Source: Paenibacillus terricola
GTDB taxonomy: Bacteria > Bacillota > Bacilli > Paenibacillales > Paenibacillaceae
Length of the DNA stretch: 64,000 nt
NCBI RefSeq assembly: GCF_014779765.1
Contig: NZ_JACXZA010000003.1
Location: 744,001 to 808,000, forward strand
Reading direction: 5' to 3'
The notes below the pieces were generated by a model that saw only the letters and a program-made list of their open reading frames with translations, was not told where the DNA came from and made no database searches. A program made the translations under genes and the position numbers. The number at the start of each line of letters is the position of its first letter. Position 1 is the first letter of the stretch. Positions 1 to 64,000 of this stretch are shown piece by piece.

Positions 1-245
1 ATACCGGCATTGGACGTATATTGCGTCTTGCCATTCTCAAGCGAAGAAACGCAAGCGTCACGTACATGCCAAGGGGTAACAAAATCCGGCTCGCCGACGC
101 CGAGCGTAATGACGTCCTTACGTCCGCTTACTAAATCAAAAAAGCGCCGAATGCCAGATGGCTTCAGCGAACGTGCCTGAGGTGCCAAATAGTCGGCGAA
201 TGAAGCGCGCTTATTTACCGACGCAGTCTGCTGTTCGTTAATCAT
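1..245 (-). CDS. Aminotransferase class I/II, N-terminal part (AlaT/YugH-like), cut by window edge
   Basis: A PLP-dependent aminotransferase of fold type I; only the first 81 residues are present, and the gene continues beyond position 1. The start ATG at 245 lies 13 nt after the stop of the Lrp-type gene, so the two form an operon. The segment has the usual N-terminal features of the aspartate/alanine aminotransferase group: a PSGIRRFFDLV helix, an LGVGEPDF substrate-arm motif and a YTSNAG turn at the edge. The pairing of an Lrp-type regulator with this aminotransferase resembles the Bacillus subtilis alaR-alaT (yugG-yugH) pair, so alanine transamination is the best guess. The PLP lysine and most of the active site lie outside the window, so substrate is inferred from context only. 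Confidence 0.85.
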   Translation of the reverse strand, partial: MINEQQTASVNKRASFADYLAPQARSLKPSGIRRFFDLVSGRKDVITLGVGEPDFVTPWHVRDACVSSLENGKTQYTSNAG

Positions 246-258
246 GCCCTATCACCCT

Positions 259-750
259 TTATGGCGAAATCATCAAGCGTTGGTCACCAACGGATTCGTC
301 GAAGATGATGCCATCCTGCTTGTATTTTTTTAGAATGAAGAATGTTTTCGTGGAAAGCACCGAATCGATCGGCGACAGCTTGTTGGATACGAAAGAAGCG
401 ACTTCCTTCAACGTCTTGCCTTCAACCTCAACGAGGAGATCGTATGCGCCAGACATGAGGTAGACCGACTTGACTTCCGGATACAAATAAATGCGTTCCG
501 CAATGCCTTCGAAGCCGCGGCCGCGCTCAGGCGTAATCTGCACCTCGATCAATGCGGTAACGGTTTCGTCATGCACCTTGCTCCAGTTCACGACAGCTGC
601 GTATTTCACGATCAGATGATCATTCTCCATCTCAGCGATTTCGCGCTTTACAACGTCGGGTTGAACATCCAGCATCGTCGCGATCAGCTCTGCGTCCCGA
701 CGGGCGTCTTCCTTCAGCAAGTCCAATATCTTCATCTTCAAATCGCTCAT
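259..750 (-). CDS. Lrp/AsnC-family transcriptional regulator (AlaR/YugG-like)
   Basis: A 163-residue feast/famine regulator that probably controls the downstream aminotransferase in response to an amino acid. The first 50 residues form a helix-turn-helix (MKILDLLKEDARRDAELIA and the following recognition helix), and the rest is a ligand-binding RAM domain ending in a typical V-L-S-T-KTFFILKKYK strand. I prefer the ATG at 750, because AAGGAG sits 8 nt upstream of it; the GTG two codons earlier would be only 2 nt from the same ribosome binding site. The gene is followed after 13 nt by the aminotransferase. Family is clear; the effector and targets are inferred from the B. subtilis alaR-alaT arrangement. 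Confidence 0.9.
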   Translation of the reverse strand: MSDLKMKILDLLKEDARRDAELIATMLDVQPDVVKREIAEMENDHLIVKYAAVVNWSKVHDETVTALIEVQITPERGRGFEGIAERIYLYPEVKSVYLMSGAYDLLVEVEGKTLKEVASFVSNKLSPIDSVLSTKTFFILKKYKQDGIIFDESVGDQRLMISP

Positions 751-819
751 CGTCACAGCTCCTTCAAACCTTTCTTCCGATATATAAAATTAATTTTACA
801 ATGAATCCGTTCCGACTGC

Positions 820-875
820 AAAACAAAAAACAGCAGTCCCCGACGTCTGTAATCCAAACGAAGTGAAGACTGCTG
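820..875 (-). terminator. Rho-independent terminator of the CotF-like gene
   Basis: On the minus strand an 8-bp stem (CAGCAGTC at 868-875 read in reverse, pairing with 831-838) is followed by a T-rich run at 820-830. It lies just past the stop codon at 882. Confidence 0.75.
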
Positions 876-881
876 CATCGG

Positions 882-1286
882 TTAGCTGTAGTATCTAGGC
901 GGCTGCTGCGCTTGTTGTTGCGGGATATGCGCCACATTCGGCTGGCTCGTATAATAGACCGATTGCTGCGCGATGCCGCTAAGCTTCTGCTGCACGAATT
1001 GGTTCGTTTTCTGCAGCGTCTGATCGTATTGTTTGCCCTGCTTGTCAATCTCCTGACGGAGCGCTGGGGACGACGTGTTGTACATTTGCTGACTTTGCAT
1101 AGCAGTGAACAGCTGTCCTTGCATATTCAATGTGCTGTTCAGCAGGTCCGTGAACAACTTCCGAACCGCTGGACATGTTGACTCTGTTGCCGCCGTTGCG
1201 TATTCCCGAACAACCCGTTTCAGGTCGGACAGAATGACGCTCGCCAGATCCTCATCCGGCAAAATCGACTGATGGTGCTGCTGCAT
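882..1286 (-). CDS. CotF-family spore coat protein
   Basis: A 134-residue protein of the CotF-like spore coat family. It starts with a helical region (DEDLASVILSDLKRVVREYA, then a helix rich in Asn, Leu and Gln) that resembles the ferritin-like helical bundle of this family, and ends in a Gln/Pro/Tyr-rich tail (QQQAQQPPRYYS), as is common in coat proteins that become cross-linked. It is the last gene of a row of coat genes on the same strand, with a separate terminator. No enzyme motif is visible. Exact place in the coat is unknown. Confidence 0.8.
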   Translation of the reverse strand: MQQHHQSILPDEDLASVILSDLKRVVREYATAATESTCPAVRKLFTDLLNSTLNMQGQLFTAMQSQQMYNTSSPALRQEIDKQGKQYDQTLQKTNQFVQQKLSGIAQQSVYYTSQPNVAHIPQQQAQQPPRYYS

Positions 1287-1316
1287 ACAATTGTCTCCTC
1301 CTATTCTTTACGGTGA

Positions 1317-1541
1317 TTATTGCTGAGGCTGCGTTGGCGCCATGCTAGCATGTTGATGCAGCGTCTGCAGCAGCGTCTGATAGTGCTGTTGATGTGTTGA
1401 AATAAATTGCTGTGCGACTTGAACGAGAGCTTGATTCGAGCTCGAAGAAGCGAGAACGGCATTCTGCTTCAGCAGCAAATCTTCATTCGACATCGAGTCG
1501 GCAATGTACTCTAACTCTTTGGCCGTAATCGGCTGTACCAT
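1317..1541 (-). CDS. Small CotF-like spore coat protein
   Basis: A 74-residue helical protein (MVQPITAKELEYIADSM..., then a Gln/His-rich second helix) similar in layout to the first part of CotF-type coat proteins. The ATG at 1541 is chosen because GGGAGG lies about 8 nt upstream; an earlier GTG at 1571 would start inside that ribosome binding site region. It ends 30 nt before the next coat gene (882-1286), so the two are probably co-transcribed. It looks like the conserved N-terminal half of the family without the C-terminal tail. Function beyond sporulation is not visible. Confidence 0.7.
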   Translation of the reverse strand: MVQPITAKELEYIADSMSNEDLLLKQNAVLASSSSNQALVQVAQQFISTHQQHYQTLLQTLHQHASMAPTQPQQ

Positions 1542-1630
1542 TTGCATAACCTCCCTTGCTTTTTTAAACACCTCCCGTATTTTGTCCCGACACTTTCCCT
1601 AATATGTAAAATCGAGCAAACGAAATGCAA

Positions 1631-1679
1631 AAAGAAAGTCCGTCCCTACATACGGCTTGCAGGGACTTGAACTTTCTTG
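1631..1679 (-). terminator. Rho-independent terminator after the DUF2642-like gene
   Basis: A long stem pairs 1631-1650 with 1659-1679 (AGAAAGT and AGTCCCTGC arms with a small internal mismatch), followed on the minus strand by TTTTTG. It separates the gene at 1690-2364 from the two CotF-like genes. Confidence 0.8.
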
Positions 1680-1689
1680 CGGAGACAGA

Positions 1690-2364
1690 TTATGGAAGAT
1701 GAATCGTCTTTACATGGTCTAGATGAAGATACACCGAATTTCCTCCGGCAGTGGCAAGCTCCACCATGTTCTGATCCACGTTCTTCAGTACGCCAATCTT
1801 GTTCGGATTCTCACCCAGATCTAAGATAACAAACTCGCCAACCAGCTTACGAAGCTGCTGATCGAATGTACGTGCAAGCGTTAGCGGCGATGGCTTGAGC
1901 GGAAACTGCTCTGGGGTCAACGTATAAGGCGTCACGTTCGGGCTATATGGGATTAAATACTTCAGGTGAGTGAGAGATACGATAACCGAGTGATATACAG
2001 GTGAATAGAACACGAAGAAGTCGTTCATTACGCTTGTCAAATAACCGTGAATCGATTGATTGCCGGTGATGTACAGCTCGGAGAACATGCCCTTAGCGTT
2101 CATAAGCGTTTTGCGGTAAGAGATCGCATCGTTCGCTTGCTCGAATGGGGTTTCGGGCACATCGATTGTCATACTAGATGCGTCTTGCATATTGGCTGGT
2201 CTCATTTGCTGCAAATGAATAATCGGCACATAAACGAACTGCTGGCCATTATGGATAACAAGTATATCCTGCCCCATGTCAACGAGCTTGCCCCGCAAGG
2301 TTGATGACTTTCCCGATATATCAAGGTCGATCAGACTATTCATTAACGGATGCTGCTGCTTCAT
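1690..2364 (-). CDS. Spore coat-like protein with three small beta-barrel (DUF2642-like) repeats
   Basis: A 224-residue protein that I place in the DUF2642/CotB-like group of sporulation proteins. Three similar segments can be seen, each giving a run of strands ended by V-hydrophobic-H-L: around residues 23-55 (GKLVDMGQDILVIHNGQQFV... HLQQM), 105-138 (GYLTSVMNDFFVFYS... HLKYL) and 172-222 (GEFVILDLGENPNKIGVL... HVKTI). The pattern is like the LSm-like repeats in the CotB N-terminus and in the neighbour at 2593-3240. No signal peptide or membrane segment. The coat location is inferred from neighbours. Confidence 0.7.
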   Translation of the reverse strand: MKQQHPLMNSLIDLDISGKSSTLRGKLVDMGQDILVIHNGQQFVYVPIIHLQQMRPANMQDASSMTIDVPETPFEQANDAISYRKTLMNAKGMFSELYITGNQSIHGYLTSVMNDFFVFYSPVYHSVIVSLTHLKYLIPYSPNVTPYTLTPEQFPLKPSPLTLARTFDQQLRKLVGEFVILDLGENPNKIGVLKNVDQNMVELATAGGNSVYLHLDHVKTIHLP

Positions 2365-2531
2365 TGAATACTGCCCCTCCTTTCACTCTCAATAGTCGTA
2401 CGCCTATGAGTCGTGCAGTGAAACGAGGTGAAACGCCTGCAGCCGTCTTGTAATCGGCGCAGTGCGTTTCATCCCGGAGAAATATAAGCTTACGTATAAG
2501 GAGATAGCCTTATAAAGTCTTATATTTCGAA

Positions 2532-2570
2532 AAGCCGAGTCGGAACGGTTACCCATCCGGCCCGGCTTAC
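2532..2570 (-). terminator. Probable terminator of the CotB-like gene
   Basis: Inverted repeat AAGCCGAG / CCCGGCTT (2532-2539 with 2561-2568); on the minus strand it ends in CTTTTCG, 24 nt after the stop at 2593. Confidence 0.6.
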
Positions 2571-2592
2571 GTTCACCGGCACTTCGCGGAAG

Positions 2593-3240
2593 TTAACGGC
2601 TTACGCGCCGTTTGAGGGATTTCTTCACCACTGGAGCTGCTGGTTTAGGTGCTGGCGCGTTGGTAGCGCTAGCTGTACCTGTGCCTGTTCCGCTTGAACC
2701 ATTACTAGAACGCTTTTTCATCTCGAGCTTGATCGATTGGATATGATCGATGAACATGTCTACTTTTTTGTGTTGGGATACGATAAGAACGCGGTCGCCG
2801 GACACTTCAGCCAAGAAACCTTCTACTTTCTCAGGACCGCCCCAGTTCACTTGTACAAATTTCTGATTCAGTGCTTTCAGGACACCGCGGAAGTTATCTG
2901 CTTGGATGAATGCTTTCGTGCCTCCCGAACGGCCGCCAGTTCCGCCTGTGCGGGAACCTCCCGTACCGTGGCTGCCATCCAGATCCGTAATCGATTTGAT
3001 GTGGCTTCTTTTGACATAAACGACGCCTTCAGTCGTTCCTACAACCAGGTAGTCGCTTTTCACTGCCAGAAGCTTGCCGTTGATTGCGTTAGGACCGCCA
3101 CGGTTGATTTTTACTTGCTCACCAACAAGAGCCTCAAGGAAATTTGCATTGCCGTTTCCTGCCGAGCGTTGCGAACGATGGGAACGATGAGGATGATGGC
3201 CTTTATTGCAGTTGTTGTGGTTATAGTTCCAATACATCAT
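2593..3240 (-). CDS. cotB: CotB-like spore coat protein
   Basis: A 215-residue coat protein with a His/Asn/Arg-rich start (YNHNNCNKGHHPHRSHRSQRS), two LSm-like repeats (about residues 38-85, VGEQVKINRGGPNAINGKLL..., and 120-172, NQKFVQVNWGGPEKVEGFL...), a Gly/Thr linker between them, and a basic Ser-rich tail (KKRSSNGSSGTGTGTASA ... KKSLKRRVSR). B. subtilis CotB has the same kind of N-terminal repeats and a Ser/Lys-rich C-terminal part that CotH phosphorylates. Here a CotH-like kinase lies 0.8 kb away, so this tail is a candidate substrate. GGAGG stands 10 nt before the first of two ATGs. The symbol is by analogy; the protein is much shorter than B. subtilis CotB. Confidence 0.65.
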   Translation of the reverse strand: MMYWNYNHNNCNKGHHPHRSHRSQRSAGNGNANFLEALVGEQVKINRGGPNAINGKLLAVKSDYLVVGTTEGVVYVKRSHIKSITDLDGSHGTGGSRTGGTGGRSGGTKAFIQADNFRGVLKALNQKFVQVNWGGPEKVEGFLAEVSGDRVLIVSQHKKVDMFIDHIQSIKLEMKKRSSNGSSGTGTGTASATNAPAPKPAAPVVKKSLKRRVSR

Positions 3241-3548
3241 AGGATGTTTCCCTCCAAATAAATGATAGATAGATAGACTCCAGACGAACCAATTAAGAGC
3301 AACCGACTTGACATCACGTTACGATCAACTGCTCGCTTGCACCTACAAGTCTGTTAGTTCTGCATCCCTCCATTACCGTCTTAGGTTCATCTATCCTTGG
3401 TGACGATTTGTAATATATCTATATGTATCTCGTATAGTAGCGGTACTAGATATATGAACTATCTTTAGTAGATTGGACGAACTTCCTGTCGCGATTAATA
3501 GATTCGGTTCATAGATTATTTCATGTCCAATTAAAGGAGGAATTGCTA
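3241..3548. promoter_or_regulatory. Divergent intergenic region between cotB-like and cotG-like genes
   Basis: 308 nt without a gene, holding the start regions of two divergent coat genes. A CATAGATTA at 3510-3518 fits the CATAnnnTA -10 pattern of sporulation sigma factor K and sits 15 nt before the AAAGGAGG ribosome binding site of the plus-strand gene; no convincing -35 was found. A short GATA run (3262-3275) lies next to the minus-strand gene. Late mother-cell expression is inferred, not shown. Confidence 0.35.
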
Positions 3549-3890
3549 ATGGCATCATACAAAGCTGGCAAAAGAGACTGGGGCTCTTGGGGTGAGATGA
3601 ACCGAGGCTCTGGTGGCGGCTCGCAAGGTAACCGTTCCGGCGGATCGCAAGGCAACCGTTCCGGCGGATCGCAGGGCAACCGTTCAGGTGGATCGCAAGG
3701 CAACCGTTCCGGCGGATCGCAAGGCAACCGTTCAGGTGGATCGCAAGGCAACCGTTCCGGCGGATCGCAAGGCAACCGTTCCGGCGGATCGCAAGGCAAC
3801 CGTTCCGGCGGATCGCAAGGCAACCGTTCCGGCGGATCGCAAGGCAACCGTTCGGGTGGATCGCAAGGCAACCGTTCCGGCGGCCGCTAA
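3549..3890 (+). CDS. CotG-like repeat protein, eleven GGSQGNRS octapeptides
   Basis: A 113-residue protein: a 22-residue head (MASYKAGKRDWGSWGEMNRG...) followed by eleven identical copies of the octapeptide GGSQGNRS and a final GGR. The start ATG has AAAGGAGG at ideal spacing, which supports translation. Each repeat offers two serines next to Gly and Arg but no acidic or hydrophobic residue, so the chain must be disordered and positively charged. B. subtilis CotG is likewise a basic, Ser-rich tandem-repeat coat protein, encoded next to cotH and phosphorylated by CotH. Here cotH lies 133 nt downstream on the same strand, so a CotG-like substrate role is likely although the repeat sequence is different. 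Confidence 0.7.
   Translation: MASYKAGKRDWGSWGEMNRGSGGGSQGNRSGGSQGNRSGGSQGNRSGGSQGNRSGGSQGNRSGGSQGNRSGGSQGNRSGGSQGNRSGGSQGNRSGGSQGNRSGGSQGNRSGGR
3618..3881 (+). repeat. 24-bp coding tandem repeat, 11 copies
   Basis: Eleven head-to-tail copies of a 24-nt unit (GGCGGATCGCAAGGCAACCG followed by TTCC, minor variants with GGTGGATCG or TTCA/TTCG). As 24 is a multiple of three, other frames are also open across it and give false ORFs. Near-identity of units suggests recent expansion or homogenisation. Confidence 0.9.
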
Positions 3891-3971
3891 GGGGCATGTA
3901 AGTAAATCGGACAACCCCATCCGTTTCTTCCAGTGACGTGACAAGCGCCTCACGCATAGAGTAAATAGCAC

Positions 3972-4001
3972 AAAAGCCTATCGATACCGATAGGCTTTTT
4001 A
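3972..4001 (+). terminator. Strong terminator between the repeat gene and cotH
   Basis: A perfect 12-bp stem AAAAGCCTATCG / CGATAGGCTTTT with a 4-nt loop (3984-3987) and a T run. It lies after the repeat-protein gene and 23 nt before the cotH start, so cotH either reads through or has its own promoter inside the preceding 80 nt. Confidence 0.85.
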
Positions 4002-4023
4002 CTTTGGCCTCGGAGGTGCACGA

Positions 4024-5115
4024 ATGTCGCAGCAGTCGGTTTCGCCTAGATCGATCACAATCGAACAGTCGGAGTGGGAGAAGCTGCAGGAAAATCCCAG
4101 CAGCAAAGACTTTGTGCAAATAAAGTTGACGATGGACGGCAAAACGATCGACGCAAGCCTTCGTCATCGCGGAGGACATACGATCCGATACGCTAAGAAA
4201 TCCTATGAAATTCGATATAATCGAAGCAATAGCAGCGGCGTTCGCACGCTGCATTGGAACGCAGAATACGACGACCCTTCCGTGATGCGCAACGCTTTCT
4301 CGTTTCAATTCTTAAACACGCTCGGCGTCTATTCGCCTAGAACGAAGCATATCGAGCTGGAGTTGAATGGTGAGGCGCAGGGGGTTTATTTGGAGATCGA
4401 AGCGGTAGACCGTTATTTTTTCAAAAATCGGAACTTAGGTTGGAAATCGCTTATCTATGCAAGCAACGACAGCGCTAATTTCAGCTTATACGATCCCTAT
4501 ACGTACGAGGAGAAATCATCGCTATTCGAAGGATATGAGAAGCAGCTTGGCGATGACAATACAAAGACCCGACTTACTTCATTTATAAGCAAAATCAATC
4601 AGCTTGAGGGAAGCAGTCTAGCTAAGGTGCTATCTTATCGACTGGATACAACTTTCTACTTAAAGTGGCTGGCTGGTGCGGTACTGACAGGCAATTACGA
4701 TGGCTTTGAGCAAAACTATGCGTTGTATGAGCGGAGCAGCAATGGGAAATACCGGATTCTGCCATGGGACTATGAAGGTACGTGGGGAAGAAACTGCTAC
4801 GGCCGCGTGTGCGACAGCGACATTGTAGATGTGAAAGGGTACAACGCGTTGACGGAGAAAATATTCTCCTTCAGCGATTATCGTGCGGAGTATAAGAAGA
4901 TATTGCTTGAATATCTAGAAAATCAATTTACGCTTGATACGTTGTCTCCTGCAATCGAGAGTATGCACGGCTCGATTGCGGATGCGATCAGCCGTGATTA
5001 TACGCGCAAGCACCCGTTCTCGGTATTCGAATCCGAGCCGTACATTATGCGCCGCTACATTGCTGAGCGGCGCGATATCGTGTACAACGAATTAACGAAC
5101 AACTGGCCGGACTAG
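4024..5115 (+). CDS. cotH: CotH-family spore coat protein kinase
   Basis: A 363-residue member of the CotH family, atypical protein kinases that use ATP to phosphorylate coat proteins on Ser. The length equals that of B. subtilis CotH. Visible marks are the N-lobe RHRGG...KKSYEIRY region (residues 47-65), the catalytic-loop-like GNYDGFEQNYALY (223-235, with Asp226 and Asn231) and the metal-binding PWDYEGTWG (247-255, Asp249). There is no signal peptide, as expected for a mother-cell cytoplasmic protein. GGAGGTG lies 5 nt before ATG. Neighbours at 2593-3240 (CotB-like) and 3549-3890 (Ser-rich repeats) are its likely substrates. No downstream gene on this strand follows; cysK converges on it. 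Confidence 0.9.
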   Translation: MSQQSVSPRSITIEQSEWEKLQENPSSKDFVQIKLTMDGKTIDASLRHRGGHTIRYAKKSYEIRYNRSNSSGVRTLHWNAEYDDPSVMRNAFSFQFLNTLGVYSPRTKHIELELNGEAQGVYLEIEAVDRYFFKNRNLGWKSLIYASNDSANFSLYDPYTYEEKSSLFEGYEKQLGDDNTKTRLTSFISKINQLEGSSLAKVLSYRLDTTFYLKWLAGAVLTGNYDGFEQNYALYERSSNGKYRILPWDYEGTWGRNCYGRVCDSDIVDVKGYNALTEKIFSFSDYRAEYKKILLEYLENQFTLDTLSPAIESMHGSIADAISRDYTRKHPFSVFESEPYIMRRYIAERRDIVYNELTNNWPD

Positions 5116-5161
5116 TGCTTCTTTAAATGCATGTTCAAAAGTTCGGTTTTCAGCACCGTGC

Positions 5162-5192
5162 CGAATCCGCTTCCTGTGATACTTCGTGATCA
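5162..5192. repeat. 31-bp dispersed motif, copy 1
   Basis: A 31-nt motif (core GCTTCCTGTG-n-TACTTCGTGATCA) that matches 28 of 31 positions at 44599-44629. It lies between the converging cotH and cysK genes. Confidence 0.7.
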
Positions 5193-5204
5193 AAAGCGGA
5201 CTGG

Positions 5205-6122
5205 TTAGAAAATATCCATGCTCAAGTATCGTTCACCTGTATCCGGTGCAATGCACAACACACGTTTGCCCGGTCCCAGCCGCTTGGCTATCGTCAGTGC
5301 CGCCCACACCGAGGCGCCGGATGAAGGGCCTACCAGAATACCTTCGAGACGCGCCAATCGGCGCATCGTATCGATCGCATGATCGTCCGAGACTTGAATG
5401 ATTTCATTATAGATGGAAGTATTGAGGATAGAGGGCACGAAACCCGGACTTGTGCCGACGAGCTTATGCGGTCCAGGACTTCCGCCTGACAGCACAGGCG
5501 AGCCCTGCGGCTCAACAACCGCCACATACAAGTCCGGCAGCCGCTCCTTGAGCGCTTCGCCCGTTCCTGTAATCGTTCCACCCGTACCTGCCGTTGCTAC
5601 GAACGCATCGAGACGCCCTTCCGTTTGTTCTAAAATTTCAAGTGCAGTCGTCGTCCGATGCACATCCGGATTGGCATGATTCTCGAATTGGTTCGGGATG
5701 AAGCTGTTCGGAATGCCTTGCGCAAGCTCCAGTGCCTTCGCTATAGCGCCAGGCATCCGCTGCGCTGCTGGCGTGAGAACTACTTCAGCGCCGTATGCTT
5801 GGAGCATCTTAATCCGTTCCACCGACATGTTGTCCGGCATTACGAGAATGAGCCGATATCCTTTGGCCGCCGCATTCATTGCAAGTCCAATGCCCGTATT
5901 CCCGCTTGTTGGTTCAATAATGGTGCCGCCAGGTACGATCATTCCTCTTCGCTCGGCGTCTGCGATAAGCGCGGATGCAGCCCGATCCTTTACGCTCCCA
6001 CTCGGATTAAGCTTCTCAAGCTTGACCAGCACCTCCGCGTCCTCTTCGGTTACCAGCCTTCTTAGCCGAACCGCTGGCGTGTCTCCAATGAGGTCCGTTA
6101 TCGATTGCACGATGCGTGGCAT
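5205..6122 (-). CDS. cysK: Cysteine synthase (O-acetylserine sulfhydrylase), PLP enzyme
   Basis: A 305-residue enzyme that makes cysteine from O-acetylserine and sulfide (CysK/CysM family). The PLP lysine is Lys45 in NPSGSVKDRAA, the substrate loop is TSGNTG (72-77), and the phosphate-binding glycine loop is GTGGTITGTG near residue 176. The start at 6122 has AAAGGAGG 6 nt upstream; the longer reading frame (ATG at 6158) lacks a ribosome binding site. The upstream MFS gene runs 107 nt into this one in another frame. CysK and CysM cannot be told apart safely from the sequence alone; the SGGSPGPHKLVG segment is CysK-like. Confidence 0.9.
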   Translation of the reverse strand: MPRIVQSITDLIGDTPAVRLRRLVTEEDAEVLVKLEKLNPSGSVKDRAASALIADAERRGMIVPGGTIIEPTSGNTGIGLAMNAAAKGYRLILVMPDNMSVERIKMLQAYGAEVVLTPAAQRMPGAIAKALELAQGIPNSFIPNQFENHANPDVHRTTTALEILEQTEGRLDAFVATAGTGGTITGTGEALKERLPDLYVAVVEPQGSPVLSGGSPGPHKLVGTSPGFVPSILNTSIYNEIIQVSDDHAIDTMRRLARLEGILVGPSSGASVWAALTIAKRLGPGKRVLCIAPDTGERYLSMDIF

Positions 6123-7389
6123 GCGCGCCCTCCTTTCGTTGTGCTGCTTGGAATCCATCTTCTCCAGCAGCCGTTCTATTCAATAAATGTCTTGTGGCAA
6201 TCCATCCGATAATCGGCATGCTGCCGACTCCGAATAACAGCCACGTAATTGCAGCCGGCGAATGCGTACGAGTTAGTACAAGCAGATAAGCCGTCATGCC
6301 GATCGCTCTGCCGAACGTGAGTGCTAGCTCTCGCAGCACGATCAATTCCTCACGCTGTCTTACCGACTCCTCATTACGACCAATTAAATCAAAAACTGTT
6401 GATGTCATTGGGATCATATAGAGCGGTATAAGCAGCGCCGTGCCAATACCGAAGACAAGCAGCATCGGGTAAGTAATGCCGAAGAACAACGGTAGAATGA
6501 CTGCTGACAGCGCGATAACACCGATCAGCATCGCGCCGCTGCGTTGTTTCATTTTAAGAAAACGACCCGTGAGCCAGAAGCTGACGAGAGCTACAGCAGA
6601 CGTAATTAAAGCATAGTTGCCGACTTTTTGTTCCGTATGTGTCGCTACATAAACGGTCAAGCCGACTAGAAACATAAAGACACTGTCGCGTATGCCCTGC
6701 GTCGTAATCGCAATGGCGAATCGGCGCCATGGATTGCCTCGCTCCTTCAGCTGTCTGAACGGAAGCATCCAATCATAATGCCCTTCCGGCCCTCGATTCT
6801 TCAGCCCAAGCGAACCGATCACTGCACCGGCAAGCACGATCAAGGAAGCAGTGAAGATGACTCGGTACCCGACCCCATCTCGCATCGACGTAATAATGAA
6901 GCCAGACAACCACGGCGCAATAATACCGGCAGCCGCCCCGAGAAGACCGGCAAGACCGTTATAGCGATCGCGATTGTCCGCCTCCGTCACTTCGAAGTAG
7001 ATAATATTGTACGAGAGCCAGAACAAGCCAAGGGCAAGTCCATCCAATATGCCGATTGGCACGACCCAGCGGTAGGCAGAAGGACCAAGCATAAGCACCG
7101 TAAAATAAAAGCAGCCCGACAGCACAATGCCGAGCCGAAATACAATCATTTTGTTATGTTCCTTGACCCACTTGCCTGCGAGCCAGAACAGTAATCCGCT
7201 TACGATATATTGGCTCATGCAAAACCAGCCGATGCTTGCGAACGACTCCTTCGCCTTCCACAAATAAACGGGTATAAACGTGCCTGATAATGCACTAGCG
7301 GCCGCGTACATCCCATGGACAGCAATGAGCCGGCGGGATTGTCCATCCAGCCGACCAGGCATACGTTTATTCGCAGCTTCTACAGTCAA
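6016..7389 (-). CDS. MFS transporter
   Basis: A 457-residue major facilitator with about 12 membrane segments and a short charged middle loop (around GLKNRGPEGHYDWMLPFRQL). The best start is TTG at 7389: GGGAGG sits 9 nt upstream, whereas the ATG at 7452 has no ribosome binding site and would overlap the upstream zinc-ribbon gene's end region. Residues after about LLNRTAAGEDG form a hydrophilic tail that is encoded across the cysK start, a 107-nt overlap that is unusual and may mean that the original stop was lost. Substrate is unknown; the operon (mutS2 to cysK) gives no hint apart from cysK. Confidence 0.8.
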   Translation of the reverse strand: MTVEAANKRMPGRLDGQSRRLIAVHGMYAAASALSGTFIPVYLWKAKESFASIGWFCMSQYIVSGLLFWLAGKWVKEHNKMIVFRLGIVLSGCFYFTVLMLGPSAYRWVVPIGILDGLALGLFWLSYNIIYFEVTEADNRDRYNGLAGLLGAAAGIIAPWLSGFIITSMRDGVGYRVIFTASLIVLAGAVIGSLGLKNRGPEGHYDWMLPFRQLKERGNPWRRFAIAITTQGIRDSVFMFLVGLTVYVATHTEQKVGNYALITSAVALVSFWLTGRFLKMKQRSGAMLIGVIALSAVILPLFFGITYPMLLVFGIGTALLIPLYMIPMTSTVFDLIGRNEESVRQREELIVLRELALTFGRAIGMTAYLLVLTRTHSPAAITWLLFGVGSMPIIGWIATRHLLNRTAAGEDGFQAAQRKEGAHATHRAIDNGPHWRHASGSAKKAGNRRGRGGAGQA

Positions 7390-7461
7390 TTCACATAACC
7401 TCCCGATTAAGACATCATCCTGTTTAAGATGTCCCGAACCAGGAGCGAGCATGCTTCATAA

Positions 7462-8025
7462 TTACTTCGACGACTTCTCCAGAAGCTCCGTCAACTGTTG
7501 ACGCGCTGCAAACGACAGCTTCGTCGATGTTTCGAAGCAGGTTGGACATACGTACAGCACCGTCTCGAATGGCGCAGCGAGCAATGGTTGTCCAAGCGCT
7601 GGCGGTTCCGCTGACTTGAAGCTGTCGCGCGTTACTTGATTGGTGCCAATCTCCAACATGTAGCCGCGGCAGGAAGGGCATTCCGGCACTTCGAGCTGGT
7701 CATCCTGTACACGCTCGATCTTCTCTTCTACCGCGAAACTCGAACGTCTCGCTTGACGGAAACCGTCGCCTGCCTTAGCCGATTCCGTCCATTCATTCGA
7801 ATCATCCGACCATTCATTTTCTTCCTCATGGTCGTGACTGTGTTCCAGCTCTTCGTCGGAATCATCAGATCCCTGATCGATACCGATCTGCAGTGTCCGA
7901 TAGCCAGACAGCTCATTGTTGCAATGCGGGCAGAATGGCTCTGGACCCAATTCCTCGTCCCATACAATTTCGGAATGGCACCATGGACAAATCGTTCCAT
8001 TGTGCTGATGTTCGCCGCTGCTCAT
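7462..8025 (-). CDS. Zinc-ribbon protein of unknown function
   Basis: A 187-residue cytoplasmic protein with two pairs of CxxC at the N-terminus (CPWCHSE at 13-19 and CPHCNNE at 32-38) and two more at the C-terminus (CPSCRGYML near 116 and CPTCFE near 159), with a very acidic Asp/Glu/Ser middle (SDDSDEELEHSHDHEEENEW). Each half probably binds a zinc ion. GAGGTGAA before the ATG overlaps the stop codon of the 26-aa ORF upstream, so the two are translationally linked. I recognise no named family; a scaffold or nucleic-acid binding role is possible but not shown. Confidence 0.75.
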   Translation of the reverse strand: MSSGEHQHNGTICPWCHSEIVWDEELGPEPFCPHCNNELSGYRTLQIGIDQGSDDSDEELEHSHDHEEENEWSDDSNEWTESAKAGDGFRQARRSSFAVEEKIERVQDDQLEVPECPSCRGYMLEIGTNQVTRDSFKSAEPPALGQPLLAAPFETVLYVCPTCFETSTKLSFAARQQLTELLEKSSK

Positions 8026-8037
8026 CTTACTTCACCT

Positions 8038-8118
8038 CTAGTTATTGGATAAATAATATACACCCAGCGCTACGAAAAGAAGCGCGAAGGCAAACAGCGT
8101 TCCCCACAAATACTTCAC
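8038..8118 (-). CDS. 26-residue single-pass membrane peptide
   Basis: A small ORF (GTG start, reading MKYLWGTLFAFALLFVALGV then YYLSNN) that forms one hydrophobic helix. GGGGGA lies about 9 nt before the GTG. Its stop codon TAG is embedded in the ribosome binding site of the zinc-ribbon gene, and it begins 19 nt after the DUF350 gene ends, so it fills the only gap in this operon. Too short for a confident family. It resembles the small membrane proteins often missed by annotation. Confidence 0.6.
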   Translation of the reverse strand: MKYLWGTLFAFALLFVALGVYYLSNN

Positions 8119-8137
8119 GTTATAATCCCCCGTGCAA

Positions 8138-8557
8138 TTAGTTGATGGTCGCGCCTATTACAAAAGAAAGCGCTACGGAAATAACCATAGCAATGAATCC
8201 AACTGCGCGATTGTCTTGCTCAATTTCGTGATCGATACGGAATACAGGTGTAACGAATTCGAATAGAATGTATGCGGCAAGCAGAATGGCACAGCCGAAT
8301 GCCGCCCACCCGATACACTCATAGATCGATTGGTCCGCAGCAATGGAGAAGCGGAAAATGTTGCAAATGCCCAACATTTTGCCCCCGGTCGCCATTGCAA
8401 CGGATAAGTTGCCCTTCTTGATTTCTTCCCAGCATGAATAAGAGGTAACCAGCTCAAACAAGTATAACACGACTATGAGCGCGAGCACGGCAACCGACAC
8501 ATAAGCCATCGAGGCGACAAGCGGGTTGTCAAGAAATCGATCGAGTTCGCGTTCCAT
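8138..8557 (-). CDS. DUF350-family membrane protein (YjfL-like)
   Basis: A 139-residue protein with four predicted membrane helices (about 15-36, 48-66, 80-104 and 117-138), the size and layout of DUF350 (YjfL) proteins. The short loops contain EIKKGNLSVAMATGGKMLGI, typical for the family, where a charged loop precedes a Gly-rich helix. It begins 13 nt after mutS2 with a GGGAGG at good spacing, so it belongs to the same transcript. The function of the family is not established. Confidence 0.8.
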   Translation of the reverse strand: MERELDRFLDNPLVASMAYVSVAVLALIVVLYLFELVTSYSCWEEIKKGNLSVAMATGGKMLGICNIFRFSIAADQSIYECIGWAAFGCAILLAAYILFEFVTPVFRIDHEIEQDNRAVGFIAMVISVALSFVIGATIN

Positions 8558-8570
8558 CTGCTTCCTCCCG

Positions 8571-10940
8571 TCAGTTGAGCTCGGCTACCGTCACTCCGGC
8601 TCCGCCTTCCCCATACTGTCCAAGCCGGTAAGACTTCACATGCTTATGCCGACGCAGATAATCTTGAATGCCCGTGCGGAGCACCCCGGTTCCTTTGCCG
8701 TGGATCAAATGTACGCGTCCGAATCCAGCCAAGAACGCTTCATCAAGGAAACGATCCGCTTCGATCAGCGCCTCATCAAGCGATGCGCCCCGCAGATCCA
8801 GCTCCATCGTTGCATTCTCGTCGCGCGTACGCTTCAGGCTTGCCGCCTGCTTCGGCTGCTGCTGCTTCGCAGCCGCTTCATTCGTTTTCAGCAGCTCCAG
8901 ATCATCCAGCGCAACCTTCATCTTCATAATGCCAAGCTGCACCAATGCTTCCGAGCCAGCCAGTTCAATCACAATGCCCTTCTGATTCAGGCTGTACACA
9001 CGAACCTCATCCCCTGGCTCAATTCGAGCCGGCTTCGCTCCGCGTTTGCCTCCTGTTGGCTTCGGACGATGCAGCTCTGGCGCTGCTTCATCCAGTCTGC
9101 GACGCGCTTCAATCAGCTTATGCTCCTTGACAGATGCGCCTTCCTCCATCGCCAGCTTGCGCAGGTCCGCAATGATCTGCTCTGCCTCTGCTCTCGCCTT
9201 CCGAACCGCTTCGCGTGCGTCATCCTGCGCTTTGCGCAGCAGCTTGTCGCGCTGTTCCTCGAAGCGTTCGCGTTCTGCTTCATGCTTCGCACGAAGCTCT
9301 TCGAGCTCGCGGCGGAGCGCTTCAGCTGTGTTGCGCTCGTTCTCGGCGCTAAGACGATCCTCTTCGAGCGATGCGATCATGTTCTCGACGCGTGTATCTT
9401 CTTCGCTGACCTCACCGCGCGCATGATCGATAATCGCCTTCGGCAGTCCAAGTCTCTCCGCAATAGCAAACGCGTTGCTTCGGCCAGGAACGCCAACAAG
9501 CAGCCGGTAAGTCGGGCTAAGCGTCGCTACATCAAATTCCATGCTGGCATTGATGACGCCTTTGCGATTATAAGCATAAGCTTTCAGCTCGCTATAGTGA
9601 GTGGTCGCGATAATCCGTGAACCAAGCTTATGAATGTGTTCGAGAATCGCGATTGCAAGCGCCGATCCTTCTGCCGGGTCTGTACCTGCGCCAAGCTCAT
9701 CAAGCAGGACCAGACTCTTGGGCGTCATTGCCTTCAGAATTCGAATAATATTCGTCAAATGACTGGAGAAAGTACTAAGGTTCTGCTCGATGCTCTGCTC
9801 GTCGCCGATATCGGCATAGATCGCGTCGAATACGCACATCTGGCTGCCATCTTCAGCCGGAATGAATAAGCCTGACATCGCCATCAAGCTCAGTAAGCCT
9901 ACCGTCTTCAACGATACCGTCTTACCGCCTGTGTTCGGGCCGGTGACGATAATGGCAGAGAACGAATTGCCGAGTTCAACATCCGTTGGCACAACAGCTT
10001 CGGTTGCAAGCAGCGGATGACGGCCGCGCTTCAGCTTCAGGAAGCCGCGGTCATTCATTCGCGGCAGCGTTGCACGCATTTCGTGCCCAAGCCGTGCCTT
10101 CGCGAATGCGAAGTCGAGCGCGCCAAGACCTTCAGCATCGGCAAGCAGATCTTCGCTCACATCAGCTGTAAGGGCGGTAAGTTTCTGCAGCACTTTCTCG
10201 ATCTCGCGCTCTTCATTGGCGCGCAGTTCACGCAGCTTGTTATTCATCGAGACGATGACTTCCGGCTCGATGAACATCGTTGCGCCGGAGCTCGATTGGT
10301 CATGAACGATACCGCCAAAGTTCGAGCGGTACTCGGATTTGACAGGAATAACATAGCGGTCATTGCGCAGCGTAATAATGGCGTCCTGAAGCATTTTCTG
10401 AACAGAGCTTGAACGAATCATCTGCTCCAGCTTCTCGCGAATGCGGGACTCGCCGTTGCGAAGCTCGCGTCTGACCGCTGCCAGCTCAGGGCTTGCCTGG
10501 TCCATGACTTCCGCGTTCTCGTCAATACAAGCAAGAATCGCATCCTCTGTTGGCTTATGCTCAGACAGCGGCTCGGCGATTTCCGCAAGCAGCGGAATCG
10601 GATCCGCGTCATGCAGCTGCAGCACATGCTTCTTCACTCTGCGGCCAGCTCGAATCGTCTCCGCAATCTCAAGCAGCTCCGCCGGATTGAGCGTACCGCC
10701 AATGCGGGCGCGCTTGAGCGACATCGACACGTCCGCGATTCCTCGAAAAGGCGGCGAACCTTTGAGCCGGTCCGCCTTGTAAGCCTCATCTGTCGCCTGC
10801 AGCGAGTGCTTGACGATCGAGAGATCGGGGCTCGGCTTCAATTGTTCGATCACTGCTCTGCCAAGCGGCGTTGCGGCGTGAGCCGAAAGTTTATGAATGA
10901 TTTTATAATAATCCATTGTATGCAAAATTTTGTGATCCAA
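8571..10940 (-). CDS. mutS2: MutS2: ribosome rescue / anti-recombination ATPase with Smr domain
   Basis: A 789-residue MutS2 (B. subtilis form has 785). It has a MutS-like core with Walker A GPNTGGKT (about 335), Walker B LVLLDELGAGTDP and a signature QSIEQNLSTFSSH, a long charged coiled coil (about 515-610) and a C-terminal Smr domain (LDLRGASLDEAL... HGKGTGVLR). MutS2 is known as an anti-recombination protein and, in Bacillus, as a factor that acts on collided ribosomes. The start is TTG at 10940, with GAGAGGAG 12 nt upstream, giving the family start MDHKIL. It heads the operon with the DUF350 gene. Confidence 0.95.
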   Translation of the reverse strand: MDHKILHTMDYYKIIHKLSAHAATPLGRAVIEQLKPSPDLSIVKHSLQATDEAYKADRLKGSPPFRGIADVSMSLKRARIGGTLNPAELLEIAETIRAGRRVKKHVLQLHDADPIPLLAEIAEPLSEHKPTEDAILACIDENAEVMDQASPELAAVRRELRNGESRIREKLEQMIRSSSVQKMLQDAIITLRNDRYVIPVKSEYRSNFGGIVHDQSSSGATMFIEPEVIVSMNNKLRELRANEEREIEKVLQKLTALTADVSEDLLADAEGLGALDFAFAKARLGHEMRATLPRMNDRGFLKLKRGRHPLLATEAVVPTDVELGNSFSAIIVTGPNTGGKTVSLKTVGLLSLMAMSGLFIPAEDGSQMCVFDAIYADIGDEQSIEQNLSTFSSHLTNIIRILKAMTPKSLVLLDELGAGTDPAEGSALAIAILEHIHKLGSRIIATTHYSELKAYAYNRKGVINASMEFDVATLSPTYRLLVGVPGRSNAFAIAERLGLPKAIIDHARGEVSEEDTRVENMIASLEEDRLSAENERNTAEALRRELEELRAKHEAERERFEEQRDKLLRKAQDDAREAVRKARAEAEQIIADLRKLAMEEGASVKEHKLIEARRRLDEAAPELHRPKPTGGKRGAKPARIEPGDEVRVYSLNQKGIVIELAGSEALVQLGIMKMKVALDDLELLKTNEAAAKQQQPKQAASLKRTRDENATMELDLRGASLDEALIEADRFLDEAFLAGFGRVHLIHGKGTGVLRTGIQDYLRRHKHVKSYRLGQYGEGGAGVTVAELN

Positions 10941-11034
10941 GGCTTCAAACAGCTCCTCTCAACGTTCATTATAGCCGATGCGTGAACTGGATGCTATGAC
11001 GTAACCTTCCATACATGCGACAGGCGCTAGTGGG

Positions 11035-11058
11035 GATGATATTTAGTATCATGCCCGG
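11035..11058. promoter_or_regulatory. Imperfect palindrome upstream of the YvlD-like gene
   Basis: GGGATGATATTTAGTATCATGCCC, an inverted repeat (GATA-TTTAG-TATC core) about 50 nt before the plus-strand start. It may be an operator for the divergent pair mutS2/yvlD-like; no binding protein is known to me. Confidence 0.3.
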
Positions 11059-11104
11059 CATTTTATAGCTCGGATATGAGACACCCTAAGGAGGAGGACC
11101 CATC

Positions 11105-11470
11105 ATGCATTTTCTAGGCCATGTCGTTCGATTCATTGTCGCAGCGATTGTGCTCATGCTTGTTGGTTTTATCGTTCCTCAATTCAGCGTCGGCGGATTC
11201 TGGAGCGCCTTGTTCCTTGCGCTAGTTATCGCCGCTCTGGGCTGGATTGTTGAAGGTATTTTCGGTACGAGGGTGACACCATTTGGACGTGGCATCGTCG
11301 GCTTTATCGCCAGTGCCGTGGTCATATGGGTCGCGCAGTTTATCGTTGGAGGCGTTCACGCAACGTTGCTTGGTGCTATCCTTGCTGCACTAGTCATCGG
11401 AATCGTGGACCTGTTCATCCCGATCAGCACACCGTTCGAGGCAGGACGCAGCGAACGGCACCGCGACTAA
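11105..11470 (+). CDS. YvlD-like membrane protein (phage holin superfamily IV)
   Basis: A 121-residue integral membrane protein with four hydrophobic helices (about 6-25, 29-52, 59-82 and 86-106) and a short Ser/Glu/Arg tail. The fold matches small membrane proteins like B. subtilis YvlD, annotated as phage holin family 4 superfamily IV; there is no phage context here, so lysis is unlikely. AAGGAGGAGG is at 7-10 nt. It stands alone on the plus strand, followed by a hairpin and the cupredoxin gene. Confidence 0.75.
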   Translation: MHFLGHVVRFIVAAIVLMLVGFIVPQFSVGGFWSALFLALVIAALGWIVEGIFGTRVTPFGRGIVGFIASAVVIWVAQFIVGGVHATLLGAILAALVIGIVDLFIPISTPFEAGRSERHRD

Positions 11471-11497
11471 TTATACATCGCGAATGAATCAGCCAGT

Positions 11498-11524
11498 CCC
11501 CTTGCTCTGTGGGCAAGGGGTTCT
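11498..11524 (+). terminator. Probable terminator of the YvlD-like gene
   Basis: Perfect 8-bp stem CCCCTTGC / GCAAGGGG (11498-11505 and 11513-11520) followed by TTCTTGGCTTG, a modest U tract, 27 nt past the stop. Confidence 0.6.
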
Positions 11525-11691
11525 TGGCTTGTTCCCTCCTTCTTACGGTGAACAGCATCATAAAGCTTCACGATTTTGTAACTGCGGCGATCGCCGCTTA
11601 TCGTATACAATAAGAAGGACATGCTTATCTTATTGCCGCACTTTACGACTGAAATACGAGAAACCATATCATGAGGGGAGTCTAACCGACG

Positions 11692-12072
11692 ATGAATATG
11701 AAGAAATCAATCGCAGTCAGCGCGCTGGCCGTCATGCTTACGCTGGCGCTTAGTGCCTGCGGATCCAGCTCTACAACGATGAATGCTAACATTTCGGAGC
11801 CATCCGAAGCGACAGAACAACTCGTAATCCATGCGAAGAACTGGGAATTCGATCAAGAGGAATACAAGGTGAAGTTAGGCGAAGCTGTTAAAATCTCGGT
11901 AGAATCCGACTCCGGCTTCCACGGCGTGAAGATCAAAGACACGAGCTTCGACATTAAGACGAACGAATCCAAGATTCTGTCGTTCGATAAAGCAGGCACT
12001 TACGAAATCTACTGCAACATTGCGTGCGGCACCGGCCATACGCGCATGAAAGCGAAGATCATCGTGGCGTAA
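11692..12072 (+). CDS. CuA-type cupredoxin lipoprotein (cytochrome c oxidase subunit II-like)
   Basis: A 126-residue exported lipoprotein: signal peptide MKKSIAVSALAVMLTLALSAC with a lipobox LSAC, then a cupredoxin fold. Near the C-terminus CNIACGTGHTRM keeps the spacing of the CuA ligands of cytochrome c oxidase subunit II (Cys-x3-Cys-x3-His-x2-Met), and an upstream FHGVKI supplies the second His. No membrane helices or oxidase genes are near, so it is a free CuA-domain protein anchored outside the membrane, possibly for electron transfer or copper delivery. The copper genes (ycnI, copCD) lie 7-12 kb away. GAGGGGAG is about 11 nt before the ATG; a second ATG is two codons later. Confidence 0.8.
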   Translation: MNMKKSIAVSALAVMLTLALSACGSSSTTMNANISEPSEATEQLVIHAKNWEFDQEEYKVKLGEAVKISVESDSGFHGVKIKDTSFDIKTNESKILSFDKAGTYEIYCNIACGTGHTRMKAKIIVA

Positions 12073-12089
12073 GGGGCGAAGCCCCTTAC
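12069..12089. repeat. GGGGC-GAA-GCCCC hairpin at the cupredoxin stop
   Basis: A perfect 9-bp stem GTAAGGGGC / GCCCCTTAC with a 3-nt loop overlapping the stop codon. It resembles the GGGGCTGCGCCCC hairpins in the repeats at 20064-20985. Confidence 0.6.
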
Positions 12090-12141
12090 GACCTTAGCAC
12101 CTTGTGTGCTGCTTGTTAAGCGAATTCGAAATGTGATACAT

Positions 12142-12205
12142 AAAAGGACAGTCACATCACGATGCGGGACTAATCGTACCGCCTTCCGTGAGTGCCTGTC
12201 CTTTT
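12142..12205. terminator. Bidirectional terminator-like inverted repeat
   Basis: 10-bp arms AAAAGGACAG (12142-12151) and CTGTCCTTTT (12196-12205) around a 44-nt loop, between the converging cupredoxin and ZapA-fusion genes. Each arm supplies a T run on one strand. Confidence 0.6.
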
Positions 12206-12221
12206 GTCTTTCATGCGACGC

Positions 12222-14987
12222 TTAGCTGGATTCGATTAATTCGATCCACTCATTGTACTCCGTCTGCAGCTTCGTGTATTCCTGTTGAAGCTTGCTCAGC
12301 TCTGTGCGCAGCATATTCGTCTCACGTTCATGCTCGATGCGTGCCTCTTCCAATGTTTGCAGCTGTGCGCCAAGCTCAGAAGACTGCTCCGCCTCCGCTG
12401 CCGCAGCTTGCCGATATTGATCGAGCTCGGCCTGCAGTGCCTCCAGATGCGCATCGGATTGCTGAACCTTCGCCTCAAGCTTCGATTCACGCTCCTGCAC
12501 TTGCGCTTGCTTCTTCGCCATCTCCTCCGCGGATTGCTGCGCCGCTCGCTCAAGCTCAGCAATGCGTGAAGTCAGTCGGCCATGCTCTTCTTGCTGGAGT
12601 GCAAGTAGACGGGACGCTGCCGCTGCATGCTCGATCTGATGCTCCAGATGCTCGCCCAGAAGCGTAAGCTCTTGCTCAAGGGCATCGGACTTATTCACCA
12701 GATTCTCGCTTGCTTGAACAGCGTTAATCAACTCGGCTTGCTTCGCTTCCAGCTCAAACTGTTTCTCTTCAAGTTCAGCTTGCTTCGAATGAAGCTGCTT
12801 CTCCATCCATTGCTGCTTCTGCATCAACTCCGAGATCTCGCCAGCAAGCGTCTGCTCCCGTTGCTGCAGCTGTTCGCCTAAGCGTCTAATCTCACCACGC
12901 AGCGTCTCTTCCTGCTCCATTGCTGCCATAAGCTGCTCATCGGATTCCGCCGTTTGGCGGTCCCAATATTGGCGTGCCTGATCCAGCTGCGATTGGTACG
13001 ACTCGTTCTGTTCTTCCAGCTGCTTTCGCAGACTCCGCTGCACCTCTTCAGCTTCAGCCAACAGTTCTTGCTGTTCTGATGCCTGCTGCTCCATCTGACG
13101 CGCCTGCTCATCTGCAATTGTGCCATATTGCTCGCGGAGCTCCGCCATGGCCTCACGGTGCTGGGACTCCAAGCGATCCACATGTTCAATGCACTGCTGT
13201 TCCAGTGTGTTCAGCTGCTCTTGGCAGCGTTGTTCAACCGCTTCCAACTGCTCATCATTCGCGCGATGGGCGGCTTGAAGGCGTTCCTCATAGCGGCCGT
13301 TCTCAGCGGCAAGCTGCTCTTGATGCTCCTGCTTAACGGCAGCAAGCTGCAACTCGAATTCACGATACGTCTCCGCAATGTGCTGCTCATGTTCATATCC
13401 AGCCGCCGCTGCTTGCTCCTCATAACGACGAACTGCTTCATCCAGCTGCGCTTGATGCTGCTTCGCCATTCGATCAAGCAGCTCTTGGTGCTGGCTCTCT
13501 AGCTCAGCAACATATTCGGTCAGCTCATTCTCGAACGCTTCGGTTTTCGCTTTCAATTGTTCATCCGCCGCTGCTTGCTGTCTAGCTGCCACGCGTTCAA
13601 GTTCAGCCTGATGCTCTTCACGCGTACGTACCTGCTCCGCTTGATGCTTAGCATTCACCTGCTCCAGTACAGCCTTATGTTCCGCCGCTATACGTTCCAG
13701 CTCTGCCGTATGTTCGGCAATCGCAAGCTCCAACACTTCGCTATGCTCCGCATTCATACGCTCCAGAACTACACGATGCTCAGCATTCGTATGTGTCAGT
13801 TCAGCCGTACGATCAGCCTCGATACGAGCAAGCTCGCTCTGGTGCTGGGCAGCCAGTTGTTCCAGCTCAAGCTTCATCAGCGCAAGCTGCTCGCTGCATT
13901 CTTCATTCGCAAGCTCCAATACTGCAGCATGCTCAGCTCCTGTGCGCTCCAATATGGATGCATGCTCCGTCTTCATCCGTTCCAGCGCGGCCGCATACTC
14001 TGCAGCATGCTGTTCCACTTCCGTCTGCGCGGCAGCAAGCTCTTCAATCAGCTGTTCCTCATCTGCTCGAGCCTGTACCAGCTCCGCTTGCAGCTTCTCT
14101 TCATTCTGACGAAGCGCCTCGAGCTCTACGGTAACTGTCTCACTGCTTGTACGCAGCGCTTCAAGCTCAGCAGTCAACTGTTCTTCGCTCTTCCGAAGCA
14201 ACGCAAGCTCGGCAGTCAGCTTCTCACGGTCGCGATCTGCCGTTTCGCCGCGTGCGACAATCTTGCGGTCATATTCATTGCGCAGCTCTTGCAGCTTCTT
14301 CTCAGCGCTATTACGCTGCTCTGCCAGCAGACGGTCTGCGGCAGCACGCTGCTCCTGAAGCTTGCGCTCCGCCTCCGCGCGGGCTGTGCCCGATTGGCGG
14401 CCAAGCTCTTCGCGCTGTGCAGCAAGCGCCTTCGCGTGCTCTTCAGCAGCGAGCTCCAGCTTCTGCTGTGCCTCTGCTTCAAGCTCGGCAATGCGCTGCT
14501 CGTGCGCTTGCCGAGCTTCCTCAAGCTGCTTGCTCGCAGCGGCCTCCGCCTGCTCCAGCTGTAAACGCAGCTCCGCAACTAACGCTTCTGCTTTCTCAGC
14601 CTGCTCACGTTCAACACGTGCGCAAGCTTCCACGCCGGCCTGCTCCGCTGCAGCAACTCGCTGCTCGGCTTCTGCCAGCATGTCCTGCCATTGCGCTGCA
14701 TCTGTCCGAATTCGCTCCAGCTCTTCCGCAAGCACGCCATTGCGCGCTTCCTCTACGAGCAGACGATCCGTCTCCCGCTGCAAACGCATGACGTCTTCCG
14801 CCATATGTACCGCTGCAAGCACAGCGATCTTAGGCATATCAAGCCTCGGGTATCCTTTGGCCAGCTTATGCATATTCTCGTCGACCAGCGCCGCTACCCG
14901 CTTGATATAATCGGTGCTGGACCGGCCTGTCAGCTTATATTGATATCCGTATATGTCAACCGTTACGCGTGTCCGATCGGCATCCAT
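12222..14987 (-). CDS. ZapA domain fused to an ~840-residue coiled coil
   Basis: The first ~85 residues are a ZapA domain (RVTVDIYGYQYKLTGRSSTDYIKRV..., DENMHKLAKGYPRL, AVHMAEDVMRL), the FtsZ-bundling factor of the divisome. Free ZapA is normally around 85-130 residues. Here it continues for ~840 more as an unbroken Glu/Gln/Ala/Leu/Arg-rich coiled coil with no membrane segment. Periods change along it: 14-residue units near 253-322 (e.g. SEEQLTAELEALR), 11-residue hendecads near 331-472 (e.g. AELERIAAEHK) and again in the second half (e.g. HQEQLAAENGR). The ATG at 14987 or the TTG before it both fit AGGAGG upstream. It lies next to pheT, where zapA also lies in Bacillus. FtsZ binding is inferred; the role of the long tail is unknown. 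Confidence 0.85.
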   Translation of the reverse strand: MDADRTRVTVDIYGYQYKLTGRSSTDYIKRVAALVDENMHKLAKGYPRLDMPKIAVLAAVHMAEDVMRLQRETDRLLVEEARNGVLAEELERIRTDAAQWQDMLAEAEQRVAAAEQAGVEACARVEREQAEKAEALVAELRLQLEQAEAAASKQLEEARQAHEQRIAELEAEAQQKLELAAEEHAKALAAQREELGRQSGTARAEAERKLQEQRAAADRLLAEQRNSAEKKLQELRNEYDRKIVARGETADRDREKLTAELALLRKSEEQLTAELEALRTSSETVTVELEALRQNEEKLQAELVQARADEEQLIEELAAAQTEVEQHAAEYAAALERMKTEHASILERTGAEHAAVLELANEECSEQLALMKLELEQLAAQHQSELARIEADRTAELTHTNAEHRVVLERMNAEHSEVLELAIAEHTAELERIAAEHKAVLEQVNAKHQAEQVRTREEHQAELERVAARQQAAADEQLKAKTEAFENELTEYVAELESQHQELLDRMAKQHQAQLDEAVRRYEEQAAAAGYEHEQHIAETYREFELQLAAVKQEHQEQLAAENGRYEERLQAAHRANDEQLEAVEQRCQEQLNTLEQQCIEHVDRLESQHREAMAELREQYGTIADEQARQMEQQASEQQELLAEAEEVQRSLRKQLEEQNESYQSQLDQARQYWDRQTAESDEQLMAAMEQEETLRGEIRRLGEQLQQREQTLAGEISELMQKQQWMEKQLHSKQAELEEKQFELEAKQAELINAVQASENLVNKSDALEQELTLLGEHLEHQIEHAAAASRLLALQQEEHGRLTSRIAELERAAQQSAEEMAKKQAQVQERESKLEAKVQQSDAHLEALQAELDQYRQAAAAEAEQSSELGAQLQTLEEARIEHERETNMLRTELSKLQQEYTKLQTEYNEWIELIESS

Positions 14988-15169
14988 CAAAGCAATATCC
15001 TCCTAGTTGTAATTAAAGTCGCATTTCGTGCTGCAAGCTTGCCTGTGACTATTTCATCAGACGGTGTGTGAGTCAGCGACTCCTTGAAATTAGGGTCGTA
15101 GGCGGTAGTATACATTAACCCAATCCACCTACTCCTAAAAGATTCGGAAGCTTATACCTGATTTAGTGG

Positions 15170-15220
15170 TTAAAAAAAAGCCACATCGCTGTTCCTTTCG
15201 GAACTATTTCGATGTGGCTT
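15170..15220 (-). terminator. Terminator of the pheST operon
   Basis: An 11-bp stem AAGCCACATCG / CGATGTGGCTT (15178-15188 with 15210-15220) enclosing a small GTTCC-TTTC-GGAAC hairpin, followed on the minus strand by eight or more T. It lies 15 nt past the pheT stop and isolates the ZapA-fusion gene, which therefore needs its own promoter in 14991-15169. Confidence 0.9.
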
Positions 15221-15234
15221 GGAATGTTTCCTGC

Positions 15235-17676
15235 CTACTTCCGCAATTCTGCACCAAAAGTTTGCTCAATTGCCGTAACGACTGCGCCATGCAGCTCCGT
15301 TACCTCTTCATCCGTCAGCGTACGCTCTGCATGACGGTATACCAGCGATAAGGCAACGCTCTTTTTGCCAGCGCCAAGCTTCTCACCTGTGTACACATCG
15401 AAGACACGAATCGACTCGAGCAGACCAACTGCAATCTCGCGCGCCTTCTCAAGCAAGCGGCCAGCTTCAACTGCCGAATCAACGACGACTGCAATATCGC
15501 GTTCCATTGCTGGGTAACGAGGCAGCGTCTGATAAACAATCGCACTATTCGCATACTCATACAGCGGAGCTAGCTCCAGCTCAGCTGCGTACGTATCCGG
15601 CAGATCCATCTGCTGCTGCAGCTGCGGATGCAATTGACCGACATAACCGAGCGTAACTTCGCCAGCTTCCGTCTGCAGCTTCACAGCTGCGGTACGGCCT
15701 GGATGGAATCCTTCTGGAGTCGCTGCTTCGTAACGAATGCGGCTGCTAACGCCAAGCGTCTGCATGACCGTCTCGATAATGCCTTTTGCATGATAGAAAT
15801 CATAAGCTACAGCTTTCTGATTCCACGATGCCTGCACGGCATTGCCCGTCAGCAGCAGGCCGAAGCGATGCTTCTCATGTGGAAGCTGAGTCAGTGTCTC
15901 TTCTTCCGTGTGGTAGACGCTGCCAAGCTCGAATACGGCAAGGTTGTCGTTCTTGCGATTGCGGTTGTACACCGCCATATCAAGCAGTTGAGCGAGCAGC
16001 GACGTGCGGAGCACGCTGCGTTCTTCGCTCATCGGCATTGCCAGACGGATCGGACGCACATCGCCGGTCAGCGCTGGGAACAGTGCCGTACGCTCTGGAC
16101 CCGTGAACGAATAGCTGATCACTTCGTTTAGTCCGGAGTCCGTCAGACGTTTGCGCAGCTCGCGGCGAATCGCTTGCGGTTTCGTGAGTGCGCCTGGCGT
16201 CGTACTGCCTTCGATTGGCGTTGTCGGAATGTTGTCATAGCCGTACAGTCGAGCTACTTCTTCAATGAGATCAACATCGCGTGTAATATCGCCACGGCGC
16301 GTAGGCACCGTAATCGTGAATGTGCCGTTGCCATCGATGTCGCCTTGGAAACCAAGACGCGTGAAGATCGCTTCTACTTCTAGCTTCGACAACGACGTGC
16401 CGAGGTACGAATTGATTTTGCTCAGCGTAACTTGGACAACAGCAGGCTCATGCGTTGCTGCAACAGCTTCAACGATGCCCTCTGCTACATGTCCGCCTGC
16501 AATCTGTTCGAGCAGCGAAGCTGCGCGGTCAAGAGCAGGAATAACGCGGCTTGGATCAACTTCCTTCTCGAAGCGTGCGCTCGATTCAGAACGAAGGCCA
16601 AGCTGACGCGATGTACGGCGCACCGTGCTGCCGTCGAAACGAGCCGATTCCAGAATAATGTCTGTCGTATCTGCCGTTACTTCGCTGTTTCCGCCGCCCA
16701 TAACACCAGCCAGCGCGATCGCTTTCTCACTGTCTGCGATAACAAGCATTTGCGGCTCAAGCTTACGCTCTTGATCGTCCAGCGTCGTAAGCGTCTCGCC
16801 TTCCTGCGCAAGACGAACAACGATCCGGCCGCCAGCTACTTTGGATGCGTCGAACGCATGAAGCGGTTGACCGTACTCGAGCATAACGTAGTTCGTAACG
16901 TCAACGACGTTGTTGATCGGACGAATGCCTGCCGCCATCAGACGGTTCGCCAGCCAGAGCGGCGACGGAGCGATCTTAACGCCACGAATGTAGCGTGCTG
17001 TATAATGCGAACACAGTTCCTTCGCTTCGATCGATACATTCAGGTAGGAGGATGCCAGTTCCGGCGAATCCATAATCGCTGTCTTCGGCAGCTTTATTTC
17101 ACGTCCCGTAAGCGCCGCAACCTCATAAGCTGCGCCCAGCATGCTGAGGCAGTCCGAACGGTTCGGCGTCAGGTCGAGCTCAAGGACCTCATCATCGATT
17201 GCAAGCGTCTTGCCGATCGGTTGACCGATTGGCGTCTCCGCAGGCAGGACGAGAATGCCTTCTTGCTGTTCCTTCGGCAGCAGCTTCTCGTTGAGGCCAA
17301 GCTCCTTCGCCGAGCAGATCATGCCTTGCGATTCAACGCCGCGCAACTTCGCGCGCTTGATGTTCAGATCGCCCGGCAGCTTCGCGCCTACCGTTGCGAC
17401 CGGCACCTTCTGGCCAGCATCCACATTGCGAGCGCCGCATACGATTTGCAGATTTTCACCCGTACCAACATCCACTTGGCATACATTGAGCTTATCTGCG
17501 TCGGGATGCTTTTCCTTCGATACAACATAACCAACAACAACCCCGGATACGCCTTTGTTGCGCGATTCAACCACATCGATCTCGATGCCGCCGCGCGTCA
17601 TCTGCTCCGCAATCTCCTTCGCAGTGAGATCCGAAACATCTATATATTCATTCAACCATTGATAGGATACATTCAT
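15235..17676 (-). CDS. pheT: Phenylalanyl-tRNA synthetase beta subunit
   Basis: An 813-residue beta chain (B. subtilis has 804) of the alpha2-beta2 enzyme that charges tRNA-Phe. Domains in order: N-terminal fold MNVSYQWLNEYIDV, a tRNA-binding EMAP-like domain (about 40-155, VVGYVVSKEKHPDADKLNVC), the B3/B4 editing domain (about 200-400), the B5 domain (about 405-480), a class II-like core (SVLRTSLLAQLLDM near 555, AVFELGSVY near 580) and the C-terminal ferredoxin-like anticodon-binding domain (RYPAMERDIAVVVD). It starts 59 nt after pheS ends. Confidence 0.97.
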   Translation of the reverse strand: MNVSYQWLNEYIDVSDLTAKEIAEQMTRGGIEIDVVESRNKGVSGVVVGYVVSKEKHPDADKLNVCQVDVGTGENLQIVCGARNVDAGQKVPVATVGAKLPGDLNIKRAKLRGVESQGMICSAKELGLNEKLLPKEQQEGILVLPAETPIGQPIGKTLAIDDEVLELDLTPNRSDCLSMLGAAYEVAALTGREIKLPKTAIMDSPELASSYLNVSIEAKELCSHYTARYIRGVKIAPSPLWLANRLMAAGIRPINNVVDVTNYVMLEYGQPLHAFDASKVAGGRIVVRLAQEGETLTTLDDQERKLEPQMLVIADSEKAIALAGVMGGGNSEVTADTTDIILESARFDGSTVRRTSRQLGLRSESSARFEKEVDPSRVIPALDRAASLLEQIAGGHVAEGIVEAVAATHEPAVVQVTLSKINSYLGTSLSKLEVEAIFTRLGFQGDIDGNGTFTITVPTRRGDITRDVDLIEEVARLYGYDNIPTTPIEGSTTPGALTKPQAIRRELRKRLTDSGLNEVISYSFTGPERTALFPALTGDVRPIRLAMPMSEERSVLRTSLLAQLLDMAVYNRNRKNDNLAVFELGSVYHTEEETLTQLPHEKHRFGLLLTGNAVQASWNQKAVAYDFYHAKGIIETVMQTLGVSSRIRYEAATPEGFHPGRTAAVKLQTEAGEVTLGYVGQLHPQLQQQMDLPDTYAAELELAPLYEYANSAIVYQTLPRYPAMERDIAVVVDSAVEAGRLLEKAREIAVGLLESIRVFDVYTGEKLGAGKKSVALSLVYRHAERTLTDEEVTELHGAVVTAIEQTFGAELRK

Positions 17677-17735
17677 TTCGTTTAACGTTCCCTTCTATCC
17701 CGTATATTGCAGCTAATCGGCTGACTGCCGCCTTA

Positions 17736-18770
17736 TCACATTCGTGCGAACTGATTCAAGAACCGCTGGTCGTTCGTGTAGAAGTGGCGAATATCGTCGA
17801 TGCCGTATTTCAGCAATGCGATCCGCTCAACTCCCATGCCGAAAGCGAAGCCGCTAACTTCGTTCGGATCATAGCCGCCCATCTCAAGAACGCGCGGATG
17901 AACCATGCCGCAGCCGAGAATTTCGAGCCAGCCTGTATGTTTGCACATCCGGCAGCCGTGTCCGCCGCATTGCGAGCACGTCACGTCAACTTCAGCGCTT
18001 GGCTCTGTGAATGGGAAGAAGCTTGGACGAAGGCGAATTTGTGCTTGACTGCCGAACATCAATTGTACGAATTGGAGCAGCGTGCCCTTCAAGTCGCTCA
18101 TTCGGATGTTCGGGCCAACGACCAGACCTTCGATCTGATTGAATTGGAACGAGTGCGTCGCGTCGTCATCATCGCGTCGGTATACTTTGCCCGGGCAGAT
18201 AACTTTGATAGGCGATTTGCCATTCGCCGCTTTCATCGTGCGGATCTGAACCGGCGATGTCTGCGTACGCATCAGAATCTCATCTGTAATGTAGAACGAA
18301 TCCTGCATATCGCGCGCAGGGTGGTTCTTCGGCAGATTGAGCGCTTCGAAGTTGAAGTAATCCGTCTCCACCTCAGGACCTTCTGCAACCGAGTAGCCAA
18401 GGCCGATGAAAATATCTTCGATCTCCGTAACAACCTTGTTCAGCGGATGCACAGCGCCTGTTGGCAGCGCATGGCCTGGCAGGGAGACGTCAATCGTCTC
18501 TTCGCGAAGGCGTGCAGCCGTTTCTTCTTGACGGTACGCTTCCTGCTTCTCTTCGATAACCGCTTCAATTGCAGCGCGTACTTCATTACCCACTTGACCG
18601 ATAATCGGACGCTCTTCTGCGCTTAAGCCGCCCATGCCGCGGAGAATTTCCGTCAGCGCGCCCTTCTTGCCCAAATACTTAACACGCAAATCGTTTAATT
18701 GCTGCTGTCCTGCAACCTGCTGAAGCTCTTGCAATGCTTCAACGCGCAGCGCCTCCAACCGTTCCTTCAT
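17736..18770 (-). CDS. pheS: Phenylalanyl-tRNA synthetase alpha subunit
   Basis: A 344-residue catalytic alpha chain (class II synthetase). An N-terminal coiled-coil tRNA-binding part (about 1-85) is followed by the catalytic core: motif 1 region [19 protein letters not shown], motif 2 around [20 protein letters not shown], and motif 3 [17 protein letters not shown]. The [17 protein letters not shown] segment is typical for the Gram-positive subunit. The ATG at 18770 has GGAGGG 7 nt upstream, so it is preferred over the ATG six codons earlier. The T-box leader upstream controls it. Confidence 0.97.
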
Positions 18771-18837
18771 GCTTGATCCCTCCATCAAATGTCCAACTAT
18801 TCATCCATTCTGCTTGAACTACTTCTCGAATGAACGC

Positions 18838-19155
18838 AAAAAAGGCCCTTCCTCCCCGTTAGGGACGAAAGGACCGTGGTACCACCCTATTTCAAGCCAC
18901 GCTGCATGATGCTGCAAACGTCTGATCCGACTGCAGTGAGTCAAAGACCATTTGGCTTCTCTTACCGGATAACGGCCGGCGCCGGACTTCCTACATACGC
19001 CCCGCTTGCGGTTCGCGTTCAAAAGTCTGCTCGGGAGCGAACTTCAGCAGACTGTCATCGCAAAGACGCTCTCAATCTATGGCGTCTTCTCCCTGTCCGA
19101 ACAGATAAGCTTACTCTTCTCCGTCATTGCAATACATCTATTAGTACTACTATTA
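18838..19155 (-). promoter_or_regulatory. T-box leader of pheST
   Basis: The minus strand shows the T-box core AGGGTGGTACCACGG (18873-18887), just before a terminator hairpin (GGTCCTTTCGTCCC with GGGGAGGAAGGGCC, 18844-18875) and six T (18838-18843). A 5' stem-rich part extends to about 19155. A UUC triplet (minus, 19041-19039) inside an AGTCTGCT...AGCAGACT stem is a candidate Phe specifier codon. Known function: uncharged tRNA-Phe pairs with the specifier and the T-box bulge, and transcription reads on into pheST. The T-box is certain from the core motif; specifier assignment is tentative. Confidence 0.9.
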
Positions 19156-19161
19156 TCCGTT

Positions 19162-19191
19162 ATTATAACCAATTCTCTCGGATCTTAGCAA
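19162..19191 (-). promoter_or_regulatory. Housekeeping promoter of the pheST T-box transcript
   Basis: Minus strand TTGCTA (-35, 19191-19186) and TATAAT (-10, 19167-19162) with an 18-nt spacer, ending right before the T-box leader and starting next to the ycnI-like stop. Confidence 0.6.
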
Positions 19192-19193
19192 GC

Positions 19194-19841
19194 CTAACGT
19201 TTCTTGCGTGCAAGCGAGACGAGCAGCGAAGCAGCACCAAGCACTACGGCTACGATGGACAAAATAAGAGGCGTCTTGCTGTCGCTGCTGTCGTCCGACT
19301 CCACAGCCGCTGTCGATGCCGTGCCGTGGCTGTCGCCATGCGCATCGCCGCCTTCTGCTGCAGACGTTACTGTCGTTACCGAAGCAGGTTTATCCGCTCC
19401 GTCGCCGCCAACCCATTCTACCACTTGGCCGTCGCTGTACGTTTGGTAAGCTTTCCAGACGAGTTGCGTTGCATCGTCGGCAACTTTGCCGCTTACACGG
19501 AAATCTGTAAATTCTGTTGCCGCCAAGCCACCGTCTTCAGCCGTCCACGTAATCGACGTAATGACGTTGTCTGCGCTGCGCTCCAGCTCATATTTCCAAC
19601 CCGGCTTCGGTTCTACGCGGCTCACGTTGATTTCCGCCGGAACGTTTACTTTAACCTTAACCGTATTGATGTCCTTCTCTTCGCTTGGTACACGTACGGC
19701 CAGTACTTGATATGTACCTGCTTGCACCTGCGTTGGTTGAACCGTTACATGGGCGCTTGCAATACCCGAGAATGCAAGCATGCTCACCGCCATTGTTGCT
19801 GCTACTGCAAACTTCTTCATCGACTGTTTCTTCATCTTCAT
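19194..19841 (-). CDS. YcnI-like DUF1775 copper-binding exported protein
   Basis: About 215 residues: signal peptide (KKFAVAATMAVSMLAFSGIASA), a DUF1775/YcnI domain that begins with the His exposed by signal cleavage (HVTVQPTQV), and a single C-terminal membrane helix followed by RKKR. A Ser/Asp/His-rich stretch (GGDAHGDSHGTAS) links the two. In known YcnI the N-terminal His and a Trp bind copper; here GWKYELERS holds a candidate Trp. The gene would normally lie with ycnJ; here a CopC-CopD gene is 3 kb upstream, beyond repeats and a two-component system. AAGGA before the third codon favours the ATG at 19841. Confidence 0.85.
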   Translation of the reverse strand: MKMKKQSMKKFAVAATMAVSMLAFSGIASAHVTVQPTQVQAGTYQVLAVRVPSEEKDINTVKVKVNVPAEINVSRVEPKPGWKYELERSADNVITSITWTAEDGGLAATEFTDFRVSGKVADDATQLVWKAYQTYSDGQVVEWVGGDGADKPASVTTVTSAAEGGDAHGDSHGTASTAAVESDDSSDSKTPLILSIVAVVLGAASLLVSLARKKR

Positions 19842-19921
19842 CGCCATCCTTCGTTTCCGTATCGTCTTGCTCTTATGACGCTAAGTATACCGTTCAGCCG
19901 CCATCGTCAACATGACTCGAA

Positions 19922-20063
19922 AGGGCTAGGGGATGTGTCAACATCGTGAAATAGGGGCTGTGCCCCTCATGACCCCCTAAATTGAATGATTAGGGGCTTC
20001 GCTTCGAACCCTAAATTGAAATTATCTAAATCTAAAATTCTTTTTAAAATTCTACTGAAAGAG
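19922..20063. repeat. Partial, diverged units at the start of the repeat array
   Basis: Fragments of the long repeat such as TAGGGGCTGTGCCCCTCATGACCCC (19946 region) and AGGGGCTTCGCTTCGAACCC occur here before the first full unit. I see no gene in this stretch. Confidence 0.5.
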
Positions 20064-20985
20064 TTCTACCCACCCAAACCCTCCCTGCAAGGGAGGGCCC
20101 CATGGGACTCCCGTCCCCTGGACCCCGGAAGGGGCGTGGGATCGGCTAATGGAGGTATTGAGTTTACAACGTAGTGGGAGCGCGTACCCCTGTGGGGTAC
20201 AGCTTTTGTTCGTATGGTTAGGGGCTGCGCCCCTTATGACCCCAGTTTAGTTGAGTAATGATTAAGGGCTACCGCCCTCACTGTAACCCAATTGTTCTAC
20301 CCACCCAAACCCTCCCTGCAAGGGAGGGCCCCATGGGACTCCCGTCCCCTGGACCCCGGAAGGGGCGTGGGATTGGCTAATGGAGCAGTTGAGTTACAAC
20401 GTGGTGGGGGTCGCGTACCCCTGAGGGGTACAGCTCTTGTTCGACGCGTGTGGTTAGGGGCTGACGCCCCTTGCGACCCCAGTGCGGTTAGGGGCTGTGC
20501 CCCTCTCGACCCCAGTTTAGTTGAGTAATGATTAAGGGCTACCGCCCTCACTGTAACCCAATTGTTCTACCCACCCAAACCCTCCCTGCAAGGGAGGGCC
20601 CCATGGGACTCCCGTCCCCTGGACCCCGGAAGGGGCGTGTGATCGGCTTACAGAGTTGTTAAGTTACAACGTGGTTGGAGCCGTGTACCCCTTTGGGGTA
20701 CAACTCTTGTTCGAGCGTGTGGTTAGGGGCTGCGCCCCTTACGATCCCAGTGCGGTTAGGAGCTGTGCCCCTCTCGACCCCAGTTTAGTTGAGTAATGAT
20801 TAAGGGCTACCGCCCTCACTGTAACCCAATTGTTCTACCCACCCAGCCCCTCCCTGCAAGGGAGGGTCCATGGGACTCCCGTCCCCTGGACCTCGGAAGG
20901 GCGTGGGATTGGCTAATGGAGGTGTTGAGATACAACGTGTTGGGGGTCGCGTACCCCTGTGGGGTACAGCTTTTGTTCGAGCACG
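20064..20985. repeat. Four tandem copies of a 231-270-bp hairpin-rich repeat
   Basis: Units start at 20064, 20295, 20565 and 20833. Each has four inverted repeats: CCTCCCT-GCA-AGGGAGG, GTACCCC-TGT-GGGGTAC, GGGGC-TGC-GCCCC (one or two copies) and AGGGC-TACC-GCCCT, with a constant joining sequence CCCGTCCCCTGGACC. Units are almost identical in their left part and variable in the middle. Open reading frames across it are not supported by any ribosome binding site. The element has no transposase and no target duplication that I can see. Confidence 0.85.
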
Positions 20986-21028
20986 GCGCCTAATAATGAC
21001 TGGTTAGTTTCAGTGCCACTACATAATC

Positions 21029-21152
21029 GTAAGTGCATTTCTGCACCTACATAAATCATATAGCCCGCAACGGTCCTATGTAGGTGTATTTTTGCACCTA
21101 CTCCCACCATTTCGTTGGTTACCGGCTTATGTAGGTGCACTTCTGCACCTAC
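21029..21152. repeat. Three-unit 51-bp repeat with GTAGGTGCA...TGCACCTAC hairpins
   Basis: Palindromes at 21029-21050, 21080-21101 and 21131-21152, exactly 51 nt apart, each of 22 nt with 9-bp arms (GTAGGTGCA / TGCACCTAC, one or two changes). Spacers of 29 nt differ. On the minus strand they also read as a 17-residue repeat with VGAEVHLH-like core, but there is no ribosome binding site. Confidence 0.8.
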
Positions 21153-21202
21153 ATCACCGACTCGTGCTTTCTGCAGCTAGTCTCGAAATATCCCAACATA
21201 AA

Positions 21203-21242
21203 AAACCGAGATAAGCGCAGCCGGCAGCGCTTATTTCGGTTT
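21203..21242 (-). terminator. Terminator of the response-regulator gene
   Basis: Stem AAACCGAGATAAGCGC / GCGCTTATTTCGGTTT (one mismatch) with an 8-nt loop and TTTTTT on the minus strand, 34 nt past the stop at 21276. Confidence 0.85.
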
Positions 21243-21275
21243 GGGCTATGACTTATTGAGAGGTGATAACGTCAA

Positions 21276-22004
21276 TTAGGTACGGTCGTCCATCCCCTGT
21301 TGAATCGCGTAACGAGCGAGCTGGACGCGGTTGTCGAGATGGAGCTTCTGCAATATGTTTTTCAGATGATTCTTGACCGTATGCTCGGAAATACCAAGCG
21401 TAGCGGCAATTTCTCGGTTTGAATCGCCGTAGGCGACCCGCTCGAGAATTTCTTTCTCCCGCTCGGTCAGCGGCGTCGTTGACGAGACATTCAAGCGGGG
21501 CTCCGGCCTTGGGGAGCCGCCGAGCGGATTTGTTGGTGCGCGGCCGGATTGGCCTAACGCACCCGTGAATTCGAGCAGCAGCCTGGCTGCCAGCTCCTTC
21601 GACATTGGCGCCTCGTCGTATGCGACTGCACGCAAGTATTCGAGCCATTGGGAGGGCGTAATATTTTTGAGCAAATAACCTTGCGCTCCCCTCTTGATCG
21701 CCTCGAATAGATCGGCAATATCGTCGGAAACGGTCACCATCACGATCTTCACCGCCGGCCAACGGGACTTGATGCGCTGCGTTGCCTCCAGTCCGCCCAT
21801 GCCAGGCATCCGGATGTCCATCAGCACCAGATCCGGCTGCTGCTGCTCCATCAATTCAAGCGCCTCTTCACCACTCTTCGCCTCTGCGATGATCTCAAAT
21901 GATCGATCGCCGGACAAAATCTCACGCATTCCCTCACGACCATGCGGATGATCATCCACAAGCATGACGCGGGCAACAGACTGCGACGGTTTGCTATCGT
22001 TCAT
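21276..22004 (-). CDS. NarL/LuxR-family response regulator
   Basis: A 242-residue two-domain regulator. The receiver domain has the acidic pair at VMLVDDHP, the phospho-accepting Asp63 in LVLMDIRMPG and Lys near QGYLLKN. A Pro/Gly/Arg-rich linker leads to a LuxR-type helix-turn-helix (LTEREKEILERVAYGDSNREIA ... SEHTVKNHLKNILQKL). GAGGGG precedes the ATG at 22004; the coding sequence overlaps the sensor's end by 11 nt, so the pair is translationally coupled. With a CopC-CopD gene just upstream in the same direction, copper or cell-envelope control is possible, but no sensor domain shows this. Confidence 0.92.
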   Translation of the reverse strand: MNDSKPSQSVARVMLVDDHPHGREGMREILSGDRSFEIIAEAKSGEEALELMEQQQPDLVLMDIRMPGMGGLEATQRIKSRWPAVKIVMVTVSDDIADLFEAIKRGAQGYLLKNITPSQWLEYLRAVAYDEAPMSKELAARLLLEFTGALGQSGRAPTNPLGGSPRPEPRLNVSSTTPLTEREKEILERVAYGDSNREIAATLGISEHTVKNHLKNILQKLHLDNRVQLARYAIQQGMDDRT

Positions 22005-22842
22005 GGCGGCCCCCTCTTGTTTTCTCAACCGTAATTATGGTTCCCTGTCCCGTTGTTCCGTTAGCCGTAAACGTCCAGCCCATTGACTGCGCACGGTCAC
22101 GCATCATCCGGATGCCGAAACGTCCCTTCGCCCACAGCGCATCGGTATCAGCCCCGACGCCGTTGTCGCGCACCGTCACATGAAAACCACCTTCCAGCGG
22201 CTCGCTGGCAATGACAAGCTCCGAAGCATTCGCATGCTTGCGTACGTTCATGACTGATTCTCTCAGAATAGCAAGCAGCTCAACCTGCTCTTTGCCATTC
22301 AGCAGGGCATCGGACAACCGCCAATCCAGCTTTACCTGCAGCCGACCGTTCACTCTAGCATCCTCGGCAAGCTCCCGAATCGCATTCATCCATGGCACAT
22401 CCGTCGTTACCGGCGCCGCCTGCAAATTCGCAATCGACTGCCGTACGTCTGCGTACACATGCCGAACCGTCCCGCGGATTTGTTCCGCCGCTGCTGCACG
22501 ATCACTGCTTTCCTCCGCATGCTCGAGCTTATCCAGCTTAACCGACAACAGAAACAGTGACTGCGAAATGCCATCATGCAGTTCGCGGGCAAGCTGCTCC
22601 CGCTCCTCGAATACAGCCTTCATCGCTTTCTCGCGCTGGAGCATGCTCTGCGTGTCTTCCATCATGCGGAATAGCTTGGTCAGCAGCGTTAACGTGACGA
22701 TAAGCACGAGAAGAGGAGCTAGGAAGTTACCCAGCTCCATCGACAAGTACGGCAGCAGAAATTGATGCCGTACGTATTCCCATAAACCAAGCGTGATCGT
22801 TGGAATGAGCAGGATCGCCCATTTGATTTTGTTATAAGACAT
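21994..22842 (-). CDS. NarL/DesK-type sensor histidine kinase
   Basis: A 282-residue kinase with two membrane helices (about 8-26 and 38-57) and almost no external loop, a coiled stalk, the HisKA_3 motif ARELHDGISQSLF with His89, and an HATPase domain (N-box ESVMNVRKHANAS near 194, DNGVGAD, GRFGIRMMRDRA, GQGTIITVE). Small intramembrane-type sensors of this group detect envelope or membrane changes rather than bind soluble ligands. It sits between copCD and the response regulator, 51 nt after the copCD stop. Confidence 0.9.
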   Translation of the reverse strand: MSYNKIKWAILLIPTITLGLWEYVRHQFLLPYLSMELGNFLAPLLVLIVTLTLLTKLFRMMEDTQSMLQREKAMKAVFEEREQLARELHDGISQSLFLLSVKLDKLEHAEESSDRAAAAEQIRGTVRHVYADVRQSIANLQAAPVTTDVPWMNAIRELAEDARVNGRLQVKLDWRLSDALLNGKEQVELLAILRESVMNVRKHANASELVIASEPLEGGFHVTVRDNGVGADTDALWAKGRFGIRMMRDRAQSMGWTFTANGTTGQGTIITVEKTRGGRHER

Positions 22843-22893
22843 CGGTTTAACAACCTCTCATCGGGCTGGCCCCGTGGATCAACGACTTTCGTC

Positions 22894-24555
22894 TTAATAG
22901 TTGCGGAAGCTCGTCGTCTCAACCAGTTCGTTGTCGTTCTTATCCATTACCCGAATTTCTGCCGTCCATTGGCCTGGGTACGGAATGTACGGTCCTGACG
23001 CCAGATAAGCATATTTGCCATAGCCATCGAACGCTTCGATCTCTTGATCGTCATACGCCTCGAGCGGAATATCGATTGGCGCATCCTCATGCTGTTCCGA
23101 ACGGAAGCGAAGCACGACGGATTTAGGAGCGCCGGTCACGTCGGGAAGCCAGATTTTGAGCGTAATCTTGTTGTCTCCCGGTACGTTCGGCGTTACGCGC
23201 AGCGATACGTGCATCTCAGCTCCCATTTTATGATAGGATACAGGTTCGTTCGCCGGCAGCGGGCTAACGTATGTGAACAGAGATGTGATAACAATAATGA
23301 GCGCCATAAGCACGCCATCGACTCGGAGAATCGTGGCAGAGGGCAGGTCGCCCCGTCTCACTCTCATGCGAAGCAGCGCTCCAACGATGATGACGAGCAG
23401 TGTAAGTCCCGCCTTGATCGTCAGCATCACGCCCCACGAAGTGAGCCATATATACGACAGCTTCGGCAGAAATAGCAGTGTCATGCCTACACCCGTCAAC
23501 ACAAGCGCAGCAAGGGACAGCACCGCTCCACCCGAGAAGCGGACAGCAAAGCGGCCAGCTTCCTTCCGGTCTTTGATCCACAATGCCAGCAGCAGCGCAA
23601 GTCCGCCTGCCCATAGCGCAGCAGCTGTAAGGTGGACGAAATCGAGACCAACCGTGAGTACCTTTGGATTATTTGCCTCAGCATGACCGCTCCAGCTTTC
23701 AACAGCGATCAACAGAACCGCCCATATCACGCTAACGGTCCGACCTCCGCGAAGAACGAGGAAGCCTATGAGCGATAGAACGACTGTTGCCAACCATGCC
23801 ATGCCAACCGATGTTCGCGACAGCAGCTTGAGCCATTCGCTCAGCGGCTCATCCTCCATCACCTCACGGGCATGGAAGAACACATACAGTATCGAGCCGA
23901 ACAGGAATGCGCGCACTGTACCAAGCGACCAGGTCTTGGAGAGTTGAAGCGACGCGCCTTCGAAGCGTGTAATGGACTTCCAGAGCATGACACCTGCCGC
24001 TAGCAGCAGCGTCGCGTAGTAGAAGAAGCGAACGGCATAAAGGATCAGCTCCGACGAAGTGAGCGCGGACGCAGTTGAACCATGTCCGGCATGTCCCAGC
24101 TGCGTATGCAAATCGAACGTTGCTGCATCTTTGGCCGCCGGCGGGTTGCCGACTACGAATACATAAGAACCATTAACGGGATGCCCGTCCTCCGAAATAA
24201 TCCGATATGTAACGGTATATACCCCTTCGTCAAGATTTGCCGGCTTCACGGCAATCGATGTCCGGTCTTTATTCGCCTCAATGGCCGACACTTTTAATTG
24301 GCGGGACAACGAATCCAGCAGCTCGATGCCGCCAACTTTTGTCTCCACCGCTTCATTAAAAGTCAGTCGAATCTCTTCCGGGCTTTGCGCCAGACGAGCG
24401 CCAGCCTCCGGCGCTGTCTCCAACAGCTGCGAGTGGGCACTCACAGTCGATGCCGGCCACACAAGCCAGCAAGCAAGCAAAAGCACGCCAAGCGTGAATA
24501 GTTTCATAAAGCGGTTATAACGGTAATGACGATGATGTAATGCGTTGGTGTTCAC
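22894..24555 (-). CDS. CopC-CopD copper resistance/uptake membrane protein (YcnJ-like)
   Basis: About 553 residues with a signal peptide (LFTLGVLLLACWLVWPASTVSA), an extracytoplasmic CopC domain whose mature N-terminus starts with His (HSQLLETAPEAG) and holds EDGHPVNGSYVF (Cu site Asp/His), then eight or so membrane helices of a CopD domain, and a C-terminal YtkA-like beta domain (about 450-553, APKSVVLRFRSEQHEDAPIDIP). This layout matches YcnJ of Bacillus, a copper importer. I take GTG at 24555 as start, 11 nt after AAAGGA; the ATG at 24507 is the alternative. The two-component genes follow. Confidence 0.85.
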   Translation of the reverse strand: MNTNALHHRHYRYNRFMKLFTLGVLLLACWLVWPASTVSAHSQLLETAPEAGARLAQSPEEIRLTFNEAVETKVGGIELLDSLSRQLKVSAIEANKDRTSIAVKPANLDEGVYTVTYRIISEDGHPVNGSYVFVVGNPPAAKDAATFDLHTQLGHAGHGSTASALTSSELILYAVRFFYYATLLLAAGVMLWKSITRFEGASLQLSKTWSLGTVRAFLFGSILYVFFHAREVMEDEPLSEWLKLLSRTSVGMAWLATVVLSLIGFLVLRGGRTVSVIWAVLLIAVESWSGHAEANNPKVLTVGLDFVHLTAAALWAGGLALLLALWIKDRKEAGRFAVRFSGGAVLSLAALVLTGVGMTLLFLPKLSYIWLTSWGVMLTIKAGLTLLVIIVGALLRMRVRRGDLPSATILRVDGVLMALIIVITSLFTYVSPLPANEPVSYHKMGAEMHVSLRVTPNVPGDNKITLKIWLPDVTGAPKSVVLRFRSEQHEDAPIDIPLEAYDDQEIEAFDGYGKYAYLASGPYIPYPGQWTAEIRVMDKNDNELVETTSFRNY

Positions 24556-24569
24556 AAACGGGCACGTCC

Positions 24570-24830
24570 TTTCTTGGTAAAATAGGGCTCCGCCCCTTGG
24601 AACCCATTGTTGTCTAGATGATTTGTGATTACTGCCCAACTAAATCCTCTCTGTAAAGAAAAGCCCTATGGGACTAAGCATATGCTTCCGATTGTGGATT
24701 CCTCTCGGAAACCTCTATTCCTGAACCCCGGAATGGGAGATGCGGAAATCGGCAGGGCGTGATCGCGTACTTGAGCGGTGGGAATCGAGTGCCCTGAGGA
24801 CACTGCTGCTTCGTGTGCACGATAAAGTGT
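24570..24830. repeat. Decayed single copy of the 270-bp repeat
   Basis: Recognisable remains of the unit at 20064-20985 in the same order and orientation: AGGGCTCCGCCCC near 24585, CCTCTCTGTAAAG (was CCTCCCTGCAAGG), GCCCTATGGGACT, CCTGAACCCCGGAATGGG and GAGTGCCCTGAGGACAC. Hairpins are broken by many changes. No gene seen between 24556 and 24987. Confidence 0.6.
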
Positions 24831-24983
24831 TAATGACAGAGTGGTAACAAAAAGCTTTAGGGAGTTAACAATGCTTTCACAACCATTGTACAGAAGATCA
24901 CAGCACGTATGCTCGTCTCATTTTGAACATTATCAAAATGTTATGAAACAGGTCAAGCGAATGCATCCCATATCCTGTAATCG

Positions 24984-25017
24984 AAAAAGCCAACCTTTCG
25001 GTTTGGAAAGGCTGGCT
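24984..25017 (-). terminator. Terminator of the cyclotransferase-like gene
   Basis: Stem AGCCAACCTTTC / GAAAGGCTGGCT with a short loop and TTTTT on the minus strand, 24 nt past the stop at 25041. Confidence 0.85.
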
Positions 25018-25040
25018 GGCGGAGAGGTGAAAAAGTAAAG

Positions 25041-25457
25041 TTACGGACGCCTTCGTCCCTGCTTAGAGTTGTAATAATCAGGCCAATAAGAGGCATCGAC
25101 AAGCGGGCATCCCCGATCCGAGTCCCACACGTAAACCCATCCCTCAACACCATGATTGTCTAGGTCTTGCACCCAGATCCGATCATAGTCGTTCGCCTCT
25201 TCCCAGCCGTAGAAGTCCTCAAGCATGTCCAGCGAGGTGAGGGCATTCAACGGGACTGTGATCCACAGACCTCGTGTTGTAATAGCACCTTGAGAAGCAC
25301 TCGCATCACGAACCAGTGCAGGATATGAGCCGACGTCGACGAGACGCCCTGCTACCCGACCCGGGTGAGAATGATGGACGTTGTGCTCCACGACGTGATA
25401 GTTGTATTCTCCTGGCAGTAAGGAGCCATAAATAAAAACGCGGATCATCGTTTTCAT
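25041..25457 (-). CDS. Gamma-glutamylcyclotransferase-like protein
   Basis: A 138-residue member of the GGCT/AIG2-like fold, whose enzymes release 5-oxoproline from gamma-glutamyl amino acids or amines. Visible: the phosphate-loop-like VFIYGSLLPGEYNY at the N-terminus, the GRLVDVGSYPALV strand and an acidic LDMLEDFYGWEEANDYDR segment that supplies the likely catalytic Glu. The start at 25457 follows GAGGGG by 12 nt. It comes 22 nt after pxpA in the same direction, and its product would be the substrate of that oxoprolinase. Individual substrate is not predictable. Confidence 0.8.
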   Translation of the reverse strand: MKTMIRVFIYGSLLPGEYNYHVVEHNVHHSHPGRVAGRLVDVGSYPALVRDASASQGAITTRGLWITVPLNALTSLDMLEDFYGWEEANDYDRIWVQDLDNHGVEGWVYVWDSDRGCPLVDASYWPDYYNSKQGRRRP

Positions 25458-25479
25458 CGTGGTGGTTGTCCCCTCATTT

Positions 25480-26247
25480 TTAAAAGGTTGGCGGCTGTAT
25501 GCGTATATTCGCGGCTTCAAGCGCTTCGCGGATCGCCTTCGCCCAATGTGCAGCATGCGGACCATCGCCATGCAGACAGATCGTATCTGCGACAACTGAA
25601 GTTTCCCCACCGTCCGCTGTCATTGCTGCGGAGTTGCAAACCATTCGTTTCGCTTGCCAGATGGCCGACTCGGTATCGTCCAACAGCGCATTCGGCTTAG
25701 AGCGAGGCGTCAGCGTTCCGTCTGGCTGATAGGTACGATCGGCGAACGTTTCGGATACGACGCGCAGCCCCTGCGCTCGGCCTGCAGTAAGCAGCAAGCT
25801 ACCCGATTGCCCGTACAGCAGCAATCTTCTGTCAAGCGAATGAACGGCGCGTGCGATCGCAGCCGCAATGTCGATGCTGTTATTCGCCATATGATAAAGC
25901 GCGCCGTGCGGCTTCACATGGGCAAGCAATCCGCCTGCTGCATGGACGAATGCTTGAAGTGCGCCGACCTGATAGAGCGTATAGTCGTACGCTTCTTGCG
26001 GCGAGATCGCCATCTCACGACGGCCGAACCCAAGCCGATCCGGCAATCCAGGATGCGCTCCGATCTGCACGCCAGCGGCAATGCTTCGCGCAACCGCCTC
26101 TCGCATCGTATGCGGATCGCCAGCATGCCATCCGCATGCGATATTGACACTAGTTACATAGGGCAGCAGCGTCTCATCCTGTCCAAAGGCGTAGGCGCCA
26201 AAACCTTCGCCGAAATCGGCGTTTAAGTCAACAGTAAAGCTCGTCAT
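25480..26247 (-). CDS. pxpA: 5-oxoprolinase subunit A (LamB/YcsF family)
   Basis: A 255-residue LamB/YcsF protein, the ring-opening subunit of the ATP-dependent prokaryotic 5-oxoprolinase that converts 5-oxoproline (pyroglutamate) to glutamate with PxpB and PxpC. The N-terminus DLNADFGEGFGAY with Asp and Asn, NIACGWHAGDPHTM (metal-type His), GAHPGLPDRLGFGRR and HVKPHGALYH are all in place, so it looks active. GAGGTGA precedes the ATG. The two partner genes lie upstream beyond a 737-nt gap made of repeats, so a separate promoter may exist, or the transcript is long. Confidence 0.93.
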   Translation of the reverse strand: MTSFTVDLNADFGEGFGAYAFGQDETLLPYVTSVNIACGWHAGDPHTMREAVARSIAAGVQIGAHPGLPDRLGFGRREMAISPQEAYDYTLYQVGALQAFVHAAGGLLAHVKPHGALYHMANNSIDIAAAIARAVHSLDRRLLLYGQSGSLLLTAGRAQGLRVVSETFADRTYQPDGTLTPRSKPNALLDDTESAIWQAKRMVCNSAAMTADGGETSVVADTICLHGDGPHAAHWAKAIREALEAANIRIQPPTF

Positions 26248-26984
26248 TATGTCACCTCGGGGTCATAAGTAAAGTTGATGGGATATTGGAGTTTTCTATT
26301 TGAATGGATCTACTTGAATAGATTTGAAATGAGCTAATATGATGAGTTTCGCTCATTAGATGTGGAGCTAAAGACTGAACTAAAGTCGGAACTAGGAACA
26401 ATATGGTGCACCGGGATCGAACGGTTGCCACAGTGGCTATTAGAGTAATATCGCAGATTTCGTGAACGTAACGGCTGTCAGGAGTGCTAGTGCGGTTCCA
26501 TGAGCTGATTTCTAGTACATTTGGTGCAAATAAGCTTTGGTGCAACCTTTTACGTTCGAGTTGGTGCAATTGAGCTGTATTAAGCATGATTGGCAACCGT
26601 TTAGCGGTATGGACGATGGATGGAATTGGCAGGCAGGTTAGGTGATTGGTGTCTGTTGATTAGTGCATACCTATGCCGATGCTTAAGGGTTTCCACAGTG
26701 GCTATTACTGCAATATCACAGGTTTCGTGTGCGTAGCGGTTGTCAGGATGGTTAGTGCGGCTCCATGAGCCGATTTCTATCACTTTTGGTGCAAATAAGC
26801 CTCGTTACAACCTTTAGTTTTCAAGTTCGTCTATTTAAGCGGCAATAAGCATTACTGCAACCGTTAGCGGTATGAGCGATGGATGTAGAGGACAAACATG
26901 CTAGTTGATTGGTCAGCATGTCTGAATCCCAGTTACCTACGTTACGCGAACGGAACAAAACTTGCAGATCGTAGCAACAAATGA
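26248..26984. repeat. Gap between pxpC and pxpA with a 265-bp tandem duplication
   Basis: Two diverged copies, about 26415-26645 and 26686-26920, 265 nt apart. Shared stretches include CCACAGTGGCTATTA, TTCGTG-n-ACGTA, CATGAGC-GATTTCTA, TTTGGTGCAAATAAGC and CCGTTTAGCGGTATG. On the minus strand each copy reads as a similar peptide (EISSWNRTSTPDSRY and EIGSWSRTNHPDNRY), but with neither a shared start nor a ribosome binding site. No supported gene. Confidence 0.7.
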
Positions 26985-28046
26985 CTAGTATCTATCACGC
27001 GCTGCGCGACATCGGATTGCCCACTCCAGCGCACGGATGGCTTGCTCCGTTGAGAGATATAGCCGCTGCGCCTCGTCAAGACCGATCGGGCGGAACGTGA
27101 TCCAGTCGCCCGGTTTCGCCTGCGCCAGCAGCGGCATATCGACGGCGGCAACATGCGCAAGCTTCGGGTAGCCGCCGGTTGTCTGGCAGTCGGCGGCAAG
27201 TATGATCGGCTGGCCGCCGTCAGGCACTTGAATGACGCCAGGGACTATGCCATGCGACAGCAGCTCGTTCCTGGCGATACGCGCAAGCGGCGGCGAGCCT
27301 TCGAGCCGCACGCCCATGCGGTCGGAAGCGGCCTGCACGCGATAGCGGCCGCTGTAGAACGCTGCACGGGCAGCTTCGCTGAACTGCCCGTGCTCGCTGC
27401 CTGGCATCACGCGCAGCTCGATGCCAGCTTCGCTTGCGCCGCCGTAAGCCTGCGGCGGCGCGTACCAGGCCGCCCATGCAGGCGGGCGGCCTCCGCCTTC
27501 GGCGGCATCGGCGCTGCTGCGCTTCGCCAGCGCCGAGAGCCAAGCGGTCGCCCACGGGGACGGGGCGACCGCCCCTGCGGCGATGCCGCAGGGGACGGCA
27601 TCGCCGGCGCGAAGCGGCCGGCCGTCGATGCCGCCAAGACGCGCACGCGCGTCAGTGCTGCGGCTGCCAAGCGCCGCAGCGGTGCCGATGCCGCCGGCGA
27701 CCGCCACGTACGCGCGGCATCCCAGACGGGCGCCGCCGAAACGAATCGTCGCGCCCGTTGGCACAAAGACCGGCCGCCACATCGCGAGCTCGTGGCCGTC
27801 GATATGCGGCGCCATATCGGCGCCAGTGACGGCGATCAGCAGATCTGCCTCCGCCTGAAGCACCGGCCCAGTCAGCGTAAGCTCCAGCCCTGCCTCGCCC
27901 TCCTCGTTGCCGACAAGCAGATTCGCGACGCGCAGCGCGTAATCATCCATCGCCCCGCCGCCTGTTAAGCCCGCAGTGCGATGTCCATTACGTCCTCGGT
28001 CCTGAATCGTCGAATACAGACCTGGCTTGTGTACGATTAAGCTCAT
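26985..28046 (-). CDS. pxpC: 5-oxoprolinase subunit C (KipA / biotin-dependent carboxyltransferase family)
   Basis: A 353-residue PxpC (formerly KipA) protein, partner of PxpB in the phosphorylation of 5-oxoproline. Typical parts are IVHKPGLYSTIQDRGRNGHR at the start, an LELTLTGPVLQAEAD strand, the GYPKLAHVAAVDMPLLAQ and GDWITFRPIGLDEAQ end. A middle segment of about 120 residues (27430-27790 on the DNA) is far richer in Gly/Ala/Pro/Arg and in G+C than its flanks, including GGIDGRPLRAGDAVPCGIA; it may be a lineage-specific insertion. AAAGGGG is about 12 nt before the ATG. Confidence 0.92.
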   Translation of the reverse strand: MSLIVHKPGLYSTIQDRGRNGHRTAGLTGGGAMDDYALRVANLLVGNEEGEAGLELTLTGPVLQAEADLLIAVTGADMAPHIDGHELAMWRPVFVPTGATIRFGGARLGCRAYVAVAGGIGTAAALGSRSTDARARLGGIDGRPLRAGDAVPCGIAAGAVAPSPWATAWLSALAKRSSADAAEGGGRPPAWAAWYAPPQAYGGASEAGIELRVMPGSEHGQFSEAARAAFYSGRYRVQAASDRMGVRLEGSPPLARIARNELLSHGIVPGVIQVPDGGQPIILAADCQTTGGYPKLAHVAAVDMPLLAQAKPGDWITFRPIGLDEAQRLYLSTEQAIRALEWAIRCRAARDRY

Positions 28047-28125
28047 ACGCGACCATCCCCTTTCCCATTCTTCCGTACTGTCGCTCCCTCGAATTACCCG
28101 CCCAAATCTCGTATTCTCTCACTAT

Positions 28126-28905
28126 TTATCGCTCCGACACTATCCGTCCAGTCCTCGTTTTCTCTCTCGATCTATCCCCTGCATTCCCCGCTACCTCCGC
28201 TTCCATTGTACGAAACTGTTCCTCGCTTATCGGAAAGAAACGAATGCGATCCCCTGCACGCAGCAGCGCTGGCTCCGGCCTAGCCGCATCGAACAGCCGA
28301 AGCGGAGTCCGTCCGATCAACTGCCACCCTCCAGGCACTTCAAGCGGGTATATTCCCGTCTGCCCGCCGCCAATCGCAACCGTTCCCGCTGGAACGCGTG
28401 CGCGCGGATTGACTCTCCGGGGTTGTGCAAGCTGTGGAGGCAAGCCTGCCAAATATGGAAAACCAGGCACAAACCCGACTAATGCAACGGTATATTCAGC
28501 AGACGAATGGACCTCAACAAAAGCATCAGCGCTCACGCCGCTCCGTTCCGCTGATTCTTCTAAGTCTGGCCCGTACTCTCCGCCATAACAGACAGGCACA
28601 TGAATATGCTCGACCACCTGCCTCAATCCAACTGCCGTCGAAGCTAACAGCTCTTCTACTGTCTTCGAAGCCTTCTCGTAAATCGTCATTCCGTTATTCG
28701 AAGCGAGTGCCTGCCAGACACGCACAGGATCATACACGATCGTTACCGTTGTGTAGGCCGGAATGAGGTCGATCATCCATGGCACTTTCGCCTGCCGCAA
28801 CCATTGTGCTGCCGCCCCGACCTGCACCCAGCTTTCATCAGCCGCCCCCGCAGCCAATTCCGCGACAAGCGCCCGATCGCCCAGCGGCGATATTCTCCAG
28901 CTCAT
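28126..28905 (-). CDS. pxpB: 5-oxoprolinase subunit B (KipI-like)
   Basis: A 259-residue PxpB (formerly KipI, allophanate hydrolase subunit 1 fold). It has the family marks SWRISPLGDRALVAEL at the start, HVPVCYGGEYGPDLEE, VGFVPGFPYLAGLP, RVPAGTVAIGGGQTGIYP, WQLIGRTPLRLFD and RAGDRIRFFPIS. In Bacillus the paralog KipI inhibits kinase KinA; the three-gene context here favours 5-oxoprolinase instead. GGAGG is 9 nt before the ATG at 28905. It is followed by pxpC after 79 nt. Confidence 0.93.
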   Translation of the reverse strand: MSWRISPLGDRALVAELAAGAADESWVQVGAAAQWLRQAKVPWMIDLIPAYTTVTIVYDPVRVWQALASNNGMTIYEKASKTVEELLASTAVGLRQVVEHIHVPVCYGGEYGPDLEESAERSGVSADAFVEVHSSAEYTVALVGFVPGFPYLAGLPPQLAQPRRVNPRARVPAGTVAIGGGQTGIYPLEVPGGWQLIGRTPLRLFDAARPEPALLRAGDRIRFFPISEEQFRTMEAEVAGNAGDRSREKTRTGRIVSER

Positions 28906-29151
28906 CGTCGCTTTCCTCCGTTCTCGATGTCTATTTCTTCTATTATGGTAATGCTGGATAGCCATTTTCAACTATAAAAACAAAACGCCTGCGTACCGCA
29001 TCCCTTAAAGATGCTTAAACGCAAGCGCTTATGCCGTACCTCTTTACTTTACTCTTCCTGAGCTGTTTACTCTACTGTTCTTGTGCCACACCTCTTTACT
29101 CTACTGCCCCTACGCCATATCTCCCTACTATCCCTATGCCCATCCCTCTAC
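28906..29151. other. Pyrimidine-rich spacer between the VWA gene and pxpB
   Basis: 246 nt with repeated CTCTTTACTCTACTG-type words (29040-29150, purine-rich on the minus strand) and a CGCAAGCGCTTATG stretch near 29020. No gene and no convincing terminator was seen; the pxp promoter must lie here or within the VWA gene. Confidence 0.5.
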
Positions 29152-30468
29152 TTACTGTCCCTGTACGTAACGATTAATGACATCAACCATCAAATCGTTC
29201 AACGCACGCACCTCATACTCACCGACAGCCGGCTTCAGATGCTCATTGCCAACCCCGCTGTGATCCGTCAGGAAAATATACGTGCCGCCCGTTGCGACTG
29301 CCATATAACGGAGCAAATGCTCGGTCGGTATATCTACGCCGCTCGATGCGATTGGGATAATCCGAATTCCCTTCTCCGCCGCTTCCACCGTTAACGTCTT
29401 CATTTTCTTAATAATGTCCTTCTCATGATGCGGCGGTGCATCCAGCACGAGGAACAGCAGTCTTGTTAGCGCCTGTTTGCTCCAATCATGCTCCTCAATT
29501 GCATCCTCCAGCGCTTGCTCGACCGCCTCTGGCGTATCGCCGCCGCCGAATGCATCCTGCTTGGCAATCTGCGCAACCGCCTTATCGATATCTTCCGTGA
29601 ACTTGAAGGAGCGAACCGTATAATCATCATGTACATCGCGGTAAAAATTCGGACTCACGCGAATGCTAAGCTGCCCTTTATTCGCATCGCCAACCCGTCT
29701 GACGACATCTTTCAGCTCCGTCTCCAGAAACTTCAGTTCATCTGCCATCGAACCCGTTGTATCAACGACAAGCATCAGGTCAACTAGGGATGACACATCG
29801 GCTGCTTCGTCAAGCTTGACCTCCAAGACGCCTCCCGTCTGTAGATCAACATTCTCAAATTGCTTCTTCTGTTGACCTGCCGTTACCGTCAGTCCATATT
29901 TCACTCTCCCACCCTGCTCTTCGAACAAAATCGGGAACAAATATGCCACGCCAGCCGCATTCGTGCGCGCTGTCCAGCCATCTTGACCATTGCTGCGCGT
30001 CAAGGCAACCTGGGCATCAACTGCAGGCCGCCCATTAGCTGTTACCTTAACCTCGAGCCGATCCCAATTATAAAACTGCCAATACGGCCGATATCGCTCA
30101 CCCTCGTTAGATGCCATTAGATTCTTCCAATGGCTCCACAGTACATTATCATCCCACTCCCCGGCAGTCAGTGTTCCGGCTGACGCTGCCTCTTCTCCAT
30201 TCTGGCTGTCGCCCTCTCCCCGGTTCTCTTGTGGTTTTACCGTGGATGACTCCGTCGTCGTCACCGCTTCATCCCCTGAGGCATCTGCGGATTCAGAAGC
30301 AGGTTTCGCAAGGTCTGCGCTTGATGTAGAATCGGCTTTGCTGCTTGACTTACTTTCGCTTTCATTGCTTGCAGCCTTACTGTCTCTGTCTGGTGAACCA
30401 CAAGCTTGAAGCAGCAATACGGCAATGAGCATAAGCACAATACTTAACCGCTTTCCAATTGCCATCAT
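29152..30468 (-). CDS. VWA-domain lipoprotein
   Basis: A 438-residue exported lipoprotein: signal MAIGKRLSIVLMLIAVLLLQAC with lipobox LLQAC, a Ser/Glu/Lys-rich linker of ~80 residues, an Ig/carboxypeptidase-regulatory-like strand domain (about 115-210) and a C-terminal von Willebrand factor A domain starting LVDLMLVVDTTGSMADELKF (MIDAS Asp-x-Thr-x-Ser) and ending GVDIPTEHLLRYMAVATGGTYIFL. The domain layout implies metal-dependent binding of a protein at the cell surface. Start: M at 30468, 9 nt after AGGGGG; the longer frame has no ribosome binding site. Confidence 0.85.
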   Translation of the reverse strand: MMAIGKRLSIVLMLIAVLLLQACGSPDRDSKAASNESESKSSSKADSTSSADLAKPASESADASGDEAVTTTESSTVKPQENRGEGDSQNGEEAASAGTLTAGEWDDNVLWSHWKNLMASNEGERYRPYWQFYNWDRLEVKVTANGRPAVDAQVALTRSNGQDGWTARTNAAGVAYLFPILFEEQGGRVKYGLTVTAGQQKKQFENVDLQTGGVLEVKLDEAADVSSLVDLMLVVDTTGSMADELKFLETELKDVVRRVGDANKGQLSIRVSPNFYRDVHDDYTVRSFKFTEDIDKAVAQIAKQDAFGGGDTPEAVEQALEDAIEEHDWSKQALTRLLFLVLDAPPHHEKDIIKKMKTLTVEAAEKGIRIIPIASSGVDIPTEHLLRYMAVATGGTYIFLTDHSGVGNEHLKPAVGEYEVRALNDLMVDVINRYVQGQ

Positions 30469-30584
30469 ATCCAACATCCCCCTATATATGGTCTGCACTA
30501 ACAGACGATTCCAGACGGTGGGATGTTGCATGAAATACCCTATACTTATACAATCGATACATCTAGAGAGGAGCCTGAGCCACA

Positions 30585-30893
30585 ATGATGGAAACAATCG
30601 ATCTTGTACAATTAACGATCACCGGCGACAACAATCAATCGACCGAGTTGACCTTCAGCAGCGCTCAACTTGTTATCGTTCACGAATATGGCTCTAAGCA
30701 ATGGTACGTTGATACAACGGACTCCGGCCCAGCCGAACTGTTGAACCATTACTACGTCAGCGATAACATCGCTGTCCAGATGACGGCACGCACAAGCGAC
30801 GGCCGCAGCTTCAGCGGAACCGCATACGTCCACGCCAATGTTCCTCGTCAAGCCTGTGTTCTTCGCGGCGACGATGAACTTACCATTAGCTAG
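30585..30893 (+). CDS. Small conserved-looking protein of unknown function
   Basis: A 102-residue soluble protein rich in beta-strand residues (TIDLVQLTITGDNNQSTELTF, ...QWYVDTTDSGPAELL, ...VQMTARTSDGRSFSGTAYVH). AGAGGAG precedes a double ATG. It is divergent from the VWA gene with 116 nt between the starts. There is no signal peptide, membrane part or known motif. It resembles single-domain beta sandwich proteins, without any assignable function. Confidence 0.6.
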   Translation: MMETIDLVQLTITGDNNQSTELTFSSAQLVIVHEYGSKQWYVDTTDSGPAELLNHYYVSDNIAVQMTARTSDGRSFSGTAYVHANVPRQACVLRGDDELTIS

Positions 30894-30916
30894 ACAGTTC
30901 CTTTACGTGGTAACCC

Positions 30917-30953
30917 AATCAATGCTGCCGTCTCCTGCTCGGCAGCATTGATT
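30917..30953. terminator. Perfect inverted repeat between converging genes
   Basis: 14-bp perfect arms AATCAATGCTGCCG / CGGCAGCATTGATT with a 9-nt loop, between the small protein gene and the SDR gene. It lacks a good T run, so it may act as a weak bidirectional terminator or an RNA stability hairpin. Confidence 0.55.
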
Positions 30954-30997
30954 CGAGCTGCTCCTTCACATTCCAACAGTCATTTCACTATTCACAT

Positions 30998-31879
30998 TTA
31001 TAACCCTTTCTCCTCCGCATAACGCCCCCAATGCGGTTGCCGACCGTCCACATCCGAAAAACCGTATTCATCTGACAATCCCCACGAACTGAGCAATTGT
31101 CCAGACTTCTGCATAACGTCTGGATCCGAAGCTAGAGCCGCTATCGCTTGACCAACAAAAAACGGCGTCTCCGACTGCAGGAAATGAATTTCCTTGGCCG
31201 CAGCGTCTCGCCAATTCGCCTCGGTTACGCCGAAATAATCCAGCATTTCCTCCGATCGAAGAAAGCCCGGCGTAACGGATAAAGCAGTTACCCCGTACGG
31301 CTTCAGTTCAGGAGCCATTGCTTGCGCGAGATGAGAGACACCGATCTTCGCCATGCTGTAATAGAGGTTGCCGCGATAATGATACCCCACGCCATCTGTA
31401 ATCTCGACGATGAGTCCCTGCTTCCGTTCTACCATAAGCGGCGCTGCATAATACGAGGTGATCATATGCGAATGTACGGCCTGTCTTTGCAGGAATAAAC
31501 CATTGTCCAGCGAGGCTTCCCAGAAGCCCTTCCCCCATTCCACATATTTCTCCCCGCCCCAAACGTCATTCACAAGAATGTCGAGCTGCCCATTCCGCTC
31601 TTCTCGGATACGGTCAAACAGCTTTTTCACCTGTGCCTCGTCTGTATGATCGACACGTACGTGGATACCAGTGCCACCTGCTGCTGTCACTTTCTCTGCC
31701 GTTTCCTCAATCGTTTCTGGCCGCCCAAGCGGAGATGGATTGCCTCGGACACTCCGTCCCGTTACATATACCGTCGCGCCTGCTTCGCCAAGTTTAATCG
31801 CAATAGCGCGTCCAGCCCCTCGAGTCGCTCCAGCTACAACGGCGATTTTTCCTTCTAACGGTTTATTATTGGACTGCAT
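30998..31879 (-). CDS. SDR-family oxidoreductase
   Basis: A 293-residue short-chain dehydrogenase/reductase with Rossmann motif GATRGAGRAIAIKLGEAG (classic TGxxxGxG variant), a VTGRS phosphate-binding loop suggesting NADP(H), and a displaced catalytic pair: VEITDGVGYHYRGNLYYSMAKIG, where Tyr-x3-Lys (YSMAK) is present and the Ser is replaced around TDG. The start at 31879 fits AAGGGA 9 nt upstream. It is divergently transcribed from a WYL regulator with a palindrome between them. Substrate unknown. Confidence 0.88.
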   Translation of the reverse strand: MQSNNKPLEGKIAVVAGATRGAGRAIAIKLGEAGATVYVTGRSVRGNPSPLGRPETIEETAEKVTAAGGTGIHVRVDHTDEAQVKKLFDRIREERNGQLDILVNDVWGGEKYVEWGKGFWEASLDNGLFLQRQAVHSHMITSYYAAPLMVERKQGLIVEITDGVGYHYRGNLYYSMAKIGVSHLAQAMAPELKPYGVTALSVTPGFLRSEEMLDYFGVTEANWRDAAAKEIHFLQSETPFFVGQAIAALASDPDVMQKSGQLLSSWGLSDEYGFSDVDGRQPHWGRYAEEKGL

Positions 31880-31938
31880 AAACGTCATTCCCTTCCTACT
31901 CATTCGTTAGTTTGAACTTCATATCTATCGTAAATTTC

Positions 31939-31970
31939 ATATATGTCACCCACTGTCATATATCTATAAT
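31939..31970. promoter_or_regulatory. Operator-like palindrome and -10 element between the SDR gene and the WYL regulator
   Basis: ATATATGTCA (31939-31948) and TGTCATATAT (31954-31963) are inverted copies (9 of 10) around CCCAC; a TATAAT at 31965-31970 follows directly on the plus strand. The palindrome lies about 60 nt from both start codons, in position to repress either gene. Confidence 0.5.
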
Positions 31971-32017
31971 AAGATTGATGATACAAGTGAAACATTAAGT
32001 TAGATGGGAGGTTAGTT

Positions 32018-33049
32018 ATGAGGGCGGACCGACTACTGCAGATCATGCTTCTGCTTCAATCGCATGGTTGCTTAACATCCAAGGCGCTTGCTGCCAAGCT
32101 AGAAGTATCGGAACGAACGATTATTCGTGACATGGAGGCGTTAAGCGCTGCTGGAATTCCGGTATACGCCGAGAGAGGTTCACATGGCGGCTGGAAACTC
32201 ACCGAAGGCTACAAGACAAACTGGGCTGGATTAAATCGAGATGAGATCATATCGCTGCTGGCATCGAAACCTCATCGAAACATAAGCGACCTTGGTTGGA
32301 GCCCTATGTTTGAAGCCGCGCTTCTTAAGCTGCTTGCTTCACTCTCGCCGACGCTTCGGAACGATGTATCCTTCATGCAGGAAAGGCTATACGTGGATCG
32401 AGAAGGCTGGCATCCGACAGGCGAAGAGGTTCCATTGCTGCCGTTGATCCAAGAAGCGGTCTGGGCAGGTCGACAGCTGCGAATCGAATACGACTCCAAC
32501 ACTGGAAGTAATGGCCCGCGAACCGTTCACCCGATTGGACTTGTCCTTAAAGGCTCCCTTTGGTACTTGGTTGCCCTATCGATCACGCGCCATGATAGAC
32601 AAGCTGTAGACAGTAGCCCACCACCAACTGCACCAGCCACCTATGAGCCTCGCACCTTCCGGGTTGCACGCATCCGTTCCGCCGAGCTTCAAGTAGAACC
32701 AGCCATACGGCCGGATGGTTTTGACCTCGCAGCCTACTGGGAGCAATCTGTGCGCCGTTTCCGTAAAGATTTGCCGCGATATCCTGCTCGAGCGCTCGTA
32801 CGCACGAATGCAAGCGGTCGGTTCAATCAGACCCGATTCGTTCGCGTCACCCAGTGGGGAGAACCAACTGCGGATGGTCTCTGGCTCGAAGTAGCTCTAG
32901 CATTCGATACGCTGGAGTCAGCATGCGAAATTGCCTTAAGCTTCGGAATTAATCTCCTTATCCTAGAACCGGAGGAGTTACGGAATGCAGTCGTAACACG
33001 TACTAAAGAAGTCCTTGAGCAATATGAAAACATCCCTCCTGAGCATTAG
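32018..33049 (+). CDS. YafY/DeoR-like regulator with WYL domain
   Basis: A 343-residue regulator: N-terminal winged helix (ADRLLQIMLLLQSHGCLTSKALAAKL, then VSERTIIRDMEALSAAGIPV), a middle part, the WYL ligand-binding domain (RQLRIEYDSNTGSNGPRTVHPIGLVLKGSLWYLVAL, about 145-200) and a WCX C-terminal extension. WYL regulators bind nucleotides, nucleic acid or small ligands; such regulators are often next to the gene they control. GGGAGG is 6 nt before the ATG. The likely target is the divergent SDR gene. Confidence 0.9.
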   Translation: MRADRLLQIMLLLQSHGCLTSKALAAKLEVSERTIIRDMEALSAAGIPVYAERGSHGGWKLTEGYKTNWAGLNRDEIISLLASKPHRNISDLGWSPMFEAALLKLLASLSPTLRNDVSFMQERLYVDREGWHPTGEEVPLLPLIQEAVWAGRQLRIEYDSNTGSNGPRTVHPIGLVLKGSLWYLVALSITRHDRQAVDSSPPPTAPATYEPRTFRVARIRSAELQVEPAIRPDGFDLAAYWEQSVRRFRKDLPRYPARALVRTNASGRFNQTRFVRVTQWGEPTADGLWLEVALAFDTLESACEIALSFGINLLILEPEELRNAVVTRTKEVLEQYENIPPEH

Positions 33050-33085
33050 ACGAAGGCATCCGTTATTATACGGGTGCCTTTCGTC
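33049..33085 (+). terminator. Terminator of the WYL regulator
   Basis: Stem GACGAAGGCATCCGT / ACGGGTGCCTTTCGTC with two wobble or mismatched pairs and ATTCTTGT afterwards; it begins at the stop codon. Confidence 0.75.
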
Positions 33086-33180
33086 ATTCTTGTCTGCAGC
33101 TCCCCACTTTATCCCCCATCACATGCTGTCTTTTTCCAGCATAATCCCGAGTGAAAGCGATGTGGTCATATACAAACATC

Positions 33181-33211
33181 AAGCCCCAGCTGCGTCTCGC
33201 AGCTGGGGCTT
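33181..33211. terminator. Terminator-like hairpin after the bmrD-like gene
   Basis: Perfect 14-bp stem AAGCCCCAGCTGCG / CGCAGCTGGGGCTT with a 3-nt loop. It lies 26 nt past the ABC gene's stop; T runs on both sides are weak. Confidence 0.65.
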
Positions 33212-33236
33212 GATGTTATATCTATTAGATCTGCTA

Positions 33237-35321
33237 TTATCGTTCAACAGCGCTCGCCATACTTGCTGACGCATCCGCGCTGCCTACACCGCCAGCCTGC
33301 AGCTGGTACATATCGTAGTACTTGCCGCCATGCGCCATCAGCGCATCATGGTCGCCGCGCTCGACGATACGTCCGCGATCGAGCACAAGAATTTGATCCG
33401 CTTGGCGGATCGTCGACAGACGGTGGGCGATGACGAACGTCGTACGGCCTTTTTTGAGCACATCCAACGCCGCTTGAATAATCGCCTCCGTCTCCGTATC
33501 GATACTCGCTGTCGCTTCATCCAGAATGAGGATGGCTGGATCGTATGCCAACGCACGAGCGAAGGAGATGAGCTGGCGCTGACCTGCGGACAATGTCGCC
33601 CCCTTCTCCACAACCGGCTCATCAATGCCGCCTGGCAGCTGCATGAACATGTCGTATGCGCCGACGTCTTTCAACGCCTGAACGATACGTTCACGGCTGA
33701 TCGTCGGATTGTCCAGACTAACGTTCGAAGCAATTGTACCTGTGAATAGGAAAGGATCTTGCAGCACGATGCCCATATGCTGGCGAAGCAGCTGTTTCGG
33801 TACGTCACGCACATCGGCGCCGTCAACGAGTATTTGACCATTCCCTGGCTCGATATCATAGAATCGGAACAACAGGTTCAAGATCGAGCTTTTGCCCGAA
33901 CCCGTATGACCTACAAGGGCCACCGTCTCTCCTTGTCGTGCCTCTAACGAAATGTTGCGAAGTACATATTCGTCTTCTTTATAAGCGAAGGAGACGTTGT
34001 CGAACTTCACCTCGCCTTTGCTGCGTGGAAGACTGCCTGTTGTCACATCCGTACCTTCCTCGTCGAGCAACTGGAAGACCCGGCCTGCCGATACGCGTGC
34101 CGTCTCCAGATTCGAGAGCTGGTTCACGATACCGACGATTGGCGTGAACATCCGGTTGATATAGTCGATGAAAGCATACAGGACGCCCACGGTTACATAC
34201 GAGCTCAACGAGCCGCCCCAGAATGCCCACAGGACAGTAATGAACACGATATTCCTCAGCACGCCAGTCAAATTATGAGAGGTGAGCGAATTGAGGCTCA
34301 GCAGCTTGTTGGCGTTGCTGAACAGCTCCTTATTATGCTCGTCGAATTCCTCGATCGTCTTCTTCTGGCGACGGAATGCTTGAATGATCGGCATCCCTTG
34401 AATCGATTCATTGATCATGCCGTTAATGTCGCTCAGCTTGCTCCGAATCGTCTCATTGATGCGTCCCGCACGTCTGCGGTACAGAATAATCCATACCACC
34501 AGAATCGGAATGAGCGGAACCGCAACCAAGGCGAGATGCGGGTCGAGCAAGAACAACGCGCCAAGAATCGCAACCATGTATACGATGCCGGAGAAGAAAT
34601 TCGCCAATACGGCCACGAACAGCTCGCGCACTGCTTCCGTATCGTTCGTAATTCGCGAGACAACTTTACCTGCTGGCAAATTGTCAAAATAATAAACCGG
34701 CAGCCGCTGAATATGCGCGAATACATCCTCGCGCATGCGCTGCACGATGCGATTCGCTGTCGTCAGCAGCAAGAGCCGTTGCCCGTACGTGAAGAAGGCT
34801 GCTATAACGAGCAAGCCCAAGTACATGCCTGCCGTCTTCAATAGGCGCGGCAGCTCTGGCTTATAGAAGTGATACAGCTCGCTCTTCGTCAGCTGTACAG
34901 CCGGATAAACAGCCTTCTCGCCTTCCTTCGAAACGATCGACAGCTTCCCATCCGCCGTTATTTCACGTGCGCCATCAGCCGCTATATCGCCTTCGACGAG
35001 ATAATAATCACGCTTCACTTGAATGATTCGAATGATAGCACCGCCGGATTCATCCGCACTTAGGCGGTCTTCCCGCTTGTAGTTCTTGCCTGTATATTCA
35101 GCTGAGTCAGCTGTACCCGCAGTTACCTCGTGCCAAGGCTTCTCGATGCTGAGAATGTTCTGGTCGATCATCCGCTGCGCGATGAATGGACCGACGAGCT
35201 CAGCACACACTGCAAGCGCGAGCAGAACAAGCGCTATGACGATTTTGCTCTTGAAAAGCATGGCGTATCGAAACAGCCGCTTGCCCGTTCCCGGACGCTG
35301 CATTTGTTTTACGTCGTGCAT
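33237..35321 (-). CDS. ABC multidrug exporter subunit, BmrD-like (catalytically competent half)
   Basis: A 694-residue type IV ABC exporter half with six membrane helices and one nucleotide-binding domain. Between helices 1 and 2 there is an extracellular insertion of about 100 residues (HEVTAGTADSAEYTGKNYK through KAVYPAVQLTK), as in BmrD (YheH) of B. subtilis. The ATPase has Walker A GHTGSGKSS, the changed signature LSAGQRQL and a canonical Walker B LDEATAS with Glu. It pairs with the half at 35414-37159. The heterodimer exports drugs in the best-known case. GAAGGTG is 9 nt before the ATG. Confidence 0.88.
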   Translation of the reverse strand: MHDVKQMQRPGTGKRLFRYAMLFKSKIVIALVLLALAVCAELVGPFIAQRMIDQNILSIEKPWHEVTAGTADSAEYTGKNYKREDRLSADESGGAIIRIIQVKRDYYLVEGDIAADGAREITADGKLSIVSKEGEKAVYPAVQLTKSELYHFYKPELPRLLKTAGMYLGLLVIAAFFTYGQRLLLLTTANRIVQRMREDVFAHIQRLPVYYFDNLPAGKVVSRITNDTEAVRELFVAVLANFFSGIVYMVAILGALFLLDPHLALVAVPLIPILVVWIILYRRRAGRINETIRSKLSDINGMINESIQGMPIIQAFRRQKKTIEEFDEHNKELFSNANKLLSLNSLTSHNLTGVLRNIVFITVLWAFWGGSLSSYVTVGVLYAFIDYINRMFTPIVGIVNQLSNLETARVSAGRVFQLLDEEGTDVTTGSLPRSKGEVKFDNVSFAYKEDEYVLRNISLEARQGETVALVGHTGSGKSSILNLLFRFYDIEPGNGQILVDGADVRDVPKQLLRQHMGIVLQDPFLFTGTIASNVSLDNPTISRERIVQALKDVGAYDMFMQLPGGIDEPVVEKGATLSAGQRQLISFARALAYDPAILILDEATASIDTETEAIIQAALDVLKKGRTTFVIAHRLSTIRQADQILVLDRGRIVERGDHDALMAHGGKYYDMYQLQAGGVGSADASASMASAVER

Positions 35322-35413
35322 AGTTGGTTACACCTTCATTTCTTTATTGAGAAATCCTCTTGCGAGGCCTATACATAGTCGAAAGCTTTCACTAATTATA
35401 TGATGACAAAAGC

Positions 35414-37159
35414 TTACGCTTCCGCCAGCGCTTCCAGCTGCTGACGTTCATATTGCTCCTTGTACCAGCCGTTTAGCTCGAGCAGCTCTTCATGCTTGCC
35501 CGCTTCCGTAATGCGGCCATTGTCCAACACAATAATCCAATCCGCATGCTGCACAGCCGACAATCGGTGTGTCGTAATGATCGTCGTCTTGCCCGCTCGC
35601 TCGGTACGGATGCCTTCGATTATTTCAGCTTCCGTCCGCGCATCAACCGCAGACAATGCATCGTCGAGCATCAGAATCGGTGGATTCGCAATAAGCGCAC
35701 GCGCAATGCTGACCCGCTGCTTCTGACCGCCGGACAATGCTACGCCCTTCTCCCCGACAAGCGTCTCAAGGCCGCTAGGAAGGAACATAATGTCCTTGGC
35801 AAACGACGCACGTTCAAGCGCACGCTGCAGATCTTCCTCTGTCGCTTCCTCTGCGCCGAACAGAATATTCTCGCGAATCGTACGAGAGAACAAGATTGGC
35901 TGCTGCGGCACGTAGCCGACCCAACCTAACATTTGATCGACTGCAATCCGCTCCATCGGCGTGCCTGCAATCTCAATCGCACCTTCGCCTAGCGGGTATT
36001 CACGCAGAAGTTGGCGAAGCAATGTCGTCTTGCCGCTGCCAGTCCGCCCAACGATACCTAGCGTCTGACCTTGCTCAAGCATGAAGGACACGTCCTCCAA
36101 ATTGTTCACGGCCGAAGACGGATAACGGAAAGTAACTTCGCGGAATGCAATCGATTCCGGGGTCTCCAATGTGTCTAGATCCGTGCCATCCGTAACGTCC
36201 GGCTTATAGTTCAACGTCTCCGTTACACGGTCAAGCGAGGCGTTGCCGCGCTGCATGACGTTAATGAGCTCGCCAATTGCGAACATCGGCCAGATCAGCA
36301 TGCCGAGGAAGAAGTTGAACGATACGAGCTCGCCGAGTGTAATTTCACTATGGAATACGAGATAAGCGCCATAACACAGGCCAATCAGATAACTAAGGCC
36401 GATTAGGATTTTATTCGTTGGTTCGAATAGAGCATCAATACGAGATACTTCAATGTTGCGTCCGAGCACTTCCTCTGTCTTCGCTTGGAAGCGCGCACGA
36501 TCCGCTTCCTCCTGTACATAGGCGCGAACGACACGTACACCTGCCACCGACTCGAGCACCTGGTCGTTCAACTCGCCGAACGCATCCTGCGCCTTCATGA
36601 ACCGGTCATGAATGCGGCCGCCGAAGTACTTCAACGCCAGAGCCAGCAGCGGCAGCGGCAGCAGCGCCGCGAGTGTCAGCTTCCAGCTGATGAGCACGAC
36701 CATCATGAACAGAATGGTCAGCATGAACACCGTCGAATCGATCAGCGTTAGAATACCGAATCCGGCTGTCGTGGAGATGGCGCCAAGATCGTTCGTAGCA
36801 CGAGCCATCAAGTCGCCTGTGCGGTTGCGCTCATAGAACGTTGGCGTCATCCGCAGAAAATGCCGCATCAGCCGAGAGCGAAGCAGCCTCTCCAATACGA
36901 TCGCTCCGCCAAACAGCTGGTACATCCATATGTACGTGATGACATAGCAGATCGCCGTTAGACCGATCCATCCTCCGATAATCCAATAAAACGTCGAGTC
37001 TCCCAGCCGCCCCTGCGTAATGCCGTCAATGGCATAACCAAGCACCTTAGGCGGGATAACTTCAAGAATACCGACGATAATGAGCAGCACGATCGCTACT
37101 GTATATCGCCTCCAATATTGTTTAAAAAACCAGCTTAACTTGCGTAATACTGAGAACAT
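35414..37159 (-). CDS. ABC multidrug exporter subunit, BmrC-like (degenerate Walker B half)
   Basis: A 581-residue ABC exporter half, close in size to BmrC (YheI, 585). Six membrane helices lead to a nucleotide-binding domain with Walker A GRTGSGKTT and an intact LSGGQKQR signature, but its Walker B reads LMLDDALSA: Asp in place of the catalytic Glu. In BmrC the same Asp makes one ATP site degenerate; the partner's LSAGQ signature completes the asymmetry. The ATG at 37159 fits the family length. The gene before 37160 holds a leader peptide and hairpins. bmrD follows after 92 nt. Confidence 0.88.
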   Translation of the reverse strand: MFSVLRKLSWFFKQYWRRYTVAIVLLIIVGILEVIPPKVLGYAIDGITQGRLGDSTFYWIIGGWIGLTAICYVITYIWMYQLFGGAIVLERLLRSRLMRHFLRMTPTFYERNRTGDLMARATNDLGAISTTAGFGILTLIDSTVFMLTILFMMVVLISWKLTLAALLPLPLLALALKYFGGRIHDRFMKAQDAFGELNDQVLESVAGVRVVRAYVQEEADRARFQAKTEEVLGRNIEVSRIDALFEPTNKILIGLSYLIGLCYGAYLVFHSEITLGELVSFNFFLGMLIWPMFAIGELINVMQRGNASLDRVTETLNYKPDVTDGTDLDTLETPESIAFREVTFRYPSSAVNNLEDVSFMLEQGQTLGIVGRTGSGKTTLLRQLLREYPLGEGAIEIAGTPMERIAVDQMLGWVGYVPQQPILFSRTIRENILFGAEEATEEDLQRALERASFAKDIMFLPSGLETLVGEKGVALSGGQKQRVSIARALIANPPILMLDDALSAVDARTEAEIIEGIRTERAGKTTIITTHRLSAVQHADWIIVLDNGRITEAGKHEELLELNGWYKEQYERQQLEALAEA

Positions 37160-37230
37160 ATACCGCTGTTCATCCTTTCCTTGCAAGAGATCCTACGCGC
37201 CCATCCGCTGCAACCTTTCAAAGACAAGAA

Positions 37231-37343
37231 AGGCGCATCGCAGTCTTCTGTGCGATACGCCTCTCCAGCCTCGCCCAGAACATACGTTCTGAGCGAAGCC
37301 TGCAAAAAAGGCGCGTGATTACGTGATCGTAACCATGCGCCTT
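37231..37343 (-). promoter_or_regulatory. Consecutive terminator hairpins in the bmrC-like leader (attenuator)
   Basis: Read on the minus strand after the leader ORF: hairpin 1 (37343-37308, AAGGCGC...GCGCCTT) ends in TTTTTT; a middle hairpin (37303-37267, around CAGAAC-GTAT-GTTCTG); and hairpin 3 (37262-37231, AGGCGTATCGCA...TGCGATGCGCCT) ends in TTTCTT. Hairpins 1 and 3 both carry AGGCG/CGCCT arms, so alternative pairing between them is possible. They lie within 205 nt upstream of the exporter's ATG. Confidence 0.75.
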
Positions 37344-37361
37344 ATACGAACAATTGTCGTG

Positions 37362-37427
37362 TTAAGCGGATGGATTACGGTCATGATTGTTATGGTGTTG
37401 AGCATGGTTGTTAGTCATGTTATTCAT
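37362..37427 (-). CDS. 21-residue leader peptide upstream of the bmrC-like gene (BmrB-like role)
   Basis: ATG at 37427 with AAAGGAGG 10 nt upstream opens a 21-codon ORF beginning MNNMTNNHAQHH, with seven Asn and four His. It ends 19 nt before the first terminator hairpin. In B. subtilis the bmrCD operon is induced by ribosome-stalling antibiotics through the translated leader bmrB; the position and shape here match that logic, though the peptide is shorter and of different sequence. Confidence 0.7.
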   Translation of the reverse strand: MNNMTNNHAQHHNNHDRNPSA

Positions 37428-37733
37428 GGGTCGTAATCCTCCTTTCGTTTGGTAAAATCTATTCGTCAATGTACCATGGCTAAGAACGAGGTGTCAACCG
37501 TTTTCAACCTAATTTAGCAAGAAAATAACGTTCTTACATATCCGTTCGATTTAGATCGTTGTCAATGATTAACAAAATCATTATACTACTTAATATAACA
37601 CCTAACGATTCCTCTTAACGATCTTCAATCCATTCTTACCTACTCCTTCGCTTATCTAACATATGTACGCTAGTCATTATCCATTCGAAGCACTACAGGT
37701 TGATATTCAAACCGACCTCTAAAGGGGGATTTT
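37428..37733. promoter_or_regulatory. Promoter of the bmr leader; spacer to a plus-strand ABC gene
   Basis: Minus strand TTGACA (37497-37492) and TACATT (37473-37468) with 18-nt spacer form a good housekeeping promoter ~40 nt before the leader ATG. The remaining ~200 nt are A+T-rich; I find no gene and no precursor-peptide ORF for the neighbouring peptide-exporter-like protein. Confidence 0.6.
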
Positions 37734-39584
37734 ATGTCGATTCCGATGTCTAGTCCAAAGCCCAGCCGCCGCGAGCAATGGAAGCGGACAACTCAGCTGG
37801 TGTCTATTCTGCTGCGAATCTATGCATTAACCTGGCAGCAAGCACGGTGGGGACTTCTTGGCACTGCTGTGTGCCGGCTTATGCTTGCGCTTATTCCGCT
37901 AGTTAACATGTATCTGGTAACCCATCTCGTCAATGCCGTTACAGAAGTAATTACAGCAGGAGCGGAGCTCAACACCGTCCTCATCATCCTTGGCATGCAG
38001 ACCGGGTTATCCATTGCTTCAGCAGCGATACGCTCGCTTGAACAAATGATAATGGCAGCGCTTAAATTACGCATCCAAGCCTATATCGAAGAGAAAATGG
38101 CCGAGAAGTCGACGCGGCTGCCGCTCGTTTATTTTGACCGATCCGATTATTTCGACTCGTTCCACCGCGCCATGGGCAGCCAGCACAGCCTCATCTTGTT
38201 CGACAACTCCTTCATGATCATCCAGAGCTCCATTACGGTTATCGGCTACTTCACGATTGTTGTCAGCTTCCATTGGCTGCTTGCAGTTGGACTTCTTATC
38301 TTCGTTATCCCGTCTCTTGTCGTGAATATGCGCATTGGCGAGCAACGCTTCATGCAGATGATTAACCAGACCGCTATTGCACGCCGTGTCAGCTATCTCT
38401 ATAACCTGTTGATTGGCCGCGAGGCGGCCAAGGAAATCCGCCTGTTCGGACTTTCTTCCCATCTCATTGACCAATGGCGCACTTCATTCATGCTTAATGC
38501 GAAGCAGAAGCTGAAGCTTGAACGGAAGGGCATCGCAATGAACTGGGGCGTTGATTCGTTCAATAACATAGTCAGCTCATCGCTTATCATCGGGCTTGCA
38601 TGGCTCGGGACAAAGGGGCGCCTGTCGATCGGCCAATACGTTGCGCTGACGGAAGCGTTCAATTCAGTGAACAGCCAGCTAATGAGCATTTCTAACAATC
38701 TCTCGTTCATGTATCAGAATGTGCTTTACGCACAAGAGTTGTTCACATTCTTGGATACGCCTGAAGAACATTCACAGCAATCAGCCCATGCTTTGCCTCT
38801 AGCAAAGCCGCTGCGCCAAGGAATCGATATTCGCGATTTATCGTTCCAATATCCGAATCAGCCTTTTCCAACGCTTCATCAAGTCAATCTGCATATTCCG
38901 CCGGGCTGCAAAATCGCCATTGTCGGAGACAACGGCGCAGGCAAGTCCACGCTTGCCAAATGTATTCTTGGCCTATACTCAGCATCCGAAGGTTCCGTTG
39001 AATACGACGGCGTCAATATCCTCGACTTGGATCCTGCTGAGCTTAGGAAACGGGTAACCGCCGTCTTCCAGGATTTCGTCCGATTTCAATCCACGGTGCG
39101 GGACAATATCGGCTTCGGCGCGCTTGACCGTCTAAGCGACAACAGCTGGCTGGAGGTTGCCGCCTCCAAATCAGGCGCAGACGAAATTATCGAATCGCTG
39201 CCGATGCAGTTCGACACGATGCTTGGTCCTATGTTTGATGGCGGCCGCGAGCTATCGCAAGGTCAATGGCAGAAAATCGCGATCAGCCGTGCCTACTTCC
39301 GCGACGCAGAACTGGTCGTGTTGGACGAGCCTACCGCTTCGATGGATCCGATGACCGAAGCCGCCATATTCGAAAATTTCCTTCAGATTGCCGAAGGAAA
39401 GACAACGCTGCTCATCTCGCATCGACTCGGCATTTGCAAGGCGGTCGATCTCATCATCGTCATGAAGCATGGACGTATCGTGGAGCAAGGGACGCATGAG
39501 CAATTGCTGCGCCTCGGAGGCGAATATGAGCAAATGTATCAGATTCAGTCCAAATGGTACGATTCTGAGACAGCAGCAGTTTAG
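37734..39584 (+). CDS. ABC transporter, peptide/lantibiotic exporter-like half
   Basis: A 616-residue fusion of six membrane helices (about 20-320) and a nucleotide-binding domain with Walker A GDNGAGKST (about 400), signature LSQGQWQKIAISRA, Walker B LVVLDEPTAS and H-loop LLISHRL. The GQWQK signature is typical of lantibiotic and other peptide exporters (SpaT/NisT group) rather than drug exporters. There is no peptidase domain. The gene stands alone: no precursor peptide, modification or immunity gene was seen, so the substrate is unknown. AAAGGGGG lies before the ATG. Confidence 0.85.
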   Translation: MSIPMSSPKPSRREQWKRTTQLVSILLRIYALTWQQARWGLLGTAVCRLMLALIPLVNMYLVTHLVNAVTEVITAGAELNTVLIILGMQTGLSIASAAIRSLEQMIMAALKLRIQAYIEEKMAEKSTRLPLVYFDRSDYFDSFHRAMGSQHSLILFDNSFMIIQSSITVIGYFTIVVSFHWLLAVGLLIFVIPSLVVNMRIGEQRFMQMINQTAIARRVSYLYNLLIGREAAKEIRLFGLSSHLIDQWRTSFMLNAKQKLKLERKGIAMNWGVDSFNNIVSSSLIIGLAWLGTKGRLSIGQYVALTEAFNSVNSQLMSISNNLSFMYQNVLYAQELFTFLDTPEEHSQQSAHALPLAKPLRQGIDIRDLSFQYPNQPFPTLHQVNLHIPPGCKIAIVGDNGAGKSTLAKCILGLYSASEGSVEYDGVNILDLDPAELRKRVTAVFQDFVRFQSTVRDNIGFGALDRLSDNSWLEVAASKSGADEIIESLPMQFDTMLGPMFDGGRELSQGQWQKIAISRAYFRDAELVVLDEPTASMDPMTEAAIFENFLQIAEGKTTLLISHRLGICKAVDLIIVMKHGRIVEQGTHEQLLRLGGEYEQMYQIQSKWYDSETAAV

Positions 39585-39773
39585 CATCGATCGATTAAGA
39601 GCTGTACATTCGACATCTGAACCTCGAATCAGCGTCAATTGAGCCCAATAACGCTATTTGGGTTCGTTAGATCAAACATAAGCCCTAATTAGACAAACAA
39701 AGCCTGTACAGTTCGTTACTAATGCCAGCCAGCCCCCGCCTGTTGCTCCCTCAAGCCATGCACATACACAAAA

Positions 39774-39802
39774 AGTGGTTGAGCCCTATTGGCTCAACCA
39801 CT
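39774..39802 (-). terminator. Terminator of the aldolase-like gene
   Basis: Perfect 12-bp stem AGTGGTTGAGCC / GGCTCAACCACT with a 5-nt loop and TTTTTG on the minus strand, 9 nt past the stop. Confidence 0.85.
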
Positions 39803-39810
39803 ATTGATCA

Positions 39811-40776
39811 TTAGTTCTTATGTGCGATTTCTGGAGTCGTCAGACGGTCGTAGAACTCAACGACGCGGTCGCGCATCTCCACATTGTCACGTTGCGCCAT
39901 ACCCGAGCGTGGATGCTCGTCCAGCATACCCGTAACCATGTATTCCATGATGTAGCCCCACTCTTCTTTCTCGCGAAGCGGAATCATGTATTTCTCGATC
40001 ATGTCCAGCACAGGGCGAACGTTGTACTTCGCGTGCGGCAGATGTGCAACGAGCAGTTCCGTATTGCAGTTACCTGCTGCGCGGCCCATGCCATATACGG
40101 AAGCGTCCAGAAGTTCTACGCCATTCTCTGCTGCGATGATCGTGTTAGCGAACGCAAGCTGCATATTGTTATGCGTATGAGCGCCGAGACGTTTGTTCGG
40201 CAGGTGCTCTTTGAACTTGTTCACGAGATATACGTAATCGTTCGGCTTCAGGCTGCCGTACGAGTCAACGATGTAGACAACGTCAACAACGCTCTCGCGA
40301 ATCAGTTGGAATGCTTCGATAAGCTGATTGTCCATAACGTTCGAGAGCGCCATAATGTTAAGCGTCGTCTCGTAGCCGCGATCATGGAAAATATTGACAA
40401 GATCAAGCGCTTTGTCCACATCTTGGATGTAGCAAGCAACGCGGATCAGGTCGAGCATGCTCTCGCTGCGCGGCAGGATATCATTCTCATCAACGCGGCC
40501 GATATCGACGAGCGCCGACAGTTTCGTATTGCCTTTGTTCGGGATGACTTTGCGGAGGAAGTCATCGTCCAGGAAGCGCCAAGGACCTGCAGAATCTGCG
40601 CCTTTGAGCAGCTTCGGCGAGTTTTTATAACCAATCTCCATATAATCGACACCAGCTTCGTTCAAGCTGTTGTACAGATGTTGAACGAACTCAACGCTGA
40701 AATCCCAGTTGTTTACAAGTCCGCCGTCGCGGATCGTGCAGTCGACGATTTTGCAGTTGTTATTCTTTGCACTCAT
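39811..40776 (-). CDS. DRE-TIM metallolyase (HMG-CoA lyase/aldolase-like)
   Basis: A 321-residue TIM-barrel protein of the DRE-TIM superfamily (HMG-CoA lyase, 4-hydroxy-2-oxovalerate aldolase and relatives). The metal/catalytic motif DCTIRDGG is at residues 12-19 and the metal-binding AHTHNN near 198; an acidic strand VDYMEIGYK follows the barrel start. The C-terminal end does not show the communication or leucine-binding domain of isopropylmalate synthases. It is a single gene with its own terminator; its substrate cannot be read from context. AAGGAG is 10 nt before the ATG. Confidence 0.8.
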   Translation of the reverse strand: MSAKNNNCKIVDCTIRDGGLVNNWDFSVEFVQHLYNSLNEAGVDYMEIGYKNSPKLLKGADSAGPWRFLDDDFLRKVIPNKGNTKLSALVDIGRVDENDILPRSESMLDLIRVACYIQDVDKALDLVNIFHDRGYETTLNIMALSNVMDNQLIEAFQLIRESVVDVVYIVDSYGSLKPNDYVYLVNKFKEHLPNKRLGAHTHNNMQLAFANTIIAAENGVELLDASVYGMGRAAGNCNTELLVAHLPHAKYNVRPVLDMIEKYMIPLREKEEWGYIMEYMVTGMLDEHPRSGMAQRDNVEMRDRVVEFYDRLTTPEIAHKN

Positions 40777-40910
40777 ACGTTTGATGCTCCTTATCGCTTA
40801 GCATTAGTTCTTTTTTTCCATCATACTTGAAATACCCCTCGAACGCAAAACATAAATCGACTTCTGCCGCGCTTTCCGACAACACCGAACCGCAGATATC
40901 GGACATGGGA

Positions 40911-40947
40911 AAACGGCTATGCAAGCTTCCAAGCCTGCATAGCCGCT
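40911..40947 (-). terminator. Terminator at the end of the glycan operon
   Basis: Perfect 10-bp stem CGGCTATGCA / TGCATAGCCG (40914-40923 and 40936-40945) with 12-nt loop and TTTTCC on the minus strand, after the beta-mannosidase stop. Confidence 0.8.
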
Positions 40948-40962
40948 TCGCTTCTAACGCAA

Positions 40963-43401
40963 TTATATATATTCCGCTGTTTGTACCGCTTCATTCAGGC
41001 AGGTTGGCACAAGCAGCTCATCCGCCTGCAAACCTTCGATCCGAATCGTTCTCGATTCGCCCGCGCGCAAGTCAAAATAATTGTCCGACAGCTTCGCTGA
41101 TAGGTTCGGCAGACAGACGTCTTTGGCGAATACATCGCTCGTAATCGTCACGATGAGCACGCCATCCTCCTCATGCTGCTCCAATCGCAGGCTGGCAGGC
41201 TTAAGCTCCAGCTGATACGGCTTGCCGATCAGATAGGAGTTGTCAGCAAGCACCTGACCTTCCTGCAGCAGCCTCACGAACACGACCGTCCGTGCAGGAT
41301 CATGCCCGCCAAGCTGCACTGTACCGATACGAGTGGAACGATACCCCGCGCCGTTAGCCGCTAGCTTATCTGTACGGACAACTTGCTCATCAATGATGTC
41401 ATAGAACGAAACTTCGATTTCCCCTTGGAAATCGCCCCGCTCATGGATGAGGAATAGGCCTGCTTGCTCCTCGCCTTGAACTACGCGCAGCAGCGCATTC
41501 GGCGTCTGGAACGTGCGCTTCATGTAATAGTAAGAAGGTTTCTTCACCTTCTCGTAATCGACGATCGACCAGCTGATCGAAGGCCATAGATCGCTCCATT
41601 GCCAGATCAGCGCGCCAGACGTGTCAGGCATACGGGAAATCCAATGCTCGACGCCAATACGAAGCGCGTTCGCCTGCATAAGCTGATTAACGTATATGAA
41701 GTCACGCTTGTTCGCAGGCAGACGATAATCGCCAACCGTGTAATAGAGCAGTCGCTGCGTGCCGTTCGGCGCTTTCTGCATCGCTTGGAACTTCGCATGC
41801 CGCAGATCAGCCTCCCGATCCACTTGATCAATGACACGAACGGAAGGATAGGACTGCATGCCGAATTCGGACAGGAACCGACCGTTAATGGTCTGATAGT
41901 TCTCATACGGGGAGACATGGCCCCATACCTGCCAGTAATGCTGATCGCCGTAGTCATTATCATTATGGCCTTCATCGACCGAATACGAGAACGGGCTCGT
42001 CGGCCAATACGGACGCATCGTATCCCGGGCGCATTCGTCAGCCAGCACTTCGAAGTACAGCTTCTCGCCGTAGCCGTTCTGCCGTTTCTTGCGGCTGTTC
42101 TCGACGAAATGCTGATTCTCGTTATTGCCGCACCAGAGGACGATGCTCGGATGCTGGTTATACGTATCGATGACATAACGCGCTTCTTTGCGGACAAGCT
42201 CACAGAAAGCATCGTCATCCGGATAGTCGCCGCATGCAAACATGAAGTCCTGCCATACCATCACGCCTCGGCGGTCACACTCTGCATAGAAATCCGGATT
42301 CTCGTAATACCCCCCGCCCCAGATTCGGATCATGTTCATGTTCGCTTCCACGATCCCGTCAATCTCAGCAGCGTAGTCTTCCTTTGTATCCAGTCCCGGA
42401 TACAGCGTCAGCGGAATCCAGTTCACACCTTTGCACAGCATTGGAATGCCGTTTACTTCAATAATAAACTTACGGCCTTGTTTGTCGTACGGCTGCTTGA
42501 GCGTTACTTCGCGCAGACCGATCTGACGCGACAATGCCGACGTCTTGCAATCAGCCGTTACCGCTGCCATCAGCGTATACATGGTCTGATCGCCGTATCC
42601 AATCGGGAACCAGCGTTTGGGTCTGTGAATAATGAGCGTCAACGTCGTCTCCGTGCCATCCTGCGACAGCTGTACCGAAGGCTCCACTGTTTCGGCTGCC
42701 AGTACATCGCCATCGTACAATTGACAGAGAATATTCGCTTCGCGGCTGTTCACGCCAACTGCCGAGGCAGCAACGGTTACGTTCAGAATCGCTCGTTCAT
42801 CGCTAAGGTACGTTATGTTATACGTTAGGTTATCCGCATTGCAGCGCTCCTGCACTTCAATATAGATCGGTTTATGAATACCAACCGTCACAAGGCGAGG
42901 ACCCCAATCCCAGCCATAGCCATACTGCGCCTTCCGCCCGAACAAGCGAGCAGGGATACCATTCCACTGCAGCAGCGGTTCGCCGAACTGGCGCTCCTTC
43001 TCTTGCAAATACCGCGTAGGGGATGACAACCGTACAATGAGCTCATTGTGCAATTGCGCAGCGCCGCTAATATCAAACCGATGGGCAATGAACATATTGT
43101 CCGTCCGTCCGATGATCTGACCGTTGAGGACCACCTCAGCGTATGTATCGACACCTTCCATGACAAGTACCAATCCATCTGCACCAAGCTGATTGGCGGA
43201 CAACTCGAATGTTCGGCTATATGTCCAATCATCATGCTCTACCCATTCCACCACCGGCTCGAACAACGTCTGTCGCTCATTCGGAAGCAATCCGGCATTC
43301 ATCAAATCTTTCTGCACAAATCCGGGAACTTGGGCAGTGTACTGCTCTCCTGTTCGTTCATTGCCGAGCCGCCACTCACCGTTAAGTGCTATTGTCTCCA
43401 T
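40963..43401 (-). CDS. Beta-mannosidase, glycoside hydrolase family 2
   Basis: An 812-residue GH2 enzyme in the beta-mannosidase subgroup: N-terminal jelly-roll (about 1-190, with FGRKAQYGYGWDWGPRL typical for the group), Ig-like domain, TIM barrel (about 300-620) and C-terminal beta domains. Visible catalytic residues: acid/base Glu in CGNNENQ and nucleophile Glu in FLSEFGMQSYPS; MIRIWGGGYYE is also diagnostic. It is cytoplasmic (no signal), so it acts on imported beta-mannosides. The ATG at 43401 is selected because GGTGAGG is 6 nt upstream. Last gene of the putative operon. Confidence 0.9.
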   Translation of the reverse strand: METIALNGEWRLGNERTGEQYTAQVPGFVQKDLMNAGLLPNERQTLFEPVVEWVEHDDWTYSRTFELSANQLGADGLVLVMEGVDTYAEVVLNGQIIGRTDNMFIAHRFDISGAAQLHNELIVRLSSPTRYLQEKERQFGEPLLQWNGIPARLFGRKAQYGYGWDWGPRLVTVGIHKPIYIEVQERCNADNLTYNITYLSDERAILNVTVAASAVGVNSREANILCQLYDGDVLAAETVEPSVQLSQDGTETTLTLIIHRPKRWFPIGYGDQTMYTLMAAVTADCKTSALSRQIGLREVTLKQPYDKQGRKFIIEVNGIPMLCKGVNWIPLTLYPGLDTKEDYAAEIDGIVEANMNMIRIWGGGYYENPDFYAECDRRGVMVWQDFMFACGDYPDDDAFCELVRKEARYVIDTYNQHPSIVLWCGNNENQHFVENSRKKRQNGYGEKLYFEVLADECARDTMRPYWPTSPFSYSVDEGHNDNDYGDQHYWQVWGHVSPYENYQTINGRFLSEFGMQSYPSVRVIDQVDREADLRHAKFQAMQKAPNGTQRLLYYTVGDYRLPANKRDFIYVNQLMQANALRIGVEHWISRMPDTSGALIWQWSDLWPSISWSIVDYEKVKKPSYYYMKRTFQTPNALLRVVQGEEQAGLFLIHERGDFQGEIEVSFYDIIDEQVVRTDKLAANGAGYRSTRIGTVQLGGHDPARTVVFVRLLQEGQVLADNSYLIGKPYQLELKPASLRLEQHEEDGVLIVTITSDVFAKDVCLPNLSAKLSDNYFDLRAGESRTIRIEGLQADELLVPTCLNEAVQTAEYI

Positions 43402-43463
43402 GTCCATCCTCACCCTCATTATATAAGCTTCTCTATTTATCGAATCGATTCATGCCTATATCA

Positions 43464-44561
43464 TTAAGCAATGATACCTATAATCGCAAGGCGCAGATTC
43501 GTCCCCTTGTTATTTGCAGTATTGCCTAAGAACGTCTCTAACTCGAGTTGATGAGCGCCTGCCTCAAGCTCATCACTGATCGTGAGCAGTCGCAGCCAGC
43601 CATCATTACCATTCCAATCTGGACGGTCCAGCTCGTAGTTACGCCAGTCACCGCCATCGAGACGGTACCGAATTTCGGCTGTTGCTTTGCCGAAATCAAC
43701 GCCAAGCGCGATGCCCCGGCCGACAAACGGTATCGTCAGACGCGCTCCTGGCGCTGCCGTATCAAGCACACGATCTACCCACTCGTAGTAAGGCCAGCGC
43801 CGAATGGTCCACGGCCCCGATGTCTGCACCTCGGTAAGAGGCAAAGTAACAGCATCCCCCCAATGCAGCGGATTCATCGGCTCTGCTAATTGCCGATCCT
43901 CCCGCAGTTCAACTGATGCCTTATCCGGCGCCAGCTCCTGCTTCAAGTAGTGAATCACGCTCTCGCCGTAAGCCAAGCTTCCCCGACTTGTCGGATGCAG
44001 ATTGTCAGGCAGCCATTCTTCCCAGCGCATAAGCCCGCGCTGCACTTGACGCATCGCATAGAGCCCCATCCACACTGAACCGATGCCATAATGTTCAGCC
44101 AGCACCTCCAGTTCGGCAACCGAAGGCGGCTGCTCGCCAGCCATCATCGGCTCGCACATATCCTGCGAGAAGGTATGAACAAGCACGACATCGCGCGTTC
44201 CATCTTCCAGCAGTTTGCGAAGCAGCCCCTCACGGGTCCGCATTCTCCGCTCCGTAGGAACCTCATTATCGTTCACGGCGTAATCAACGAATACAAGGTT
44301 ACAGCCGCGGTCAATCAAATCCCGCTTCGCGCGAAATACCGCCAAGTCACTGCCTGTCGCACCAATCGCCGCATTCTCGACGACAATCCGAACATTCGGA
44401 TACGTGTCGACGAACCATGCAATAACAGGCTCTGGCCAATTATGTCTTGGACGGGCATCCGTAATCGAGCCGCCGATGAAACCAAGCGTCAATTCGCCTT
44501 CTTCAATCGCACGCTTCATATTGGTCAGACTGCCTCTTTGATTCCATATTTGAAGCTCCAT
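43464..44561 (-). CDS. SGNH/GDSL-family hydrolase
   Basis: A 365-residue SGNH esterase-like protein with nucleophile block GFIGGSIT (near residue 29), a GATGSDLAVF stretch, YAVNDNEVP (block III Asn) and the catalytic DNLHPTSRGSLAYGE (Asp-x2-His). The C-terminal ~150 residues form a separate beta domain. It has no signal peptide. In a glycan cluster it may remove acetyl groups from imported oligosaccharides (inference). The ATG at 44561 has GGAGGTG 6 nt upstream. It follows the DUF5060 gene after 54 nt. Confidence 0.82.
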   Translation of the reverse strand: MELQIWNQRGSLTNMKRAIEEGELTLGFIGGSITDARPRHNWPEPVIAWFVDTYPNVRIVVENAAIGATGSDLAVFRAKRDLIDRGCNLVFVDYAVNDNEVPTERRMRTREGLLRKLLEDGTRDVVLVHTFSQDMCEPMMAGEQPPSVAELEVLAEHYGIGSVWMGLYAMRQVQRGLMRWEEWLPDNLHPTSRGSLAYGESVIHYLKQELAPDKASVELREDRQLAEPMNPLHWGDAVTLPLTEVQTSGPWTIRRWPYYEWVDRVLDTAAPGARLTIPFVGRGIALGVDFGKATAEIRYRLDGGDWRNYELDRPDWNGNDGWLRLLTISDELEAGAHQLELETFLGNTANNKGTNLRLAIIGIIA

Positions 44562-44598
44562 ACCCGTCACCTCCGATTTAAAGTGAGTCCAATCAGCA

Positions 44599-44629
44599 CG
44601 AATATGCTTCCTGTGTTACTTCGTGATCA
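44599..44629. repeat. 31-bp dispersed motif, copy 2
   Basis: 28 of 31 nt identical to 5162-5192; here it covers the last codons of the DUF5060 glycosidase and its stop. Confidence 0.7.
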
Positions 44630-46883
44630 TGGATATCCGGAAAGCAATATCGCTTCGCTCAGTAGCTGGCGCCGTTAGCGGCAAGTTGCCTGAAGCATCC
44701 GGCTGCACCTGCTCTTCCTTCAGCCCTTCTCCCGTCCATGCATCGATCCAGTCTACCTTAGCAGCTTGCGAGCCCCATGCCGGGATCGTGATCGAATGGC
44801 CGCCGACGCTGCCTTCCGTTGCAATCTGCCAGCCATAAGACAACTGATTGCCTACCATGAGCCATGCACTGCTATCCGGTTTCATAACAGTAAGCGGCTT
44901 CTTCGCATTCAGCATCGGATGGCGTACACTGATCGTGACCGGGTCAGCTTCCTTCGGCGTTTGTCCCGCATACACTTTCACGCCCCAGCGCGTTATCGTA
45001 TCCAGCGCTTCCTCTGGAATCGTTGCTTCCCGCCAATAATGCTCAGGTACATCTATCAGCGGCACGGTAATCATCGTCCACTCGCCGGATTTCAATTGTA
45101 CCGACTGCGTGTCGTCCGCTTCCGTCCAGCTTCCGAGTGGATGCAGCACAGCCTTCGCCAACAGGCCGTCCGCGCCTGCTCCGTCCGCCTTCACCTCGAA
45201 TGTAAAGGTATCGTAACCTCTCCAATCCGACAACCCGCCGGAATTGTCATAATACCCTTGCGAAAACTCGTTTGTTGCGAACCGCATCGGCATGCTTACG
45301 ACCATGTCGTCTCCATTGCCCGATGCTTCTGCCGCAAATACGGAGCCTTGCGCATCCTTATTCGCAGGCGCCCAGTCCGGTACGGACCAAGTACTCATGT
45401 CTCCCTCTTGGCCAATCAATGCGATAGTCGAAGGCAGCGGCACCTCAACGCTTGGCGCAATTGCTTTCACCGGCTTCCGCTGCTCATTGAAGTCGATCGG
45501 AGCAACGAATCGCGATAACACCTTCATCTGCCCGAACATCGGCTCATCAACTTTCTCGATATCCCACCATACCGGCGATGAAGCAAGGCCGTTCGCAAGC
45601 GCTACCCAGATTGCATTGTGATAGGCATTCACATCTGCCACATTGCCTGTTTCCCCAATGATGAGCGGCTTCTCATAAGAAGCCCAGCGCTTCTGAATAT
45701 CTTCTGCGAATGCTTCGTACCCAATATCGTAATAATTCTCCCGATCGGATACATCCACCGTCTGGTACGCGTGATCCCAATAGTCCTCTTTGTTGCCTGC
45801 CATCGACGCGCTTGTCGGACGATGATACGGATCATTGGCTGCAAAATAAGCATGAATCTTAGTCAGCCATTCATTCGCCTTCGCTTGATCGCCTAACTGC
45901 CAGCCGTCTGTACCGTTCATCTCGACAACGAGATCCCATACGGCCAGCGAGCGGCTGTAGCCCCAACGCGCGATCATATAACGATACAGCTTCTCCTGAT
46001 ACGCCCATGCGGCATCGCTGGCATAGAAATCCTTCGATTCTCCAAGGACTGAGTAGGCGTTCTTCGACCATGTCGCAGGCCAATTAATCTTATCAGCAAG
46101 CGAATCATGCGGCCATACCACGAAGTTCATCATCAGATTGCGCTGTTCAAAGCTTGCAATCAGCTCGTCTACGCGCTTTCCTTTGGCCATATCATATCGA
46201 CCAATGCCGCTAGCGACCGACTCCAACTGCTCATTGCCGCCGCCGCTGCCCGAATTATCATAGTTTCCGTTCCAGTACGTGATGTAGTTAACGCCGCTGT
46301 CGACCAGATGATCCAGCATCGTTTCATTAATTCCCCACGGATACGCTACACCAACACCGTAGAACGATGTGCCGTCGTTGTATTGAAGGAACCGTTTATT
46401 CGATTTGGACACTTCCAACCAGCCGTGATGCTCGGATTGCGTTACAGCGAATTTGCCTCCGTCCAGCGTAGACGTTCCGCTGCTATCTTGTAAATTAATC
46501 GAATAACTCCAGTCGCCGATCTCGCTAGGCGAGAAACGAATAAGCCAATCACTTCCGTCATAGAAGCCGTTAATCGGCCAATCGACACCCGTTGGCGACT
46601 TGAAGGTTGCGCTCAAATCTACTTCAGCCGGGTCATATGGATTGCTGTAAACCGCACTTAGGCGAACAAGAAGCTCGAATTTGTCATATCGGCCAACCTG
46701 CTCCGCATTCGGCACAGCATCTACAATGCCTGCTTTCTCCTCCATCGTCTTCTGCAATGTCGCACTCTCTTTCTCGCCCTTGTCCCGATCGCGCAGCGAC
46801 AATGAAATTGCCACTGCAGCGATCACGACAACGACTGCTATGATGGTAACGGGAATGGCGGTTCGCCAAACATTACGCTTCAT
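44616..46883 (-). CDS. DUF5060-family glycoside hydrolase, membrane-anchored
   Basis: A 755-residue protein: one N-terminal membrane helix (AIPVTIIAVVVVIAAVAISLSL), a DUF5060 domain (about 60-150, VGRYDKFELLVRLSAVYSNP... FKSPTGVDWPINGFY), a TIM barrel (about 165-480) and a CBM-like beta domain (about 500-700). Candidate catalytic Glu residues are WDLVVEMNG and IIGETGNVAD (GH5-like). It is probably held on the outside of the membrane and cuts polysaccharide or long oligosaccharides before uptake. Precise linkage is not visible. It is expressed with the permeases (gap 38 nt). Confidence 0.8.
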   Translation of the reverse strand: MKRNVWRTAIPVTIIAVVVVIAAVAISLSLRDRDKGEKESATLQKTMEEKAGIVDAVPNAEQVGRYDKFELLVRLSAVYSNPYDPAEVDLSATFKSPTGVDWPINGFYDGSDWLIRFSPSEIGDWSYSINLQDSSGTSTLDGGKFAVTQSEHHGWLEVSKSNKRFLQYNDGTSFYGVGVAYPWGINETMLDHLVDSGVNYITYWNGNYDNSGSGGGNEQLESVASGIGRYDMAKGKRVDELIASFEQRNLMMNFVVWPHDSLADKINWPATWSKNAYSVLGESKDFYASDAAWAYQEKLYRYMIARWGYSRSLAVWDLVVEMNGTDGWQLGDQAKANEWLTKIHAYFAANDPYHRPTSASMAGNKEDYWDHAYQTVDVSDRENYYDIGYEAFAEDIQKRWASYEKPLIIGETGNVADVNAYHNAIWVALANGLASSPVWWDIEKVDEPMFGQMKVLSRFVAPIDFNEQRKPVKAIAPSVEVPLPSTIALIGQEGDMSTWSVPDWAPANKDAQGSVFAAEASGNGDDMVVSMPMRFATNEFSQGYYDNSGGLSDWRGYDTFTFEVKADGAGADGLLAKAVLHPLGSWTEADDTQSVQLKSGEWTMITVPLIDVPEHYWREATIPEEALDTITRWGVKVYAGQTPKEADPVTISVRHPMLNAKKPLTVMKPDSSAWLMVGNQLSYGWQIATEGSVGGHSITIPAWGSQAAKVDWIDAWTGEGLKEEQVQPDASGNLPLTAPATERSDIAFRISMITK

Positions 46884-46921
46884 CTCGAACTCTCGCTCCC
46901 CTTCGTGTGTGCAACAATCGA

Positions 46922-47950
46922 TTAGCCGACGACGCCTGTACGCTCGACGCTCTCTACGAAATACCGCTGTACGAACAAATACATGATTATGAGCGGAGAA
47001 ATCGCAATAAGCAATCCCGTATCGACGATCATTGCAACGTAGTTAGGATCCGGTTTCGCGTTAGGGTCTGCGCCACCATAGATGACGGTCGAAATATATA
47101 CCCCCGCGTTGCCTGGGAGAGCCGCAATCTGCGACGGCATCAAATGCATGTCGCTCATGAACATCGAGTTGTAGAACGTATCGTTATACTGCCAGACAAA
47201 GGAGAACAACATAACCGTAATAAGCGGCGGAACTGCATTCGGCAGCATAATACGGAAGAATGTCTCAATGCCACCCGCGCCATCGATCAGTGCAGCCTCT
47301 TCGATCTCTGCCGGCATACCGCGGAAGAACTGACGGAAAATATAAATAAACAACCCTGCCTTTAGCCCGTTAGCCGTCGCGGACAGAATCGTAGACGGCC
47401 AATACGAATTCATCAGGTTAATGCCATCCTTACCGGTAATAAACGTCACAATGTTCAGAAAGTCAAAGCTCCGAAAGTGGAGATAAGTCGGTACCATGAG
47501 CGTCTCTGCCGGAACAAGGATCGTCAATACAACAAGTCCGAACAATAGATTTCGCCCTGGGAACGAGAATCTAGCAAATCCGTATCCCGCGAGTGCACAC
47601 GAAGCGGTAGTCAGTATCATCATCGCAACGACAAACATGAGCGTGTTCCCAAGCGTCGGGAAGAACTTCAATACTTTAGCCGCGATTTCAACATTGCTGA
47701 ATGTAAAGTGCTTCGGAACAATAAAGATGGTCGGATCGAAAATATCTTCTCTCGTCTTGAATGCCACGGATAATTTCAACAAGAGCGGATATACGATAAT
47801 GAACGAAATTCCGATGATGAGCACATACCGGAATATCGACCATACCAGCTCCCCAGCCCTCGTCCGAACCCGATGGGCCTGACTGCTGTGCAGCAATGTG
47901 TCGGAACTTAACCCATCCTTGAGCTGAGTAATTCGCTTAGCCAGCTGCAT
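46922..47950 (-). CDS. ABC sugar permease (MalG-like), pair B
   Basis: A 342-residue permease with six membrane helices and the EAA loop EIEEAALIDGAGGIETFFRIMLP, the ATPase contact of type I importers. An extra hydrophilic N-terminal tail of ~35 residues precedes helix 1. GGAGG is 8 nt before the ATG. With 47980-48885 it forms the second complete permease pair of the locus. Confidence 0.9.
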   Translation of the reverse strand: MQLAKRITQLKDGLSSDTLLHSSQAHRVRTRAGELVWSIFRYVLIIGISFIIVYPLLLKLSVAFKTREDIFDPTIFIVPKHFTFSNVEIAAKVLKFFPTLGNTLMFVVAMMILTTASCALAGYGFARFSFPGRNLLFGLVVLTILVPAETLMVPTYLHFRSFDFLNIVTFITGKDGINLMNSYWPSTILSATANGLKAGLFIYIFRQFFRGMPAEIEEAALIDGAGGIETFFRIMLPNAVPPLITVMLFSFVWQYNDTFYNSMFMSDMHLMPSQIAALPGNAGVYISTVIYGGADPNAKPDPNYVAMIVDTGLLIAISPLIIMYLFVQRYFVESVERTGVVG

Positions 47951-47979
47951 GAATCACGCCTCCTTCGAAGCTGATCGCG

Positions 47980-48885
47980 TTAATTGTAATAGAATACTTT
48001 TTTGGAAATGAGATACCCAACGACGAAGAGCAAGAGTGCCGCCACAAGCGTATACAGCCATGACATCGCCGCGCTCAAGCCGAAGTTCTGCGAAGTGAAC
48101 GCCGTCTTGACGATCGTCCTCGTCACCGTACTGTCCGTGAACGAATCGATAATGGTATAGATGACATTCGTTAAGATGAGCGGACTGACCATCGGGAACG
48201 TAATTTTCCAGAACGTCTCGTAGGCCGTCGCTCCTTCGATCTTGGCAACCTCATACATGGAACCAGGAATCGACTGCAGCGCCGCTAGGAAAATCAAAAT
48301 CTGTACGCCGCTCGCCGTAATGATCTCGTAGATCCGGTCAACGGCATTGAGCAGATAATCAACTGCCCATAACGGCGCTCCGCCTTCTAACAGCGTATCT
48401 ACGAGAGGCATCATATCGAACATCGCCGAAGCGCCTTCCATTTGCTCCGCTGTCGTCGAATCGCCGATTAGATTAATAAGTCCTTGCGCCTCCGCTGCCG
48501 CTACAGCTCCGGACGCCAGAATAACCGGCAGGAAGAACATGGCGCGGGCTAATCCGCGGCCTCTGAATTTCTGATTCAACAGCGTCGCGCAGAACAAGCT
48601 GAAGAATAGAATAAGCGGAACGTTAACGAGCATATTGATGACGGATTCCGTCAACTGACGATTGAAATTCGCATCAACGAAAAGCGCGTTATTGAAATTG
48701 CTCCAGCCGACACTCTTCAGCGTGAATCCGCCAGGTACAAGCTCAAGCTTCGTAAAGCTGAATTTGATCGATTGAATTAACGGCATTGCGAATAAGAAAA
48801 TAAATCCGATCAGCCAAGGCGATATGAAGGCAAATCCGAGAAGCGATCTTCGCCTCTTCAACGTCATTGGAGGCATCTTCATCAT
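47980..48885 (-). CDS. ABC sugar permease (MalF/UgpA-like), pair B
   Basis: A 301-residue permease with about six membrane helices and EAA loop EVAKIEGATAYETFWKITFP. A longer than usual hydrophilic loop (GDSTTAEQMEGASAMFDMM) lies between helices 3 and 4. Its ATG overlaps the DUF5696 stop codon (ATGA), so translation is coupled to that gene. Its gap to the next permease is 29 nt. No ATP-binding protein is nearby. Confidence 0.88.
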   Translation of the reverse strand: MMKMPPMTLKRRRSLLGFAFISPWLIGFIFLFAMPLIQSIKFSFTKLELVPGGFTLKSVGWSNFNNALFVDANFNRQLTESVINMLVNVPLILFFSLFCATLLNQKFRGRGLARAMFFLPVILASGAVAAAEAQGLINLIGDSTTAEQMEGASAMFDMMPLVDTLLEGGAPLWAVDYLLNAVDRIYEIITASGVQILIFLAALQSIPGSMYEVAKIEGATAYETFWKITFPMVSPLILTNVIYTIIDSFTDSTVTRTIVKTAFTSQNFGLSAAMSWLYTLVAALLLFVVGYLISKKVFYYN

Positions 48886-51458
48886 GCGCCTTCACCACCT
48901 ATTACATATTGATTAGAGTCGATCGAGACACCGTCTACGGTTACAGCAGTATCATTATAGTTCACCGTAATCGTCGTGCCGTTCCCGAACGTCGACCGAT
49001 AGACGCCTTCCTGGAGCTTCTCATGATTCGTCATCGGCACGGAACGCAGCGGCGCAAGCACTTGATCTACCTTTCGGTACAAGTCAGAAGCTTGATCCAG
49101 CCAGTCGGTATACTGCGTCGCATACCAATAATCGAACTTCGTGAACTTGAATTCAGTCGACGACTCATAGGTCCATACGAATCTTGGCGATGCGCCGTAT
49201 TCAAGCAGCTTGAGCAGCTGCTTAGATGGATCCTGCTCCGTCGATTGATTGATTGGCTCTCCGGCATAATCCGCATAACCATGCAGAACAAGCTCATAGA
49301 ATGGTACGCTCTCATCTGTAATATTGAAGCCGCTGGATGACATCGGAGCATCAATGACATGAGACGCATATGGCAGCGAGTAGCTGTTACCGCCATCCAC
49401 CATTAAATCCGCATATTCCGAATGCAGGGAGCTAAACCCATCTGCAGCGATTGACTTAGCCGTCTGGCGATTCACGACTCGACTGGCGCGATAATCGCCG
49501 TTTAGCTCCTCGCCCAAGTCGCGCAGCGACAAGGTAGTGAGTCCCAGCTTGTTATAACGCGACGAGAAACGTTCGATAAACGCCGGAAGCTTCGATGGCG
49601 ACAACAGGTAGAAGAGGCCCAAGTCTTCATCCATCCGATTCAATGCGCGATTAATCGGCGCCTGCATCGCAACTTCCCGTGTCGTAAACCGAGCTGCGTC
49701 CGAGGATGGCGCGAAGCCTAGTGTATCCTCGTAGACGTGCAAGAGCGCCGTATCCGGGTACAGAGCGCCTCCGCTGTTCTTCAGCTTATCGGCAAGCTTC
49801 TTGAAGGCAGACGTTCCGCCCAACTTGCCAAGCGGCTTCGCAGCTGAAGGCTCATGATAGACACCGCCCGCCGACCATCCGAGCATGCGCATTCGGATAT
49901 TGTCGATTCCTTGCGCTTGCATTTCATCTGCCATAATGCCGGCCTGCTTGAACGTCGTTACAGCGTTCAACGCTTCATATGGAACGCCTAATATCGACTT
50001 GGTCTTCGTCGTTGCACCAACAACGTCAACATAGAACGGCAGCTTATTCTCGCTTGTAGCAAGCGGCTGTAAGCCCGCTCCATCTGCCAACGTGCTGCGA
50101 TATTCGGCAGCGATACCTGCGTAGTTCGCATTCGCTCCATTCAGGAATCCATAGGATACTTGAATGTCACCGGCATACAACGATTGGGTCAGAATCGGAA
50201 TTTCACTCTCTTTGCCGCCGGAGTACATGAATAGACTATCTTCGCCTCTTACTTGGAAGCTTGCAAAAGCATGATTGTACGAATTCGTCTTGCCGGAAAT
50301 ATCAGCGTTAATGCTCGCAAGCGCCTCGCCCTTATCGATAACGCCGTACCATGCGGCATCACCCGATTTCATGCCGAACACCGGCATTCTGGCGCTCTCG
50401 CTCACCTGTGACCGTCGCGTCGAATTGTCCGTATGATCCTGACCATATACAACCTGCGAGTAATGATCATCATTGATCTTGCCGTTGTTGAAATAAATCA
50501 GGCTCCCCGATCCGTCAGGCACGAGAATATACCCCTGCTCCGATGTGCCGGCCGCGCCGAAGAAATTCATCAGTTCGATCGTGCGTAAAGTGAAGCCGTT
50601 CGTTTCTTCAATGGAACCAACGGGAATTCGGACCGATAAGCGGCCATCTTCCAGACGATATTCGAGCGTTACGACGAATTTCGCCTTCGCATTGCCTGCA
50701 CTGCCGCCATCTGCACCGTTGTCGGCATTATCTGCAGCCAGGTCCTCTTCCGTATAGCCGGCCTTTGCGAAGCCATCGACCATTTTCTTCAATACGAGTT
50801 CCTTCTTAACTTGATCCTCCAGCAATTCCAACACTTCAGGATTCGATTTCGATGGATAGTAACGATTCGATACATACCCTGCCGTCGCTTCATCCAGCTT
50901 GTCGAGCACCTTCTCCTTCAGTCTGGCTTTACTGATCCGCTTGGGAAGAGCAGCAACCCCTTTGGAACTGTCTCCCACTGTATAAATAACGCGAACGCCG
51001 TTCTTGATCGACTCTACCGTATATTGTTTCTTCTCAACGCTGTCCACGTAGCTGCCGAACGTTACTTCGTTCATGACTTTATCGCGGAACGTCAGCATGA
51101 ATTGGGAGTTCATCGTTCCTTTCTCGAACGGTTGAGCTTTGCTGTCCTCATTCGCTCCAGTCGGGTTGGAGTACCACACTTGCCCGCTCTTCAACTGCTT
51201 GACTGCAATTTGCGCATTGTCTGGATTGAAATACAATCCCAGCTCGTCATCCTGCGCGGCCAGCGACATGCCAGGCACGCCGCCCGTCGTCGAATCCTTC
51301 AATGGCGTATAGGCGGTACCAGCCTCAGGCGCTGCAGCATCTACATTCGCTATAGCCGCCGTTACAGGCGCTCCTCGGTTAAGCAGCTTGTAGCCTCCCC
51401 AGCACAACCCGATCAATACGAGGACGACAAGCAGTGAATAGATCGTTTTTTTACGCAT
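48882..51458 (-). CDS. DUF5696-family exported protein
   Basis: An 858-residue protein with an N-terminal membrane helix (TIYSLLVVLVLIGLCWGGYKLL) and a large outer part. It falls in the DUF5696 type found beside sugar ABC importers in Paenibacillaceae. The second half looks like a barrel: INADISGK, MRMLGWSAGGVYHEP, ALLHVYEDTLG, GLFYLLSPSKLP, LTTLSLRDLGEELNG. This suggests a glycosidase-like fold without catalytic residues that I can assign. It sits between the YIP1 and permease genes. Enzymatic activity is unproven. Confidence 0.75.
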   Translation of the reverse strand: MRKKTIYSLLVVLVLIGLCWGGYKLLNRGAPVTAAIANVDAAAPEAGTAYTPLKDSTTGGVPGMSLAAQDDELGLYFNPDNAQIAVKQLKSGQVWYSNPTGANEDSKAQPFEKGTMNSQFMLTFRDKVMNEVTFGSYVDSVEKKQYTVESIKNGVRVIYTVGDSSKGVAALPKRISKARLKEKVLDKLDEATAGYVSNRYYPSKSNPEVLELLEDQVKKELVLKKMVDGFAKAGYTEEDLAADNADNGADGGSAGNAKAKFVVTLEYRLEDGRLSVRIPVGSIEETNGFTLRTIELMNFFGAAGTSEQGYILVPDGSGSLIYFNNGKINDDHYSQVVYGQDHTDNSTRRSQVSESARMPVFGMKSGDAAWYGVIDKGEALASINADISGKTNSYNHAFASFQVRGEDSLFMYSGGKESEIPILTQSLYAGDIQVSYGFLNGANANYAGIAAEYRSTLADGAGLQPLATSENKLPFYVDVVGATTKTKSILGVPYEALNAVTTFKQAGIMADEMQAQGIDNIRMRMLGWSAGGVYHEPSAAKPLGKLGGTSAFKKLADKLKNSGGALYPDTALLHVYEDTLGFAPSSDAARFTTREVAMQAPINRALNRMDEDLGLFYLLSPSKLPAFIERFSSRYNKLGLTTLSLRDLGEELNGDYRASRVVNRQTAKSIAADGFSSLHSEYADLMVDGGNSYSLPYASHVIDAPMSSSGFNITDESVPFYELVLHGYADYAGEPINQSTEQDPSKQLLKLLEYGASPRFVWTYESSTEFKFTKFDYWYATQYTDWLDQASDLYRKVDQVLAPLRSVPMTNHEKLQEGVYRSTFGNGTTITVNYNDTAVTVDGVSIDSNQYVIGGEGA

Positions 51459-51479
51459 AACTGACTGTGCCGCCCCCTT

Positions 51480-52100
51480 CTAATTCCGGAATATTAGCTC
51501 GTAGTAGATGCTGTAAATGAACCCGATGATTTGCTGAATGAGACTGAACACCAGCATGCCGAGGAACACGATAATGGCCATGACCACAATCGTCAGCAGC
51601 ATCGTCACGATCGTCTTAGTCGCTGTATATTGATGGACGGTCATCATCCCAACGAACAGGAGCCATATGAACCACAGTCCTGCAAACGAATTAAGCAGAT
51701 AGAAGAAAGACGACTCTTCATTCGTGATGAAGTTGCTCACCAGCGTCGTCGGATAATAAACAAGGACAAGCGGCGTCAGTGCATAAGCCGTCGTGATCAT
51801 TATTTCTTTCAATCTGCCTTCTCCGTCGAGCAGCGTCGTGACGGACCAGTTACCTAGACACCATAGAATGAAAGGCAGCAGAATGTATTTGAACTCATCG
51901 ATGCTGTTCAAGTACCGTGGATCGTTAAAGTTCACGAGAAAGCCGGAAAATTGCTTCTGAATAATGACCGCGACGATAAGAAGGACCAGGATGAGCAGTG
52001 CGACAAGCCCTTTGCCCTTCTTCTCGTATTTCATATCCCAGAAGCCATCGAAAGGACGTACGATGACATGGAGCGGAAATCGAAGCCACTCAACCTTCAT
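51480..52100 (-). CDS. YIP1-family membrane protein
   Basis: A 206-residue protein with five predicted membrane helices and a short N-terminal cytoplasmic tail (RPFDGFWDMKYEKKGKGL) typical of YIP1 proteins in Firmicutes. It overlaps the NHL gene by 11 nt and is followed by DUF5696 after 21 nt. GGAGG is 10 nt before the ATG. In Gram-positives the YIP1 role is unknown; here it probably belongs to the envelope part of the uptake system. Confidence 0.78.
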   Translation of the reverse strand: MKVEWLRFPLHVIVRPFDGFWDMKYEKKGKGLVALLILVLLIVAVIIQKQFSGFLVNFNDPRYLNSIDEFKYILLPFILWCLGNWSVTTLLDGEGRLKEIMITTAYALTPLVLVYYPTTLVSNFITNEESSFFYLLNSFAGLWFIWLLFVGMMTVHQYTATKTIVTMLLTIVVMAIIVFLGMLVFSLIQQIIGFIYSIYYELIFRN

Positions 52101-53553
52101 GTGAGATCAACCTCCTTCTTCTGCGATAACGGACAACTACCCAGGCAGCCCATGACGCTAGCGCGATAACTAGAATCACGGTCATTGTCTGGCCAAAATG
52201 TTCTTTGATTACTTCACGACGGTACCGTTTGTAAGCGACCGAATAGTCCTTGCGATCCAGTCCCAGCTTGAAGTACGTCATCGCTTCCTTATTGCGTTTC
52301 TCCATCAAGTACGACTTGCCGATTCCGATATACGCGATATCGTAGTTGCTGTTCAGCTTTAGAACCTGCTGCCAGACTTCAACCGCCGCTTGGTCCTGCC
52401 CGTCATTATGGAGCGCAACCGCCTTATTGACAGCGCTGCCGAATGCAGTCGGATTGAATTCCACGATCCTGCCGCGTCCTTGATCCAATACGGCCACTCG
52501 TTCTCCGATCGCCTCGATCGCAACCGGAAGCTTGAATGTACCTAATTGGTTGCCTTTACCCCCGAATTCGTACAGCAGATTGCCTTCCTCGTCATAGGTG
52601 AAGATGCGGGAACGAAACGAATCCAACACGCTGTACATGCCAGCTTCGCGAACCTTGACATCAACGAGCTGTGACGGTCCCCCGTCGTTGCCCATCTGCC
52701 GATATCGAATATCGCCTTTGACCGGGAAATATCCGTAACGCTTCAACACGTCATCGCCTGAAGGGCTGATCCGCTTCACAGGCGTATCGGAACCAGGGTC
52801 AATGTTTGTCGCGTATACGAAGCCTTTGCTGTCGATATCGACGTTCGAGAACTCCGTAGGGATGAACAGCACCATCTTCGCGCGCTGCGCTTTGGTCGAG
52901 TACAGCCGCCAAGCGTAGTCGGCAGCGTTCGGCTGCACCTTGTTCGTGCCGACGAATCCGATGAAGGTTCCGTCCGAGTCGAATTGGACAATTCCTTCAA
53001 AGACGCCTCGAGTAACCACATAGACGCGTTTCGCGCGATCGACTGTCAGCTTAAGCGGGACAAACTCGAAGTTGGACGCAAGAATGTCTGACTTTGGTTT
53101 CTCGACAATGCCAGCTAACTGGCCATCCGAATGAAGGATGACAACACGTTTATTCTCCGTGTCTGCGATGTAGAGTGTACCGTCGTCTGCGACAAACATG
53201 CCCTCTGGCTTATTGAAACCATCCTGCTTGCCGTTGTTATCGAATCCGGCAATGACGTTCTTAAGCTTCCAACCGCTGTCCATAACGACGATCCGATTGT
53301 TGCCTCTGTCCAGCACATAAACATTGCCATTAGCCGCCGCGTACATATCAGATGGCTCTAGGAAATTACCGATGCCTAGCGTTTCTCCTGTGATCGAACG
53401 AGAGGGCATATAGGCTTCAGGCGAAGGAACCGCATCTCGCCAATAGTTATAGTTGTAACTCTCATAAGGGGCGGACGCCGCATAAGCCGGCGCAGCGCCC
53501 GATACGAGCATGACGATCGCCGCAAGGACGATCAGCATCCGTCTTGAACGCAT
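52090..53553 (-). CDS. Exported NHL-repeat protein with TPR and C-terminal membrane anchor
   Basis: About 487 residues: signal peptide (RMLIVLAAIVMLVSGAAPAYA), a beta-propeller of NHL-type repeats (e.g. VYVLDRGNNRIVVMDSGW, LYIADTENKRVVILHSDG, EAIGERVAVLDQGRGRIVEF), one TPR-like helix pair (AVEVWQQVLKLNSNYDIAYIGIG) and a C-terminal membrane helix with RYRRRRR. The propeller would be outside and anchored by its C-terminus, possibly as a scaffold or a glycan-binding/receptor part. GGAGG is 7 nt before the third codon, so M at 53553 is chosen. It lies 18 nt after the permease gene. Confidence 0.8.
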   Translation of the reverse strand: MRSRRMLIVLAAIVMLVSGAAPAYAASAPYESYNYNYWRDAVPSPEAYMPSRSITGETLGIGNFLEPSDMYAAANGNVYVLDRGNNRIVVMDSGWKLKNVIAGFDNNGKQDGFNKPEGMFVADDGTLYIADTENKRVVILHSDGQLAGIVEKPKSDILASNFEFVPLKLTVDRAKRVYVVTRGVFEGIVQFDSDGTFIGFVGTNKVQPNAADYAWRLYSTKAQRAKMVLFIPTEFSNVDIDSKGFVYATNIDPGSDTPVKRISPSGDDVLKRYGYFPVKGDIRYRQMGNDGGPSQLVDVKVREAGMYSVLDSFRSRIFTYDEEGNLLYEFGGKGNQLGTFKLPVAIEAIGERVAVLDQGRGRIVEFNPTAFGSAVNKAVALHNDGQDQAAVEVWQQVLKLNSNYDIAYIGIGKSYLMEKRNKEAMTYFKLGLDRKDYSVAYKRYRREVIKEHFGQTMTVILVIALASWAAWVVVRYRRRRRLISHEG

Positions 53554-53571
53554 GAACATTCCTCCAGCTCT

Positions 53572-54444
53572 TTAGTCTTTCATACCTGAAGTAGCCATCG
53601 TCTCAATGATTCGGCTCTGCGAGAATATGAACAAAGTAATCGGCACGCTCATCAGCAGGAGCGCTACAGCAGCGCCTACGCCTGCACGGGCGATCCCGCC
53701 CTGAACGATTTGGGTCGAGGCATAGTGCAGCGACTTCAGCTGTTCGCTATAGATAAAGCCATTGCCATCGGAGCCCCACAGCAGCTGGAACAGCAGAATA
53801 ACAAGCGTGAGCCAAGCTGGTTTGACGTTCGGCATAATGATGGACCACCAGATCCGATATTCGCTTGCCCCATCGATCTTCGCTGCCTCAAGCAGCGCAT
53901 CTGGAATTTGTTCAATAAATTGCTTCATTAGATACAGTCCGAGCGGGAATGCGAACGCAGGCACAATGACCGCCCAGTACGTATTGATCATTCCAAGCCA
54001 CGACATGATCATATAGTTCGGAATAGCCGTAACCGCCGGCGTGAACATAAGGGACAAGACGACAACCGTGAACATGATCCCTTTGCCTGGGAAGCGATGC
54101 TTCGCCAATGGATACGCAGCTGCTGATGCAAGCAATACGTGCCCGACGATGCCCATTCCTGTAATGAATACCGTATTAAAAATGTAGCGCGTGAACGGCA
54201 CCCACGAGTTGCCGAGCAAATTGATCAAATCGGTAAAGTTGCTCATCGTCGGATTGCGAACGAACAACCTCGGCGGGAACAAGAATATTTCATCCAGCGG
54301 CTTGAATGCATTGTTGATCGCATAGATGAGCGGCAGCACCATGAAGGCGCCGAATCCTGCCAGCAGTACGAAGAGCGATACGGTTCCTGCGAATGAACGG
54401 TTTACCCGCTTCTTCCGCGGCATCAGTCTTAACGTCATATTCAT
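53572..54444 (-). CDS. ABC sugar permease (MalG-like), pair A
   Basis: About 290 residues with six membrane helices and the EAA loop DALLEAAKIDGASEYRIWWSIIMP. It overlaps the end of the MalF-like gene. The ATG at 54444 has AGGTGA 8 nt upstream; a GTG at 54456 is also possible. With 54449-55423 it forms pair A. Confidence 0.9.
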   Translation of the reverse strand: MNMTLRLMPRKKRVNRSFAGTVSLFVLLAGFGAFMVLPLIYAINNAFKPLDEIFLFPPRLFVRNPTMSNFTDLINLLGNSWVPFTRYIFNTVFITGMGIVGHVLLASAAAYPLAKHRFPGKGIMFTVVVLSLMFTPAVTAIPNYMIMSWLGMINTYWAVIVPAFAFPLGLYLMKQFIEQIPDALLEAAKIDGASEYRIWWSIIMPNVKPAWLTLVILLFQLLWGSDGNGFIYSEQLKSLHYASTQIVQGGIARAGVGAAVALLLMSVPITLFIFSQSRIIETMATSGMKD

Positions 54445-54448
54445 CCGT

Positions 54449-55423
54449 TCATTCACCTACCTTTCGCAGCAGTTTTTGCACAATCAAGTTCGTGCCGACC
54501 ATCAGCATGAAGAGGACGGTCGCGATTGCCGATGCGTACCCCATCTCGAATCGAATCGTACCGAAGTCGATCAAGTGAGTAACGATCGTCTCACCCGCAT
54601 AGTTAACGCTCGGGAAACCCGCCAAATAAATGGAGACGTCCGCTACGGCGAATGAAGTTGTCAGCTGGATAACGGCGCCAAACATAAGCTGCGGACGCAT
54701 CGACGGAAGCGTAACATACCATAGCTCCTGCCAGCGGTTGCGAACGCCGTCAACTGCAGCGGCCTCGTACAGTGTCCTGTCAACCGTTTGCAATCCGGCG
54801 ATGAAGGCAAGAAAGCCGGTGCCAAGCGACAACCACAACTGAACGAGAATCAGAATCGGCAAGATATAGTGTTCGGTCTTCAGCCACTGAATTGGCTCAT
54901 AGATGATACCGAACTTCATGAGCAGACCGTTCATAATGCCGTAACGGTCACCGGAGAAGATGATCTGCCAAATGAAGAAAATGTTGCCCGAAATCGATGG
55001 CGCATAGAAGATAAGCGTCATGAGCGCGCGTACCTTCGGCGACATTTCGTTAATAATCCAAGCAAAGACGAAGCAGGCAATATAGCTCAGCGGTCCTGTA
55101 ATGGCTGCGAACAGCATCGTGTTCTTAATCGTGATCAAGAAGACGTCATCATCCAGGAACAGCCGTGTATAGTTCTGCCACCCGATAAAGCGCGGAAACT
55201 CCAGCATGTTGAAATACGTAAAGCTGATCAGTACCGACATTACGACCGGGAGTACTGTGAACAAGCCGAAGAGCAGCATATAGGGTGCGAGCAAAATGTA
55301 CGAATGCTTGCTCGTCTTCATTTGCCGTCTGAGCTCTGCCATTTTCGTCCGTTTGACGCGCTGCGTCTCGGAAGAGGATCTTTCCGTCTGCAAGCCCGTC
55401 TCTACTTTAGACAAAGATGTCAT
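54449..55423 (-). CDS. ABC sugar permease (MalF-like), pair A
   Basis: A 324-residue permease with six membrane helices, an extended basic N-terminus (TQRVKRTKMAELRRQMKT) and the EAA loop TLYEAAAVDGVRNRWQELWYVTLP. AAGGAGG is 8 nt before the ATG. It follows the large solute-binding protein after 15 nt, so pair A most likely serves that protein. Confidence 0.92.
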   Translation of the reverse strand: MTSLSKVETGLQTERSSSETQRVKRTKMAELRRQMKTSKHSYILLAPYMLLFGLFTVLPVVMSVLISFTYFNMLEFPRFIGWQNYTRLFLDDDVFLITIKNTMLFAAITGPLSYIACFVFAWIINEMSPKVRALMTLIFYAPSISGNIFFIWQIIFSGDRYGIMNGLLMKFGIIYEPIQWLKTEHYILPILILVQLWLSLGTGFLAFIAGLQTVDRTLYEAAAVDGVRNRWQELWYVTLPSMRPQLMFGAVIQLTTSFAVADVSIYLAGFPSVNYAGETIVTHLIDFGTIRFEMGYASAIATVLFMLMVGTNLIVQKLLRKVGE

Positions 55424-55438
55424 ACCGGCATCCTCCTT

Positions 55439-58375
55439 CTAATTCGGCAGTCCGAATTCGGTCCGCTTCGTGCGGATCTCGTCTTGAATGTACTGCACGT
55501 AATCCATGAGCGACTCTCTCGCTTCTGTCTTGCCATTCACAACCTGATAGAACGCATTGACCAGATGGCGTCCTGTGAAATAACCGCCCGGAACCTCTGG
55601 CACGCCTTTCACCGTAGTGAATTGCTCGGACAGATTGCGGTAGTCGGTAATCGGCCAAGGCAGTTCATCGAGCGCTTCGATATTCGCCGTCGGATAACGC
55701 GCCGCAGCGCCCATCAGACCTTCCATCTCACGGCCGAACTTCGTTTGCGCCTCGCTGCTGGTCCACCATTTCATGAACTCCCATGCTGCTTCTTTGTCCT
55801 TCGCTTGCTGCATCATGACAACGCCGCTGCCGCCGCTCGGCACTGTGCGGTCAACCGATCCGTCTTCCTGCACCGTACCTGGAACAGGGACGAACTGCCA
55901 TAATCCATTAATCTCTGGTGCAAATACAGACAGCGTGTTGTACATCGTGTAGTCCGCTATACCAATCGGCATCTCGCCTGTACGAAACCGGTTTGCGAAG
56001 TCGAATTCTCTCGGAAGCTTATAGTCGGTGTAGAACTCGGTCCATTGCTTGAACGCCTCGATGCCGATTCTGGAATCGAGATCCGACTGCTTGCTGTCAT
56101 TGCGATAGAATTGTCCGCCGTGCTGATAGAGCAGCAGCGTATAGATGGAGTTCGGCGGGATGTTCTCGCCTGGAAAAGCCGGTGTCAGCGTAAGCGGAAG
56201 GCCGAAATCCATATGCTTCTTATTCAATACCGCCAGCAGGCTGTAAACATCATCCCAGGTTTGCGGCACTTTCAGCCCTAGCTCCTGCATCACGTCTTTA
56301 CGATAGAACAGCATGTTAAACGTTTGAGTCTCCGGAAGTGCATAGGTGCCGCCTTCATAGTGATACGGTGTAATGGCACTGTCGCGGAATCGCTTCATGA
56401 CATCGTCGAATCCTTCATACTTCGTTAGATCCTCCACCGCATTGCGCATCGCATAGTTAACTGGAATGTCGCTGCCCACCTGCATCGCAACATCCGGTCC
56501 CTGCCCAGCTAACGTTGCAGGAAGAAGCGTCGACATATTGACCAGTTCCACATTCACGCTGATGCCTGACTTCGGCGTAAAGCTATCGTCGATCATCGAC
56601 TTCAACGTCTGCGCTTGATCTCGTCCGCTGCCGATCCATACCGTTATGGAACGATCAGCTCCTGCAGCAGCTACGCTGCCGATTTTGCTATAGTCGATAA
56701 AGAAGGAGTACAAGAAGGTCATCAGCTCATGCAGCAGCTTGCGCCACCAAGAAGAACCGCCCTTCGGAAGCTTCTCATCCGGCGAGGCAACATAGATCGC
56801 ATCAATCTCCAGCGGCATCTCTCTTGCCCGTTGGATCCAAGTGCCGAGACCGCCTGCATTCGTCTTGAATGAGGTTAATTGCTTCGGAATGTAGTCCGGT
56901 CGGTCAACCATATCGTCAAGCTGATCCGCCATCGTCTTGAGCAGCGCTTCCGCGTCGCTCTGTCCGCCCGACATCTCTTTCAACTGCTTCGCGATCGAAG
57001 AGAGGCGCTTGCTCTCGTCCTTGAACACATCAAGCAGCGACGGAATTTTCTCTTCTACTTTATAGTCGCGGAACGGGTCGGGCGAACTGCTGGTGATCAT
57101 CAGTATTTTGCGGTACATCGCGTTCAGATTGAGCAGGCTGGATTCAACTTCACGAATAAGCGGGGCGAATTGGCCCAAGCGGTCTTCCAACCGGAGCTCA
57201 TGCTTGCCTTTCGTGAGATAAAACTCATATGGTTCATCCCCGCCAAGCACATCCATTCGATAACCACTCTTATATTTGAAAGGAATCTCTTCCATCTCCG
57301 AGAATGGCACCTTGCCATCGATGGACAAGCGGCGCACGGCATAAGTGCCGCGTACAAAATTTTGCTGCGTCCGCATGCCAATTTTATAAAGTCCCGATTC
57401 TGGCACGTCTATTTCCCAGGAAATCCACTGACCCGGCAGACGCCAATTGTATCCGCCGATCGTATTGACCTTCACCTTCGACGCGCTGTACGGAGAAACG
57501 GATGCACTCGCTCGTTCACTTACCGGATACAGCGTTGGCGAAGATTTGTAGGATGCTGCTTCACCTTGTATTTCAATAAGCTGGCCTTCCGCTGCACGGT
57601 AGCCCTGCTTCTCATATTCAGCTTTGACATCTGCATACGTTCTCGGTTGTTCGATCGGCACGAACGATAATTCTCGTAATACCATTGGCTCACGCTGCGA
57701 GACGAAGGAGAGTGTATGATTGCCCGCTGTCAAATGGAACGCAAACGGCCCGTCATACCTGCCGTCCATATCCTGCGCAAGCATTGTCTGCCAGATTGGC
57801 GACTCTACCTGCTCTGGACGGATATCGTTGCCCTGATTATCCTGTCGAACCTCTTTCAACTCATTGACCCATGTGCGATCGAATTTCACATAAGTTGCTT
57901 CATAGAACGGAAGCTTACCGTCAATTAGAATCGAGCGCTGAATCGCGGAGCTTTTACCTTCAATCGGAAAGTAATTAACAGACAAGTTATATTGACCTGT
58001 CTCTGGGACATTGAACGTCCATTCAATCGTTCCTTCTTCAGCTGTAACGATCGAGGAACCTTCCTTCCCTTCAAAGTTATCTCGCTTCTCCACTGTCATC
58101 CCTTCCGCCTTCGAGTACGACGAAGCGGGTATAACAATTGGGGTGGACGGATACGCATCATTCGAGTAACTGTCTATGTATTCGTTATATGGCAGACGAT
58201 CATCGAACGAAGCGAGCGTATCAAGCGAGTCAGCAGTTTCTGCGACCTCTGTTTGCCCCCCATTCGCTTCGGCCGATGCTGGCAAGGCCGCTGCCGACAT
58301 GGCAACAGATCCAGCCAACAGAACAGCAACGCTGCTTAACATCCATTTTCTAATCCGCCGTATGTCCTTGCCCAT
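55439..58375 (-). CDS. Very large solute-binding protein with N-terminal carbohydrate-binding-like modules
   Basis: A 978-residue exported protein. The signal peptide (RIRKWMLSSVAVLLAGSVAMSAAALPASA) is of the ordinary type, not a lipobox. Two related beta-modules follow (about 55-220 and 265-420), each with the order GTIEWTFNVPETGQYNLSVNY / WISWEIDVPESGLYKIGMR and an I-D-G-K-(L/V)-PF strand, like CBM35-type domains. After a helical part with a hydrophobic stretch (LLHELMTFLYSFFIDYSKIG), residues ~575-978 form a type 1 solute-binding domain (SITVWIGSGRDQ..., LPETQTFNMLFYRKDVMQELG). GGGGGG is 9 nt before ATG 58375. How it is tethered is unclear. Confidence 0.8.
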   Translation of the reverse strand: MGKDIRRIRKWMLSSVAVLLAGSVAMSAAALPASAEANGGQTEVAETADSLDTLASFDDRLPYNEYIDSYSNDAYPSTPIVIPASSYSKAEGMTVEKRDNFEGKEGSSIVTAEEGTIEWTFNVPETGQYNLSVNYFPIEGKSSAIQRSILIDGKLPFYEATYVKFDRTWVNELKEVRQDNQGNDIRPEQVESPIWQTMLAQDMDGRYDGPFAFHLTAGNHTLSFVSQREPMVLRELSFVPIEQPRTYADVKAEYEKQGYRAAEGQLIEIQGEAASYKSSPTLYPVSERASASVSPYSASKVKVNTIGGYNWRLPGQWISWEIDVPESGLYKIGMRTQQNFVRGTYAVRRLSIDGKVPFSEMEEIPFKYKSGYRMDVLGGDEPYEFYLTKGKHELRLEDRLGQFAPLIREVESSLLNLNAMYRKILMITSSSPDPFRDYKVEEKIPSLLDVFKDESKRLSSIAKQLKEMSGGQSDAEALLKTMADQLDDMVDRPDYIPKQLTSFKTNAGGLGTWIQRAREMPLEIDAIYVASPDEKLPKGGSSWWRKLLHELMTFLYSFFIDYSKIGSVAAAGADRSITVWIGSGRDQAQTLKSMIDDSFTPKSGISVNVELVNMSTLLPATLAGQGPDVAMQVGSDIPVNYAMRNAVEDLTKYEGFDDVMKRFRDSAITPYHYEGGTYALPETQTFNMLFYRKDVMQELGLKVPQTWDDVYSLLAVLNKKHMDFGLPLTLTPAFPGENIPPNSIYTLLLYQHGGQFYRNDSKQSDLDSRIGIEAFKQWTEFYTDYKLPREFDFANRFRTGEMPIGIADYTMYNTLSVFAPEINGLWQFVPVPGTVQEDGSVDRTVPSGGSGVVMMQQAKDKEAAWEFMKWWTSSEAQTKFGREMEGLMGAAARYPTANIEALDELPWPITDYRNLSEQFTTVKGVPEVPGGYFTGRHLVNAFYQVVNGKTEARESLMDYVQYIQDEIRTKRTEFGLPN

Positions 58376-58396
58376 TCCGATCAGCCCCCCCATTAT

Positions 58397-58431
58397 GACT
58401 GAGACCCCCATCACGGATGGAGGTCCCAGTC
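58397..58431 (-). repeat. Hairpin between the two solute-binding protein genes
   Basis: GACTGAGACCCCCATC / GATGGAGGTCCCAGTC, 16-nt arms with two mismatches and a 3-nt loop, in the 73-nt spacer. No T run follows, so it may tune downstream expression or stabilise the upstream mRNA rather than end transcription. Confidence 0.65.
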
Positions 58432-58448
58432 ATCCTCATGGAATTGTC

Positions 58449-59840
58449 TTATTGCTTACCCAAGGCGTCCATCGCCGCTTGCGCTTCCTGCTTATGCTTT
58501 TCTACCGCAGCCGTTACCGATACGTTGTTATTCAGAATCTCTTCCATAACCGTGTAGTAAGGGAAGTTTGCATACGCCTCATCAAGCTCTACCATGCCCG
58601 TGTTTGCAATATGATTAACTACCATATCGATGTCTTCTTGATGTTTGTATTTGCTTTCCAGGTAGTCTTGGCTTGGGTACTCTTCGATTGGCGGGATGTT
58701 GTACAGCTCTTCGAAAATTTGGTATACAATACCAGGATCTTTAACGCCTTTAGGGATAACATAGCCGTTACCCGTATTCTCCGAGAACGTAGCTTCTTTC
58801 GTGCCATTAGGTCCAAGCGGGAACGGTACGATACCGAAATCCAAAGTCGTGTCGCCCATCATCCACTCAGCGCCCGCCCACATTGCGGAGTCGCCGTCTT
58901 TGAACGTATCGCGTTCTGACCATTCCGTTTTCTTGCCGCTCTTCACTTTAACTACCTTGTCTACATTCCACATTTTATTAATCAACTCAAGCGCAGCAAT
59001 CGTTTTGGGATCCGTGAGGCCTTCTTTGCCCGTCGCGTCATCCGCGATTTTCGCGCCGTTGGCTGCTGCCAGATGACGTCCCAGCTCAGATGACCAACCT
59101 GCATAACCCCAACGATCGATCTTGCCGTCATTGTTCGTATCCTTCGTTGCAAGCTTAGCAACCTCGAGGAATTTATCCCAGTTCCATTCGCCGTTGTTAT
59201 AAAGCTCCTGCAGATCCGGAAGACCAAGTTCTTTGAAGATGGCGCGGTTGTACATGAGACCCCAGCCTACGTTGCCCGGCGTATTGAACATGTACTCATC
59301 GCCCGCAATCGGTTTCATCTTTTGCATCAGCTTGTGGGCATTGTTAATGTCGCTGTCGCTCGTCGTGAACTCGCTCAATTTATAAAGTTGACCCGTCAGC
59401 GCAGAGTTGAGCGCATCCTTCGTTTCAACAATGCTTACGTCCGCCATAGGCGTACCTGCGATGATACCAGCCGTATACTGCTTCTGATAATCGCCGTAAG
59501 GAACGTTCAAGTATTCGATCTTAACGTTGTACTTCTTCTCTACTGCTGCCTTCTGATCAAGCAGCGCTTTGCTCGATGCCGTGTCGCCTGCTGGCTTCAG
59601 ATCCCACCAAGCGGAAAGCGTAATCGTGCGTCCGCCAAGATCTACTGGATCTGCAACAACTGCTTCAGGCTCATCCGTAACCTTGGTGTCTGCAGGCGTA
59701 TCCGTCGTTGTTGCTGTTGTTTCGGTTTGTTTCGTGTCTTCCTTGCTTGTCGTGTCATCCTTGCTGTTACTCGAACAAGCGGCCAGCAGTACAAGCAACA
59801 TGCACATTACGGAGATTGAAAGCACTTTCATTTTTTTCAT
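58449..59840 (-). CDS. Sugar ABC transporter solute-binding lipoprotein
   Basis: A 463-residue lipoprotein: signal VLSISVMCMLLVLLAAC with lipobox LLAAC, a Ser/Thr/Asp/Glu linker of ~45 residues and a type 1 solute-binding domain (TITLSAWWDLKPAGD..., GWGLMYNRAIFKELGLPDLQ, MWAGAEWMMGD, NTGNGYVIPKGVKDPG). GGGAGG is 8 nt before the ATG. It is first in the putative operon, so probably the most abundant product. With two permease pairs in the locus, it may serve pair B. Confidence 0.92.
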   Translation of the reverse strand: MKKMKVLSISVMCMLLVLLAACSSNSKDDTTSKEDTKQTETTATTTDTPADTKVTDEPEAVVADPVDLGGRTITLSAWWDLKPAGDTASSKALLDQKAAVEKKYNVKIEYLNVPYGDYQKQYTAGIIAGTPMADVSIVETKDALNSALTGQLYKLSEFTTSDSDINNAHKLMQKMKPIAGDEYMFNTPGNVGWGLMYNRAIFKELGLPDLQELYNNGEWNWDKFLEVAKLATKDTNNDGKIDRWGYAGWSSELGRHLAAANGAKIADDATGKEGLTDPKTIAALELINKMWNVDKVVKVKSGKKTEWSERDTFKDGDSAMWAGAEWMMGDTTLDFGIVPFPLGPNGTKEATFSENTGNGYVIPKGVKDPGIVYQIFEELYNIPPIEEYPSQDYLESKYKHQEDIDMVVNHIANTGMVELDEAYANFPYYTVMEEILNNNVSVTAAVEKHKQEAQAAMDALGKQ

Positions 59841-60291
59841 TACAACTTCCTCCCTCATAAGTGTTGCGCAGCAATTACAACATCCATCGCGACGCGGCTC
59901 TAACCGTTTCTGTTGACGCATGATGTGTGATGCTTAGCGAAACAACGCCGGGCTTGCCCCCTCACAGTGGTCGGCGCACTAACGCAAACGATTCTCCATG
60001 TCCTGTTGTCCTAATTTTGTGATTGGAAATAAAAACATTTGCAAAACAATATTAGCATCGTTTTTGAATTATCGTCAATCGCTTTTTGAAAATTTGTTTG
60101 GTTCTAAGGTACTTTGTTATTCCCTTGAAGCCACTGGGTTTTAGCAGGATTGATAACGCTTTCGACATGATTCTTATAGGACTTATGTCGATGTCCGATA
60201 GGATCAGTGCGGTACGACATTACAAAACTGAAAGCGCAAACAATTTATATATTTGTTATTCCGTATATTATTTTGTTATTACACATCGGCA
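59841..60291 (-). promoter_or_regulatory. Promoter region and long 5' leader of the glycan operon
   Basis: On the minus strand TTGACG (60078-60073) and TAATAT (60054-60049) are 18 nt apart. The spacer carries TCAAAAACGATGC, and TTCAAAAAGCGATTG lies just upstream, two CGAT-containing direct repeats that could be operator half-sites. A similar CAAACGATTC is at 59985-59994. The 5' leader would be ~200 nt. No gene seen in these 450 nt. Confidence 0.55.
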
Positions 60292-60329
60292 CAAAAAAAA
60301 GGGACATTCTCCCTAAGGAAAATACCCCT
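60292..60329 (-). terminator. Terminator of the LacI-type gene
   Basis: 13-bp stem with G-T pairs (AGGGACATTCTCC with GGAAAATACCCCT) and eight T on the minus strand. Confidence 0.8.
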
Positions 60330-60345
60330 CTAACGAACTACTAGA

Positions 60346-61347
60346 CTAACTAATCGTCGTTTCGCGCATAAGCACATCGCCCTGAATAAGCAGACGCTCC
60401 GTATTCGAGTTGCGGTTGGCACACCGCCACAGCAGCTTGTCGACCGCACGCATACCTAGCAGTTCCTTGTCCACATTAACAGTCGTCATGGTCGGAGACG
60501 TGTTATCGAAGCCCGTTACCCCGCAACGCTCTGGCACTTGAATACCTTTAGCAATAAGTCCAGATTTCACATTATCTGCAATAAAATCATTAGCGCAAAC
60601 GAATACCTCAGGCAGCTCTGATTCATCAAGCCGCTCTACGTAGTCGCTCACTGTCGAATCCTCTTGTGCTATGAGCCCCTGTACCGGATCGAACTCGATC
60701 TGATGTTGATCCAATACAGAACGGAACGCGAGCCAACGCTCGTAGAAGCTATGCGCATACTCGACATCGCCAACAAATTTAAACTTGCGGTAGCCTCGGC
60801 TGACAAGCTTCGTCGTCAGCTCTCTCATACACATGAAATTGTCTGTAAACAGCGTGTCGCAATGGACTGCCGGATCGAAATGATCAACCATAACAACTGG
60901 AATATCAAGTCGCTTTATCTCTAGCAGAATCTGCGTAGAAATCGTGCCGACCGTAACAATACCCAGAATGGCTTCCGGATTAAGCAGGGTAAATACTCGG
61001 TCACTGGAAGGCTCCGTTAGCGTTAATATATCCATACTCTTCTGGTTCAGCCTTGCGCTAATGCCGTCAAACACAGGTCCCCAGTAGAAAGAATCTTTGT
61101 TCTGAAACCGTATATTCGGGAACAGCACGACGATCGTACCCGCAATAGGTGCCGATTCCGGGTCCTGCAGCTCCTCCGAAACATTCGTAACTCTTGTACG
61201 AAAATAACCAAGCTGGCCAGCCGCCTTCAGTATCCGGTCTTTCGTGCCTTCACTTACGCCTGACTTACCTGCCAGCGCGCGGGACACTGCGAATTTGGAG
61301 ACGCCCGCGAAATCGGCTATTTGCTGAATAGTCACTTTTTCCCGCAT
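60346..61347 (-). CDS. LacI-family transcriptional regulator
   Basis: A 333-residue repressor-type regulator: N-terminal helix-turn-helix (VTIQQIADFAGVSKFAVSRALAG, hinge ILKAAGQLGYF) and a periplasmic-binding-like sensor domain (VVLFPNIRF, EVFVCANDFIADNVKSGLIAKGI, CGVTGFDNTSPTMTTVNVD). It ends 505 nt before the first gene of the glycan operon, on the same strand, with its own terminator, so it is the natural regulator. AGGA is 9 nt before the ATG at 61347. Confidence 0.92.
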   Translation of the reverse strand: MREKVTIQQIADFAGVSKFAVSRALAGKSGVSEGTKDRILKAAGQLGYFRTRVTNVSEELQDPESAPIAGTIVVLFPNIRFQNKDSFYWGPVFDGISARLNQKSMDILTLTEPSSDRVFTLLNPEAILGIVTVGTISTQILLEIKRLDIPVVMVDHFDPAVHCDTLFTDNFMCMRELTTKLVSRGYRKFKFVGDVEYAHSFYERWLAFRSVLDQHQIEFDPVQGLIAQEDSTVSDYVERLDESELPEVFVCANDFIADNVKSGLIAKGIQVPERCGVTGFDNTSPTMTTVNVDKELLGMRAVDKLLWRCANRNSNTERLLIQGDVLMRETTIS

Positions 61348-61371
61348 CTTCACTCGTCCTGTAAACAGTTT

Positions 61372-61382
61372 AATAACTCAAA
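61372..61382. promoter_or_regulatory. TAAACAGTTTA palindrome before the LacI-type gene
   Basis: A perfect 11-nt palindrome (5-nt arms, 1-nt centre) 24 nt upstream of the ATG. It has the size of a LacI-family half-operator and could mediate self-regulation. Confidence 0.35.
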
Positions 61383-61468
61383 TAACACTTTAGCATAACT
61401 TTTAGGTATATTCAAAACAAAAATAAAATATCTCTGACAAGCCCCATGAAAATGAGGAGTATAGCCTA

Positions 61469-62800
61469 TTAAGCCTTGCTGAGCGCACTTTCCGACACCC
61501 GTTCACGGATGAACAGGGAGCTGAGCAGCGCGAACAAACTAATGATCAAACCATAGATAAACATATCGCGGAAACCGTTAAGCGGCGCGATCTCCCGCGT
61601 CAAGAACGCCCCCATTATCGTCACGCCGGCCGCTGTGCCTATATTGCGGGAGAACATTTGGAGCGATGCCGAGATCCCCTTGTCTGTAGCTGATACAAGC
61701 TGCTGAGAGCCAATAACGGAAACCGTCGAAAGCATTCCGAAAGCCAGTCCGAAAAGGATGGACCCTGAAAAAACAAACCAGAATCCTGTCGAATCCGAGA
61801 GGAACATAAACCAGACGCCGGACACAACAAGCAGAATATCCCCGATCACAATTAGCTTGCGGTAACCATACTTTCCGATCCAGCGCCCCGCAGGCACGCT
61901 GCATGCCATCCATCCGATGGACATGCCGAGCATCGCCACACCGCTCATGAATAGCGAATAACCTTGCTGCTGCAAGAACATCGGCAAGTAGCTTGATGCG
62001 CCGAACAGTCCGCCATACGCTAGCAGCGAATTCACATTCATCCAGGCAACCTGCCGATTACGGAGCAGCGACAGCGGAACGAGCTGCGAGGTTTGGCGTT
62101 TCTCAAACAGGTAGAATGCAACTAGCAGCACAACACCACCAAACGCATACCAGAGCGCGCCTTTATCAACGACTGTTGGGACGAGCAGCAGACTAATGCC
62201 AGCTGTAAAAATAACAGCGCCGCCATAGTCGACCTTCGCCCGTTTCGGCTCGTATCGCTCCTTGTAAGGCATTAGCAGCAGCAGCGACAACAAGCAGATC
62301 GGTACATTGACGTAGAATACATAACGCCAGTTCCAATATTCAACGAACGCCGAACCTAGCAGCGGCGCAATTACAGCAGATAATCCCCACATTGCGGTGA
62401 AGAGCGCCTGGATTTTGCCGCGTTTCTCTACGGAGAACAGATCGCCAGCGATAATAACCGGGAACGGATTCATAACACCTGCGCCAATACCCTGCACCGC
62501 GCGATAGATGACGAGCATAATCATCGTCTTCGCGCTGCCACATAGTACAGAACCGAGCATAAACAAAACAATGCCTACCGCAAACACGCGCTTGCGTCCG
62601 AATAAATCAGACAGTCTGCCCGCTACTGGCGCAAGCACTGTCGAGAAAATCATATAGCTGGCGAACGTCCATGCGTACAGCTCCAACTTCCCCAGCTCCT
62701 TGGCTATAACCGGCATCGTCGTGTTGACGATTGTACTATCCATTGAAGCGACCAGCATCGCCATAACGATGCTGGCCATGACACTATACTTGCCTCTCAA
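61469..62800 (-). CDS. MFS exporter (EmrB/QacA-like DHA2 type)
   Basis: A 443-residue major facilitator. SMDSTIVNTTMPVIAKELG and AGRLSDLFGRKRVFAVGIVLF (motif A), YRAVQGIGAGVMNPFPVII (motif B) and SAVIAPLLGSAFVEYWNWRYVFYVNVPI (motif C) are typical of drug:H+ antiporters. TTG at 62800 is the start, 8 nt after GGGGAG; no ATG with a ribosome binding site is near. The gene is single; drug identity unknown. Confidence 0.88.
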   Translation of the reverse strand: MRGKYSVMASIVMAMLVASMDSTIVNTTMPVIAKELGKLELYAWTFASYMIFSTVLAPVAGRLSDLFGRKRVFAVGIVLFMLGSVLCGSAKTMIMLVIYRAVQGIGAGVMNPFPVIIAGDLFSVEKRGKIQALFTAMWGLSAVIAPLLGSAFVEYWNWRYVFYVNVPICLLSLLLLMPYKERYEPKRAKVDYGGAVIFTAGISLLLVPTVVDKGALWYAFGGVVLLVAFYLFEKRQTSQLVPLSLLRNRQVAWMNVNSLLAYGGLFGASSYLPMFLQQQGYSLFMSGVAMLGMSIGWMACSVPAGRWIGKYGYRKLIVIGDILLVVSGVWFMFLSDSTGFWFVFSGSILFGLAFGMLSTVSVIGSQQLVSATDKGISASLQMFSRNIGTAAGVTIMGAFLTREIAPLNGFRDMFIYGLIISLFALLSSLFIRERVSESALSKA

Positions 62801-62847
62801 TTCATCTTCTCCCCTTTACGCTTTTGACCACATATGAATCAATAAGT

Positions 62848-62864
62848 TTTCGAGTCTCTCGAAA
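62848..62864. promoter_or_regulatory. Inverted repeat before the MFS exporter
   Basis: TTTCGAG-TCT-CTCGAAA, a perfect 7-bp inverted repeat about 48 nt upstream of the TTG start. It may be an operator for a regulator encoded elsewhere. Confidence 0.35.
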
Positions 62865-62957
62865 GAACAGATTCTTATTGGCGATAAAACCTACCACTAA
62901 ACGCGGTCGCTCATCTTCGAAAGGCCTCGATCGAGGTTTTCTCATCACGAAGCATAA

Positions 62958-62986
62958 CAAAGCGAAGAGGCCGCTCTCGCGACCTC
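62958..62986 (-). terminator. Probable terminator of pepA
   Basis: Eight-bp stem GAGGTCGC-GAGA-GCGGCCTC (one G-T pair) followed by TTCGCTTTGTT on the minus strand, 40 nt past the pepA stop. Confidence 0.6.
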
Positions 62987-63026
62987 CCCGTCCGATCCGC
63001 ATGCTCTGCAGATGAATGGATTGTTT

Positions 63027-64000
63027 CTAGCCTCTCGACGACAGCAGCTCAGCCAGCGTACGAACCATGACGCCTGTTGCGCCTTTGGACTCCCAGCCGC
63101 GAGCGGAATTAAGCCAAGACGTGCCTGCAATATCGAGATGCACCCATGGAAGGTTCTCAGCGAACGCGCCGATGAACAGACCGCCAGTAATAGCGCCTCC
63201 AAGACGTCCGCCGCTGTTCTTCATGTCCGCTGCATCGCTGTCCAGCTGCTTCCGGTATTCCGGATACGATGGCAGCGGCCAGATCCGCTCGCCGGATTGA
63301 CGGCCTGCGCGGATAACATCTTGGATTAGCAGCTCATCCGTGCCTACGGCGCCTGTAGCGAGGTTGCCGAGTGCTGTCTCGACCGCACCTGTCAGCGTAG
63401 CCACGTCGATCAGACGCGTAGCGCCGCGGCGGACCGCCGTCGTAACCGCATCAGCAAGCACGAGCCTTCCTTCCGCATCCGTGTTCACGACCTCGACCGT
63501 CTTGCCGCTCATCGTGACGATAACATCGCCAGGTTTGAGCGCACGGTCCGACGGCATGTTCTCCGCTGCCGCGATAACAGCCAGTACGTTCACCTTCGGC
63601 TTCAGCTCGCCGATAATGCGCATAGCGCCAAGAACGGCAGCAGCGCCTCCCATATCGCCAATCATCTCTTCCATGCCGTCTGCGCGTTTAAGCGAGATGC
63701 CGCCTGTATCGAACGTAATGCCTTTGCCGATGATTCCCCACACATCCTTGCTGTCCGGAGCTCCTTCGTAATGCAGAACGATCATCCGCGGAGGGTTAGC
63801 ACTGCCTTTGCCTACGCCAATCAAACCGCCCATCCCTTGATCTATAATCGTGTATTCATCCATAATCTCCACGTCGAAATTGTAGCGGTGACCGATCTCT
63901 TCGGCATACTCTGCCAATCCTTCCGGCACCAGTTCGTTGCCTGGCATATTCGTCAGATCCCGTGCGAAAATCGCGCCACCTGCGAACAATTCTCCCCGCT
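63027..64000 (-). CDS. pepA: Leucyl aminopeptidase, C-terminal catalytic part, cut by window edge
   Basis: A cytosolic M17 aminopeptidase; 324 residues of the catalytic domain remain, and the reading frame is open through position 64000 (GELFAGG upstream of ARDLTNMPGNELVPEG), so the start lies outside. Metal and active-site residues are intact: GKGITFDTGGISLK, a DMGGAAAVLGAM loop, and NTDAEGRLVLADA (Asp, Glu, Arg). The last part WVHLDIAGTSWLNSARGWESKGATGVMVRTLAELL is typical. It removes N-terminal residues from peptides using two metal ions. The next gene on the same strand, the MFS exporter, is 226 nt away. Confidence 0.95.
   Translation of the reverse strand, partial: RGELFAGGAIFARDLTNMPGNELVPEGLAEYAEEIGHRYNFDVEIMDEYTIIDQGMGGLIGVGKGSANPPRMIVLHYEGAPDSKDVWGIIGKGITFDTGGISLKRADGMEEMIGDMGGAAAVLGAMRIIGELKPKVNVLAVIAAAENMPSDRALKPGDVIVTMSGKTVEVVNTDAEGRLVLADAVTTAVRRGATRLIDVATLTGAVETALGNLATGAVGTDELLIQDVIRAGRQSGERIWPLPSYPEYRKQLDSDAADMKNSGGRLGGAITGGLFIGAFAENLPWVHLDIAGTSWLNSARGWESKGATGVMVRTLAELLSSRG

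Follow-up and report, generated by a model that had tools for sequence, protein, structure and literature searches.

ZapA, usually treated as a small, widely conserved protein, is in Paenibacillus terricola a single chain of 921 residues in which a ZapA head is followed by a long coiled-coil rod and closed by a conserved C-terminal tip. This head-rod-tip architecture is firmly established, as is the occurrence of the rod-bearing form throughout the order Paenibacillales. The head sequence is shared with ordinary ZapA (PF05164; PDB 2mmv, 4p1m, 1w2e, 9isj), the predicted fold of a short relative resembles that of solved ZapAs, and the C-terminal helix of ordinary ZapA resembles the tip. No description of a giant rod-bearing ZapA was found in the literature on ZapA, hendecads and coiled-coil length, which was searched through titles and the starts of abstracts, with subscription papers mostly outside its scope; the available part of a paper on hendecads (PMC9858780) does not mention ZapA.

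Gene and locus

The window is the whole stretch of 64,000 nucleotides that was analysed, and zapA occupies positions 12222-14987 of its minus strand, a strand that the first-pass annotation did not state. The frame (12222-14990, minus strand) is without a stop from the ATG at 14987 through 921 codons. An alternative TTG start is present at 14990, and AGGAGG, read from the sequence, lies 5' of the ATG at 14999-15004. A PF05164 profile search of the 6.8-Mb genome returned this gene as the only ZapA, at 56.7 bits. The placement of the gene at the pheT-zapA position, as proposed in the first-pass annotation, was confirmed by Pfam matches and ORF translations of the same-strand neighbors: pheT lies upstream (15235-17676, minus strand) and holds this position in all 80 order loci, and mutS2 lies downstream (8571-10940, minus strand), as it does in 74 of the 80 within the retrieved stretch. 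The arrangement pheT-zapA-mutS2 is also that of Bacillus. A pheS gene, identified by ORF translation only, is likewise upstream on the strand of zapA, and the opposite strand between the flanking genes carries a cupredoxin-like gene and a holin-superfamily-IV-like gene. By ZapA head, the closest named genomes among the best 80 of 369 relatives are those of Paenibacillus kobensis, P. cellulosilyticus, P. xylaniclasticus, and P. curdlanolyticus. A terminator scan found none, and zapA contains no tandem DNA repeats scoring 30 or more.

The ZapA head

Residues 1-85 (14733-14987, minus strand) had been assigned to ZapA in the first-pass annotation, and this holds: scanned alone, the head matched PF05164 with 57.6 bits over residues 7-74 (cut-off 23.8). 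ZapA was the sole Pfam family returned for the head at E up to 1, with no DivIVA domain. The Pfam scan of the full-length 921-aa protein returned no family, and because ZapA too was missed there, that scan is weak evidence against DivIVA. Among solved structures, ZapA 2mmv is the closest in sequence (E 2.7e-16). The protein is a ZapA-domain protein outside the NCBIfam ZapA equivalog NF010724, against which it scored 69.9 bits (E 1.2e-19), below the 80-bit cut-off. Its length, previously put at about eight times that of a normal ZapA, is roughly 8-10 times normal.

The head region is weakly predicted in the single-sequence model of the window protein. A model of a 149-aa relative from the order, built from eight sequences, reached a pLDDT of 85 and shows a hairpin followed by one helix and then by a long helix (52-109), which a break separates from the tip helix (116-148). 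Seven of its first eight Foldseek matches in the PDB are titled ZapA, and the eighth is the unnamed 1t3u, which we take to be P. aeruginosa ZapA; the first match, 2mmv, is the only one with E below 0.001.

Distribution in the order and its relatives

The ZapA profile was searched across Paenibacillaceae with protein lengths recorded, and 293 of 295 genomes matched, with open frames of at least 275 aa among the matches listed. Each of the 119 genomes sampled from the order has one ZapA match, in open frames of 129-1746 aa that reach at least 250 aa in 104 genomes and at least 500 aa in 92; of the shorter frames, two (140 and 402 aa) are close to a contig end. In a sample of the class, 146 of 151 genomes matched, and in the 134 from outside the order the frames measure 74-258 aa, the range of ordinary ZapA, as against 921 aa here, where a rod lies between the head and the C-terminal segment. 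The exception outside the order in this sample is a 1456-aa frame that contains an additional partial match scoring below the cut-off.

Long frames outside the order were followed up in a search of the phylum. Retrieved DNA gave 107-aa ZapA frames in both genomes that had shown 666-aa frames, and frames of 354 and 267 aa appear by inspection to be ordinary ZapAs with surrounding open sequence; 266- and 248-aa frames were also present among the matches listed.

A sequencing or assembly error fusing zapA to a separate coiled-coil gene has practically no probability. All 140 complete order proteins, which come from separate assemblies, are encoded by one uninterrupted frame from the head to the end, the few short relatives (from 123 aa) being single chains as well. 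Among named genomes, the best 80 of 369 relatives are all titled Paenibacillus, Cohnella, or Bacillus; 78 of these 80 loci have a closed frame, of 355-1495 aa, which is uninterrupted and ends in the tip in 76 of the 78, the two exceptions having runs of N. An artefact or gene fusion is therefore rejected, since relatives from separate assemblies share the single frame, and both alternatives raised in the first-pass annotation, a normal ZapA beside a separate coiled-coil gene and an error joining two genes, are ruled out.

The coiled-coil rod

The rod spans residues 86-896 (12300-14732, minus strand), about 810 residues with no proline. Hydrophobic power in the tail at a period of 3.667 residues was 18.9, and the maximum over 500 shuffles was 8.6. 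The full-length AlphaFold model (single sequence, monomer) has a mean pLDDT of 60 and places helices, at this low confidence, at residues 87-244, 250-529, 532-678, and 685-920. The repeats reported in the first-pass annotation are real and beyond chance. In the 14-residue (double heptad) block at residues 253-322 (14022-14231, minus strand), identity at lag 14 is 3.5-fold over expectation. The two hendecad blocks lie at residues 331-472 (13572-13997, minus strand), where identity at lags 11, 22, and 33 is about 3-fold over expectation, and at residues 510-620 (13128-13460, minus strand), where it is 2.1-2.7-fold; at lag 11 the excess is 3.2-fold (residues 330-472) and 2.7-fold, respectively. 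Hydrophobic periodicity of the heptad type is seen around residues 251-338 and 680-921. The earlier description of a long, mostly helical tail of 100 nm or more stands as an estimate, in that a rod of this size would be about 125 nm long at 0.15 nm per residue.

The same character is seen across the order. In the 124 rods from proteins of at least 350 aa, the best period is heptad-like in 61, hendecad-like in 58, and intermediate in 5, and proline occurs at 0.26 per 1000 residues. Staggered packing of the myosin type is expected to show a long-period charge repeat. In a charge spectrum averaged over 94 rods, the 25 highest values all lay near periods of 11 and 5.5 residues and not at longer ones, up to 60, so a myosin-like charge repeat is not among the highest periods.

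These observations bear on the idea that neighboring rods associate laterally at the division site to form a network, in the manner of FilP and Scy, which the ZapA heads would dock on FtsZ. FilP and Scy, the DivIVA-derived proteins of Actinobacteria, combine a small division domain with a long hendecad-rich coiled coil, as does the protein described here, and Scy exceeds 1000 residues (both from the available part of PMC9858780). That precedent and the hendecad-like best period of 58 of the 124 rods speak for such a scaffold, but none of the highest values of the charge spectrum lies at longer periods, and we regard the scaffold as improbable. The proteins also differ in that the head here matches ZapA and not DivIVA, a conserved tip closes the rod, and the lineage is Bacilli. 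The giant ZapA is a parallel to the DivIVA-FilP-Scy rods in a division protein unrelated to them.

The conserved C-terminal tip

The last 25 or so residues of the protein, 897-921 (LSKLQQEYTKLQTEYNEWIELIESS; 12225-12299, minus strand), form a tip with the approximate consensus LQxEYxKLQxEYNEWIELIE. It was studied in 141 order proteins from chosen genomes, including that of the window; with one cut off by a contig end set aside, 140 complete proteins of 123-1740 aa (median 922.5) remained. The tip pattern was found within the last 45 residues of 136 of the 140, with four more recognized by eye, and a full Trp-containing tip ends 139. The remaining protein, from genome G296 (123 aa), has a degenerate tip without Trp, though one matched by the loose pattern. 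In the aligned tips, all 140 proteins share one Leu, 139 have the Trp, 138 have each of two Glu, and 136 have the Asn; the spacing of the core residues L, Y, L, Y, W, and I, read from the alignment, is a regular heptad of large residues. The tip was absent from the first-pass annotation.

A profile built from 17 tips had the ZapA C-terminus as its top match in 21 of 21 genomes (lowest score 16.5 bits, in G296), and the next-best places in those genomes scored 13.3 bits or less. A general motif was therefore rejected, there being no comparable second place in the 21 genomes. Against the PDB the profile gave only three matches, at E 0.33 or worse, the second of which is the C-terminus of ZapA 2mmv (E 1.3).

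Ordinary Bacilli ZapAs end in a C-terminal helix like ADEYFRLKQEYDELLKLIEEE. Among 30 ordinary Bacilli ZapAs, those of the best-scoring loci in the class sample, 23 matched the order-only tip profile in their C-terminal region with 11.6-24.7 bits, and the maximum over 630 shuffled and reversed control sequences was 4.9 bits; the remaining seven scored -1.4 to 7.4 bits, five of them inside the control range. In the reverse test, a profile of the ordinary C-terminal helix was placed best at the tip in 89 of 140 order proteins, whereas 27 had the best place at the head-proximal helix and 24 within the rod, and its match at the tip was weak (median 3.6 bits). The first half of this profile matched near the head in some short or less derived members, with up to 16.2 bits. 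Shorter coiled-coil insertions and a similar closing segment are also present in the proteins (258 and 219 aa) of two Bacilli that do not belong to the order. Judged from these sequence comparisons, the tip is probably the counterpart of the oligomerising helix of ordinary ZapA, the rod would have grown inside that C-terminal helix, and duplication probably accompanied this growth. Because the reciprocal test is weak, it is possible that the likeness arose by convergence of a short heptad motif.

A proposed mechanism

ZapA of Gammaproteobacteria is an antiparallel tetramer in which FtsZ-binding dimer heads are joined by the C-terminal helices, and tetramerization is needed for function in E. 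coli (available parts of PMC12216130 and PMC12754632). The explanation that we favor, at slightly less than even confidence, is that the giant protein is a ZapA crosslinker with its oligomerising C-terminal segment at the end of a rod that is constrained in phase and free in length. The C-terminal coiled coil of ZapA would have expanded, at least partly by in-frame tandem duplications that preserve the helical phase. The head would bind FtsZ as a dimer and thereby set up a parallel two-stranded rod, and the tip would pair two dimers, either end to end or by antiparallel overlap. The resulting dumbbell could crosslink FtsZ filaments over tens to hundreds of nm, where the reach of ordinary ZapA would be short. 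If the tip keeps its oligomerising role, the rod extends the reach between linked filaments. Somewhat tentatively, and short of an even chance, the order as a whole may be pictured as carrying a rod-bearing crosslinker or tether with fixed ends, whose reach, between about 5 and about 245 nm, evolution sets by whole helical turns. The usual Z ring is 80-100 nm wide and 40-50 nm thick (available part of PMC12754632); were this picture true, the Z ring of these bacteria would be organized over distances above its usual width and thickness.

The tip might instead bind another partner, such as a nucleoid protein, a membrane protein, or a septal synthase, with the rod linking it to the Z ring at a distance. 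This is the idea of the first-pass annotation, in which a stiff rod could reach from the Z ring toward the nucleoid or envelope. Polar residues of the tip (E, K, Q, N) vary hardly more than those of its core, beyond the apparent needs of simple dimerization, and E. coli ZapA, acting via ZapB and MatP, connects the ring with the chromosome (available part of PMC7246612). Set against this tether, which we consider unlikely though worth weighing, the tip resembles a segment already present in ordinary ZapA, which makes a new partner unnecessary, and nowhere else in the 21 genomes does its profile match comparably well. In our reading, the likeness to the ordinary C-terminal helix therefore favors self-association of ZapA at the end of the rod.

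How rod length changes

Insertions and deletions were collected from congeners at least 70% identical, with well-matched flanks, and gave 51 distinct genus-and-size indels that are only partly independent events. Thirty of the 34 indels of 60 residues or less measure 4, 7, 11, 14, 15, 18, 22, 25, 33, 40, 44, or 49 residues, a list of in-phase sizes that was drawn up after the indels had been viewed and in which 49 fits heptads and not 3.66; the four off-phase cases measure 1, 3, 6, and 12 residues. The indel periodogram peaks at 3.66 residues, and at 3.667 none of 5000 uniform draws was as high, whether the 34 or all 51 were used; the single periods of 7 and 11 were unsupported or only marginally supported. 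These natural indels show that the coiled-coil phase is mostly kept while rod length changes. The in-phase sizes are no proof of selection on phase, because slippage between repeats alone could give them. Inserted segments were 0.57 identical (median) to the adjacent DNA, as against 0.40 for random rod segments, and for 7 of 39 the identity was 80% or more, so tandem duplication accounts for at least part of the growth. The largest single alignment gap is 329 residues; with gaps of this size between congeners, precise spacing is inessential, and the wide length variation between close relatives makes a fixed-length ruler unlikely.

Over 23 close pairs, which were hand-picked and some of which share a genome, dN/dS was 0.040 for the head, 0.153 for the rod, and 0.029 for the tip; synonymous divergence was lower in the head and tip than in the rod. 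The ratios show purifying selection on all three parts. On a PheT tree of 81 genomes, midpoint-rooted without an outgroup, the early branches mostly have short rods (123-408 aa, one of 680), and long rods are nested. Short forms recur among the long ones (138, about 177, 251, and 149 aa). Length follows this tree: the nearest-neighbor difference in log length is 0.33, and 2000 shuffles gave a mean of 0.75 and a minimum of 0.52.

It could be argued that only the head and tip matter and that the rod is a near-neutral spacer whose repeats slip without breaking the helix. The 14-fold length range over the order, the recurrence of short forms inside clades of long ones, the faster evolution of the rod than of either end, and the sufficiency of slippage for in-phase sizes would all fit. 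Yet the dN/dS of the rod is still 0.15 and its proline content is very low, length tracks the tree, and frames of at least 500 codons are found in 92 of 119 genomes; drift in length is in our judgment quite improbable. The natural length series of 123-1740 residues with conserved ends offers a ready-made test of crosslinker reach on the Z ring. Genome size was rejected as a driver of length: the Spearman coefficient was 0.47 over 69 hand-chosen genomes, uncorrected for kinship, and 0.03 within one family.

Other proteins of the Z ring

ZapB is coiled-coil in nature and, as the partner of ZapA, is a separate protein in E. coli, whereas here head and coil form one chain. EzrA is a long helical protein of the Gram-positive Z ring; the giant ZapA is likewise long, mostly helical by prediction, and probably a Z-ring protein but has another head, and the EzrA profile PF06160 has no match at zapA. 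A PF06160 search of the genome at E up to 0.001 gave a sole match of 22 bits, on another contig. Within the order, 24 of 60 genomes have matches at E up to 0.001 and 7 of the 60 pass the curated cut-off, with none above 72 bits. These read as coiled-coil cross-matches, and the order seems, from the profile scores, to be without a true EzrA. Outside the order, 34 of 57 Bacilli genomes score above 100 bits, and some others with short ZapA score lower. In B. subtilis, zapA is synthetically lethal with ezrA (available part of PMC12754632), and the giant ZapA may carry more of the division load where EzrA is absent. EzrA loss alone is no explanation, because other EzrA-poor Bacilli keep short ZapAs; it was rejected as the cause of the giant ZapA, its lack not being specific to the order. 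Co-extension of FtsZ was also rejected, the main open FtsZ frames being of ordinary size (372-443 aa) in 39 of the 40 genomes, those with a match.

Conserved gene neighborhood of zapA

Two genes on the plus strand, encoding a cupredoxin-like protein (11692-12072) and a holin-superfamily-IV-like membrane protein (11105-11470), lie in convergent orientation in the stretch from zapA to mutS2 in the window. This neighborhood is conserved across the Paenibacillales loci compared, since matches to the cupredoxin-like and holin-superfamily-IV-like proteins recur on the strand opposite zapA at 70 and 73 of the 80 loci, respectively. In the gap where zapA and the cupredoxin gene converge, an imperfect inverted repeat, AAAAGGACAG ... 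CTGTCCTTTT, was found by eye at 12143-12205. It may serve as a bidirectional terminator for the pair; it was absent from the output of the terminator scan. A 335-aa open frame on the plus strand (13557-14564), antisense to the rod-coding part of zapA, is in all likelihood a shadow frame that arises from the repeats of the coding strand.

Distribution of ZapA rods

Shorter coiled-coil insertions also occur in two ZapAs from Bacilli outside the order, L331 (258 aa) and L332 (219 aa), and both proteins are again closed by a tip-like segment. This pattern suggests that insertion of a coiled coil at the same place in ZapA is recurrent. For two further ZapA loci outside the order, L327 and L328, the genome search gave 666-aa frames, whereas the fetched DNA gave 107-aa frames (table 11). 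Within the order, ZapA was present with its tip in one genome of 1.4 Mb and 91% completeness (G318) in which an FtsZ match was not found, an absence that is probably due to genome incompleteness.

Rod length and genome size showed a rank correlation of 0.47 over 69 chosen Paenibacillales genomes, with kinship ignored, and the correlation was absent inside one family. Most of the shortest rods were found in the smallest genomes of the order sample (2.4-3.1 Mb).
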